Assembly: GCA_030611265.1 (NCBI GenBank)
Contig: JAUWQD010000019.1
Coordinates: 1-45,713, forward strand
Source: Methanosarcinaceae archaeon
GTDB taxonomy: Archaea; Halobacteriota; Methanosarcinia; Methanosarcinales; Methanosarcinaceae
Reading direction: 5' to 3'
Length of the DNA stretch: 45,713 nucleotides
The notes beneath the pieces were generated by a model, which searched no databases, was not told the origin of the DNA, and saw nothing but the letters and a program-made list of their open reading frames with translations. The translations under genes and the position numbers were made by a program. Positions 1 to 45,713 of this stretch are shown piece by piece; positions within the stretch are counted from its first letter, which is position 1; every line of letters starts with the position of its first letter.

Positions 1-1
1 T

Positions 2-433
2 ATGGGCAGGCCGGACGATGCAAAAAAAAGGTACGAACGCGCCCTTGAAATATATGAGGCACTTCTTGCGACCGACCCTCAAAGCAGTGTATATCAATCA
101 CAAGTTTCAATGACGCTCAACAACATCGGCAACCTGCTATCTGATATGGGCAGGCCGGACGATGCAAAAAAAAGGTACGAACGCGCCCTTGAAATATATG
201 AGGCACTTCTTGCGACCGACCCTCAGAGCAGTGTATATCAATCACAAGTTTCAATGACGCTCAACAACCTCGGCGCCCTGCTATCTGAGATGGGCAGGCC
301 GGACGATGCAAAAACAAGGTACGAACGCGCCCTTGGGATGCGTGAGGCACTTCTTGCGACCGACCCTCAGAGCAGTGTATATCAATCATGGGTTGCAACC
401 ACACTCAACAACCTCGGCAACCTGCTATCTGAG
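2..433 (+). repeat. Three 144-bp tandem repeats encoding TPR units
   Basis: Copies start at 2, 146 and 290, each opening with atgggcaggccggacgatg. Copies 1 and 2 differ at only a handful of positions, so the similarity is at the DNA level and not only in the protein. Copy 3 has a few more changes, and a diverged fourth unit starts near 434. The array runs off the left edge, so total copy number is unknown. Such identity suggests recent expansion or ongoing gene conversion. Confidence 0.9.
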
Positions 434-2773
434 ATGAAAGACAAGAAGAGCGCATTGGGCTGCTATCAAAAATCCCTTGATATTTATACTGAGCCCATGC
501 AGTACATGACAATAAAGGCAAAAGCAAGGGCCATCATCAATATCATCCAGCTTGTTTCAGGATGTGCGGAAGAAAGTACGAATCTATTACAGAAACCAAA
601 TCATTTCAAGAAAGTATATGAGGTATATGGAAAACATGCCTCCTTCTTCTCTAAATATGAGTTGGCACATGAAGGAAGGCTGGCAAAAGAAGCGGGATTG
701 AGTGCGCATATCCAGTATCTCATGCTCAATGCAAGAAGTGAAGAGGATAAGGAAAAGCGCATTGTGGAATATGAAACATGCATAGGGGAAGTTGAACAGA
801 TTGCTGAGGTTGAAGATGATAGTAATCTGAAAGAACTCTGGACATCCATCATATACTACCTTAAAGGCAGGCAGTTCGTGAACAGGGCGATGCGGTCCGA
901 ACCACCTGATACAGGATTGATGGAAAGGGCAATTGAGCAATTCAAATTAGCAAAGGACAGGTATGCTCAGGGAAATGTGTGCTATTGCATCTATACTGTC
1001 CTTCTTGAGCTTGAAAGCATAGAAGTGCTGGATGATGAAGCCATCTCAAAGATGAAAGGGTTGCTCAAGCATGCGATTGAAAGCCTTCCTGAAAAAATGG
1101 ACGATACTGTAAAGACAGCATTCCATGAGATCGAGGAACTCCTTGATGACAGGAACCTGAAAATAGACCTTGAAATGTTCGAGCGTTTGAACAAATGCAT
1201 AACAAAGATTGATTATTATGCACTGCGTGAGCATTTAAGTCATATATCCTGCAAGATACGGACATACCTTGAGGAACCTTTCAGCCCTGAAGTGAAGTAT
1301 AGCAACTGGACACTGAAGATAACATTCGATGAACCGGAAAAGGTGCAGGGAATACTCACAATAAAAGCAGGGGACAAGGTCATTTTTGATGAATCACTTG
1401 GAAAACGCAATCGGATATTCTCAGAACACAGATCTGAGACAAAAGATGAAACAATAACATTCATCACAGAAAAAGACAGGAACGTGGAAAGAGAAATAAC
1501 ATATTCGGAAAAAATAATGTATGATGATGGTTATCTTGATGTCCATTTTCTTCAACATGACTGTAAATGCGATATTTCAGCCAAAAAGCTCAATATCGCC
1601 ATAGTCCAGTTGAAATATTATCTCAACAAGGTGGGTAGTGTCCTTATAATAGAGGATAATGATTCATATTCTGCAAAACTCAAACAGATACTTGATGCAG
1701 TCAAAGGAAAAGTAGACCTTGTTGTATTCCCTGAATTTTCAATCCCAGTCCGTTGTCTGTCTAAAATGAAAAAGTATTCGAAGAAGAATAATATCGTCAT
1801 TGTGGCAGGTTCACATTACATCACCGATGAGACTCTCAGTGAATATGCTGGTGTGTTTCATGATGAATTCGGTGATGATGACCTTCGAAAGAACATATCG
1901 CCTGTAATCATACCCTCCTCTGATATGATATACCATACAGAGAAAATAGTGCCTTCAAAAGATGAGCGAAAACAATTCAACGAGGAAGGCATGACCAACG
2001 GTTCACTGAACCGGATATTCAAGTTAAAAGATAATGTGACCTTCGGGATTATGATATGCTTTGACTTTATAAATGACGATTTGCGAAAACGCATAACTGA
2101 TGCATGTGATGTCATCCTTGTTCCCCAGTCCAATCCAGGTACAAAACGATTCCACAAGGTCGGGCACACAGAAATTGATAATCCAAGAGGGGCAGGAAAT
2201 AAGGCATACATCATGGCAAGCGCGATATTCACATATAATGGTGAGAAACAGATGATGGGTGGGGATTCAGGGGTAATAATGACACTTGATAAGGGTTCAG
2301 CCGAGAAGCGCAAAGATGAAATCATCGAAACTGTGGAAGTTGGTGGCAAAAAAGTTTATGAACAATTCATCCAGATGACGCAATTGAACATGAAGTTTAA
2401 CGCTGCAAGGGATACCCAGATGGGACAGGCGCCTATTACTTACAACCTTATCCATATATTTGAACAAAACGAGATGTTGGAACCTGCAAAAGATGGCAAA
2501 AAGGATGATAGAAATCCGCAGGCATTTCTTGAACTGCTAAAAGCAATCAATTCCTGCGAGGATAGACATGAACTCAAACAGCTTCTTGCGGATAATGGGG
2601 ACCTAATGCGCAAGCATTCACCACTCATGCACAAAACGCTGATACAAAAACCTTCCAACTATAAAATAAAGGTATGGGATGACAAACCCAATGCCGAAAA
2701 AATAAAAGAAAATCTGGCAAATCTGAAACTTGATGAGATAAAGGAAAAGTGCGCCCATATTGTGCTTAACTGA
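2..2773 (+). CDS. TPR-repeat protein with C-terminal nitrilase (CN-hydrolase) domain, 5' truncated
   Basis: The reading frame is open at the left window edge, so the true start lies upstream. The visible 923 residues begin with three near-identical 48-residue TPR-type repeats (each starting MGRPDDAK) and a fourth diverged repeat ending near residue 170. A helical middle region and a beta-rich segment (about 430-525) follow, then a carbon-nitrogen hydrolase domain from about residue 530. The nitrilase triad is visible: Glu578 in VVFPEFS, Lys648 in YHTEKIVPS and Cys686 in GIMICFDF, so the enzyme looks active; the family hydrolyses nitriles or amides, substrate unknown here. TPRs usually bind proteins, so a sensor or scaffold coupled to an amidase-like effector is an inference. 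No signal peptide is visible in the part seen. The domain calls are firm, the role is not. Confidence 0.85.
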   Translation: MGRPDDAKKRYERALEIYEALLATDPQSSVYQSQVSMTLNNIGNLLSDMGRPDDAKKRYERALEIYEALLATDPQSSVYQSQVSMTLNNLGALLSEMGRPDDAKTRYERALGMREALLATDPQSSVYQSWVATTLNNLGNLLSEMKDKKSALGCYQKSLDIYTEPMQYMTIKAKARAIINIIQLVSGCAEESTNLLQKPNHFKKVYEVYGKHASFFSKYELAHEGRLAKEAGLSAHIQYLMLNARSEEDKEKRIVEYETCIGEVEQIAEVEDDSNLKELWTSIIYYLKGRQFVNRAMRSEPPDTGLMERAIEQFKLAKDRYAQGNVCYCIYTVLLELESIEVLDDEAISKMKGLLKHAIESLPEKMDDTVKTAFHEIEELLDDRNLKIDLEMFERLNKCITKIDYYALREHLSHISCKIRTYLEEPFSPEVKYSNWTLKITFDEPEKVQGILTIKAGDKVIFDESLGKRNRIFSEHRSETKDETITFITEKDRNVEREITYSEKIMYDDGYLDVHFLQHDCKCDISAKKLNIAIVQLKYYLNKVGSVLIIEDNDSYSAKLKQILDAVKGKVDLVVFPEFSIPVRCLSKMKKYSKKNNIVIVAGSHYITDETLSEYAGVFHDEFGDDDLRKNISPVIIPSSDMIYHTEKIVPSKDERKQFNEEGMTNGSLNRIFKLKDNVTFGIMICFDFINDDLRKRITDACDVILVPQSNPGTKRFHKVGHTEIDNPRGAGNKAYIMASAIFTYNGEKQMMGGDSGVIMTLDKGSAEKRKDEIIETVEVGGKKVYEQFIQMTQLNMKFNAARDTQMGQAPITYNLIHIFEQNEMLEPAKDGKKDDRNPQAFLELLKAINSCEDRHELKQLLADNGDLMRKHSPLMHKTLIQKPSNYKIKVWDDKPNAEKIKENLANLKLDEIKEKCAHIVLN

Positions 2774-3140
2774 TTGCAAAAAACTCGCTTTTTGCCTTTT
2801 TGTTATCGGGAAAGTACAGGGACACACCATTGCAAACTCGCCACCACTGCCTGTCCAAATAAATTACCATTTTGAGATTGTAGAACTCAAAATCATCGTA
2901 GTTTGTGCCCTCTGAATTTGCGCCGGAAGTGATTTCAATCGTGTTCTCAAATGGGCTTTAAAGTGCAGAGTCAAATGGAATGCTCACAGTTCTTGGATTG
3001 TAATCCCGGGTCTCATTTATGACATAGTCGTTCAATTTCCCGATGTATTCCCCGTTGATGTATACATTGCGGCGGGTATAGTAATTAAGATCAAAACAGT
3101 TCAAAAACAACCGGCTGAAATGGTTCACGATGTATTGAGC
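2766..3140 (-). pseudogene. Decayed reading frame of unknown family, interrupted by TAA
   Basis: On the minus strand a frame reads VNHFSRLFLNCFDLNYYT, then RRNVYINGEYIGKLNDYV, then NPRTVSIPFDSAL before a TAA stop at about 2958-2960. The same frame then continues sensibly for about 60 residues (SPFENTIEITSGANSEG, YDDFEFYNLKMVIYLD, WWRVC) to a stop at 2766-2768. Composition is protein-like on both sides of the stop, consistent with one nonsense change in a former beta-sandwich-like domain. No start or upstream part survives, because the frame runs into the 3' end of moeA. The stop is TAA, so pyrrolysine insertion does not explain it. The family is not recognised. Confidence 0.55.
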
Positions 3141-5050
3141 CTTTCCAGGGAAACAATATCGCCCGTTCCCTCATAAACAGAAATCCCCGCAGGAAGTCGC
3201 TCTGCAAATTCCTCTGATACCAAACATCCGCACAGTGCCCGAATTTCCTCAATCTCCAGAAGATGTTTTGGAACCAGAAGATCATAGTCCTCCTCAGCGA
3301 CCTTGATAAACTTCAACCCTGCCTCGTCTGCGGCAGACCGCAGACCAAAACCAACATCTGTGCGCCCGTTCTTTACCGCATCACAAACGGCGCGGTGCGT
3401 TTTTGCACCGGAATCATAACCTGTTATCGATCTTGTCATTTCACGAAGTGAAATGCCCTTTTCTCCGGCAAGTTCCCCGAGTTTGATATCCAGAAGCGCG
3501 CGAGTCCCAGACCCACGATTGCGGTTGATGAGGCGCTGTCCAATGATGTCCTCAATCTTTGATATGCCACTGTCGTGTCGGACGATCAATCCCTGCTCGC
3601 GCCTGTATCCCTTGATGAGTATGACATCGGACAATCCCATCCTTTCAATGATAGGCATGTTGTACTCGCCAGATGCATCAGGCATGTTGACGCCTGCGAT
3701 ATCGGCAGTACCATTGGAGATAGCACTGAAACCACCACTCGAACCTGTGCCGATCGCCCTGATGTTGAGTCCGGTCAAGTCTTCAAACACATCAATGCCT
3801 GGACAGGAACCACCTACAAATAACACATCGGGTCGCGTCACATCACCGAACAGGGTCACATCCACATGTGTTCCCGCATCCATGAATTCAACCTCAGGTC
3901 GTATCTCGATAAAACCATCCGCATCCGCAAGTGTGGTTATCGCGCCGGAACCTTTGTCGGCAGGATACACCTTCCCGCGCACAAGTCCAACAGGTAAAAG
4001 CTGATGTCTGCCCTGTGAACGTATGCTCGTACCAAGAACTGCAGTTGTTGTTGTTTTTGAAGCGGTGCTTGCACCGATGGTGCGCCGGATGAGAGGTGCT
4101 ACGAATTCGTTGAAAATGGTAAGTGCAGATGTGGGATTGCCGGGCAGTCCGATCGTGGGCACACCGTCAATCAAGCCAATCACAACCGGTTTGCCGGGTT
4201 TGATGTTGATACCGTGTGCGAGAGTCGTTCCCTTTTCCTCGATTATTTTGTACATGATATCTCCCGCACCGGCCGATGTGCTGCCGGATGTCAGTATGAT
4301 ATCACATTCATCAGTCGCAGTGTCAATAGCTTCTTCCATATCCGCTTCATTGTCGCGGATAATTCCGTACATGATGGGAGTTGCGCCGCATTCGATGACA
4401 CCTGCGCTGAGTGCGTATGAATTTGTGTCGTATATCTTTCCGGGCTCAAGTGGCTCGCCCGGTCGGATGAGTTCATCCCCTGTAGATATAATACCAACCT
4501 TTACACTTGCGGAGAGGATTTCCCGTTTCCCGATCGCAGAAAGCACGCCAATCTCGCGGGAACCGATACGGGTACCTTTGCGAAGTACACGCTCGCCCCT
4601 CATAATATCAGAACCCGCGCGCATGATGTTCTCGCCGATGTGCACGGGGCGGTCTATGAATATCTCATTGTCCTGCCGTTTTGTGTGCTCGACCATCACG
4701 ACAGCATCAGCACCATCGGGTATCGGGGCACCTGTGGCGATATCTACCGCTTCGCTGTCGTCTACGAAAAACTTATCCGCACATCCGGCTGCGACTATTC
4801 CTATAAGTTTCACCGAACAGGGATTGGTCTCACTGGCTTGATACGTGTCTTTTGCACGAACGGCGTAGCCGTCCATTACGGATCTGTTAAAAGAAGGAAC
4901 ATCCACAGAGGAGATAATATCCTCTGCGATGATGTGATTGGTTGAATCTTCAATCGAGGTGGATACGGATGCAGGCTGTATCTTGATCTCACGTACAAGG
5001 ATACGTGCGTCCTCAACCGATATCAGTTCACGGAATTCTTTGCGCTGCAT
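3125..5050 (-). CDS. moeA: Molybdopterin molybdenumtransferase MoeA fused to a PBP-like domain
   Basis: This 641-residue protein inserts molybdate or tungstate into adenylylated molybdopterin. Residues 1 to about 400 are MoeA: SVDVPSFNRSVMDGYAVRA near the N-terminus, IPDGADAVVMVE, the MPT-binding GIISTGDEL and LTSGSTSAGAGD, and GLPGNPTSAL. From about residue 425 (VLFVGGSCPGIDVFEDL) a second domain resembles periplasmic oxyanion-binding proteins (GTGSSGGFSAISNGTADIAG; NRNRGSGTRALLD), a fusion known in archaeal MoeA. I chose the ATG at 5050 (MQRKEFREL), because starting upstream would run through the next gene and add 34 residues that do not look like MoeA. It follows the small membrane gene by 11 bp, so the two are probably cotranscribed. 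The appended domain may sense or deliver the metal oxyanion (inference). Confidence 0.93.
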   Translation of the reverse strand: MQRKEFRELISVEDARILVREIKIQPASVSTSIEDSTNHIIAEDIISSVDVPSFNRSVMDGYAVRAKDTYQASETNPCSVKLIGIVAAGCADKFFVDDSEAVDIATGAPIPDGADAVVMVEHTKRQDNEIFIDRPVHIGENIMRAGSDIMRGERVLRKGTRIGSREIGVLSAIGKREILSASVKVGIISTGDELIRPGEPLEPGKIYDTNSYALSAGVIECGATPIMYGIIRDNEADMEEAIDTATDECDIILTSGSTSAGAGDIMYKIIEEKGTTLAHGINIKPGKPVVIGLIDGVPTIGLPGNPTSALTIFNEFVAPLIRRTIGASTASKTTTTAVLGTSIRSQGRHQLLPVGLVRGKVYPADKGSGAITTLADADGFIEIRPEVEFMDAGTHVDVTLFGDVTRPDVLFVGGSCPGIDVFEDLTGLNIRAIGTGSSGGFSAISNGTADIAGVNMPDASGEYNMPIIERMGLSDVILIKGYRREQGLIVRHDSGISKIEDIIGQRLINRNRGSGTRALLDIKLGELAGEKGISLREMTRSITGYDSGAKTHRAVCDAVKNGRTDVGFGLRSAADEAGLKFIKVAEEDYDLLVPKHLLEIEEIRALCGCLVSEEFAERLPAGISVYEGTGDIVSLERLNTS

Positions 5051-5061
5051 GTGATTTCGAT

Positions 5062-5292
5062 CTACTCTTCTTCCATGTAATTTGCGAGGGTCTTGTTCAA
5101 AGTGAAGACACGGTATGCTACATACCACAATCCTAGAATATACACTGCCCATGTAAGAATTGAGAGGGTTTTCAATTCAGGGATCGGGTCAAGTGCTTCA
5201 AAGGTGATGACAAGAGTTACCGGCATGAGAAGCAATATCGCAATAACAGAATCGTTCAGGTACTTTATATTTTCAATTATTATCTTATCCAT
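5062..5292 (-). CDS. Small two-helix membrane protein
   Basis: A 76-residue protein with two hydrophobic helices (about residues 15-32, VIAILLLMPVTLVITFEA, and 45-63, ILTWAVYILGLWYVAYRV) and an acidic C-terminus (NYMEEE). It lies 11 bp upstream of moeA on the same strand and probably leads that transcript. I do not recognise the family. The compact two-TM layout and charged ends look like a genuine small protein and not an antisense shadow. A role in molybdate or tungstate metabolism is suggested only by position. Confidence 0.6.
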   Translation of the reverse strand: MDKIIIENIKYLNDSVIAILLLMPVTLVITFEALDPIPELKTLSILTWAVYILGLWYVAYRVFTLNKTLANYMEEE

Positions 5293-5370
5293 GTATACAC
5301 CCTACCACTTGATCTAAACATAACAATAGTATAATAGTTATTACTAATTAAACTTTTGAAAACAATAAAC

Positions 5371-5432
5371 ACGAGAAAATGCTCACTTCGTTCGCATTAA
5401 CTCGCACTATATATTTATAAAATATATACTAC
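5371..5432 (+). repeat. Intergenic hairpin repeat, copy A
   Basis: It starts acgagaaaatgctcacttcg and ends with the AT-rich block actatatatttataaaatat. The first half folds as AATGC - 11-nt loop - GCATT. It shares its layout with copies at 6656-6720 and, inverted, 11824-11884. It lies between the divergently placed ends of ilvE and the moeA leader gene. Confidence 0.75.
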
Positions 5433-5478
5433 AAAAAAATGGACACAAAGGGAGGTCCCCCTCGCGAAAATAGTGATA

Positions 5479-6357
5479 TTAAGGATTGATCGGTGTGCCG
5501 CTGTTTTGTGTGATGTGTTCAAATGCTTCGATCATCTTCTTTGTAATAGGACCGGGTTTTCCATCGCCGATCATTCGTCCGTCAAGCTTTGTGATCGGAG
5601 CGGATTCGGCAGCCGTGCCCGTTACGAATATTTCGTCTGCTGTGTAGAGGTCGAACAGGCCAATGTTCACTTCGGTGATGGAATAATCCATCTCCTTTAA
5701 GATGTCAATTGCTGCGGCTCTTGTTATGCCTTTGAGATTGTTGATGGTTGGAGGGGTTACGACCTTGCCGTTCTTGATGACAAAGATGTTGTCGCCCGAT
5801 CCTTCGGAAATGTAGCCGTTGTTGTCAAGGAATATTGCCTCATCGCCGCCTTTTTCGTTCGCTTCGATCTTTGCGAGGATGTTGTTGAGGTAATTCAACG
5901 ACTTGATGTTCGGCGAGAGCGCATCCGGCGCGTTCCGCCTGATCGCAACCGTTATTGCAGTCAAGCCGACTTCATAGAGGTCACCATACATTGCGCCCCA
6001 TTCCTGTGATATGATATAGATATTCGGTGTTGGACATTGGCGTGGATCGAGTCCCAGATCGCCCACCCCTCTTGAAACGATGGGCCTTATGTATGCGTTT
6101 GTCAAGTTGTTTTTCCGCAGGGTCTCAAGGATCGCTTCTTTCATTTCCTCTTTTGACATCGGGATCTTAAGCGCGATCGCTGTTGCAGAGTCGTATAACC
6201 TGTCGATGTGCTCGTCTAACTTAAAAACACGCCCGTTGTAAGCCCTGATGCCTTCAAAGACACCGTCGCCGTAAAGGAAACCGTGGTCATAAAGAGAGGT
6301 AGTAGCCTGGGATTTTGGCACATATTCGCCGTTTGAATAGATCAGTAGTTCACTCAT
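5479..6357 (-). CDS. ilvE: Branched-chain amino acid aminotransferase
   Basis: A 292-residue class IV PLP aminotransferase, the usual length, that interconverts valine, leucine and isoleucine with their 2-oxo acids using glutamate/2-oxoglutarate. Family signatures are clear: [20 protein letters not shown] near the N-terminus, [19 protein letters not shown], the PLP-lysine segment [34 protein letters not shown] and VTGTAAE. A Shine-Dalgarno-like gaggc precedes the ATG (minus strand). It is monocistronic here: tRNA-Arg lies upstream on the opposite strand and a repeat element downstream. leuD and leuB of the same pathway are about 36 kb away in the window. Confidence 0.95.
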
Positions 6358-6531
6358 GTGTAAGCCTCGTCAAAGGTGATGCTATAAGCATCCTTGATAT
6401 TGACAACAGTATATATTAATATTTATGCTGGAAAATGGATATTTAAAAACCTTTGTGAGATTTTTGTACAAAAACCTTTTATGCATAAACATCTATTTCG
6501 TACTCCACTTACAGCAAACACCATCCTACGC

Positions 6532-6606
6532 GGTCCCGTGGCTTAGCCAGGATATAGCATCGGGCTTCTAACCCGGGGGTCAAGGGTTCGAATCCCTTCG
6601 GGATCG
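6532..6606 (+). tRNA. tRNA-Arg (anticodon TCT)
   Basis: The full cloverleaf can be drawn by eye. Acceptor GGTCCCG pairs with CGGGATC, with one G-U pair. A D-arm follows. The anticodon stem TCGGG/CCCGG carries the loop CTTCTAA, giving anticodon TCT. The T-arm is AAGGG-TTCGAAT-CCCTT, and G is the discriminator base. CCA is not encoded. A TATA-like ttatgcata lies about 45-50 bp upstream. No intron. Confidence 0.95.
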
Positions 6607-6655
6607 CTTATTTTTCTTGTTTTTAATCATGGGCATAGATTTAAGAAACCCAACA

Positions 6656-6720
6656 ACTCGAAAATCCTTGCTACGCTCGGATTTACTCGTACTATATATT
6701 TATAAAATATATACTACGAG
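6656..6720 (+). repeat. Intergenic hairpin repeat, copy B
   Basis: Same layout as the copy at 5371: hairpin AATCC - ttgctacgctc - GGATT, then the AT-rich block. Here the AT-rich block is itself a near-perfect palindrome (ctcgtactatatatt / aatatatactacgag, one mismatch in 15 pairs). It lies just downstream of tRNA-Arg. Confidence 0.75.
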
Positions 6721-6819
6721 AAAGGGACACTATCCCATTTTCCAGTTATTTTTATACACCGACTTTAAGTAAAATCCGTTAAATTAACATTTAATTGTCA
6801 TCGATTATTATAAAAAATC

Positions 6820-6893
6820 AACCGCTGAGGACGCCGAGAGCGCAGAGAATTCAGACATAGACAACTCTGCGGCCCTCTGCGCCCTCTGCGGTG
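6820..6893. repeat. Long imperfect inverted repeat with CTCTGCG motifs
   Basis: The left arm (6820-6847, containing accgctgaggacgccgagag) pairs imperfectly with the right arm (6865-6893, containing ctctgcggccctctgcgccc). They are separated by about 17 nt. Very similar CTCTGCGnnCTCTGCGGTGAA elements are, from memory, scattered through many bacterial and archaeal genomes as mobile or REP-like hairpins. It could also act as a terminator or insulator. Confidence 0.65.
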
Positions 6894-6993
6894 AATTTTG
6901 TCCCATATTCATTGAAATAACTGGATTTTGGAACTGTGTCCGAGAAAGGGTTAAATAAATATTAATACCATATCATGTAAATAGGTGATATAA

Positions 6994-7281
6994 ATGGCAT
7001 CAGAAATTAAGAACCCAGCAACTATGACGGATTTCTTAACGGATGTTGTAATCAGGACCCTCAAATCCAAAATCGAAGAGATGAGTCATAAAATAAATGA
7101 TATTCATGAAAACCTGAAATATTTTGAGAAAAAATATGGCATGAAAAGTGAGGAGTTCTACAAAAAATACATAGATGGAACTCTTGGAGATGACATGGAT
7201 TTTCTTGAATGGAAAGCATCTACAGAGATATATAATGAGTTAAAAGATGAAAAAACGGCGCTGATAGAGGCAATTGGATGA
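6994..7281 (+). CDS. Putative TumA-like antitoxin, coiled-coil protein
   Basis: A 95-residue, charged, largely helical protein (residues 20-50 look like coiled coil: KSKIEEMSHKINDIHENLKY). SD AGGTGA lies 7 nt before the ATG. Its stop overlaps the start of the next gene by ATGA (7278-7281), so the two are translationally coupled. The downstream product resembles TumE toxins, whose partner is a small upstream antitoxin, and the role is inferred mainly from that. No DNA-binding domain is obvious. It might otherwise be an unrelated small partner. Confidence 0.6.
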   Translation: MASEIKNPATMTDFLTDVVIRTLKSKIEEMSHKINDIHENLKYFEKKYGMKSEEFYKKYIDGTLGDDMDFLEWKASTEIYNELKDEKTALIEAIG

Positions 7282-7646
7282 TCAGCGATTATTTTGATTT
7301 TTTAAAGAAAGTTGCGAAAAATAATCCATCAGTCAAGAATTTCAGGCTTATCAGAGAATTTATAGGCGTCGATAAAGGTTTTATCAGATTCGTAATCGAG
7401 TTGAGAGATTATTCCGAATTCCATGTTTTTGAATATGTTAATTCGGATTTGCACAAAATCGATTACTCATACCACTGGCAAAATAAAGATAAAATGTTGA
7501 TAACGAGGTGGGATAACGCGCCCCATCATCGCGATATTGATACATTTCCCCACCATGTACATGAAGGAGATTCCGTAAAGCCGTCAAATGAAATGACATT
7601 TGTGGATATACTGAACAAGATTGGAGAAATTATTTTACGCTATTAA
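7278..7646 (+). CDS. TumE-family (DUF6516-like) toxin
   Basis: A 122-residue protein with the hallmark run of the family. YHWQNKDKMLITRWDNAPHH is followed by FPHHVHEGDSVKPSNEMT and a C-terminal VDILNKIGEIIL helix. The WQ..., RWDNAPHH and FPHH.H blocks with conserved histidines are, from memory, typical of TumE-type toxin-antitoxin proteins, proposed to act on RNA. It is coupled by a 4-nt overlap to the putative antitoxin. The pair sits in an AT-rich accessory stretch beside RNase III. Activity is inferred from family only. Confidence 0.72.
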   Translation: MISDYFDFLKKVAKNNPSVKNFRLIREFIGVDKGFIRFVIELRDYSEFHVFEYVNSDLHKIDYSYHWQNKDKMLITRWDNAPHHRDIDTFPHHVHEGDSVKPSNEMTFVDILNKIGEIILRY

Positions 7647-7677
7647 TATACGTTCAAACAGGAATTACCTCTTGTTT

Positions 7678-8436
7678 TTAATTCGTTGATCCCATTTTTT
7701 TTAGATATTTTTCAGCAGCATCTGCTTCTGCATCTTTTATCTTATTCCCGATTCCAATGGAGACTTGCTCACCGCAAATATACAAGCCAATTGTAAACAT
7801 CTTTTTGTGATCCGGTCCTTGTTCATCCAGCAATCTATATTCTGGAAAATCCCCGCCATTCTTATCGCAAATTTCACTCAATTTCCCTTTAGGGTTTAAG
7901 CCATCAATTTTGCCTAAAGCACCACGCAAATCAAAATGATTGCATACAAAATTATTTGCTTCAATGTATCCTTGATCAAGATGAATGGCAGCAATTAGCG
8001 CTTCGATCACATCGTCAAATATATCACTAATATTTTCCAAAACGCCATATAATATATATTTTTCAAGTTTTATGTCTTCAGCCAATGGTTTTAAACTTTC
8101 ATTGGATGCCAATATTTTCTTAATATCAGTTAAAACACCCTCTATGGTTCGTTTTTGTGCTCTTGCATATTCTTCAATTTCTTCATCGTGATAAAAATAT
8201 TCAGCAACAATTAAACCCAATACCGAATCCCCAAGGTATTCCAGTTTTTCATAATTATCGGATTCGAGATCGTTTACTTTTTTAAATGCATCTAATTTCG
8301 TTTTATCCCCACTGAAAAGCGAGCTATGTAATAGCGCTTGTATCAAATATTTAGTATCATTGAACTGAACACCAATTATGTTTTGAAATTCATATAAATC
8401 TTCAGGACTTACAGTCAAGTCATTATTTGGTTTCAT
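7678..8436 (-). CDS. rnc: Ribonuclease III
   Basis: A 252-residue dsRNA endonuclease of bacterial domain order. The RNase III domain carries NYEKLEYLGDSVLGLIVAEY (Glu66, Asp70) and DDVIEALIAAIHLDQG (Asp142, Glu145), so all four metal-binding catalytic acids are present. From about residue 181 a double-stranded-RNA-binding domain follows (NPKGKLSEICDKNGG to DAEADAAEKYLKKM). A strong SD (aaggagaaa) precedes the ATG. RNase III is patchy in archaea, which usually rely on splicing endonuclease and other enzymes, so lateral acquisition is likely. The gene is AT-rich like its neighbours. The family call is secure; the substrates are unknown. Confidence 0.93.
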   Translation of the reverse strand: MKPNNDLTVSPEDLYEFQNIIGVQFNDTKYLIQALLHSSLFSGDKTKLDAFKKVNDLESDNYEKLEYLGDSVLGLIVAEYFYHDEEIEEYARAQKRTIEGVLTDIKKILASNESLKPLAEDIKLEKYILYGVLENISDIFDDVIEALIAAIHLDQGYIEANNFVCNHFDLRGALGKIDGLNPKGKLSEICDKNGGDFPEYRLLDEQGPDHKKMFTIGLYICGEQVSIGIGNKIKDAEADAAEKYLKKMGSTN

Positions 8437-8580
8437 TTGAATTTCTCCTTGTTTTTTGATTTAATGAAACTATCATTTTTTAACACAAAATCGCAAACAA
8501 CTTTTTACATAAAATTATATATTTTATGACTTCATATATTAAATGTTAAATTTAATTGACGTTATAATTGAGGTGAACAC

Positions 8581-9198
8581 ATGAATTTTAAACCATTTTG
8601 TAACCCAGTTTTGATAAATATATTATCTCCACTTATAATCGCCGCAATAATCTTAATCACCATATTATCAAATAATTTAAATCCAATTGAAATTATTTCA
8701 AGTTTAGTAATTAAAGATTTAATTGCAGTTTTGGGTATTAGTGCTTTTGTTATGGGTATTTCTTTTATACTTGGCGCTAATATAAAACAATCACACGATT
8801 ATCACTTTAAGAGTTTGGAATTTAGCATTAAATACCAAATTTTAATTTTTGGTGGAATGTATGTATTATATATTATTTATATAATCTCAGCTATTTTTTA
8901 CGATATTTCGGTACCATTACTTTTATTTATACCACTCTTATTGATTTTACATGGGTATTGTTTAACTACGAAATGTGAAACTGTTATTTTAAAAATGGTT
9001 ACTTTTGATGAACAGGGTTCAAAAAAAATAGAAACAAGAAATTGTTTGGAATTATATGATACGACAGATAAAGATTATCGGTTTAAAGATTCTAAAGGAA
9101 ATGAGTTTATAATACCAAATAATCAAGTTCTAGAGATTTATTCAGGTGAGTGTAAAGGCGAAGAAAGCCCGATAAAAAAGATAGAGGGAAAAGATTGA
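8581..9198 (+). CDS. Membrane protein of unknown function
   Basis: 205 residues with about four hydrophobic helices (around 12-30, 45-66, 90-108 and 112-128), then a soluble, charged C-terminal tail of about 70 residues with beta-rich character (YDTTDKDYRFKDSKGNEFII). SD gaggtg lies 7 nt before the ATG. The gene is very AT-rich, like the RNase III gene it diverges from. I do not recognise the family. Its 3' end abuts the tRNA-Asp 3'-end copy at 9202. Confidence 0.7.
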   Translation: MNFKPFCNPVLINILSPLIIAAIILITILSNNLNPIEIISSLVIKDLIAVLGISAFVMGISFILGANIKQSHDYHFKSLEFSIKYQILIFGGMYVLYIIYIISAIFYDISVPLLLFIPLLLILHGYCLTTKCETVILKMVTFDEQGSKKIETRNCLELYDTTDKDYRFKDSKGNEFIIPNNQVLEIYSGECKGEESPIKKIEGKD

Positions 9199-9201
9199 AA
9201 A

Positions 9202-9214
9202 CGTTCGGACCGGG
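9202..9214. other. Copy of tRNA-Asp 3' end (possible attachment site)
   Basis: acgttcggaccggg (9201-9214) exactly matches the 3' part of tRNA-Asp at 10162-10175 and in the same orientation, covering the discriminator, acceptor strand and T-stem 3' strand. A fragment of this kind at the far end of a segment starting at a tRNA 3' end is the classic mark of site-specific integration. A 14-base chance match in a window of this size is unlikely. Confidence 0.55.
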
Positions 9215-9329
9215 GGTTACGCGGTGCTGTCCGTGAAGGAGTCATAAATATTTATGATTGCATTACACACGATGAACTGAAAGCGGGATATCTCAAACAT
9301 ATTCCCCAACTTGCCGTAACTCCGTAATT
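9203..9329 (+). pseudogene. Remnant of a reading frame
   Basis: A frame reads GAVREGVINIYDCITHDELK and continues AGYLKHIPQLAVTP to a TAA at 9327-9329. It looks protein-like but has no start codon with SD, and begins within the tRNA-fragment junction. It is probably the C-terminal remnant of a gene cut by rearrangement. The family is not recognised. Confidence 0.35.
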
Positions 9330-9341
9330 GTCTTCATAGTG

Positions 9342-9374
9342 GGCTTTGTGTATAAAGTACATCCTGTGTAAAAA
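9342..9374 (+). repeat. Dispersed repeat, copy 1 (ggctttgtgtataaagt type)
   Basis: A 33-base stretch starting ggctttgtgtataaagtac is identical to 23697-23729. Its first 17 bases also start the inverted pair at 25551. The flanks differ. It looks like a solo terminal repeat of an insertion sequence or a MITE fragment. Confidence 0.65.
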
Positions 9375-9480
9375 AAATAGAAAGATATTTGCAGTATGTC
9401 ATCTTAATTAAGTATAATGTACTTAAAAATATAACCGATGGTTATAATTAAATGAAATTAATTGAATTGGGTGATTTAAA

Positions 9481-9891
9481 TTGTGGGAAATCGACAAACA
9501 TCTTCAAAACGATGAAAAAATTATATATACAGGAAGTCCAGACTGGAGTGGATATTATATGGGGTTTGTTTTTATTATCCTTACAATATTTACAATAATA
9601 ATCCCTATACTTATTTTAGGAATAATCTATTTACATAAATCATCAACAAAATATATGATAACGGATAAAAGAGTGTTTAAGCGGACAGGGATTATTTCTG
9701 AAGATTTCAAATCTTCAACCTTTAAACATATAACATCTTTAAGAATTAAGCAAGGAATAATTGGTAAAATATTTGGTTTTGGACATATTGTTATAGATAC
9801 TGCGGGAAGCGGCTCAGGTTTTGAATTTGTCTGGTTTTGTGTAAAAAATCCGTTTCAAGTGAAAAATGAAATCGAAAAATGTATTGATTAA
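9481..9891 (+). CDS. Membrane protein with bacterial PH domain (bPH_2/YdbT-like)
   Basis: 136 residues. A short N-terminal segment with the usual EKIIYTGSPDW motif is followed by a hydrophobic hairpin (about residues 27-50, FVFIILTIFTIIIPILILGI). A bPH_2 domain comes next (KYMITDKRVFKRTGIISEDF, then IVIDTAGSGSGFEFVW). These proteins anchor PH-like folds at the membrane; no ligand is known. The start appears to be TTG at 9481, preceded by gggtga. It lies inside the segment bounded by tRNA-Asp and its 3'-end copy, so it may be cargo of that element. Confidence 0.8.
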   Translation: MWEIDKHLQNDEKIIYTGSPDWSGYYMGFVFIILTIFTIIIPILILGIIYLHKSSTKYMITDKRVFKRTGIISEDFKSSTFKHITSLRIKQGIIGKIFGFGHIVIDTAGSGSGFEFVWFCVKNPFQVKNEIEKCID

Positions 9892-9923
9892 GTATTTTGA
9901 TTTTATTTCACCCTTAACCGATG

Positions 9924-9944
9924 GAGAAGTTTTGTTGTCTTCTC
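9924..9944 (+). terminator. Small hairpin after the PH-domain gene
   Basis: gagaag (9924-9929) pairs with cttctc (9939-9944) around a T-rich loop, 33 bp after the stop codon. It is a plausible 3'-end structure but short. Confidence 0.3.
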
Positions 9945-10058
9945 GATTCTGACTTGTGTTGAAATTGTCCGTATTTGTCATATGAAAAAAGTACAGTGTC
10001 GGCAAAAAAGTTGTTTATATAGTATCGTTTCATTTTACAGTTGCATATCTTGATCTTC

Positions 10059-10148
10059 ATGGATCTGGCTGCCGGCAAAGTTAGATCTAAAATTAAGATT
10101 GTCCTTTTTGTACAATCGTCTGCAGACAAGAATAAAAAAAATCTGTAA
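10059..10148 (+). CDS. Possible 29-residue small protein
   Basis: ATG at 10059 gives MDLAAGKVRSKIKIVLFVQS followed by a Lys/Asn-rich end. A good archaeal TATA-like tttatata sits at 10014-10021, placing a start site roughly 15 nt before the ATG. No SD is visible. It lies in the tRNA-Asp-bounded segment. It could be a noncoding transcript instead. Confidence 0.25.
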   Translation: MDLAAGKVRSKIKIVLFVQSSADKNKKNL

Positions 10149-10162
10149 AAAAGAAAGTGATA

Positions 10163-10235
10163 CGTTCGGACCGGGATTCGAACCCGAGTCGGAGCCTCGA
10201 CAGGGCTCCATGATAGGCCACTACACTATCCGAAC
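10163..10235 (-). tRNA. tRNA-Asp (anticodon GTC)
   Basis: Minus-strand cloverleaf: acceptor GTTCGGA/TCCGAAC, D-arm with GTGTAGTGGCCTATCA, anticodon stem GAGCC/GGCTC with loop CTGTCGA (anticodon GTC), T-arm TCGGG-TTCGAAT-CCCGG, and discriminator G. CCA is not encoded. The 3' end is duplicated at 9202-9214, so this gene is the likely integration target for the 1-kb segment to its left. Confidence 0.95.
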
Positions 10236-10340
10236 ATGTGGTTATGCGAGTACACCCTAAAGCATGTTTTTGCATTTAAGCCTTTTTGTTAGAATGGCTG
10301 AAGGCCATTCGTTTGAAAAGCTCTATGCAATGTTAAAAGG

Positions 10341-10452
10341 TCCCGCCTCCCAGACTCGAACCGGGGACATCGCGGTGCCTGCGCGGTATGTGCGACTTAA
10401 AGTCGCATGAACCATACTACAGCCGCGCACTCTACCACTGAGTTAAGGCGGG
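10341..10452 (-). tRNA. tRNA-Tyr (anticodon GTA) with intron
   Basis: Acceptor CCCGCCT/AGGCGGG has the archaeal tRNA-Tyr C1-G72 pair and discriminator A. The D-arm is ACTC-AGTGGTA-GAGT. The anticodon stem CGCGG/CCGCG carries CTGTAG followed by A, giving anticodon GTA. A 40-nt intron (10377-10416) interrupts between positions 37 and 38, the canonical site. The exons are 10417-10452 and 10341-10376, and the mature length is 72 nt. Inside the intron a second stem (TGCGACTT/AAGTCGCA) is visible. It should be removed by the splicing endonuclease at a bulge-helix-bulge. Confidence 0.92.
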
Positions 10453-10600
10453 TCAATGTTAACAATAGGCGATGCACCACTTCCATACGCATAATGGTAC
10501 TTATCCTTTTCGCCAAACGAATGTAAAAAAGAATTGATTGAGCAGATACCGGATGCATGAACATCCATTTTCCGCCCAATTGTCACCTTTAACTTGAGGC

Positions 10601-11797
10601 TTAGAAAGTATCCAGCTCACCGTTGATCACCATATCTGTGATCTTGGTGATGTTCTCAAGCCAGTCATCAATAACAACCTCTGATTCAGAACGGATGGTT
10701 GCAAAGTTCGTACCATCCTTAGGAATTACCTGTGCGCTTGCAACAAGAGGCTGGTCGATAGGCTGACCGATCTGTGAAAGGATCCTCACATACACATCCT
10801 CGACATCAGGAACCGCTTTCACGATATCCTTTGCCATCTGTGTAGAAAGAAGGTTGTATATCTTTCCAATATGGTTGATCGGGTTCTTACCACTGGTTGC
10901 TTCCATACTCATTGGACGGTTTGGAGTGATCAATCCATTGCAACGGTTTCCACGACCGACAGATCCGTCATCTCCCATTTCGGCAGATGTTCCGGTAACA
11001 GTCAGGAACACCGAGCCCTCCTCGATCTTATCTGCAGTATTAACATGAGCGACAACGTTGCGGTCTGTGTACTTGCCTGCAAGGTCAACAACATAATCCT
11101 GCATCTCTTCCTTGATGTTAATGTAATGGTCAAGGTCATCCACATGCCTGCCAACAATACCGCATCCGATCGTGAGCGTCATGTCATCCCCATCACGAAG
11201 ACCCATGACCTTAATATCCTCTCCAATACCCGGAATTGTTTTCTTAAGGTCTGTGATAAGCATCCGCTCGGTATTGTACACGATCGTCTCAAGTTCAGAG
11301 AACGGTGCATGACCCACACCAAATGACGTATCATTTGCCATTGGGATCTGTTCCCTGTTGAAAACGTCACGTAGGTCTGAAGAACCTGTTCCGAGTTTGC
11401 AGTCGATGATCATATCCCTTTCAAGATCGATGTCTGCGATCGTGTTCTTCACATATTTACGAGCCGCTTCAACTGCAACAGCCTCAGCAGCGATCTCCTG
11501 ACCGTCAAATTCCTTTGTAGCTCTTCCAACAAGCAATGTGTAGATTGGTTTTATGACCTCTCCGCCGCCAAATTGTGGATTGGAACGTCCTGCTACGATC
11601 TGTGTCTCATCAGTGTTGTGGTGAAGCACCACACCGCACTTTTCGATATATTCCTTACACAATGCGCGGCTGACAGCCTCTGCCAGTCCATCAGAAATAC
11701 TGTCAGGATGACCGATACCCTTTCGCTCGACAAGTTCGATCTGCTGCTTTTCCACTGGAGTCTCTACGAGGTGCTCGACTTTGATATTTCGTATCAT
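10601..11797 (-). CDS. metK: S-adenosylmethionine synthetase, archaeal type
   Basis: A 398-residue archaeal AdoMet synthetase (also called mat; Pfam AdoMet_Synthase) that makes SAM from methionine and ATP. Family landmarks: [20 protein letters not shown] near the N-terminus (ATP and metal site), [35 protein letters not shown], and [20 protein letters not shown] with [20 protein letters not shown]. The length matches the archaeal family and differs from bacterial MetK in sequence. SD gagga precedes the ATG. It diverges from hisG across 279 bp that hold a hairpin repeat. Confidence 0.97.
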
Positions 11798-11823
11798 TTT
11801 ATCCTCTTATGTCTATTTTCAAT

Positions 11824-11884
11824 AGTATGTATTTTATAAATATATAGTGCGAGTTAATCTGACCGTCAGCGAAGATTTTCTCGT
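11824..11884 (-). repeat. Intergenic hairpin repeat, copy C
   Basis: On the minus strand it starts acgagaaaatcttcgctgac and ends with the same AT-rich block as the copies at 5371 and 6656. The hairpin is AATCT - 12-nt loop - AGATT. It lies in the metK leader, between metK and hisG. Confidence 0.75.
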
Positions 11885-12042
11885 AACCCTGCTTATAAAT
11901 CAAAATATTGCTATCTAGATTGTAATAATAAATACTATATATATTTAATATTTGCCATTCAACATAATAACCAGCCGTAATAATTTACATAACATATTCT
12001 GAAATATATGATATAACTGCAAAAAGGATAATGTAGAATCAT

Positions 12043-12052
12043 TTTAAATATA
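12043..12052 (+). promoter_or_regulatory. Putative TATA box for the hisGAB transcript
   Basis: tttaaatata lies 25-34 bp before the hisG ATG. This matches an archaeal TATA box whose start site would be close to the ATG, giving a very short or absent leader. Confidence 0.45.
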
Positions 12053-12076
12053 TAAGAAACTTAAAGGACCCTCACA

Positions 12077-12931
12077 ATGATACGTATTGCAATACCCAAC
12101 AAAGGTCGGCTGCACGACCCAACTGTTTCCTTGTTCAAAGAAGCCGGTCTACCGGTTCTTGAAGGAGCAACCAGAAAACTGTTCGCAAAGACCACGGATC
12201 CTGATATAACATTCCTGTTCGCAAGAGCCGCAGACATCCCCGAATACGTGCAAGACGGCGCCGCAGATGTCGGCATCACCGGTCTGGACCTGATATCTGA
12301 AACGGGTGCGGATGTCGATGTGATACTTGACCTGGAGTTTGGTCGTGCCAAACTCGTACTCGCCGTCCCCGACGATTCACCGATTACATCACCACAAGAT
12401 CTGGAAGGCATGCGTGTCGCAACAGAATTCCCGAACATCACAAAACGGTATTTTGAAGAACTCGGAGTAAACATCGAAGTTGTCAAAGTTAGCGGAGCAT
12501 GTGAAATGACCCCGCATGTCGGGATAGCTGATGCGATCGTTGACATATCAAGCTCGGGCACAACGCTCCTGACAAACCATTTGAAAGTAATAGAAGATGT
12601 ATTCTCATCATCCGTACGCCTGATAACAAACCGTGAAAGTGCAGCTGAAAAGGAAAAGATACAATACATAAAAACCGCGATAGAAAGCGTATTGCATGCG
12701 AAAGGCAAACGATACCTGATGATGAACGTTCCGGCTGACAAACTGGACGCTGTGAAAAACGTACTTCCCGGACTTGCCGGACCAACCGTTATGAAAGTCG
12801 AATCCGATGACACGATCCTGGCTGTTCATGCTGTTGTGGATGCTGATGTGATATTTTCCACCGTCAGCAAACTCAAAGATGTTGGAGCAGGAGGTATTCT
12901 GGTCATACCTATCGAACGTATGATGGTATAA
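12077..12931 (+). CDS. hisG: ATP phosphoribosyltransferase, long (HisG_L) form
   Basis: A 284-residue first enzyme of histidine synthesis, joining PRPP and ATP. Visible motifs: MIRIAIPNKGRLHDPTVSLF, GAADVGITGLDLISETGADV and the PRPP loop VSGACEMTPHVGIADAIVDI followed by SSSGTTL. The C-terminal region from about residue 212 (YLMMNVPADKLDAVKNVLPG to VGAGGILVIPIERMM) is the regulatory domain that binds histidine in the long form, so HisZ is not needed. It is first of three adjacent his genes. Confidence 0.97.
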   Translation: MIRIAIPNKGRLHDPTVSLFKEAGLPVLEGATRKLFAKTTDPDITFLFARAADIPEYVQDGAADVGITGLDLISETGADVDVILDLEFGRAKLVLAVPDDSPITSPQDLEGMRVATEFPNITKRYFEELGVNIEVVKVSGACEMTPHVGIADAIVDISSSGTTLLTNHLKVIEDVFSSSVRLITNRESAAEKEKIQYIKTAIESVLHAKGKRYLMMNVPADKLDAVKNVLPGLAGPTVMKVESDDTILAVHAVVDADVIFSTVSKLKDVGAGGILVIPIERMMV

Positions 12932-12945
12932 AGGTGGAAAGGAAC

Positions 12946-13683
12946 ATGTTTGAAGTGATACCTGCAGTTGATATGAGAGGCGGCAAATGTGTCCAGTTGG
13001 TACAGGGAGTACCGGGCAGCGAACTGGTATCCATTGACGACCCCGTACAAGTTGCACTTGACTGGGTGGCACAGGGTGCAAAGACACTACACCTTATAGA
13101 CCTTGACGGTGCGATAGAAGGTACGCGCAATAATGCACCCATAATTGAGAGAATCGTCAAGGAATGCAAACCTCTGGGAATGTCGATACAGGTCGGCGGA
13201 GGTATCCGGTCATTTGAAGACGGTGCAGCGCTTTTAAATATCGGTGTTGACAGGATAATTTTGAGTACGGCGGCACTCAATGAGCCGGAATTGATCAAAA
13301 AACTCGCGGACGAGTTCGGAAGCGAGCACATAAACGTGGCACTTGATGCAAAGAACGGCAAAGTATCCATTGAGGGATGGACAAAGGAGTCTCAATTCAC
13401 ACCTGTTGATATGGGAACAAAGTTTGAAGAACTTGGGGCAGGAAGCATTCTTTTTACAAATATTGACAGCGAGGGATTGATGCAAGGCGTAAATCCCGAA
13501 CCTACGCGAGCGCTTGTGGAATCGGTGAATATACCTGTCATAGCATCGGGTGGCGTCACAACCCTTGAAGACATTGTTGCTCTAAAAAACACGGGTGCAT
13601 CCGGTGTTGTTGTAGGCAGTGCGCTTTATATGAACAAATTTACACTTCCAGAAGCGATAAATATTATCAGTGACGATTCATAA
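12946..13683 (+). CDS. hisA: HisA, ProFAR isomerase
   Basis: A 245-residue TIM barrel that isomerises ProFAR to PRFAR. Catalytic Asp9 sits in VIPAVDMRGGKCVQL, and the second Asp in VALDAKNGKVSIEGW. Phosphate-binding QVGGGIRSFED and ASGGVTTLEDI are present. I chose the ATG at 12946 (MFEVIPAVD), with aaagga just upstream. An in-frame GTG at 12934 would add four residues and is less likely. It starts 14 bp after hisG and 27 bp before hisB, indicating one operon. Confidence 0.95.
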   Translation: MFEVIPAVDMRGGKCVQLVQGVPGSELVSIDDPVQVALDWVAQGAKTLHLIDLDGAIEGTRNNAPIIERIVKECKPLGMSIQVGGGIRSFEDGAALLNIGVDRIILSTAALNEPELIKKLADEFGSEHINVALDAKNGKVSIEGWTKESQFTPVDMGTKFEELGAGSILFTNIDSEGLMQGVNPEPTRALVESVNIPVIASGGVTTLEDIVALKNTGASGVVVGSALYMNKFTLPEAINIISDDS

Positions 13684-13710
13684 ATAGATTAAGACAGTAA
13701 GGGGAATCTC

Positions 13711-14286
13711 ATGAGAACCGCAAAGATATCACGCAAAACGAGCGAGACCGATATTCAAATGAAACTTACACTTGATGGCACAGGTTCGTCCGACATCAGT
13801 ACAGGCATCGGATTCTTTGACCACATGCTTACATCATTTGCAAGGCACGGTAACTTCGATCTTACAATTGCCGCAAGAGGCGACCTTATGGTTGATGAGC
13901 ACCACTTGATCGAAGATACGGGTATCGTTCTTGGACAGGCGATTGCAAAGGCTGTTGGTGACAAAGCCGGTATTGCGAGATTTGGAGAGGCTCGTATCCC
14001 TATGGACGAAGCAATGGCAGACGTAGTGCTAGATCTTGGAGGGCGCAGTTATCTGGTGCTGGATGCCGAATTTGAAGCACCACAAGTTGGTGAGTTCAAT
14101 ACACAGATGGTGGGGCACTTCTTTGAATCGCTTGCCGAAAATGCTAAAATGAACCTTCATGCGATGGTGTACGGTGAGAATGACCACCACAAGATCGAAG
14201 CACTGTTCAAGGCGTTTGCATATGCACTGCGCCGCGCTGTCGTTGTTGAGGGTAGTGATGTTAAGAGTACGAAAGGTGTGCTGTAA
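13711..14286 (+). CDS. hisB: Imidazoleglycerol-phosphate dehydratase
   Basis: A 191-residue monofunctional IGPD, the usual archaeal length without a phosphatase domain. The metal-binding His clusters are visible: [49 protein letters not shown] and [22 protein letters not shown] ggggaa precedes the ATG. It is last of the hisG-hisA-hisB run; the other his genes are not in this window. Confidence 0.97.
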
Positions 14287-14368
14287 ACGGTAAATCACCA
14301 TTTGATCAGTATCAGTCAAACGTTGCGACGGCACACCCAAAATTATTTCGCCTAAATTATTGTGTGCA

Positions 14369-14388
14369 ATTATTGTTGTGACAATAAT
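14369..14388. terminator. Perfect hairpin between convergent hisB and MFS genes
   Basis: attattgt and acaataat form an 8-bp perfect stem with loop tgtg, located 82 bp after hisB and 43 bp after the MFS stop. The placement between convergent genes suggests 3'-end formation or a barrier. Confidence 0.35.
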
Positions 14389-14431
14389 GTTTGAAAACCG
14401 TTAGCAGAAACGAAAAAGGAACATCTTGCCA

Positions 14432-15634
14432 TCACCCCATCATCTCATGCCGCTTTGGCATCAACACAAGCAGAAGCACTGCACAGAGGAGTGCTGTTGC
14501 CGCACCGTAGACAAAGGGAGCCGATGAGCCAACAAATTCCCACAAAAGTCCGGCGATGATGCTTGCAAAGACTATCGTGATACCTGTTGCGGTATGATAT
14601 ATCCCAAGAGCCGTGCCTCGCTTCTCGCATGGCACAAGGTCTACCACATACGCTTTCCCGACACCTTCCGTGAATGCTGCATAGACACCATAGATCGCAA
14701 AGAGCGGCCAGACATAAACATTTGCCGGCATCAGTGCGAATCCAAGGTACACTGCGGCAAATATCAGGAAACCCCACAACATGAGACTGCGCCGCCCGAG
14801 TTTATCAGATAACGTACCTGCGGGATATGAAACGATCGCATTGGTGATGTTGTAGACGATATAGCAAAGCAATACGGCGGTTACTGTGAAACCCACATCC
14901 GCTGCCCTTAAGATCAAGAACACGTCGCTGGAATTCCCAAGTGCAAATATGACCGATATCAACAGGAACACCTTGAAGTCTCTGCCAAATTGCGATATCT
15001 TGAATGATATTTTTGTATTGGGGACCTGTCTTCGTTCGGAGACAAGGAATGCGACAAGTAGTATGCTGACAAGTGCAGGCAGAAATGCGACTATGAAGAG
15101 CAAACGATAGTTGTCGGCTGTCAGATGCAGGATCAAGATCGCGATCATGGGACCAAGCACTGCCCCAAAAGAATCCATTGTTCTGTGAAACCCATAAGAT
15201 CTTCCCCTCTGCGCCGGTGGTGATGAATCTGCGATCAAAGCATCACGTGCAGACGTTCGCACACCTTTGCCGAACCTGTCCAAAAAACGCGCCACAAGAA
15301 CAAGCGGCCAGACGTATGCAAATGCCATCAAAGGTTTTGAGATGGCGGATACGCTGTAGCCGCACATGACAAAAGGTTTCCGCTTCCCTGTTTTATCGGA
15401 ATACCACCCGGATATGACCTTCAGGATACTTGCAGTACCCTCGGCAATCCCTTCAATGAACCCTACGATATACATCGGCGCGCCCAGTACGGCTGTCAGG
15501 AATATCGGGATAACAGGATACAGCATCTCACTTGAGATGTCTGTGAACAGGCTTACAAGACCGAGTATGAACACGTTCTTTTTTATTCCCGGTATCAGGA
15601 AATCAGGTTCTTCTTTCGGTTGTTGTGTTTGCAT
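14432..15634 (-). CDS. MFS transporter
   Basis: A 400-residue major facilitator with about 12 helices. The MFS loop motif appears as GWYSDKTGKRKP after TM2, with a second copy in the other half (GTLSDKLGRRSLM). RFLDRFGKGVRTSARDALIA and EKRGTALGIYHTATG resemble the YfcJ/Bcr-type exporter subgroup. The substrate is not predictable. I chose the ATG at 15634 (MQTQQPKEEP) because it follows ggggaaaa. The ATG at 15646 would add four residues. Convergent with hisB. Confidence 0.9.
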   Translation of the reverse strand: MQTQQPKEEPDFLIPGIKKNVFILGLVSLFTDISSEMLYPVIPIFLTAVLGAPMYIVGFIEGIAEGTASILKVISGWYSDKTGKRKPFVMCGYSVSAISKPLMAFAYVWPLVLVARFLDRFGKGVRTSARDALIADSSPPAQRGRSYGFHRTMDSFGAVLGPMIAILILHLTADNYRLLFIVAFLPALVSILLVAFLVSERRQVPNTKISFKISQFGRDFKVFLLISVIFALGNSSDVFLILRAADVGFTVTAVLLCYIVYNITNAIVSYPAGTLSDKLGRRSLMLWGFLIFAAVYLGFALMPANVYVWPLFAIYGVYAAFTEGVGKAYVVDLVPCEKRGTALGIYHTATGITIVFASIIAGLLWEFVGSSAPFVYGAATALLCAVLLLVLMPKRHEMMG

Positions 15635-15648
15635 TTTTCCCCACATTT

Positions 15649-15684
15649 TGCGTCAACCATTGCGTCAACCATTGCGTCGAACTA
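15649..15684. repeat. Three tandem 12-bp units
   Basis: ttgcgtcaacca occurs twice in tandem and is followed by a third, diverged unit ttgcgtcgaact. It lies just upstream of the MFS start and overlaps the 3' end of a decayed reading frame. Confidence 0.6.
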
Positions 15685-15817
15685 TTTTATAATATAATAG
15701 GTTGCCTTCCCCGTGCCTTTTTTGCTCAACAATCTTTAATTCGATCAGTTTTTTGATCTCTTTATGTGCTGACTGACGGGATATTTTGAACATATTTTGA
15801 ATATCACTGTTTGTTAT
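15666..15817 (-). pseudogene. C-terminal remnant of a winged-helix protein
   Basis: A minus-strand frame reads ITNSDIQNMFKISRQSAHKE, then IKKLIELKIVEQKRHGEGNL and LYYKIVRRNG before a TGA. Helix-turn-helix followed by a wing is convincing, and the segment resembles the tail of Fic-linked or ArsR-like regulators. No start is visible, and an upstream TAA closes the frame. The last residues are encoded by the 12-bp repeat units. Confidence 0.45.
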
Positions 15818-15880
15818 TTAGCTATTTGAAATTAAATGCTCCGCTCAACCACAAAAAACACCCAACTGCCCGGAAGGTCC

Positions 15881-16531
15881 TTAAAACATCCTCACAAGAT
15901 GGTTCGTATAAACCATCCACAGCCCAACTCCAATCAACACAACACCCGCAGCTCTCTTGATAATCACATCATACTTCGCGATACCACCAAGTTTTGCAGA
16001 TGAGACGTTTGCCGAGTATGCAATGATCAGCATTGGAATTGCAAATCCAAGCGAGTAGATGAAAAGCATCATCGCGCCGTAGGTAATATCAGCAGCCATT
16101 GCCACCATCGTGAGTATCGTACCGAGTATGGGACCAACACATGGAATCCATATGACACCGAGCGACATCCCCAAAAGCAAACCACCAAGCAGACCTTCCT
16201 CATTGTTCGCACGCAGGAACGATAATCTCCCAAACGCATTGAATATGTTGAGTTCAAAGAGCATTGCCACACCAAACCCGATGATGAATATCTCGGCAAT
16301 GATGTTAAGATATCCAAGATATGCCCTGAATGTTGAGCCAAAAGCCGAGGTCACAATACCCATTAAGGTGAAAGAGATTGACAAGCCCAGAACAATGGCA
16401 ATCGGTCTTAATTTTCCTTTTTCAGTAGAATATGCAAATATCGCGGGGATCAACGGCAACACACACGGTGATGCTACGCTGACAATGCCTGCAATAAATG
16501 CTGCGATCGGAGTTACTGTGGGGAGATCCAT
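15881..16531 (-). CDS. ccdA: CcdA/DsbD-family thiol-disulfide membrane transporter
   Basis: A 216-residue protein with six helices, the CcdA length. It moves reducing equivalents across the membrane to extracytoplasmic thioredoxin-like proteins. The two helix-embedded cysteines appear as GIVSVASPCVLPLIPAIFAY (TM1) and VIWIPCVGPILGTILTMVA (TM4). SD aggtatga precedes the ATG. It is followed upstream (same strand) by thioredoxin-fold lipoproteins, which are its likely partners, so this is an extracytoplasmic redox cluster. Confidence 0.93.
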   Translation of the reverse strand: MDLPTVTPIAAFIAGIVSVASPCVLPLIPAIFAYSTEKGKLRPIAIVLGLSISFTLMGIVTSAFGSTFRAYLGYLNIIAEIFIIGFGVAMLFELNIFNAFGRLSFLRANNEEGLLGGLLLGMSLGVIWIPCVGPILGTILTMVAMAADITYGAMMLFIYSLGFAIPMLIIAYSANVSSAKLGGIAKYDVIIKRAAGVVLIGVGLWMVYTNHLVRMF

Positions 16532-16552
16532 TTTATCATACCTGCTGTATCG

Positions 16553-16990
16553 TTACTGTGCTACTGCACTATTAATGGCTTCTGTCAAGGTCTGTTCATT
16601 TTTTACACCAATGAAGCTGTTGCTGATATAACCATTGTCAGTGACAACAATTGTAGTCGGTGCACCGCGCACAAAATAATCATTCCATGCTTGCTGTGAT
16701 TCGAAGTCTCTAGCCTCCAGCAGCACAAGTGAAACCTTGTCACCATACATGGTCTGTATGTTATTCAATATGTTATGCTGTGCAATACAAGGCGCTCCAC
16801 CTGCAAAGTAGAAGTACAAAATGACGACGGAATCATCATTGGCAATCGCATCCTTTATCGATTGTGTGGATAGCGGTGCTTTCTCAAGTTGTGTATTGTC
16901 CTGCGCATCCGGACTGTCAGCACAGCCCGCAACAAGTACGCTAAGTAATAAGATTAAAACCAGTGTCGCGTTTTTTAGTGTAAATTTCAT
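16553..16990 (-). CDS. Thioredoxin-fold lipoprotein lacking the CXXC pair
   Basis: 145 residues. A lipoprotein signal peptide with lipobox LVAGC is followed by a thioredoxin fold (VVILYFYFAGGAPCIAQHNI, then LVLLEARD, then FVRGAPTTIVVTDNG). The usual CXXC site is GGAPC: only the second cysteine remains, and the cis-proline (GAPT) is kept. It could form mixed disulfides or bind a partner but not run normal dithiol exchange (inference). It lies 21 bp upstream of ccdA in the same direction and is probably in the same transcript. Confidence 0.82.
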   Translation of the reverse strand: MKFTLKNATLVLILLLSVLVAGCADSPDAQDNTQLEKAPLSTQSIKDAIANDDSVVILYFYFAGGAPCIAQHNILNNIQTMYGDKVSLVLLEARDFESQQAWNDYFVRGAPTTIVVTDNGYISNSFIGVKNEQTLTEAINSAVAQ

Positions 16991-17005
16991 GTTACTTTAT
17001 AGCCT

Positions 17006-17485
17006 CTATTTATTGTTGTATTCTTCAATAGCATAATCAAGTGTTTTTGCAAGCGTCTGTTTATCGGTAAGACCAATGAACCTTGCATACTCGCGCTGGG
17101 TACTTGTAGTGCCATCGCGTGCCATGTAGACATATTGCCCGTTCTCAACACCAACGATCACGCACGAATCAGGTATATATCCTACATTGAAAAAATCTGA
17201 AAGTTGTGGACTCTCATCCGTGTCAATATACATAACAGCAGCCTTATCCCCATATTCTCCAGCCAGTGCATCGATTATTGGAGCCTGATCCCTACAGGGC
17301 TGGCACCACTCAGCACCGATCTTAAGTAGCACAGGTCCATTCAAAAGTGCTTCGTTGATCTGGCTGATGTCAGTTACATGAGTTGCAAGGCCATCAACAA
17401 TTGCTTCGCTGTTGTCTTGACTAATGCAGCCGCTTAGCACCAGAACAGTACCGATCAATATCATCAAAATTATGGAATTTCTCAT
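17006..17485 (-). CDS. Thioredoxin-like lipoprotein (active site WCQPC)
   Basis: 159 residues. Lipobox VLSGC near residue 20 is followed by a thioredoxin domain with WCQPCRDQAPIIDALAGEYG and cis-proline YIPDS. It probably acts outside the membrane and is re-reduced by CcdA. I chose the ATG at 17485 because GGTGA precedes it; a TTG at 17503 is less likely. It is closely related to 17783-18259, with which it forms the duplicated unit described in the findings. It is 15 bp from the next gene of the cluster. Confidence 0.9.
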   Translation of the reverse strand: MRNSIILMILIGTVLVLSGCISQDNSEAIVDGLATHVTDISQINEALLNGPVLLKIGAEWCQPCRDQAPIIDALAGEYGDKAAVMYIDTDESPQLSDFFNVGYIPDSCVIVGVENGQYVYMARDGTTSTQREYARFIGLTDKQTLAKTLDYAIEEYNNK

Positions 17486-17632
17486 AGATTCACCGATAGA
17501 CAATTCACTCCTGATACTAAATATTCTTTGTTCATTTAAAGGTTTTGTATGGTTTTGGCATAATCCACCATTTTACACCGACCCCATTATTAAGTAATAT
17601 GGAACCAATGATGATGTGGGAGAAAAGGGAAA

Positions 17633-17761
17633 ATGTCCAAAACAACAATAGCCTTTGTTATTGTTCTGTTAATGATTGCTACATCCGGTATACTCATCCA
17701 AAAGATAGTGCTGGAAAAACGTTGGGCTGAGGATGTGATGTATTTCGACTATCAGTGTTGA
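17633..17761 (+). pseudogene. Truncated duplicate of the 18413 gene (5' part only)
   Basis: The frame MSKTTIAFVIVLLMIATSGI and onward is almost base-for-base identical to the first 39 codons of the gene at 18413. It then ends abruptly after MYFD with YQC and a stop, where sequence from the next duplicated unit begins. Its upstream region (taagtaatatggaacc) is also copied. It is a by-product of a tandem duplication of about 780 bp. Confidence 0.85.
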
Positions 17762-17782
17762 TCTCATGTTCTTTTGTAGCCC

Positions 17783-18259
17783 CTATTTATTGTTGTATTC
17801 TTCAATTGCATAATCAAGTGTTTTTACAAGCGTCTGTTTATCGGTAAGTCCAGTGAATTTTGCACACTCGCACCGAATATTTGTAGTGCCATCACGCATC
17901 ATGTAAACATATTGCCCGTCCTCAATACCAACGAGCACATACGAATCCGGTATGGCATACACATCGAAAACATTTATAAATTCAGGATTATCATCTATGT
18001 TTATGTGCATGACAGTAACCCTACCTTCATATTCTTCTGCCAGCTCAACGATTATTGGATTCTGATTTCGACAGGGCTGGCATTGTCCCCCGATCTTGAG
18101 CAATACAGGTCCATTCGCAAGTGCTTCGTTGATCTGGCTGATGTCAGTTACATGAATTACAAGTGTATCATCAAATATCTCGCTGCTGTCTTGGCCGATG
18201 CATCCGCTTAGTATCAAAACAGTGCCTACTAAGCTTGTCAAAATAATGAAAATTTTCAT
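17783..18259 (-). CDS. Thioredoxin-like lipoprotein, diverged paralogue (GQCQPC)
   Basis: 158 residues, strongly similar to 17006-17485 along its length: lipobox ILSGC, then IGGQCQPCRNQNPIIVELAE, with the same C-terminal LTDKQTLVKTLDYAIEEYNN. The CXXC cysteines remain, but the tryptophan before them is glutamine, and a C-terminal segment gains CEC, so its redox properties may differ. I chose the ATG at 18259 after ggggga. The gene is part of the second duplicated unit. Confidence 0.88.
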   Translation of the reverse strand: MKIFIILTSLVGTVLILSGCIGQDSSEIFDDTLVIHVTDISQINEALANGPVLLKIGGQCQPCRNQNPIIVELAEEYEGRVTVMHINIDDNPEFINVFDVYAIPDSYVLVGIEDGQYVYMMRDGTTNIRCECAKFTGLTDKQTLVKTLDYAIEEYNNK

Positions 18260-18412
18260 CGCTTCCCCCGATAAACAATTCACTCCCAATACTACATATT
18301 ATTTCGTTGATTTAAAGATTTTGCGTGGTTTTGCCATAATTATTTATTTGCTACAGATTGACTCCATAATTAAGTAATATGGAACCAATGATGATGTGGG
18401 AGAACAGGGAAA

Positions 18413-19030
18413 ATGTCCAAAACAACAATAGCCTTTGTTATTGTTCTGTTAATGATTGCCACATCCGGCATACTCATCCAAAAGATAGTGCTGGAAAAGC
18501 GTTGGGCTGAGGATGTGATGTATTTCGATATCGAATCTGATACACTTGTTCACGGCACGATGATAACAACCGTCCACCCAACCCTTGAAGGCTGGTCATG
18601 GGACAGGGACAGTTTTGTTGCAACAAACGTATCCCGCAAAGTAACAAATTACCGTTCTTACGAATACGATACAGATCAATCTCTTGATGTTGAAGCGACT
18701 CTTGGCGGCAAATACATGCGGTATAAGATATTCTTCCCTGATACAAAATATTTCGATTACACGTATGTTTCCGAGTTTGACCTCGAATACGAGCAGAGCA
18801 TGGCATACTCAAAAAAGTACGGGGTGTTCAGATGGAACTGGGGCAGTCCTGAGTTCAAACTCCCGCAAAGGATCTATGTCACCCTGCCGGTCGGGTCGGA
18901 ACTCGTTCAGGTGAATGGTGTAGATCATTATGAAAGTTGGATTGAAAATGACAGAACTGTGGTGTTTTTCGAAAAATTCACAGGTCCTGATGAGTATTTT
19001 TGGTGGGATGTGTTTTACACAATTCCATAA
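18413..19030 (+). CDS. Membrane-anchored extracytoplasmic protein, unknown
   Basis: 205 residues: one N-terminal helix (6-26, IAFVIVLLMIATSGILIQKI) with a large outside domain rich in Tyr, Trp and Asp (DTKYFDYTYVSEFDLEYEQS; GVFRWNWGSPEF). No cysteine is present in the outside domain. I do not recognise the family. It diverges from the thioredoxin paralogue, with a truncated copy of its 5' end in the same arrangement at 17633. Confidence 0.8.
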   Translation: MSKTTIAFVIVLLMIATSGILIQKIVLEKRWAEDVMYFDIESDTLVHGTMITTVHPTLEGWSWDRDSFVATNVSRKVTNYRSYEYDTDQSLDVEATLGGKYMRYKIFFPDTKYFDYTYVSEFDLEYEQSMAYSKKYGVFRWNWGSPEFKLPQRIYVTLPVGSELVQVNGVDHYESWIENDRTVVFFEKFTGPDEYFWWDVFYTIP

Positions 19031-19379
19031 AGAAAGCATTAGTTGAAACATGCAGTTAATTTAAATATACTAAATGTACCTCACTTTCCGCACATCTCAT
19101 TTGGCTTTTAATCGTATTTATTCTTGCTGAATCAAGAATCTTCAGTATAAACACTCTGGAGTATCTTCAAGGAGTTTGCAACTCAGGTCAAAGATGTATT
19201 GATGAAAAGTATTTACAAGAGGCTAAACGAGCAGGAAGCGGCTGAAGTTTGATTAACGAGTTAGAATTAACAGATACTGTTTCCCGACAAAATCATTGAT
19301 CGAAGAAAGCATATATGGTATACATCAGAGATCCCTGCATCAATAACTGATTTGTACTATTAACAACAAATTAAAGTCT
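19031..19379. other. Gene-free interval with a possible coding remnant
   Basis: About 350 bases without an intact gene. Plus-strand frame 19151-19252 reads WSIFKEFATQVKDVLMKSIY, then KRLNEQEAAEV and a stop, with an in-frame TAA just upstream; it may be the tail of a decayed gene. The right end supplies the leader of the M24 peptidase; I see no clear SD there, so that mRNA may be leaderless. Confidence 0.4.
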
Positions 19380-20555
19380 ATGAAACAACCACAAACACTC
19401 CTCGACATCACCACATCGATAATCAAGAACAAAGCAGACGCATTCCTGATGATAGGTGACTCACATGATGCCGATATGTATTATGCAACAAGGTTCTTTG
19501 CATCCGATTCCTTCACATACCTGCAAACTAAAAATGCAAATGAGATCATCTTTATATCGGAAATGGAACGCGGACGTGCAGAAATGGAATCACGCATATC
19601 CGACATACGCACAACGAATGAGTATGACTACAAATCAAAAGTAAAAGCAAGAGGTGACCCTGCACTTGGGTACGTAGATTGTCTTGCAGAACTATTGCAA
19701 AAAGAAGATATCAAGAAGATAGCAGTTCCACGCCATTTTCCGTTATTTACTGCGCAGACACTCAAGGAAGAGGGTTTTACGGTCATGCCTATCAAAAGCC
19801 CATTACGTGAGATGCGGATGAAAAAGGATGAGACTGAGATCGAACACATCACATCTGTTCAGAATGCATGTGAAACAGCAATGCAGTCAGCCATTGATAT
19901 GATAAAGAACGCCATTGTAACAGATGGTGTCCTGTATCACAATGGATATACCATGACATCCGATCAAGTACGTGCAGAGATCGAACATACGCTTCTTGAC
20001 ATGGGATGCGAGGCAGACAGCACGATCGTTGCCTGCGGCAAAAAGTCTGCAAATCCTCACTGGGAAGGCGAAGGTGCGATACTGGCAAATGAGCCGATAG
20101 TCATCGATATATTCCCGCGAAACAAAAAGAGCAGATACTACGCAGACATGAGCCGTACAGTTCTCAAAGGGAAACCATCCAAAGAACTGGCTGATATGTA
20201 CAGTGCAGTCATTGCAGCACAGGATGCAGCATTTGCACAGGTCAAGATCGGTGCCAAGTGCAGCGATATACACAATGCGGTCTGCGATGCATTTGATGAA
20301 ATGGGATATGACACCATTCGGAACGATTCAAAGGTTGGGTTCATTCACTCCACCGGGCATGGGGTCGGTCTTGACATACATGAACATCCAAATGTAGGGG
20401 ATAACAATTCTGTGCTGGAGGAAGGCAATGTCATTACGATCGAGCCGGGATTGTACTATCCTGACATTGGTGGGATACGCATTGAGGATCTGGTCGTTGT
20501 GACAAAAGACGGATACAAGAACCTGACCGGATTCGAAAAGGATTTTGTAGTATAG
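19380..20555 (+). CDS. M24-family aminopeptidase (Xaa-Pro peptidase type)
   Basis: 391 residues. An N-terminal creatinase-like domain (about 1-150) is followed by the pita-bread peptidase domain. The dinuclear metal ligands are visible: Asp in PIVIDIFPR, Asp in YYADMSRTVL, His in FIHSTGHGVGLDIHEHP, Glu in ITIEPGLYYP and Glu in GIRIEDLVVV. It should cleave N-terminal residues next to proline in cytoplasmic peptides. It is followed by map at 58 bp on the same strand, pairing two M24 enzymes. Confidence 0.92.
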   Translation: MKQPQTLLDITTSIIKNKADAFLMIGDSHDADMYYATRFFASDSFTYLQTKNANEIIFISEMERGRAEMESRISDIRTTNEYDYKSKVKARGDPALGYVDCLAELLQKEDIKKIAVPRHFPLFTAQTLKEEGFTVMPIKSPLREMRMKKDETEIEHITSVQNACETAMQSAIDMIKNAIVTDGVLYHNGYTMTSDQVRAEIEHTLLDMGCEADSTIVACGKKSANPHWEGEGAILANEPIVIDIFPRNKKSRYYADMSRTVLKGKPSKELADMYSAVIAAQDAAFAQVKIGAKCSDIHNAVCDAFDEMGYDTIRNDSKVGFIHSTGHGVGLDIHEHPNVGDNNSVLEEGNVITIEPGLYYPDIGGIRIEDLVVVTKDGYKNLTGFEKDFVV

Positions 20556-20613
20556 GTTTGATACAACAATTCAGGATCATTTTACAATTACGATATCAAT
20601 TACGAGGTAATAC

Positions 20614-21504
20614 ATGATAGATAAACTTCAGGAGATCGAGGAGATCATTGGAAAATATACAACCGCTGGAAAGATACTCTCGCAGGTCAGGGAGGAGGCA
20701 AGAGACAAGATAAAGGTTGGTGCCAAACTTCTTGATGTTGCAGAGTTCGTTGAGCAGAGGAGCATTGAACTTGGCGGTCAGCCTGCATTCCCGTGCAATA
20801 TTTCACGCAACGATGAGGCTGCACATGCAACCCCTTCTGCCGGTGATGAGACCGTGTTTGGAAAAGACATGGTTAAAATGGATCTTGGGGTCCATGTTGA
20901 TGGCTACATTGCCGATGCAGCACTGACCGTTGACCTGTCAGGCAATCCCGATATCGTGAAAGCCTCAGAAGATGCATTGTATGCAGCGATCGACGTTATC
21001 AAAAGCGGGATCGATACCAAAGAGATAGGAGCAGTAATTGAGGATGCCATAACAGGATATGGTCTTAAGCCAATATCAAACCTGACCGGACACGGACTTG
21101 CACAGTATTTCACTCACACCCCGCCAAGTATCCCGAATAAGCACATCGACCATGGAGTTGTCCTCGGTGAAGGAGACATCATTGCGATCGAACCTTTTGC
21201 AACGGATGGTTTTGGGAAGGTGGCAGATGGTTCATGGGCAGAGATATATCATGTAGTGGGAAGTAAACCGGTCCGGCTGCCTGCGGCAAGGAAACTCCTG
21301 AAACAGATGGAGCAGTACAAGACACTGCCATTTGCAAAGCGATGGCTTGAATCCGACAAACTCGATTTTGCGCTGATGCAACTTGAGAGAGCAGGCGTTG
21401 TGGCATCATATCCTGTGCTAAAAGAAGTTGAAGGCGGACTTGTTTCACAAGCCGAGCATACGGTCATTGTGACAGAGGACGGCTGTGAGATACTCACCAA
21501 ATGA
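20614..21504 (+). CDS. map: Methionine aminopeptidase, type II
   Basis: A 296-residue archaeal/eukaryal-type MAP that removes the initiator methionine. Landmarks: PAFPCNISRNDEAAHATPSA, MVKMDLGVHVDGYIADAALT (two metal Asp), LTGHGLAQYFTHTPPSIPN with His ligands, IIAIEPFATDGFG (Glu) and VSQAEHTVIVTEDG (Glu). The insertion carrying WLESDKLDFALMQLERAGVV is typical of type II. SD gaggtaa precedes the ATG. The stop overlaps an upstream in-frame start option of the next gene, so coupling is possible. Confidence 0.97.
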   Translation: MIDKLQEIEEIIGKYTTAGKILSQVREEARDKIKVGAKLLDVAEFVEQRSIELGGQPAFPCNISRNDEAAHATPSAGDETVFGKDMVKMDLGVHVDGYIADAALTVDLSGNPDIVKASEDALYAAIDVIKSGIDTKEIGAVIEDAITGYGLKPISNLTGHGLAQYFTHTPPSIPNKHIDHGVVLGEGDIIAIEPFATDGFGKVADGSWAEIYHVVGSKPVRLPAARKLLKQMEQYKTLPFAKRWLESDKLDFALMQLERAGVVASYPVLKEVEGGLVSQAEHTVIVTEDGCEILTK

Positions 21505-21530
21505 CCATGATCAATGAGAAGAGAGATATC

Positions 21531-22277
21531 ATGAAACCCGTGAGCATTGTTTGTTTAATGGCGGTTGCAATTGTCTTATTGTCAACACCTGCATTTGCAG
21601 GTTTTAACTGGGAGAACAATATCACGGTGGGTAACGATGGCATGACATGGAGATACACGGAACAGTACACCGAAGACAATTTTGTTTTCTATAAGAGTTA
21701 TATCGATGCCGATTTGGGAAATGGTGATGACTATGTCAGTGCATGGGAACTCTTAAAAGTGGATTCAATAACAAGGGAAGCATTTTATGATTCGATCATA
21801 AACGACATGGATGTGAAGATCAATAATTCGTCAACTGCCATACATTTGTCTGAGATCGATTCTTCCATATCCGAAGATGCACTCGGGAAGGTGTACAGAC
21901 GTGGCGAGGTCACCAATTACTACAAGGTGATGTATTCCTTTGATGGATCACTGACAGAACTTGGAACTAATATCTGGTTCCTTGCCGAGCCTGAATCGAA
22001 TGTGACGATCACATTTCCTGTAGGGATTAATGTAACATCCACAGAAAGCATTGAAAATACGACAACAATCATACACAACAACACCACAACGATTATCGGT
22101 ATAGTTGGTTTTGAAGGGGAAATCTCTATTGGTTATGCCGAAAATGAGACATGGGAGGTATACGTACCGGAGCCGATGGATGATAATAATGAGACATCAA
22201 CAGAAGTGGAACCCCATGTACCGTATAACCCTGTTGACCAGATATTCGAATGGCTGGGTTTCGGGCCAAAACGTTAA
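21531..22277 (+). CDS. Secreted protein of unknown function
   Basis: About 248 residues from the ATG at 21531. There is a signal peptide (MKPVSIVCLMAVAIVLLSTP, then AFA), then a beta-rich domain with many NxS/T sequons (NNTTT, NVTST, ENETW) suitable for archaeal N-glycosylation. The acidic, Pro-rich tail ends DQIFEWLGFGPKR. No C-terminal anchor is visible. An upstream in-frame ATG at 21501 overlaps the map stop by ATGA and would lengthen the n-region by ten residues. The family is not recognised. Confidence 0.78.
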   Translation: MKPVSIVCLMAVAIVLLSTPAFAGFNWENNITVGNDGMTWRYTEQYTEDNFVFYKSYIDADLGNGDDYVSAWELLKVDSITREAFYDSIINDMDVKINNSSTAIHLSEIDSSISEDALGKVYRRGEVTNYYKVMYSFDGSLTELGTNIWFLAEPESNVTITFPVGINVTSTESIENTTTIIHNNTTTIIGIVGFEGEISIGYAENETWEVYVPEPMDDNNETSTEVEPHVPYNPVDQIFEWLGFGPKR

Positions 22278-22304
22278 TCTAAATTTAAATGGAATTTGAG
22301 AGAT

Positions 22305-22592
22305 ATGATAATCGAACAGATCGCACTTGAGACCGGCATTGCGCTTGGGCTTAAATTTGAAATGCAGAATGCACCGCTTCTTGTTGTAAAAGCGGACAAG
22401 GGATTTGTTATGTGTGGCTACCTTGATATTGATATGGCAAATACACTTGGCGATGTTGCCGTGAGAGTCAGAGGCGTCAATACTTTTGAGGATGTGCTGG
22501 ATGCACAGGTAGTTGGTATAACACAGGCAGCGGCAGATCTTGGTATAGATATCAAGATGAATGCCAGGGATGCTCTTGAGCGCATGTTCTGA
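22305..22592 (+). CDS. DUF1805 family protein (YunC-like)
   Basis: 95 residues from ATG 22305 (a TTG at 22296 is the alternative). APLLVVKADKGFVMCGYLDI, then LGDVAVRVRGVNTFEDVLDA and ADLGI match what I recall of DUF1805, a small alpha/beta domain with a conserved KA.KG..MCGYL core. The role is unknown. It lies 26 bp upstream of the TrmG10-like gene and is likely cotranscribed. Confidence 0.82.
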   Translation: MIIEQIALETGIALGLKFEMQNAPLLVVKADKGFVMCGYLDIDMANTLGDVAVRVRGVNTFEDVLDAQVVGITQAAADLGIDIKMNARDALERMF

Positions 22593-22617
22593 TATGTTTT
22601 TTCGTTAATCTGTTCTG

Positions 22618-23655
22618 ATGTTATACGCTTTTGAACTATCCGGTGAGCATGAGGAACTGCCGCGTGCAGAAGTTCTTGCATGTCTTGACATTGTGGGTGC
22701 AGTGTACAGTGAGCATGTGTTTTTTGACCAGTGTCTTGTTGTGGATATTGATGGCAGTGATGAGATCATTGACAAAAAGATGGAACTTATGGCAGAGCGT
22801 TTGTCCTTTTCACATCATATTGTAAAGGTCATGGGGATATGTGATTCCGATGTTGATACAATCATCGAGATGGCGGAGAATTCCAACATCGATGATCACA
22901 TCGTTGCGGGGGAGACCTATGTTGTCCGTGCCAAACGGATAAAACACCATACCCGTATCCACGGTGCGAATCTTGAAGGCAGGGTTGGAGGCAGCATTTA
23001 CAGGAAAGGGTACAGTGCAGATATGAAAAACCCTGATGTTGAGTTTCGTCTCATCCTGACCGAGCGGTGTGTGTTCGGTTCGATCGTTGCATCGGTCGAT
23101 CGAAGTGCATATGAGGCACGTTCGCCACAAAAAAAACCGTTCTTCTATCCGGGCGTGCTTATGCCGAGAATGGCACGCGCACTTGTGAATTTTTCAAAAG
23201 CCGGAGAGGGTGACGTTTTTTTTGACCCATTCTGCGGGACTGCCGGGATACTTGTGGAAGCAGGACTCATCGGGGCAGATGTCATCGGTTTGGATGTGCA
23301 GGAAAAGATCATAGGCGGTGCGCAGATGAACCTTGAAGCGTTCGTACCTGAATATTCGTTATTTGTAGGCGATGCATGCAGGGTTCCGCTTGTGGATGGA
23401 TGTGTTGATGCTATCGTGACCGACCCTCCGTATGGGCGTTCGGCTGCGATAAAAGCGGAGTCGCTTCATCATCTGTATGCGCATTCTTTTGCTGAGATGT
23501 ACCGTGTGCTCAAAAGCGGGAGAATGGCTGTTGTGGTATCCGAGCAGCCTGTGGACGGGTTTGCCTGCGATGCCGGGTTTGTGGTGGTGGAGACATATTT
23601 GCAGAAGGTTCATAAGAGCCTTACGCGGATCATTTTGGTTTTGTTTAAGGAATGA
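22618..23655 (+). CDS. tRNA (guanine-10-N2)-methyltransferase, TrmG10-like
   Basis: 345 residues: an N-terminal THUMP domain (about 1-150, with ERLSFSHHIVKVMG) and a C-terminal Rossmann methyltransferase. SAM and target motifs are visible: VFFDPFCGTAGILVEAGLIG, VIGLDVQEK and the catalytic TDPPYGRSAAI. The RSPQKKPFFYPGVLMPRMAR linker is typical of archaeal Trm-G10, which methylates tRNA G10 using SAM. The weak upstream sequence gives no clear SD. Confidence 0.92.
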   Translation: MLYAFELSGEHEELPRAEVLACLDIVGAVYSEHVFFDQCLVVDIDGSDEIIDKKMELMAERLSFSHHIVKVMGICDSDVDTIIEMAENSNIDDHIVAGETYVVRAKRIKHHTRIHGANLEGRVGGSIYRKGYSADMKNPDVEFRLILTERCVFGSIVASVDRSAYEARSPQKKPFFYPGVLMPRMARALVNFSKAGEGDVFFDPFCGTAGILVEAGLIGADVIGLDVQEKIIGGAQMNLEAFVPEYSLFVGDACRVPLVDGCVDAIVTDPPYGRSAAIKAESLHHLYAHSFAEMYRVLKSGRMAVVVSEQPVDGFACDAGFVVVETYLQKVHKSLTRIILVLFKE

Positions 23656-23696
23656 TCTGGATGTACGGTAATTAAGGAGTTCCACGGTTGGTAACC

Positions 23697-23729
23697 GGCT
23701 TTGTGTATAAAGTACATCCTGTGTAAAAA
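23697..23729 (+). repeat. Dispersed repeat, copy 2 (ggctttgtgtataaagt type)
   Basis: Identical over 33 bases to 9342-9374, starting ggctttgtgtataaagtac. It lies 41 bp after the tRNA methyltransferase stop. Flanks outside the repeat are unrelated to copy 1. Confidence 0.65.
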
Positions 23730-23910
23730 GTCAGGATATTTTACGATTTTTAAACCAGAGCTGTTAAGTTATGCAATTACAATTTGTCAATGACTTTGGA
23801 TTGCTTCGCAAAATCCAGGGCATCTGGATGATGTTCGGAGAAATTTCTTTTTAAATTTTAAAACATGCATACATAAAAACTTAAGTAAAATGTATCGATA
23901 GATAATATAA

Positions 23911-24825
23911 ATGAAATTCGGTAAATGGATATGGGGGAAAATCGGTTGGATTGTCTCACTCATAGTTGCCTCTGTGTTATCAATTACTGTTGTAAATATT
24001 CCCGATACTTTTCTTAAATTTGAAATACTAATAGGCGTATTGGTAACAGGATTGTTTGTTCTACTATTATTATATGGTATTAATTTTCGTGAAGATTACG
24101 AAAGAATAATGCTATCACAAAGAGTCCCTATGGATGCTTTTTTGAATAAAGTACATAAAAAAATAATATTGAATGATGCGACTTTTACAGAGAAACAGGC
24201 AGAAATAAGAATCGTTCGGGAAATTTATAACAATATGATTGTTTCAAACGAAATTTATGACAGATTTAAAGTTAAAATATCTTCTAAGACTGATGTTCCT
24301 CATATTGAAGAAATTACCGTTAAAATAGAAGATAAAACAATAGCATTAAATGAACTTGATCATGAGATTGTAAATCCAATACGTTGTTTTGAAATCGATA
24401 GTAATGATGTAGATCTTTCAGATCCCTTAAAAAAGATAATAGAATTTTTTGTACCACTTCATTTAGAAGCAGGCAAAACATGCGAATTTGAATTGATCTA
24501 CCCTACTAAAGCATATAAAAATGCTTTAGAAGGGAATGAGGATTTTGTTCAATTACAAGTAAACCGTATTACAGAGAAATTAATATTAGAGGTAATATTA
24601 GATGGAGAAATGGATAACAAATTCAGATTAACTCCTTGTGTAGATATAGATGGTAGGAGATTGACACATAAGATTTATGATGCATCTTTTGAACGAATGA
24701 AAAGAACGGAATCAAATTTAAAAGAACTGCCAAAATATAATGAAAATAATGTATTATGGATAATTAAAAGACCAAAAATTGGTTATCATTATCGAATGTA
24801 TTTTAGACTTTTGCCAAAAAATTAA
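23911..24825 (+). CDS. Two-TM protein with large cytoplasmic domain, unknown
   Basis: 304 residues: two N-terminal helices (about 10-29, GWIVSLIVASVLSITVV, and 38-59, ILIGVLVTGLFVLLLLYGI), then about 240 soluble residues, mixed alpha/beta, with a basic tail. No SD is clear. The gene is AT-rich and isolated. It has a helix-helix-large-domain layout like the 34750 protein, but I see no clear sequence relation. I do not recognise the family. Confidence 0.7.
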   Translation: MKFGKWIWGKIGWIVSLIVASVLSITVVNIPDTFLKFEILIGVLVTGLFVLLLLYGINFREDYERIMLSQRVPMDAFLNKVHKKIILNDATFTEKQAEIRIVREIYNNMIVSNEIYDRFKVKISSKTDVPHIEEITVKIEDKTIALNELDHEIVNPIRCFEIDSNDVDLSDPLKKIIEFFVPLHLEAGKTCEFELIYPTKAYKNALEGNEDFVQLQVNRITEKLILEVILDGEMDNKFRLTPCVDIDGRRLTHKIYDASFERMKRTESNLKELPKYNENNVLWIIKRPKIGYHYRMYFRLLPKN

Positions 24826-24904
24826 TTCCCATCTTCCTCTTCAAAAAAGGATAAATAATTATTACGTATCATCATAATCTATCACCTTTGTATATTATTG
24901 ATTT

Positions 24905-24952
24905 ATTAGTATTTTAGTATACTAGTATTTTAGTATATTAATATTTTAGTCT
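24905..24952. repeat. Three tandem 16-bp AT-rich units
   Basis: attagtattttagtat, actagtattttagtat and attaatattttagtct follow one another, then a partial unit (tactagtatttactagt). The units sit in the 283-bp gap between the convergent 23911 gene and the small lipoprotein gene. I see no gene in that gap. Confidence 0.6.
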
Positions 24953-25108
24953 TTACTAGTATTTACTAGTGTCGAATCAATCGTACAATATCGCTAGACA
25001 TTATGTTCTTCATAGCCCCACCCTCACCACTCTCGATTGAAAAGTCGGGGGCATCCATGGGTTGTTCAGGGGAGGAAGTGCACAGAAATACATATCTTTT
25101 ATGGCAGT

Positions 25109-25402
25109 CTATGCTTTCTTCCACACATCACCATCTGGATCTATAATATTATTTCCTTCTAATTTACCTACTTCAACTATACCGTTCGGTAAAATTAAAC
25201 GTATCGTATCGTCTTTTATTTCATAAGTACCAGAAAAGCTTTTTCTAATTTCTTGATAAACAAAAAAAGTACCATCAGAATTTAACTCCATGTAGTCGCC
25301 TGGATATTTTGTACTGACATATTTTCCTTCAATACCTGATTCTAAACATCCTCCAACAAGAAATACGGCCAATATCAAAACTACACTCATTGATTTTTTC
25401 AT
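25109..25402 (-). CDS. Small lipoprotein
   Basis: 97 residues: signal peptide with lipobox VGGC (MKKSMSVVLILAVFLVGGC), then a compact beta-rich domain (IEGKYVSTKYPGDYMELNSD; FSGTYEIKDDTIRLILPNG; DPDGDVWKK). The pattern of a small barrel that reports a GTYE.KDDTI core is common in archaeal and bacterial small lipoproteins of unknown role. A strong SD (aggaggt) precedes the ATG. Confidence 0.82.
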   Translation of the reverse strand: MKKSMSVVLILAVFLVGGCLESGIEGKYVSTKYPGDYMELNSDGTFFVYQEIRKSFSGTYEIKDDTIRLILPNGIVEVGKLEGNNIIDPDGDVWKKA

Positions 25403-25550
25403 TTTTATACCTCCTATTTGTTTGATCTGTATATGTCGAAATTACTATCCTTGTACTAAAAGCACATGGTCTTCATATACTTAAGCAAAACCATTTCTTG
25501 CTTTGAATCCTGAGGTGATTTCCAACCCTTGCCCAAATCCAGTAGTGTAG

Positions 25551-25597
25551 GGCTTTGTGTATAAAGTCGGGCATAATTCGACTTTATAAACAAAGTC
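25551..25597. repeat. Head-to-head inverted pair of the ggctttgtgtataaagt repeat
   Basis: ggctttgtgtataaagtcg (25551-25569) is followed by nine bases and then cgactttataaacaaagtc (25579-25597), its reverse complement with two mismatches. The start matches the dispersed copies at 9342 and 23697. It looks like the abutted ends of a lost insertion sequence or a minimal MITE. Confidence 0.7.
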
Positions 25598-25624
25598 ATT
25601 AACAGTAAAATCAAAAACATGTCA

Positions 25625-25909
25625 TCACAATTCAAACTCTTCAATAAAACCCAATATCAGTTTGTACTTGTCTAAATATGTAAATCCTTTATCTGTCAAT
25701 GTCAGGAATCTTTTTCCTTTTTCATCATCAATTTCTTTTACAAAACCTTTATCCAACAATTCGGTTAAATATTCCGAAAAACTTTGTGATGATAAATTGG
25801 AATATCTTAACAAAGGCGTGGGTTTTATGGAATTATGGTGATGTCTGATAATCTTCAGTATATCATAGATCACCTCCAAGCGCTCTCTTTTACGCTTTAT
25901 TTTGTCCAT
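25625..25909 (-). CDS. Winged-helix transcriptional regulator, HTH_45 type
   Basis: 94 residues: basic start (MDKIKRKRERLEVIYDILKI), helix-turn-helix around YSNLSSQSFSEYLTELLDKG and a wing with RFLTLTDKGFTYLDKYKLI. This is the HTH_45 pattern common in methanogens. It overlaps the 3' end of the upstream 7-TM gene by 13 bp, so the two are one unit. It probably regulates the divergent ABC cluster (inference from position). Confidence 0.85.
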   Translation of the reverse strand: MDKIKRKRERLEVIYDILKIIRHHHNSIKPTPLLRYSNLSSQSFSEYLTELLDKGFVKEIDDEKGKRFLTLTDKGFTYLDKYKLILGFIEEFEL

Positions 25910-26562
25910 TTATACACCTTATAATAAATTATTCCAATCAATATAACAGATAATATCTGAAATATAATTTGTATTTCAAATGGAATAAATCTTTTCGGAC
26001 CCAATGCGAATAGATTAACGATCCAGAACAAGAAAAACATGACATATAATACAAAAAGAGGGGATATCTTTCTTGATTGACTATATTGGGTATATATGAG
26101 ATAAGACATTGCAAAAATAAGCAATAATGCTTGCGATAATATCAGAGATATCGGATATACTGAAATAATTGCAATGCCGGATATAAGAATAGCAATTGCA
26201 TTAGATATCAATAATGTGTGTTTGAGATGAACTTTCTTCCAGATCGTACTATATGTCAATGAAAGAATTGCCATTGTACTGAAGTATCCACTAAGGATCA
26301 ACGGAACAAATTTAAATGCGAAACTCAATGAATAAAAATCAAATGTTGCCCTGATCAACAAAAATAAAACAAAAGCAAATCTAAAAAGATAAGCTAATCC
26401 GAAGAATAAGAAAGTAATTCTAAAATATTGTATTCCTTTATATTTTGTCAGATCATATATCTCTCTGGTTTTGATGTATATCATAAAACAAAAAAATACA
26501 ACTATCAGTGTGTAACCAAGTTCCACAGCCAGTCTTGAATAATCGAAAGGGTGTATGAGCAT
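25897..26562 (-). CDS. Seven-helix membrane protein
   Basis: About 221 residues from the ATG at 26562 (MLIHPFDYSRLAVELGYTLI). Roughly seven hydrophobic helices occur, with small charged loops such as KTREIYDLTKYKGIQYFR. An ATG at 26616 would add 18 residues that do not look conserved, while AGGT precedes the chosen ATG. It is paired with an HTH_45 regulator and placed divergently to the ABC genes, an arrangement suggesting a membrane sensor that feeds the regulator (inference). The family is not recognised by name. Confidence 0.75.
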   Translation of the reverse strand: MLIHPFDYSRLAVELGYTLIVVFFCFMIYIKTREIYDLTKYKGIQYFRITFLFFGLAYLFRFAFVLFLLIRATFDFYSLSFAFKFVPLILSGYFSTMAILSLTYSTIWKKVHLKHTLLISNAIAILISGIAIISVYPISLILSQALLLIFAMSYLIYTQYSQSRKISPLFVLYVMFFLFWIVNLFALGPKRFIPFEIQIIFQILSVILIGIIYYKVYKWTK

Positions 26563-26724
26563 ATACCTAATGTTTAAATTCACTCTATATAAAAAAAGTG
26601 GACTTAAAGTGTACATTTTATCTTCATCTTGCTTATATGTAATATTATCTGTTTAATACATAATGTTGAAATTGAGTACACACAATTTTATAATGTCTAT
26701 ACAATAAAGGAGAGGGAAATTAAA

Positions 26725-27432
26725 TTGGAACATAGTAATACATTACTCAATTTTGAAAATGTGTGGAAAATTTACCAGATGGGGGAAGTGGAAGTTCCTG
26801 CACTGAAAGGAATAGACGTAGGAATCAAAAAAGGAGATTTTGTTGCTATCGTTGGTGCATCGGGTAGTGGAAAATCCACAATGATGAATTTGATCGGATG
26901 TCTGGATGTTCCATCAAAAGGCAAGATATTATTGAAGGGGCAAGATATCAGCCGATTAAGCGAATCGGATCTGGCATCATTTCGAGGGAAAACAATTGGA
27001 TTCATTTTCCAGCAATATAACTTGATCCCGACTATGAGTGCATTTGAAAATGTCATGCTTCCACTGGAATTTCAGGATGTCGTTGACAGTATTGCTTCCA
27101 AAAGAACAAGAGAAATACTTGAATTTGTAGAACTGTCCGATAAAATGCATAATTTACCTTCCCAGCTTTCCGGAGGACAGCAACAAAGAGTTTCAATTGC
27201 CAGATGTCTTGTGACAGACCCCGAAATCATTTTAGCGGATGAACCGACAGGAGCGCTTGATAGTGTAACTGGTGAAAATATCATTAAAATGCTTGAAAAG
27301 TTGTGGAGAGAAGAAGGTAAAACGATCATAATGGTTACTCACGATCTGAATCTTGCAAAATATGCCAATACAACTATTGAATTGAAAGACGGGGAGATAA
27401 TCAGAATACAGGAGAATTGTAATTCTGGATAA
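26725..27432 (+). CDS. ABC transporter ATP-binding subunit, MacB/LolD type
   Basis: 235 residues from a TTG at 26725, chosen because gagaggga sits 7 nt upstream and homology starts here (LEHSNTLLNFENVWKIYQMG). Walker A is GASGSGKS, Q-loop FIFQQYN, signature LSGGQQQRVSIA, Walker B ILADEPTGALDS and H-loop MVTHD. The PALKGIDVGIKKGDFVAIVG opening is typical of MacB-like exporters with an FtsX-like permease. In-frame ATGs upstream to 26629 lie in promoter-like sequence. First of three cotranscribed genes. Confidence 0.95.
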   Translation: MEHSNTLLNFENVWKIYQMGEVEVPALKGIDVGIKKGDFVAIVGASGSGKSTMMNLIGCLDVPSKGKILLKGQDISRLSESDLASFRGKTIGFIFQQYNLIPTMSAFENVMLPLEFQDVVDSIASKRTREILEFVELSDKMHNLPSQLSGGQQQRVSIARCLVTDPEIILADEPTGALDSVTGENIIKMLEKLWREEGKTIIMVTHDLNLAKYANTTIELKDGEIIRIQENCNSG

Positions 27433-27496
27433 AGTTGTATTGTTTCAAATACACAAAATTACATATTATACAATGAGAAAACAAGGTGAATTATAA

Positions 27497-28855
27497 ATGA
27501 GAATGAGAAAAATAAGTCTTATTTTGTTGGTTTTTTGCTTTATAGCAATATTATCTTTATCTTCAGCTTCAGGGGGGACATTGTCAGATTCGGATGCTAT
27601 TTTTATTGATCTGATAAATCAAAACCCTGATCCGGCAATAGTAGGAGATGTCGTTGAGATATATTTAGGAATTGAAAACATTGGTGGCGAGTCGGTAAAT
27701 AATCTAGTTGTTGAACTTGAACTCGAATATCCTTTTTCATTAGTTCAAGGCGAATCGGCTGTACGAAAGATCAGCACCATAAATGCATATCAAAATGAAG
27801 ATAATATGAAAATTATCTCTTACAAGATCAAAGTTGATGACAATGCAGCAGCCGGCAGTCATGACCTAAATATTCGATATTATGAACAGGGTGGATCATT
27901 TACAAAAGAAGATAGTGTAACAATTGATGTGAGGGGCAAAATAATGGCTGAAATTATCCATATTGATAAAACCAGTCTCGTTCCGGGAAAACAGACCAGC
28001 CTGAAATATACAATAAATAATGTAGGAAATGCACCATTAAAAGACCTTACATTTAGTTGGTTAAACGATGACAAGGTAATTTTGCCAGTTGGAAGTGACA
28101 ATGCAAAGCACATCAAGTACATTGATATTGACGATAGCGTAGAACTTGAGTACCAGGTTTTAGCTGATCCAAACGCTGAACCGGGGTTATATGAACTCCA
28201 ACTTTACCTGACATATACCGATTCCATTACGGGTGAAGAAAATGAGATATCAACAATTGCAGGTGTGAATGTAGGTGGTGGGACTGATTTCGAGGTTGCA
28301 TTCTCGGAAAGTTCATCCGGTGGAACATCATTTAGCGTGGCAAATATAGGGAGCAATCCTGCTAATTCTGTTTCTGTAGTAGTTCCAAAACAGAGTGGTT
28401 GGCAGGTTAGTGGTTCCAATTCTATGATAATCGGAAATCTCAATAAGGGCGATTATACTATTGCAAGTTTTATTTTGATATCAACAGAACAAACGTCTTT
28501 TCTACAAGACAACAATGTTGATGGAGAAGATGCCAAAGAACCGATCGGTCAACGACCCAATACGCAGGAATCCACCGGTCTTAAAATTCAAATAGCTTAT
28601 ACCGATACTGTGGGTGAAAGAAAGATTATTGAAAAGACTGTGGAACTAAGTCCACAGAGTATTAATTCCGATACTGTGGCAAGAGTGCCCGGCAGTAGGG
28701 GAATTCCGCAAGATGATGGTGTTTCAAATAATACATGGTACATTGTCGGATTTGTAGTTCTTATACTCGGAGTTGTATTTTATCGAAAATATCAACAGAG
28801 AAAACTTATAGACCCTGAATTTACAATCCGTGATTTCATTCAAAAAGCAAAGTAA
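27497..28855 (+). CDS. COG1361-type secreted protein with C-terminal anchor
   Basis: 452 residues: signal peptide (ISLILLVFCFIAILSLSSAS), then repeated CARDB/Ig-like beta modules that begin DLINQNPDPAIVGDVVEIYL, then IHIDKTSLVPGKQTSLKYTI with NNVGNAPL, and FEVAFSESSSGGTSFSVANI. A C-terminal helix (about 418-436, WYIVGFVVLILGVVFY) and a short basic tail anchor it. SD aggtga is 7 nt before the ATG. Genes of this kind sit between MacB-like ATPases and permeases in Methanosarcinales, so it probably works with the exporter outside the membrane. Confidence 0.88.
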   Translation: MRMRKISLILLVFCFIAILSLSSASGGTLSDSDAIFIDLINQNPDPAIVGDVVEIYLGIENIGGESVNNLVVELELEYPFSLVQGESAVRKISTINAYQNEDNMKIISYKIKVDDNAAAGSHDLNIRYYEQGGSFTKEDSVTIDVRGKIMAEIIHIDKTSLVPGKQTSLKYTINNVGNAPLKDLTFSWLNDDKVILPVGSDNAKHIKYIDIDDSVELEYQVLADPNAEPGLYELQLYLTYTDSITGEENEISTIAGVNVGGGTDFEVAFSESSSGGTSFSVANIGSNPANSVSVVVPKQSGWQVSGSNSMIIGNLNKGDYTIASFILISTEQTSFLQDNNVDGEDAKEPIGQRPNTQESTGLKIQIAYTDTVGERKIIEKTVELSPQSINSDTVARVPGSRGIPQDDGVSNNTWYIVGFVVLILGVVFYRKYQQRKLIDPEFTIRDFIQKAK

Positions 28856-28917
28856 CTGCGGACGATGAAAATAGTGTAATAAGTGGAAGATAAAGACAAG
28901 AATAATGGAAGATACCA

Positions 28918-30144
28918 ATGAAACTGAGTAAATCCCTAAAACATGCACTTAACATGATGCTTCACAGCAAGTTAAGGAGCTGGCTGACCATTATCGGTAT
29001 TGTCATTGGTGTATCATCGGTAATAGCAATTGTTTCGATAGGGGAAGGTATGGAACAGTCTCTCAATGCACAGATCAGTGAGTTGGGAGGGGACATCCTT
29101 ACTATCACTCCAGGGGTTTCCAGAAGTGGGGATCGACATTTTAGAACTACGACTGCATCAAGTTCCCAGGCTACTGAAGAAGAGATCGTACTCGACAGAA
29201 CTGATGTTCAGGCACTTAGGGGAATACCTGATATTGATCTGATAGATACTCAAATTCGAAAGAATGTAGATGTATCTTACCGTGATAAATGGGGTTCTTT
29301 AAGCCTTACAGGAGTAGACCAAAAAGTCTGGTCACAGATCACGACCGAAGAAATTCGTGATGGCAGAATGCTTGATTCGGCTGATCAGAATGTTATTGTA
29401 ATAGGTGCAAGTTTGGCAGATAATTATTTTGATCAACCACTTGGCATTAACAAAGTTATCACTATAGAAGGCAATTCGTTTAGGATTGTTGGAATATTGG
29501 ATGACCAGAGCACTAACATCATCATGCCGATACAAATGGCATATCAAGTGATGGATGGTAAGGAAAAAGACATCTATGATTCTATTATTGTGAAGATAAG
29601 GGATGAGGAAAACCTTGATGCTGTTGTGGAAAAGATAGAGAATAAATTAATGATCACCAGACATGTCACTGAAAGTAATAAAGATTTTACTATAACTTCC
29701 AACGTCCAAATTATGGAAATGAGATCAGAGATGATGAGTTCAGTTAGTTTATTCTTAACTGCTATTGCGGCTGTTTCCCTTCTGGTTGGAATAGTAGGAA
29801 TTACAAATACGATGTTTACATCTGTTTTGGAAAAGACTAAAGAGATCGGGATCATGAAAGCAATAGGTGCAAGAAACAAGGACATATTAGCGATATTCCT
29901 GTTTAATGCCGGACTTATAGGACTTGTAGGCGGAATTATTGGTGTTGTTCTTGGAATTCTTTTATCGGGGGCACTGCCTTATTTACTGGGCGATATGACA
30001 ATCGTCCGTGGAGGGACGGTCGTCTCATTGAATGTTATCATATTCGCTCTTTCAATCTCGGTTCTAGTTGGTATGATCGCAGGAGCCATTCCTGCATATC
30101 AGGGATCAAAACTAAAGCCGGTTGATGCATTGAGGTATGAATAA
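28918..30144 (+). CDS. ABC transporter permease, MacB/FtsX type
   Basis: 408 residues: N-terminal helix (MMLHSKLRSWLTIIGIVIGV), a large extracytoplasmic MacB_PCD domain (about 45-280) and three C-terminal helices (about 280-300, VSLFLTAIAAVSLLVGIVGI; 325-350; 370-395) with the FtsX motif VLEKTKEIGIMKAIGARNKD and tail KLKPVDALRYE. SD ggaaga precedes the ATG. It completes the ATPase/COG1361/permease set, a mechanotransmission-type exporter of unknown substrate. Confidence 0.95.
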   Translation: MKLSKSLKHALNMMLHSKLRSWLTIIGIVIGVSSVIAIVSIGEGMEQSLNAQISELGGDILTITPGVSRSGDRHFRTTTASSSQATEEEIVLDRTDVQALRGIPDIDLIDTQIRKNVDVSYRDKWGSLSLTGVDQKVWSQITTEEIRDGRMLDSADQNVIVIGASLADNYFDQPLGINKVITIEGNSFRIVGILDDQSTNIIMPIQMAYQVMDGKEKDIYDSIIVKIRDEENLDAVVEKIENKLMITRHVTESNKDFTITSNVQIMEMRSEMMSSVSLFLTAIAAVSLLVGIVGITNTMFTSVLEKTKEIGIMKAIGARNKDILAIFLFNAGLIGLVGGIIGVVLGILLSGALPYLLGDMTIVRGGTVVSLNVIIFALSISVLVGMIAGAIPAYQGSKLKPVDALRYE

Positions 30145-30201
30145 CAAAATGAGGATTTTGATTAGGTAAAGTTTGTAAGTCTTAAAAAAATGAAACGGTA
30201 C

Positions 30202-31011
30202 TTAATCCTGCGGAACAAGATTCTCAAGCACTTCAGCCATTACCCTATGTCGGATCAGATGCTCATGTATATGCTCATGCGCCCTGCGTATCGCATAACC
30301 ATCCTCGATCCATTCAATGGGGGTCGGATAGTCCACTTTTGTTAATGTTAGTCCATATACCGATGCGGGTTCTATCCCCTCTTCATACGATTCGGGGTCA
30401 AGCATCTGTTCCAACCACTCGATGTCACGAACATCGCTTCCAACCATCATTAGCGCAGTGACGACCTTACGAACCATATTCCACAGGAAACTGTTCGCCT
30501 GAACATCGATCTTGGTGAGTTGTCCGCTGACCCTGACATCTATGCGCTTGACATTGCGGAGTGTACTTTTATCACCATTGGTCGTACAGAAATTTGCAAA
30601 ATCATGCGTGCCGATAAGGAGTTTTGCTGCAGACCTGATCTTTGAGATATCGTACTGTTCCCCGCTCATGATGTACCTGTAACTGCGGCTCACAGCATGA
30701 TATATGGGATTGAAATCATCCGGCACATGTGCGTGTGCCCATGCCCAGATCGAGTTTGGGAGTTTTGAATTGATCACACGCGGGATTGCAAGTTCGGGCT
30801 TGTCAGTATCAAATGCCACAACCTGCCCCAGTGCATGAACTCCGGCATCTGTTCGTCCCGCGCTTGTGAAGTTTGCCTGTTTTGGATTGTCTGTTATCCC
30901 CAGTTCCATCAGGGCTTCGAACATCTTGCCTTCAATGGTCCTGACATTGGGCTGAACCTGGGAACCGTGGTAATTTGTTCCGATATATGCTAGTTTTAAT
31001 GCAACTCTCAT
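30202..31011 (-). CDS. truA: tRNA pseudouridine synthase A
   Basis: 269 residues from the ATG at 31011, which follows gaagga; the ATG at 31032 overlaps the upstream gene. TruA makes pseudouridine at positions 38-40 of tRNA. Signatures: MRVALKLAYIGTNYHGSQVQ, catalytic Asp in SAGRTDAGVHALGQVVAFD, RSYRYIMSG and SFLWNMVRKVV. Its upstream neighbour on the same strand (31029) ends 17 bp away, so they may be cotranscribed. Confidence 0.95.
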   Translation of the reverse strand: MRVALKLAYIGTNYHGSQVQPNVRTIEGKMFEALMELGITDNPKQANFTSAGRTDAGVHALGQVVAFDTDKPELAIPRVINSKLPNSIWAWAHAHVPDDFNPIYHAVSRSYRYIMSGEQYDISKIRSAAKLLIGTHDFANFCTTNGDKSTLRNVKRIDVRVSGQLTKIDVQANSFLWNMVRKVVTALMMVGSDVRDIEWLEQMLDPESYEEGIEPASVYGLTLTKVDYPTPIEWIEDGYAIRRAHEHIHEHLIRHRVMAEVLENLVPQD

Positions 31012-31028
31012 GTGATTTCCTTCTATGC

Positions 31029-31847
31029 TCATCTCCTATTGATTTTTTTTCTATAATATAGTTCCCGTATCAATAAGAACATAATTATGAACATGCATCC
31101 GAAAAAGAACCATAGTCCTATGTGGGATGCCAGACCCTGATTTATGGTCTCTGCAACAACAGGTTCCATACTCTTTGCAGCCATATCCATTTCAGCAGGA
31201 GCGTCAGCTAGCATTGGGGCAGCATCCATAGCAGCTTCTTCAACAATTTGTGCAGTATCATTGACCAGCGCCTCTGCAACAGGTGCGCTTTCGTAGAGTG
31301 AATCATTTAATTGCATCACTGCAACTTCCTCAGCCTCTTCCGCAACTGCCATTGCTTCAACCATCCTGCCGGATTCAGCCATATCCGGAGCTGCCTGCAT
31401 ATTCATGCTACTACCTGTAAGTTTTGCCAGATACTCAATACCAAACGATGCAAATATCGCCGCACCGATCATTCCCAGATACTTTTGCAGCATGCCGATG
31501 ATCGATGACTTGTCAGATTTACCGCCGCCCGGTACAACAACTATCAATTTCTGAACCGGCTCATATATCTTGATCTCTCTCCCTTTTTTGCTCCATTTTG
31601 TCTTGTTGACCTTTATGAGATCGGATTCGATCAGGGCATCCAGATTGTATTTAATTGTGGTTAGTGCCAGATCAAGTTCTTCAGAAATCGCGGTTGTCGA
31701 CATTGGCTGTTGTGCCAGAAGTTCAAGGATCTTAAGCGCAGTGTCGTTTGAGAGTGTCTGAGTTATCTTCTTCGAATCTGAGTTAAGTGGTAGTATTAGC
31801 ACTTTTTCGGTGTTATCGTCATTATTCTCATCAACATTGTTTTCCAT
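31029..31847 (-). CDS. Membrane-anchored winged-helix regulator
   Basis: 272 residues. The N-terminal ArsR-like winged helix occupies about 30-105 (LSNDTALKILELLAQQPMST; SEELDLALTTIKYNLDALIE). A weakly hydrophobic segment follows (118-140), then an Ala/Glu/Met-rich region (about 145-225, low complexity), a C-terminal helix (243-263, IGLWFFFGCMFIIMFLLIRE) and a basic tail. Such DNA-binding domains fused to a membrane anchor occur in methanogens; the regulatory target and signal are unknown. It reads toward truA. Confidence 0.82.
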   Translation of the reverse strand: MENNVDENNDDNTEKVLILPLNSDSKKITQTLSNDTALKILELLAQQPMSTTAISEELDLALTTIKYNLDALIESDLIKVNKTKWSKKGREIKIYEPVQKLIVVVPGGGKSDKSSIIGMLQKYLGMIGAAIFASFGIEYLAKLTGSSMNMQAAPDMAESGRMVEAMAVAEEAEEVAVMQLNDSLYESAPVAEALVNDTAQIVEEAAMDAAPMLADAPAEMDMAAKSMEPVVAETINQGLASHIGLWFFFGCMFIIMFLLIRELYYRKKINRR

Positions 31848-31915
31848 ACAACAAAATATGGGCTGGGTGATTAATAATATTTGCGTAAAGTTCGAATTTG
31901 ATTGAAGTTATCGGG

Positions 31916-31946
31916 TTTATAAATATGATTCCGTAAACTTAAATAC
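31916..31946 (+). promoter_or_regulatory. Putative TATA boxes for purP
   Basis: tttataaat at 31916-31924 and cttaaatac at 31938-31946 both match the archaeal TATA pattern. The second would place a start site near 31967, leaving a leader of about 19 nt that contains the SD ggggtc. Confidence 0.4.
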
Positions 31947-31985
31947 CAAATCGTACAATATAATGTAAAATTTTGGGGTCAAATA

Positions 31986-33056
31986 ATGATAACTAAAGAG
32001 CAAATCTCGGACATACTTCAAAACTATGATATTGACAATCTGGCTATTGCGACGGTGTGTTCACACTCAAGTCTCCAGATATTTCATGGGGCGCGCAAGG
32101 AAGGCTTAAGAACGATCGGGATATGCTTAAAAAGCCCTCCGCTTTTTTACGATGCATTCCCAAAGGCAAAACCGGATGAGTTTATTGTTGTTGACAGTTA
32201 CAAGGACATTTCAAATATTGTTGATGAACTTGTTGCGAAGAACGCGATCGTTATCCCTCATGGGTCGTTCGTGGAGTATATGGGTACGGATGATTTTGCA
32301 GAACTTGCGGTACCAACGTTTGGAAATAGGGCAGTTCTTGAATGGGAATCTGATCGGGATATGGAACGGCAATGGCTGGAAAATGCCGGAATCCACATGC
32401 CAAACGAGATCCTTGATCCAAAAGATATCAAAGGTCCTGTTATGGTTAAATATCATGGTGCAAAGGGTGGGCGCGGTTTCTTTGTTGCGAAAAACTATGA
32501 GGATTTCAAAGAGAATATAGACCCAAATGAAAAATACTCGATACAGGAGTTCATCGTGGGTACAAGATATTATTTACACTTTTTCTATTCACCTATAAGG
32601 ACGGAAGGATACCAGTTGAGCACAGGGGTGCTTGAGATGCATAGCATGGACCGAAGGGTCGAATCCAATGCTGATGAGATTTTCAGGCTCGGTTCTCCTC
32701 GTGAGCTTGAATCTGCCGGAATCTTGCCGACTTATGTTGTAACAGGGAATGTGCCGCTAGTTGCACGGGAATCACTGCTTCCGCTTATTTTCTCACTTGG
32801 TGAGAGAGTAGTTGAAGAGTCGCTAGGGATATTTGGCGGTATGATAGGTCCGTTCTGTCTTGAGACTGTTGTTACGGATGAACTTGAGATCAAGGTATTT
32901 GAGATATCTGCGCGTATTGTTGCAGGTACCAATCTATATCCTTCAGGTTCGCCGTATTCTGATTATATTGAGGAGAACCTTTCAACAGGTCAAAGGATCG
33001 CACAGGAGATCAAACTCGGCGCGTCACTTGGACAACTGGATAAGATTTTATCCTAA
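31986..33056 (+). CDS. purP: Formate-dependent AICAR ligase PurP (FAICAR synthetase)
   Basis: 356 residues. It makes FAICAR from AICAR, formate and ATP, replacing the folate-dependent step of purine synthesis in many archaea. Signatures: [56 protein letters not shown] (ATP-grasp), and [20 protein letters not shown] near the end. SD ggggtc precedes the ATG. It is followed by a COG2509-type gene at 76 bp. Confidence 0.97.
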
Positions 33057-33132
33057 GAGCACCCATTTTGTAATTAGAATTATAATTTGATGTGACAGAT
33101 GTAATTGCATCACATTGTCATGAGGTGTACCT

Positions 33133-34536
33133 ATGGGTGTAAGCAAGCAAATTCTGAAAAATGAATACGATGTAGTCATCATTGGTGCGGGACAAGCAGG
33201 TATGTTTGCCGCAAATGAACTGACAGGTCACGATCTTACGATACTGGTGATCGATGCCGGCAGAGATATTGATCACCGAAAATGTTCGATGGATTCGATT
33301 AATATGTGTGCGCACTGTGCGCCGTGCGACATCATGTGTGGCGTTGGAGGGGCGGGAACATTTTCGGATGGGACACTGAACCTGCGCCCTGATATTGGTG
33401 GCGATCTTGCAGAACTTACCGGGGATAAGGATTATGCATGGGAACTTGTCAAATATGTGGATGATATTTTCCTGCATTATGGGGCGCCAGAGGAGGCATC
33501 CAATCCAAAGAGCAGTGATATTGAAGAGTTGAAACGCAGGGCAGCATCTGTAGGTGCGCGATTCCTTGAGATTAAACAGCGACATATCGGTTCTGACAAT
33601 GCGCCGATCGTAATCGGTAATTTTAAGCATGATCTGGATGCGAGGGGAGTTGAGTTCTTGCTGAACACAAAGGTGGATGACCTTGTTGTCAAGGATGGCA
33701 TCTGCCACGGGGTTGTGCTTGCGGATGGGCGTAGTATCAGGTCAAGGTATACGATACTTGCTCCGGGCAGGATCGGCGGCGAATGGGTTAATGAACTTAC
33801 GAATAGACATTCGATCTCAGCAAAGTACGGCGGGATCGATATTGGTGTGCGGGTAGAGGTGCCTGCTATCATTATGGACCCTGTGACAAATATCAACCGC
33901 GACCCCAAGTTCCATATCCAGACACGAAGGTATGACGATTTCGTCAGGACGTTTTGTACAAATGAACATGGGTTTGTTGTGAAGGAGGAGTATGAGGGTT
34001 TTATAGCAACGAATGGTCATTCGATGCGCAATACGGCATCCGAGAATACAAATTTCGCGTTCCTTGTGCATATCGAACTGACACACCCGATCGAGAATAC
34101 AACAAGGTATGCAAGGTCTGTGGCAAAACTGGCTACAACGATCGGTGGCGGAAAACCTGTTCTCCAGAGGATGGGCGACCTTCGGCGCGGCAGGCGTTCG
34201 ACAGAGAAACGCATTGCCCGAAATCCGGTTGTAAATACGCTTAAGGATGTGACCCCCGGAGATATTTCTATGGCTATGCCGCATCGTATTGTGATGGATA
34301 TTATTGAAGGACTGGATACGCTAAACCAGATCATTCCGGGTGTTGCATCTGATTCCACGCTGTTGTATGCGCCCGAGATCAAGTTCTATGCGATGGAAGT
34401 ACAAGTTGACCGCAATATGGAGACGAGCATGAAGAACCTGTTTGCAGCAGGTGACGGCACAGGGCTTTCAAGAGATATCATCAATGCGGCGGCGACCGGC
34501 GTGCTGGCTGCGCGCGGGATATTGAAGTTGGGGTAG
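33133..34536 (+). CDS. FAD-dependent dehydrogenase, COG2509 type
   Basis: 467 residues. The N-terminal FAD-binding motif is VVIIGAGQAGMFAANEL, followed by a Cys-rich stretch (KCSMDSINMCAHCAPCDIMC, then GVGGAGTFSDGTLNLRP) and the C-terminal FAD segment LFAAGDGTGLSRDIINAAAT. The CXXC/CXXC-like cluster near residue 60 is characteristic of this uncharacterised family and might ligate metal or act in thiol chemistry. SD gaggtg precedes the ATG. The cellular electron partner is unknown; a quinone- or thiol-linked reductase role is only a guess. Confidence 0.88.
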   Translation: MGVSKQILKNEYDVVIIGAGQAGMFAANELTGHDLTILVIDAGRDIDHRKCSMDSINMCAHCAPCDIMCGVGGAGTFSDGTLNLRPDIGGDLAELTGDKDYAWELVKYVDDIFLHYGAPEEASNPKSSDIEELKRRAASVGARFLEIKQRHIGSDNAPIVIGNFKHDLDARGVEFLLNTKVDDLVVKDGICHGVVLADGRSIRSRYTILAPGRIGGEWVNELTNRHSISAKYGGIDIGVRVEVPAIIMDPVTNINRDPKFHIQTRRYDDFVRTFCTNEHGFVVKEEYEGFIATNGHSMRNTASENTNFAFLVHIELTHPIENTTRYARSVAKLATTIGGGKPVLQRMGDLRRGRRSTEKRIARNPVVNTLKDVTPGDISMAMPHRIVMDIIEGLDTLNQIIPGVASDSTLLYAPEIKFYAMEVQVDRNMETSMKNLFAAGDGTGLSRDIINAAATGVLAARGILKLG

Positions 34537-34575
34537 TACAAAAAACGATCCATCCTTAATGAATTGAGAGAAAAG

Positions 34576-34669
34576 GCGAGGCATCCCACTTGGATGTTGG
34601 ATGGGTGGGTATGGTGGTATGATGCATGTAGCACATGTATCGGAGGGTATGTTAGTGGGAATACCTCGC
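34576..34669 (+). ncRNA. Candidate structured RNA
   Basis: Between the flavoprotein and the 773-residue gene, gcgaggcatcccact (34576-34590) pairs with agtgggaatacctcgc (34654-34669), a near-perfect closing helix of about 15 bp. Inside it, gatgcatgt / acatgtatc (34621-34641, loop agc) makes a second hairpin with one G-U pair. A G-rich single strand (ggatgggtgggtatggtgg) lies between. There is no ORF. The strand is inferred from the direction of the upstream gene. It may be a 3'-UTR element, an sRNA or a terminator. Confidence 0.4.
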
Positions 34670-34749
34670 ACAATCTATAATAGGTTGGTATTGCATATAA
34701 GGGTTGTGTGTTGTTTTGGGTAAACCATGGGCATATTAAAATTCAACAC

Positions 34750-37071
34750 TCAGTTTAAACTATCTTGAAATTTATTAATTCTTTCTAATAAAGAAGTATT
34801 ATTGATTTTCAAGTTAATTTTATCAAAGTAGTCCTTTACAATATATGGGAAATAATCTTGGCTATTATATGGATCGGTTTCTATTTTTTCAAATAATATC
34901 TCTGCTATTTCTTCTTCTTTTCCAGTGAAATACTCTCCAACTTTCGCGAGTGTTTCAATAGAGGTATGTTTGAGTTTTTTATCGTTTAATTTTGTGAGTT
35001 TTTCGATTTTTGCATAAATATTTTCTTTTCTAACTGCATCCAAACAGTTGATGAATAAACTCGATCCTAAAAAGCGTAGAGTCATTTCTCTAATATTTAA
35101 GTCATCATGCTCCAAAAATGAAACGACTTTTTGATAATAATTTAACAATAGTGAATTTGACATTTCATTTGAAAAGAAATTAATAAATCTCAGATATTGA
35201 TCTAAAACATTTAAATCTCTTGTATCAATATTTAGAGTTGCACTAATTACATCTTTTACTTGAATTGAAGATATATAATCTCTGATACCAACATAAAACA
35301 TTAATGCATCTATTAAATCAGCATCATTAGCTATTAAAATTTCAAGATATTTTTCTTCAAACTTTTGTCTCTCATCCAAACTAATATGAGGATAAATTTG
35401 TTTTAATGCTTTACTACATTCATAATCAACATTCAAATCTTTCAAATAAAGTTGTATGATTTTTTCTTGTATTAATCTCTTTAAATCAGAATCCATACAC
35501 AAAAACAATTTACGGAGACTTTTGATGCTATTTGTTTTAACTGCGATCTCATCATCTTCTGTCAATTTAATTAATCTACCTATAACATTTTCATGTAAAT
35601 TGCTTGGTATTTTATTTCCAAACTCTCCAAATGCCTCTGTAGCCTTTAATTTAGTAACAGTGTCCGCATAATTAGTTAGCCTTAGCATTCTTAAAATGAC
35701 ACTTTCCATCTGATAAATTGAGATTTCATTTTTTTGCTCAACTATTTTATTAATGGCATCTATTCGAGATTTAAACTGTGGACTTATTGCATATCTTAGC
35801 AGCCTTTGAATTTCCCCATGTTTTGTATCCTTGAAATTGTTATAGTTCTCGATTTTAGTCTCCCAGTCCTGATAATCTAATTTATTGATTATATGTTGGA
35901 ATGTCTCTCTTGTGATATTATTTTCAAAATAGTTCCAATCACAAAATAGTCTTAGATCTTCTATCAATTGGTTTGCCCAAGAGTAGAATTCATCTACAGA
36001 TTCCTCATCGCCTCCGATTAAAGGAAAATATGCAAATTTTTTAATATCGAGGTCAATACTCATTTCAGTGTAATATTCTTTGTAATTGTGGTGGAGTTTT
36101 CCAGGCCTCATAGTTGTGTACATAAATGTCTTTTGAGATGAAAAATTCCATCGATCGTGGAATTCAATTGTAACTTTACCATATTTGCTTTCCAAAACAA
36201 TTTTATCCAATTTTGATTTATCAGATTTTTCCAAATTAAAATTTATGCCTGTAGGGAAATTTAAGTAAAAAGGAATATACATATATGCATTCTCATTATT
36301 TTCCTCACTTAAAATTTGATTCTCATATTCGATTTGTTGGGCATGTATTGTTTTCACAAATAAATTTTCTGTTATCTGTTCATCTTGAAAAACCAAAGGA
36401 ATTCCATCCGAAAAAATGTGAAGTTTTTCCAATATTTCTTTTCTGTTGCAATAATTATCAATGAATTTTATTTTTCTTATAATTTTATTCTGATTTGCTC
36501 TTCTTATGAACCAATTTTGGATGCGATCACTCCATCCGATGTTATTTTTGCTCGGGCGTGATACATTATTTTCACTAATTTTACGAAGAATATTATATTG
36601 AAATAAATCGGTTATAACTTTATACTTAAAATCATTCTGATAGTCTTGGCGTGAATAATCAATTAAATTGTTGGATTCGCCTATAAAGGCATTTTTATAA
36701 TCATCATTTTTTTCGATAACAGAATCCCAATAATCAGAAAAATACACCGAAAAAAGATACTCATTGAATTTAATTGGTTTTATTGATCCATTTTCATGAG
36801 AAAGTGTAACTAATAATGTCATGTTTTCTTTTTTTATTTTAATTAGTTTATTTCGCTCTCTCGAAACGACAAAAATTGGAATTATAATTAATACTGAAAA
36901 TATTAAAAAAGCATACCAGATCAATGAATCATTAGAAATCGATGTCTTGATTGATTCAAAAAATATAGAACTGCTTATACCAAGAAGAACTGCCAACAAA
37001 ACAGTTAATATTGATTGGTAAATAGAATTTTTTTGTTGCTTTAATAGTTGTTGTACGTCATACTTTTGCAT
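34750..37071 (-). CDS. 773-residue membrane protein with HEAT-like C-terminus
   Basis: Two N-terminal helices (about 20-40, LTVLLAVLLGISSSIFFE, and 49-71, SLIWYAFLIFSVLIIIPIF) are followed by a large soluble part. The middle (about 80-440) is mixed alpha/beta with no motif I know. The last 300 residues are helical repeats of HEAT type (YADTVTKLKATEAFGEFGNK; RLIKLTEDDEIAVKTNSIKS; HDDLNIREMTLRFLGSSLF). No nuclease, NTPase or TIR motif is visible. AT content is well above that of the flanking housekeeping genes, suggesting acquisition. Its function is unknown; a sensor or scaffold would fit. Confidence 0.8.
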   Translation of the reverse strand: MQKYDVQQLLKQQKNSIYQSILTVLLAVLLGISSSIFFESIKTSISNDSLIWYAFLIFSVLIIIPIFVVSRERNKLIKIKKENMTLLVTLSHENGSIKPIKFNEYLFSVYFSDYWDSVIEKNDDYKNAFIGESNNLIDYSRQDYQNDFKYKVITDLFQYNILRKISENNVSRPSKNNIGWSDRIQNWFIRRANQNKIIRKIKFIDNYCNRKEILEKLHIFSDGIPLVFQDEQITENLFVKTIHAQQIEYENQILSEENNENAYMYIPFYLNFPTGINFNLEKSDKSKLDKIVLESKYGKVTIEFHDRWNFSSQKTFMYTTMRPGKLHHNYKEYYTEMSIDLDIKKFAYFPLIGGDEESVDEFYSWANQLIEDLRLFCDWNYFENNITRETFQHIINKLDYQDWETKIENYNNFKDTKHGEIQRLLRYAISPQFKSRIDAINKIVEQKNEISIYQMESVILRMLRLTNYADTVTKLKATEAFGEFGNKIPSNLHENVIGRLIKLTEDDEIAVKTNSIKSLRKLFLCMDSDLKRLIQEKIIQLYLKDLNVDYECSKALKQIYPHISLDERQKFEEKYLEILIANDADLIDALMFYVGIRDYISSIQVKDVISATLNIDTRDLNVLDQYLRFINFFSNEMSNSLLLNYYQKVVSFLEHDDLNIREMTLRFLGSSLFINCLDAVRKENIYAKIEKLTKLNDKKLKHTSIETLAKVGEYFTGKEEEIAEILFEKIETDPYNSQDYFPYIVKDYFDKINLKINNTSLLERINKFQDSLN

Positions 37072-37282
37072 GATTTTTCACGAGATATTATTCTATTACT
37101 TGGATATAAAGGAACCGAAAATTATATGGAGTTCATTTAATATCTTTTCATTATCTACTCATTGAGCATTTTCGAATTTGAACAATTGGGTGCTTAAAAT
37201 GAGTTGGAAATTAAACAATACAACAGATGTTCATAAATCTCGATTTATTTTTATCAATATTGAGTTTGCGTCATCCCTCTAT

Positions 37283-38473
37283 TCAACACTTAGTTTCCCG
37301 CAACCCGATCGAGAACACCGCAGCCAAAAAGATCATCCCCGCCAGCAGCGTAAACGCTGTCCTTGCACCATAGACATCAAGGAACACGCCACCCAATACA
37401 GGACCAAGCGCACCGCCGAGCCAGCGCACCATGTTGAAAGTGCCCATTGTTGTAGCCAGTATTCTTGTGTCGGTTCTCACAACCTCGTCTACCAAAATCG
37501 TAGTGGATAGTGTCACCACAGGTCCAAAACAGAGTCCCACAAATGCGAAATTGACAGCGATCAGCCACGGTGAGGCGGGTACGTGTGAAAACAGAAGTAG
37601 GGCAGTGCCGCCAAGTAATGTTACCGCGACCAATGGTTTTTTCCTGCCCACCGTGTCCGAAAGCCAGCCGCATGATGACGCGCCAAGGGAACTCGTGATC
37701 GCATAAGGGATGAACAACAGTCCTGTTGATGCGGTCGATATTCCCGAATCCAGTGCGAAGAATGGCAGGACATAGGACGCACCGACAACCGCCATCATGC
37801 AGAGCATACCCACAAGGGTCGAAAACATAATTGTCCTTGTCCTGAAAAGGTCAAGTGAAAGATACAGCAATTTTCCAAGAGGATGTTCTTCCTGCGATTT
37901 TGGTTTTGTTTCGTGAAGCATGAGGGATAGCATTGAAACAACAAATGCGAACCCTGCAAGCCAGATAAAGACAATTCTCCATCCGTATAACTCACCGAGC
38001 ACACCCCCCACCGAATACCCCGAAACCGTGCCAAGACCCGTTGCTGCCGCCAGAATGCCCATGCCTTTTCCACGCTCATGAAAATCATACATATCCCCAA
38101 CCATCGTGAACGATGTCTGGAAGAACATCGCAGCACCGACACCCGATATTGCTCTTGCAACAAGAAGCGCTGCGAAACTGTGTGACACAGAAAGCATTGC
38201 CACACCTGTTCCGAAAACAAGGATCCCGACAACGATAATCCGCTTTCTGCCGAACCTGTCCGAAAGCAGACCAAAAGGTATCTGCAAAAATGCCATACAT
38301 ATCATGAACACGCCCGCAACCCAGCCAAGACTTGATTTTGAGATATTCAGTTCCTCAGAAACAATTGGCAGGAGCGGAATGAGTGACAGCATTGCCAAAA
38401 AGACGCAGAATGTGCCCACCGACAGCAAAAGCATCTGCCGATTCCTGTGTTCTGTTGCGAGAGGGTGTATCAT
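37283..38473 (-). CDS. MFS transporter (drug-efflux-like)
   Basis: 396 residues with 12 predicted helices. The MFS motif appears as GLLSDRFGRKRIIVVG after TM2 and again as GWLSDTVGRKKPLVAV in the second half, with LVARAISGVGAAMFFQTSFT in TM4-5, typical of DHA1-type multidrug antiporters. Substrate unknown. The ATG at 38473 opens MIHPLATEHRNRQ before TM1. It is 43 bp downstream of the dolichol-kinase-like gene on the same strand. Confidence 0.9.
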   Translation of the reverse strand: MIHPLATEHRNRQMLLLSVGTFCVFLAMLSLIPLLPIVSEELNISKSSLGWVAGVFMICMAFLQIPFGLLSDRFGRKRIIVVGILVFGTGVAMLSVSHSFAALLVARAISGVGAAMFFQTSFTMVGDMYDFHERGKGMGILAAATGLGTVSGYSVGGVLGELYGWRIVFIWLAGFAFVVSMLSLMLHETKPKSQEEHPLGKLLYLSLDLFRTRTIMFSTLVGMLCMMAVVGASYVLPFFALDSGISTASTGLLFIPYAITSSLGASSCGWLSDTVGRKKPLVAVTLLGGTALLLFSHVPASPWLIAVNFAFVGLCFGPVVTLSTTILVDEVVRTDTRILATTMGTFNMVRWLGGALGPVLGGVFLDVYGARTAFTLLAGMIFLAAVFSIGLRETKC

Positions 38474-38516
38474 AATCTTAGCCTGTGTCCTTTCAATTAA
38501 ATTGGTGGTATCTTTT

Positions 38517-39119
38517 TTATCCGATCACTGCCTGAGCGACCAACATTGAAACAAACGCTGCAACAGGAACCATGACATTGTCAAACCGCTTTGACGTGAC
38601 CTCTGCGATCATCCCTGCCACACTTCCCACAAATGCAAGCGCACCCACAAAAGGGAAACCAATGATAGTTGCCGCAACTGTTCCTGCAACTGCTCCTTCA
38701 ATGGTCTTTGTGGAATCCCTGAAATATCTCTTGCCGTGCACTCCCACAACGGTCGATACCCCATCGCCAATCGTCAGAACCACGATCGAAGCATAGCATA
38801 TTCCCTCATCAAAATAGAACGATAATAACAGCAACATGAGTATGAATGCAAAATAGAGGAACGGGTCTGTGGCAAAGCCCTTGAACTCATTGTCTCTCCA
38901 CAGGAAACGGAATGCAGCAGGGATCTGGACTTTTGTTTTTAGCAGTTCCATGAACAGGAACATCAACATAAAGTAAGATATCAGGCTGATCGCATAGATC
39001 TTTCCACAAACCACTGCAATTATTGGTATAACTACCCCGCCAATGTGCACCATTTTCCGAAGCGGCAGATACTTTAATGGAATATGTTCGACGATATCGT
39101 TCTGTGCAGGATCAGTCAT
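38517..39119 (-). CDS. Dolichol/phytol kinase-like CTP-transferase family protein
   Basis: 200 residues from ATG 39119 (MTDPAQNDIVEHIPLKYLPL), with about six helices. The signature of the SEC59/DGK1/VTE5 family is present in VVLTIGDGVSTVVGVHGKRY and STKTIEGAVAGTVAATIIG. These enzymes phosphorylate polyprenols or lipid alcohols with CTP or move cytidylyl groups, so a role in archaeal membrane lipid or dolichol-phosphate recycling is plausible. An upstream ATG (39143) would add eight residues lying in the divergent promoter region. Substrate not determined. Confidence 0.82.
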   Translation of the reverse strand: MTDPAQNDIVEHIPLKYLPLRKMVHIGGVVIPIIAVVCGKIYAISLISYFMLMFLFMELLKTKVQIPAAFRFLWRDNEFKGFATDPFLYFAFILMLLLLSFYFDEGICYASIVVLTIGDGVSTVVGVHGKRYFRDSTKTIEGAVAGTVAATIIGFPFVGALAFVGSVAGMIAEVTSKRFDNVMVPVAAFVSMLVAQAVIG

Positions 39120-39178
39120 GTATACCACATATAAAACAAACACAAAGTAATATATATCTGCTGAATGTTTCGAATGTC

Positions 39179-40459
39179 ATGGAAACATTGACAGATTCTT
39201 TTACCGCAGGCGTTGTCAAAAAACGTTACATCCTTGGCAGGAACGATGAAAGCGATATCGGTGTACTGCATCTTGGAAAATATCTGGCACTTGACAAGTC
39301 CACAGGCTCACATGTGGCACTGGACGCACTAAAACCGCATGCAATATTGATATGCGGCAAACGCGGATACGGAAAATCATACACAATGGGCACACTGATC
39401 GAGGAACTCTCACTCCTGCAGCCGGATATTCGCGAGAATATCGCATCACTGGTCATTGATACAATGGGAATATTCTGGACACTCGGGCGCGGCAATGAGC
39501 AGCAACCCGAACTCCTCAGTGAATGGGGCTTGCAGCCCACAGGTTTTGATGTAGATGTGTTTGTTCCGGCAGGGAGTGTTGAACAATATCGTAACCGACA
39601 CATCGATGTAAAGCCGTTCTCGATTCCGATATCACACCTTGACGGCTACGAGTGGTGCAAACTGTTCAAGGTCGGTGAAGTGTCGCCCCTTGGTGTACTT
39701 CTGGTGCGAGTTATAGGGAATTTGAGACAACAGCAGTCATCATTTAGTTTTGATGATATTATCGACGGTATCATGGAGGACGAACGATCGGATATTGTTA
39801 CAAAGAGTGCTGCGGAAAATCATTTCAAGGCTGCCATCTCATGGGGTGTTTTTGAGACGGAAGGTGTCGGAATTACTGAATTGATACGTGGCGGTGCAAC
39901 ATCGGTTTTGGATGTGAGCACGCTTACGAATCACATGGTCCGTGCGGCTGTGGTTGGAATTGTCGGGAAGGACATTTATGACCGCCGACTTGAAGCCCGC
40001 CGCTCGTATGAGAGGATGGTAATGGGCGATATTGATGTGGAAAAAGGTATCCCGATGGTCTGGATGTTCATCGACGAAGCGCACCTGTTCGTACCTTCCG
40101 ATGATGAGACACTTGCATCGAACGTCATAATCAATGAATGGTTGAGACAAGGTCGCCAGCCCGGACTTTCCATTATTTTTGCGACACAGCGTCCTGCTGC
40201 AATACATCCTGACGTGATATCCCAGTGCGATGTGGTGATGTGTCACAGATTGACTGCAAGGGATGATATTTCGGCACTTGAGGCGATACGACCCACATAC
40301 ATGCGTGAGGACATCGGGGATTCAATCAGGAAAATGGGGCTTGAGCGAGGGATAGCATTTATTGTGGATGATACTTCCGAAGCGGCACATATAGTAAAGA
40401 TGAGGCCGAGATACAGTTGGCATGGCGGGAACGAGCCGAGCGCGCTGATGGAGAAGTAG
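39179..40459 (+). CDS. HerA-like ATPase (DUF87 family)
   Basis: 426 residues from the ATG at 39179 (METLTDSF); an upstream ATG at 39077 would run through the neighbour's start and promoter. An N-terminal HAS-barrel-like start (RYILGRNDESDIGVLHLGKY) precedes the P-loop ICGKRGYGKSYTMGTLIEEL (Walker A residues 60-67). Walker B is VWMFIDEAHLFVPS, and a sensor-like FATQRPAAIHPDVISQCD follows. HerA hexamers translocate DNA in end resection with NurA, Mre11 and Rad50, none of which is nearby, so this is a solitary HerA/DUF87 paralogue. Divergent from the lipid kinase. Confidence 0.88.
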   Translation: METLTDSFTAGVVKKRYILGRNDESDIGVLHLGKYLALDKSTGSHVALDALKPHAILICGKRGYGKSYTMGTLIEELSLLQPDIRENIASLVIDTMGIFWTLGRGNEQQPELLSEWGLQPTGFDVDVFVPAGSVEQYRNRHIDVKPFSIPISHLDGYEWCKLFKVGEVSPLGVLLVRVIGNLRQQQSSFSFDDIIDGIMEDERSDIVTKSAAENHFKAAISWGVFETEGVGITELIRGGATSVLDVSTLTNHMVRAAVVGIVGKDIYDRRLEARRSYERMVMGDIDVEKGIPMVWMFIDEAHLFVPSDDETLASNVIINEWLRQGRQPGLSIIFATQRPAAIHPDVISQCDVVMCHRLTARDDISALEAIRPTYMREDIGDSIRKMGLERGIAFIVDDTSEAAHIVKMRPRYSWHGGNEPSALMEK

Positions 40460-40560
40460 GAGTTTAAGTTATCCAAATGCCACTCAGGAAAAGTGCAGAC
40501 ATGATAATACGCAACTGTATGGGTGCAAAATCGGGCGAGTCCGTGTTGATGCTTAGGGTA

Positions 40561-40603
40561 GACTACTCCCTTCCTAGCTGCATAGCGGCAGTAAAGAGTA
40601 GTC
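40561..40603 (+). terminator. Hairpin after the HerA-like gene
   Basis: gactactc (40561-40568) pairs with gagtagtc (40596-40603), with an inner ctgc/gcag stem. It is 101 bp after the stop of the ATPase gene and 42 bp before the next start. It could be a terminator or a leader structure of the transglutaminase-like gene. Confidence 0.4.
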
Positions 40604-40645
40604 CACACTACTATATTATTAAGTAAGAATCATTTTATATATACT

Positions 40646-42031
40646 ATGAAAAAACAAAATTTGTTATTATGCTCACTTATTTTTTTACTGATTTTTACAT
40701 CAATTGGATGCGTAACAAACGATGATTATTCAGTTGACAGGGTTTCAAATGATAGGGTATTAAATGACGACTCTTCAGAATTAACCATTGAAGTATACAA
40801 TGCAACACTCAAAAAAACAGCAATTCTTAATCTGGATAATGGGTATTCTGCAAAGATATTGGACATCAATAGGAAAGAAGAATGGATATGGATCTCTTTT
40901 AGAAAAGATGGTGAAGAATACTCCACACAGACCATTTCTCTTGATCAAACTTACAATGTAAAAGATCAAAACGACCAAAATGTCGTTTATTCCATACACG
41001 TGGATAAAATATACGACAACAGCTTCGTTGTTGAGTTGACATACATAGTAAGACCGGAAATTTTGTTTGAAGTCATCCCTATTGAAAAAATAGAAAGTGA
41101 AGTGAAGTTCAAACTAAACAGAGATACTATTACGGCAAATTACACATGGGAATACGACAATCAAGAATTTTGGATTAAATTTGAGTACAATAAGGATGCT
41201 TATGAGGCATACTCTCAAAGAAGTAGATACCGGGATTTTGATCATTTTGTAACAGATCCATATGATGATGAATTGATTTCACAAATAACTACTCAATTGA
41301 CGAATCTGGCTAATCGTGGAGGTTATGGCAATAATGAAATTCCATATATTGCTATGGGTTTTGTTCAGGCACTGCCCTACATAAGTGATAGTGCTTCCGC
41401 CGGATATGATGAATATCCAAGATATCCATTTGAGACTTTATATCATGGTGGAGGAGATTGCGAAGATTCATCGATTTTACTCGCAGCAATCTTATATGAT
41501 ATGGGTTATGGCGTCGCGCTTATTGAATTGCCAGAGCACATGGCAGTGGGTGTGAAAGGTGATGAAAACATACATGGGAATTATTATGAATATGAAGGGA
41601 CAAAATATTACTATCTCGAAACAACAAATTCGGGTTGGGATGTCGGTGAAATTCCCGATGAACACAGTGAAGCAGATGCAATAATTACTCCAATCTATAG
41701 TGGATATCCAGAGTTGAGAATGGAGTTTACTGGAAGTAGTAAGAGAGATAACTACTACACATACGTTGACCTAAATATTGAACTTGAAAATGTTGGTTCT
41801 GCAAGTGCAGAAGATGTGACCATATATACATATCTTGAAACGACAGACGATGGTATGGTATGGGACCAGATTGAAAGCGATATAATTTCAAGTATAGGTG
41901 TTGATGAGAGTATTACTTATACGGTATCGAACCTAAAAGCACCTGTGGGAGAATGGTATCGTGTTGGAATCTTGGCAGGGAGTGCAAATTCAAATACCGA
42001 ATACATTTACAGTGATTGGGTTACAGCTTGA
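40646..42031 (+). CDS. Lipoprotein with transglutaminase-like domain
   Basis: 461 residues. The signal peptide has lipobox SIGC (residue 22), and a beta-rich N-terminal region (about 40-200) follows. A transglutaminase-like core comes next, with Cys272 in GGGDCEDSSILLAAILYDMG, His298 in LPEHMAVGV and Glu325 in YYYLETTNSGWDVGE, a complete C-H-E triad of this superfamily. The C-terminal CARDB/Ig-like domain (about 350-455, LNIELENVGSASAEDVTIY) is probably for binding. It is expected on the outside of the cell, perhaps acting as a protease or amidase on surface proteins (inference). It is flanked by noncoding spacers and looks monocistronic. Confidence 0.87.
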   Translation: MKKQNLLLCSLIFLLIFTSIGCVTNDDYSVDRVSNDRVLNDDSSELTIEVYNATLKKTAILNLDNGYSAKILDINRKEEWIWISFRKDGEEYSTQTISLDQTYNVKDQNDQNVVYSIHVDKIYDNSFVVELTYIVRPEILFEVIPIEKIESEVKFKLNRDTITANYTWEYDNQEFWIKFEYNKDAYEAYSQRSRYRDFDHFVTDPYDDELISQITTQLTNLANRGGYGNNEIPYIAMGFVQALPYISDSASAGYDEYPRYPFETLYHGGGDCEDSSILLAAILYDMGYGVALIELPEHMAVGVKGDENIHGNYYEYEGTKYYYLETTNSGWDVGEIPDEHSEADAIITPIYSGYPELRMEFTGSSKRDNYYTYVDLNIELENVGSASAEDVTIYTYLETTDDGMVWDQIESDIISSIGVDESITYTVSNLKAPVGEWYRVGILAGSANSNTEYIYSDWVTA

Positions 42032-42361
42032 AGGAAGATGGGTTGTTAGAAGTTCTTTTGAATTTTGACCAAAAGATTATGTTTTGACATCATGTATTTC
42101 AAAAGACCCAAAACTCGCATTCATTTCCCACCTGCTGTTTTGCATCAAGAAGGAGTCTTCTATTTCATCAGATAAATTGCCAGTGATAGTATTATTAAGT
42201 ATTACTGTATTTATGGGGATATAAAATACAGAGTGTATATAAAGAACAGTAGTTATTTTACTTTTTGATCTATACTTGAAGTTAAATCTACACTTAGACT
42301 TACACTTAAAATTAAACTTAAACTTACACTTAAACTTACACATAATCACGGTGATAAAAAT
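42032..42361. other. Gene-free interval upstream of leuD
   Basis: About 330 bases without a credible gene. The right third is a hexamer array (42282-42341) followed by the SD cggtgat of leuD. The rest is AT-rich, with nothing else I can identify. Confidence 0.6.
42282..42341 (+). repeat. Ten in-register hexanucleotides in the leuD leader
   Basis: Starting at 42282 the sequence splits into ten six-base units: ttaaat, ctacac, ttagac, ttacac, ttaaaa, then ttaaac twice, ttacac, ttaaac and ttacac. All fit TTAAAC with one or two changes. The array ends 20 bp before the leuD ATG, ahead of the SD. It may be a microsatellite-like slippage product or a repeated binding site. Confidence 0.7.
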
Positions 42362-42844
42362 ATGAAAGGAAGAGTTTGGAGATTTGGTGACGACATTGAT
42401 ACCGATGCAATGATCCCCGGCAGGTACCTTGTCCTCAATACGCCGGAGGAACTTGCAGCACACGCATTCGAAGGCGTGCGCCCTGAGTTTGCAGGAGAAG
42501 TTAAGGAGAACGATATTATTGTCGCGGACAACAATTTCGGTTGCGGATCGTCAAGGGAACATGCACCTATAGCACTTAAAGGTACAAAGATCGGCTGCGT
42601 AATTGCAAAATCGTTTGCACGTATTTTCTTCCGCAACGCGATCAATATTGGTGTGGCACTTCTTGAGTGCCCTGATACCGATAAGATCGAGGAAGACGAT
42701 GAACTTGAGGTCGATATCGCAACAGGCATTATAGAAAATAAGACCAAAGGTGAATCATATCAGGCAACTCCACTCCCCGATTTCGTGCGCGGAATAGTCG
42801 ATGCCGGCGGTTTGATCGAGTATACAAGAAAGATGATTGCATAA
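42362..42844 (+). CDS. leuD: 3-isopropylmalate (or homoaconitate) dehydratase small subunit
   Basis: 160 residues, the small subunit of an aconitase-family isomerase. Signatures: WRFGDDIDTDAMIPGRYLV, NNFGCGSSREHAPIALKGTK and AKSFARIFFRNAINIGVALL. The substrate loop reads YLVL after PGR; from memory IPMI-type subunits carry hydrophobic YLVY-like loops and homoaconitase YLRT, so leucine synthesis is favoured, as does the adjacent leuB. The large subunit (leuC) is not in the window. SD cggtgat precedes the ATG. leuB follows at 23 bp. Confidence 0.94.
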   Translation: MKGRVWRFGDDIDTDAMIPGRYLVLNTPEELAAHAFEGVRPEFAGEVKENDIIVADNNFGCGSSREHAPIALKGTKIGCVIAKSFARIFFRNAINIGVALLECPDTDKIEEDDELEVDIATGIIENKTKGESYQATPLPDFVRGIVDAGGLIEYTRKMIA

Positions 42845-42867
42845 TTTGAATTTAGGAGACTTATAAA

Positions 42868-43995
42868 ATGACACAATACAAAATTCCGGTAATACCTGGT
42901 GACGGGATCGGCCCGGAGATCGTGGCTGAAGGAAAGAAGGTAATTGATGCTGCCGGAGAGAAGTTCGGATTCGATGTCGAGTGGACCGAGTTCCCACACG
43001 GTGCAGACCATTATCTTGAGACAGGTGAACTGATATCGGAAGATTCACTCAAGGAACTTGGAAAATATAAAGCCATTTATCTTGGTTCAATTGGTGACCC
43101 AAGGGTGGCTCCTGGTGTGCTTGAGAAAGGAGTTTTGCTTGCTGCACGATTCTACTTTGACCAGTATGTGAACCTGCGACCTATCAAACTTCTTGAAGGT
43201 GTCTGGACCCCTATCAAGGACAAGACACCTGCAGACATTGATTTTACGGTTGTTCGTGAGAATACCGAGGATTTCTATATCGGTATCGGTGGACGTGCCA
43301 AGAAAGGCGTTAGCAAGGATGTGCTTGAGGTTTCAAGGACATTGTATTCTGCACGGTTCGGTTTAGATATCGAAACCGACAGCGAGGAGATCGGATACCA
43401 GATCGGTATGATCTCAAAGGAAGGTACCCAGAGGATTATCAGGTATGCTTTCGATCTTGCAGAGAAGAGCAAGAAACACGTATCATCTGTTGATAAGGCA
43501 AATGTGCTCACTGATATCTACGGGTTCTGGCGAGAGGAGTTTACGGCAGTTGCATCCGAGCATCCCGGTGTAACCACAGATTTCAATTATGTGGATGCTA
43601 TAACCATGTGGTTCGTGAAGAACCCTGAATGGTTCGATGTTGTTGTAACCCCGAACATGTTCGGTGACATTATCACAGACCTTGGCGCAATGGTCCAGGG
43701 TGGACTCGGTCTTGCACCTGGCGGAAACATCAACCCTGAAGGTACAAGCATGTTCGAGCCGATCCACGGTTCTGCTCCAAAGTACAAGGGAATGAACAAG
43801 GTCAACCCGATCGCAACTATCTGGGCTGGTTCAATGCTTATTGAACAGTTGGGCGAAAAGGAAGCCGCTGACTCTATTGTTTCTGCAATTGAACGGAACA
43901 TTCTTGACAGCAAGGTTAAAACATACGACATGGGCGGTTCATCAGGAACATCCGATGTCGGTGACGATATTGCAAGGATAGTGCTGGGTAATTAA
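42868..43995 (+). CDS. leuB: 3-isopropylmalate dehydrogenase
   Basis: 375 residues of the isocitrate/isopropylmalate dehydrogenase family, with the opening [20 protein letters not shown], substrate-site [13 protein letters not shown], metal-binding Asp in [13 protein letters not shown] and the NAD-site [20 protein letters not shown]. The length is near bacterial LeuB and longer than typical methanogen AksF/LeuB (about 330-350, from memory), so the exact subtype is uncertain; a tartrate- or homoisocitrate-type enzyme is possible. SD aggaga precedes the ATG. It forms an operon with leuD. Confidence 0.9.
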
Positions 43996-44000
43996 AACCG

Positions 44001-44008
44001 TTTTTTTA
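44001..44008 (+). terminator. U-tract after leuB
   Basis: Seven T begin 5 bases after the leuB stop (ccgttttttt), a typical archaeal intrinsic termination tract. A second T-run lies at about 44043-44051. Confidence 0.4.
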
Positions 44009-44383
44009 CAGATGCGCTTTGGCATGATGGATTGCCGGGCGCGGATTTTTTTTTGTAAATCTGGTGTCATTTCCAAGTGTTTTAAGACCAGATTTTATTC
44101 TTTCAGCGGTGTCCGAATCAAGTTTTTAAGAAACTTGCCTACATCCGGATGTAGTCCACTGTATTCAAACGCAGACTTCCAGATATTATATCAAGAGAAA
44201 CACGAAAAGAATAGTCGATCTGCATATTGCCGACACATTTTCACTATTCCCGTATCTCATGATAAATACCATTTACGATGAGCGTAAGCATCAGTGTTAC
44301 AAATGGTTCTCTTTAACATTGTATGAGTAATATCACTATTCAGGATATATCGTCAAACATGGAATCGCATTGCCTGAATTAAT

Positions 44384-44434
44384 GGACAGGATTGACAGGA
44401 TATAAGTGGTTTGCCCCATCCTGTAAATCCCGTC
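44384..44434. repeat. Inverted repeat of the ggacaggattgacaggat type
   Basis: ggacaggattgacaggat (44384-44401) is matched by atcctgtaaatcccgtc (44418-44434), its reverse complement with two differences over 17 bases, separated by 16 nt. Elements of this kind (aggattgacaggat/atcctgtaaatcctgt) are, from memory, widespread REP-like hairpins in prokaryotes. Confidence 0.65.
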
Positions 44435-44497
44435 TAATATTTACCCACTCAATGTTGGGGAGATCCTTACAAATATCTCATGCCATGCCATCATAAC

Positions 44498-44509
44498 AAC
44501 TATATAGTT
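44498..44509 (+). promoter_or_regulatory. Palindromic TATA box for the ATPase gene
   Basis: aactatatagtt is a perfect 12-bp palindrome centred about 27 bp before the ATG at 44530, so the transcript should be leaderless. gttgcaac follows it and recurs at the start codon. Confidence 0.45.
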
Positions 44510-44529
44510 GCAACACGATTAGTATAATC

Positions 44530-45713
44530 ATGTTGCAACAATTCATCAACCGCGAAGCAGAACTCGCTTTCCTAAACGAACGTTTATTGGAACACAAGCC
44601 ACAGCTGCTTATTTTTTACGGCCGGCGCAGGGTTGGCAAGACTCATCTATTGGCAAAGTTCATGGAAAGCAAACCTCAAACGCCATCTATTTACTTCCTT
44701 GCTGGAAAAAAACGATGGAAGGATAATATCAAAGAACTTCAATCCAAGATGGCAGAAATGGTGGATGAACCATTGTTTTCAACCGCAGAATTTACCGATT
44801 ATATTGAACTTTTCAGGGAATTTTCAAAAAGGTTCAAGGAACAGATTATCATTGTAATTGATGAATTCCCATACCTCCATGATTCAAAAAGAGATATTGA
44901 ATCAATGTTTCAGAAGATATATGATGAGATCATATCAAAATCTGAAATAACTCTGATACTGTGCGGTTCAAGTGTCTCAATGATGGAATCACTGCTCGGA
45001 TACAAGAGTCCGCTCTATGGCAGGCGCACAGGGCAGTGGTTGGTTGAACCGCTTCGCTTCAGGGATGTCTGTAAATTTTTCCCAAAATACGACATACAGA
45101 ATTGCATTGAAACGTATGCTGTACTTGGAGGGATACCATTCTATCTTTCCATGTTCAATGACAGTAATAGTGTTTTGAAAAATATAGAAAACGTGCTGCT
45201 CAGTAAAGGTTCGGTGCTGCAAAGGGAGCCTGAATTCTTATTGATGGAAGAAGTGCGCGAGCCAAGGAACTATTTTCTCATATTGAAAGCAATCGCATTT
45301 GGAAACACTAGGTTCTCTGAAATAGTCAGCACAACCGGACTTGATAAATCTGTGGTTTCAAGATACGTGGATGTTCTACATAATCTGAGGATCGTTAAAA
45401 AATCCATACCGGTTACAATAAAAAAAGAGAACGTACGTGATATTCGATATTATCTGAATGATAATCTGTTCAATTTTTGGTTTAAATTTACCTATCCAAA
45501 CGAAGCACAGATTGAATATGGTAATACTGATGCCTTGATCCAGACTATAAAGTCGCAATTGGATGTTTATACGAGTTTTGTTTTTGAAGATGTTTCGCGA
45601 GAATTCCTATATGAGATCATGGATGATCTGCCATTTAGGTTTGAGAGAATTGGCAAGTGGTGGCACAAGGACAATGAGATCGACCTTGTGGCATTCAATG
45701 AAGGATCACGAGA
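44530..45713 (+). CDS. Archaeal ATPase (ATPase_2) with DUF234-type tail, 3' truncated
   Basis: About 394 residues are visible and the gene runs off the right edge. It opens MLQQFINREAELAFLNERLL and has Walker A FYGRRRVGKTHLL, Walker B IIIVIDEFPYLH and sensor-like LILCGSSVSMMESL. A winged-helix region (SEIVSTTGLDKSVVSRYVDV) comes before a C-terminal DUF234 segment with FERIGKWWHKDNEIDLVAFN, a PD-(D/E)XK-like E-I-D motif. These ATPases are abundant, often mobile, archaeal accessory genes of unsettled role. No SD is visible; the leaderless promoter supports this ATG. Confidence 0.88.
   Translation, partial: MLQQFINREAELAFLNERLLEHKPQLLIFYGRRRVGKTHLLAKFMESKPQTPSIYFLAGKKRWKDNIKELQSKMAEMVDEPLFSTAEFTDYIELFREFSKRFKEQIIIVIDEFPYLHDSKRDIESMFQKIYDEIISKSEITLILCGSSVSMMESLLGYKSPLYGRRTGQWLVEPLRFRDVCKFFPKYDIQNCIETYAVLGGIPFYLSMFNDSNSVLKNIENVLLSKGSVLQREPEFLLMEEVREPRNYFLILKAIAFGNTRFSEIVSTTGLDKSVVSRYVDVLHNLRIVKKSIPVTIKKENVRDIRYYLNDNLFNFWFKFTYPNEAQIEYGNTDALIQTIKSQLDVYTSFVFEDVSREFLYEIMDDLPFRFERIGKWWHKDNEIDLVAFNEGSR

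What the first reader, a model, noticed from the sequence alone, without database searches (positions are those of the whole stretch)
9202..10175. One-kilobase segment bounded by tRNA-Asp and a copy of its 3' end
acgttcggaccggg occurs at 9201 and again at the 3' end of tRNA-Asp (10162), in direct orientation, with the extra copy on the side where an element entering at the 3' end would leave it. The segment holds a PH-domain gene, a dispersed repeat and a gene remnant, but no integrase. It may be a minimal integrative element mobilised in trans or the relic of a larger one.
Basis: partly seen in the sequence, partly recalled or inferred. Interest (0 to 1): 0.55.

Follow-up and report, generated by a model that had tools for sequence, protein, structure and literature searches.

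The report
Scar of a decayed tRNA-Asp provirus
A one-kilobase stretch beside an aspartate tRNA gene in a methane-eating archaeon is most likely the shrunken leftover of a virus- or plasmid-like element that once inserted there; its integration gene survives only as a short tail, so it is a well-documented but ordinary genomic scar.

Summary
ACGTTCGGACCGGG occurs at 9201-9214 and at the 3' end of tRNA-Asp (10162-10175), with no third exact copy in the assembly. The "gene remnant" is decisive: 9217-9327 encodes the last 36 residues of a tyrosine-recombinase integrase, 64% identical to the 335-aa integrase of a 10,196-bp element at the equivalent tRNA-Asp of Methanolobus vulcani PL 12/M. That element has a 17-bp att repeat, its integrase pointing at the tRNA and ending about 100 bp from it, and an inovirus pI-like ATPase. 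G009 and G018 keep broken related integrases at tRNA-Asp. Best reading: a classical integrative element, possibly archaeal inovirus-like, entered tRNA-Asp in an ANME-3 lineage, then lost nearly everything in a deletion ending at the left att core. "Relic" is supported; "mobilised in trans" has no positive evidence. New member of a known kind.

The parts
9201..9214 (+). left att copy (displaced original 3' end of tRNA-Asp), ACGTTCGGACCGGG
   Evidence: exact repeat; continuous with the native left flank in empty-site genome G003
9160..9200 (+). native flank with an eroded terminator-like hairpin; in four same-genus relatives (G001, G002, G003, G005) the corresponding hairpin sits directly beside tRNA-Asp
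   Evidence: local alignment to G003 score 217, against 21 for the right-hand flank
9215..9327 (+). integrase remnant: last 36 codons (9217-9324, stop 9325-9327) of an archaeal tyrosine recombinase, reading toward tRNA-Asp; homology starts at the edge of the att core
   Evidence: 64% identical to the M. vulcani PL 12/M integrase C-terminus; tblastx E 7.5e-11; score 113 against a maximum of 47 in 1000 shuffles
9342..9374 (+). 33-bp dispersed repeat
   Evidence: also at window 23697-23729
9481..9891 (+). small PH-domain (bPH_2) gene, TTG start; cargo or later arrival
   Evidence: one paralogue in the same genome at C84:28541-28962, 78% nt, homology limited to the gene and about 10 bases before it; no tRNA in the 19.9 kb fetched there, no att copy and no Phage_integrase hit on C84
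9892..10161 (.). unassigned right end of the segment; does not match the native flank
10162..10175 (+). right att copy = 3' end of the present tRNA-Asp
10162..10236 (-). tRNA-Asp(gtc), integration target, recognised as intact by ARAGORN

Best explanation
A classical (type II) integrative element, with its tyrosine-recombinase gene at the right end pointing at the tRNA, recombined between its attP and the 3' end of tRNA-Asp. It rebuilt the tRNA 3' end with its own copy and pushed the original 3' end, with the native terminator-like hairpin, to the left (supported by the geometry and the empty site). Later a deletion ran from the edge of the left att core to 36 codons before the end of the integrase gene, removing nearly all of the element (supported by the junction; timing and mechanism are inferred; a short G-run microhomology is possible). 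What remains has no complete integrase and so cannot excise itself. A PH-domain gene and a dispersed repeat sit between the integrase stop and the tRNA, as cargo or as a later insertion (not resolved). The parent element was of the kind still present in Methanolobus vulcani PL 12/M, perhaps an archaeal inovirus-like provirus (inferred from the integrase alone, about 0.4).
For: Exact 14-bp repeat with the extra copy on the 3' side. Empty site in G003: window 7672-9214 and 10132-10287 map to one continuous stretch, L036:5349-6984. Segment absent beside tRNA-Asp in all 5 of the 6 same-genus genomes whose contigs show that flank, G001-G005, and absent as a whole from the other 118 of 119 genomes searched. 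Integrase C-terminus in the segment, in the expected orientation. A 10,196-bp element with the same layout at tRNA-Asp in M. vulcani PL 12/M. Broken integrases 68-71% identical to that one at tRNA-Asp in G009 (two pieces about 1.6 kb apart) and G018; a more distant one (about 29%) with two in-frame stops at tRNA-Asp in G015.
Against: Only 36 codons of one gene tie the segment to the parent element; the next-best tblastx pieces are weak (E 0.004 over 13 residues and worse). The spacing from integrase stop to tRNA is 834 bp here against about 100 bp in M. vulcani, so about 730 bp, including the PH gene, is not explained by that parent. No left att copy of 11 bp or more was found for G018 or G009 in the 14-16 kb held. 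The window is a contig of a draft assembly (98.3% complete, 3.6% contamination). G003 is a draft too (73% complete) and its contig ends 52 bp beyond tRNA-Asp. An older insertion followed by precise excision in G003 cannot be told from insertion after the split. In one search, 17 of 21 distinct tRNA-Asp left flanks (1.6 to 9 kb each) hold no such integrase piece.
Confidence: 0.9

Rival explanations
1. A minimal element, about 1 kb, that moves as it is: two att sites and a cargo gene, excised and inserted by an integrase encoded elsewhere.
For: Both 14-bp copies are intact; the genome encodes four Phage_integrase proteins elsewhere (contigs C32 and C66), two of them 43-45% identical to the M. 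vulcani integrase.
Against: No full copy of the segment in the other 118 of 119 genomes searched and no second full copy in its own. It contains a truncated integrase, as a relic would and a streamlined mobile unit need not. The left core may have been trimmed by the deletion (14 bp, against 17 bp plus an imperfect extension in M. vulcani).
Confidence: 0.05
2. SSV-type (type I, suicidal) integration, in which att lies inside the integrase gene and integration itself splits the gene, so that a C-terminal piece beside the left att copy is normal.
For: The remnant starts exactly at the edge of the left att copy.
Against: In M. vulcani PL 12/M the whole 335-aa integrase lies inside the element and ends about 100 bp before tRNA-Asp. 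In M. vulcani, G009 and G018 integrase sequence continues upstream of the joining point, with no att sequence in the 60 bp shown (for G018 only 8 residues more). No integrase N-terminal piece was seen at the right end.
Confidence: 0.03
3. A non-integrative origin: a partial tRNA duplication by ordinary recombination, or an assembly join.
For: The repeat is short (14 bp) and the assembly is a draft.
Against: Exact 14-mer found only twice in the assembly; empty site in G003 and integrase C-terminus adjacent.
Confidence: 0.02

Closest known systems
10,196-bp integrated element at tRNA-Asp of Methanolobus vulcani PL 12/M (NZ_FNCA01000002.1; L111/L123)
   Same: Same target tRNA gene and side, repeat made of the tRNA 3' end, integrase at the right end reading toward the tRNA, integrase C-terminus 64% identical.
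   Different: Ten times longer with a full-length integrase; repeat 17 bp with an imperfect extension; none of the ten proteins scanned matches a PH model; integrase ends about 100 bp (not 834 bp) from the tRNA.
Archaeal inoviruses of Methanosarcinaceae (Roux et al. 2019, PMC6813254; passages seen)
   Same: The M. vulcani element carries a pI-like morphogenesis ATPase (phrog_1675, E 4e-6); the paper reports proviruses in this family and a PCR-confirmed circular form in Methanolobus profundi MobM.
   Different: No inovirus gene was found in the window segment; the link runs through the integrase only. 'Vulcani' does not occur in the paper's main text; its supplements were not seen.
Type II (classical) archaeal tyrosine-recombinase elements (review PMC8371274; passages seen)
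   Same: tRNA 3'-end target; integrase not split by integration in the intact relative.
   Different: Here the integrase is reduced to 36 codons.

Membership tests
tRNA-targeting integrative element (type II archaeal integrase) | Flanking direct repeat equal to the tRNA gene 3' end | tested here: met
tRNA-targeting integrative element (type II archaeal integrase) | Empty site in a close relative, with native flank continuous with the tRNA | tested here: met
   G003
tRNA-targeting integrative element (type II archaeal integrase) | Encodes its own complete tyrosine recombinase | tested here: not met
   only the last 36 codons remain; hence a relic, not an active member
tRNA-targeting integrative element (type II archaeal integrase) | Excises to a circle | not testable with these tools
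   no reads available
SSV-type (type I) element | attP inside the integrase gene, gene split on integration | tested here: not met
   the intact relative's integrase ends about 100 bp before the tRNA; integrase sequence continues upstream of the join in relatives
Archaeal inovirus-like provirus | pI-like morphogenesis ATPase | tested here: not met
   not found in the segment, nor in this genome or the other six of its genus at E 1e-4; present in the M. vulcani relative
Element mobilised in trans | Same bounded unit at more than one site or in more than one genome | tested here: not met
   119 genomes searched, whole segment found in its own only, once

The most novel reading that the evidence does not exclude
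The 961-bp unit is a still mobilisable mini-element in ANME-3 that lost its own integrase, carries a PH-domain gene as cargo, and is moved by one of the four tyrosine recombinases encoded elsewhere in the genome.
Probability: 0.04. Interest if true: 0.6.

Novelty: new member of a known kind. Interest (0 to 1): 0.25.

Why it matters
It documents past integration of an element, related by its integrase to a Methanolobus provirus-like element, in the uncultured ANME-3 methane oxidisers, and points to tRNA-Asp as a repeatedly used entry point in Methanosarcinaceae. My search of the held library for ANME-3, virus and integrase together returned two papers; I opened one, and its passages on integrases concern ANME-1; the other was seen in the listing only. 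As a phenomenon, a decayed provirus scar at a tRNA gene is ordinary.

Tried and rejected
SSV-type splitting was considered because the remnant abuts the att copy; rejected on the intact relative and on integrase sequence that continues upstream in three relatives.

The dispersed repeat as an insertion-sequence end: at ten loci with copies (eight distinct places) only the first 60 residues of the largest ORFs were looked at by eye; none was obviously a transposase, no library was used, so this stays open.

The PH gene as virus cargo: no relative found in viral contigs. In 119 genomes its only close relative is a paralogue in the same genome (70% aa); six other genomes have 19-32% matches. PADLOC models did not match it.

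Relatives of the M. vulcani 409-aa replication-like protein: none in phage records or viral contigs. Relatives of its integrase: none in viral contigs.

A match of the right flank 10131-10161 to G005 looked like native sequence at first; direct reading showed A-rich similarity, while the hairpin flank belongs with the left copy.

Counting caveat: 26 rows (21 distinct loci, the window included) were screened for integrase pieces left of tRNA-Asp; 4 of 21 had them (window, M. vulcani, G009, G018), and 17 had none. L111-L113 had been fetched because they had integrase hits, so this is not a frequency. L119, L124 and L128 gave no usable tRNA-Asp flank; L135 was not given. G015 was not among the 21.

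Full report
Observation. The 14-mer ACGTTCGGACCGGG lies at 9201-9214 and 10162-10175 in direct orientation, the second being the 3' end of tRNA-Asp(gtc), 10162-10236, minus strand. The assembly has no further exact copy. Chance does not explain it: mean 0.04 matches at up to two mismatches in 100 shuffles of the window, none with two.

Host. I therefore take the host as an ANME-3 archaeon; that this corresponds to Candidatus Methanovorans rests on recall, a paper listing and the taxonomy entry.

Empty site. In G003 the region left of the segment (window 7672-9214, 80% identical) and the tRNA-Asp side (10132-10287, 92%) map to one continuous piece of contig C167, with overlapping ends. Its hairpin flank runs directly into ACGTTCGGACCGGG and tRNA-Asp. 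The window's left-copy flank aligns to it with score 217; the right flank of the segment scores 21. G001, G002 and G005 carry the same kind of hairpin flank next to tRNA-Asp, and G004 a different flank, all without the segment. G006's contig ends before the site. The segment as a whole is absent from the other 118 of 119 genomes searched; partial matches are the PH paralogue, the dispersed repeat and short weak hits. G003 is 73% complete and its contig ends 52 bp past tRNA-Asp.

What the segment holds. Window 9217-9327 translates to LRGAVREGVINIYDCITHDELKAGYLKHIPQLAVTP and stop. A search of 119 genomes found it alike to the C-terminus of integrase-like frames: G090 64% (E 3.8e-9), G009 58%, G035 59%, G018 56%, and weaker ones, some of them unrelated. 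Scored against the full M. vulcani integrase it gives 113, against a maximum of 47 in 1000 shuffles. The tyrosine of IYD is invariant in the eight sequences aligned; that it is the catalytic one is recalled from the family. The PH gene (9481-9891) is bPH_2 and has one paralogue elsewhere in the genome. The 33-bp repeat at 9342-9374 is scattered in ANME-3 and more distant genomes.

The intact relative. G090 corresponds to Methanolobus vulcani PL 12/M (contig length and tRNA position). There a 17-bp copy of the tRNA-Asp 3' end lies 10,196 bp from tRNA-Asp. Between them are a 335-aa integrase (Phage_integrase E 1.4e-22) that reads toward the tRNA and ends about 100 bp from it, a pI-like ATPase (phrog_1675, E 4e-6), and a 409-aa protein with HVHYLLF, which I read by eye as an HUH-type replication motif; neither library matched it. 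Inoviruses, including a PCR-confirmed circular form in Methanolobus profundi, are known in this family (PMC6813254, passages). G009 keeps two integrase pieces at tRNA-Asp, residues 175-293 and 283-335, ending 2,212 and 476 bp from the tRNA; what lies between them looked by eye like an insertion sequence and was not tested. G018 keeps residues 292-335, ending 128 bp from the tRNA (sequence). In G015 a more distant integrase (about 29%) with two stops lies 124 bp from tRNA-Asp in the same orientation. Integrases 50-52% identical to that of M. vulcani sit in the same way at tRNA-Ser in three genomes, G012, G020 and G035. Most of the remaining integrases had either no tRNA in the locus or one upstream of the gene.

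Mechanism. The left copy plus its hairpin is the native site; the segment lies between it and the tRNA, as integration at the tRNA 3' end leaves it. Integrase homology begins directly after the left core: GGTTACGCGGTG follows it, and the same letters occur in a G030 integrase fragment. A deletion from the att core into the integrase explains why the remnant abuts the repeat, and may explain why the repeat is only 14 bp. M. vulcani, G009 and G018 show no att sequence at the corresponding integrase position (60 bp looked at), which speaks against att-in-integrase (SSV-type) splitting.

Limits. The tie to an inovirus-like parent rests on the integrase alone, and integrases are exchanged between elements (recalled); I give that part about 0.4. 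The origin of about 730 bp between the remnant and the tRNA is unsolved. Whether insertion postdates the split from G003 or G003 lost the element precisely cannot be told.

Noticed in passing
window 6994-7646: Two-gene toxin-antitoxin-like pair (TumE toxin, Pfam E 1.7e-22; PADLOC PDC-M44A/B) about 390 bp downstream of tRNA-Arg (6532-6607).
   Followed up: no
window 7678-8436: RNase III with a double-stranded-RNA-binding domain in an archaeon; DNA of 80-85% identity over this region is found in same-genus genomes G001, G002, G003 and G005. That RNase III is uncommon in archaea is recalled.
   Followed up: no
window 10339-10427: ARAGORN reports tRNA-Stop; by eye it looks like an intron-containing tRNA-Tyr (gta) that the program mis-splices.
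   Followed up: no
window 9342-9374 and 23697-23729: 33-bp dispersed repeat shared among same-genus genomes and found in some genomes of other families; nature unknown.
   Followed up: partly
L111 (Methanolobus vulcani PL 12/M), about 4585-14780: 10.2-kb provirus-like element at tRNA-Asp with a pI-like ATPase and a full-length integrase; ATPase relatives at E 1e-4 in 8 other of 119 genomes, all in the same family as the window.
   Followed up: partly
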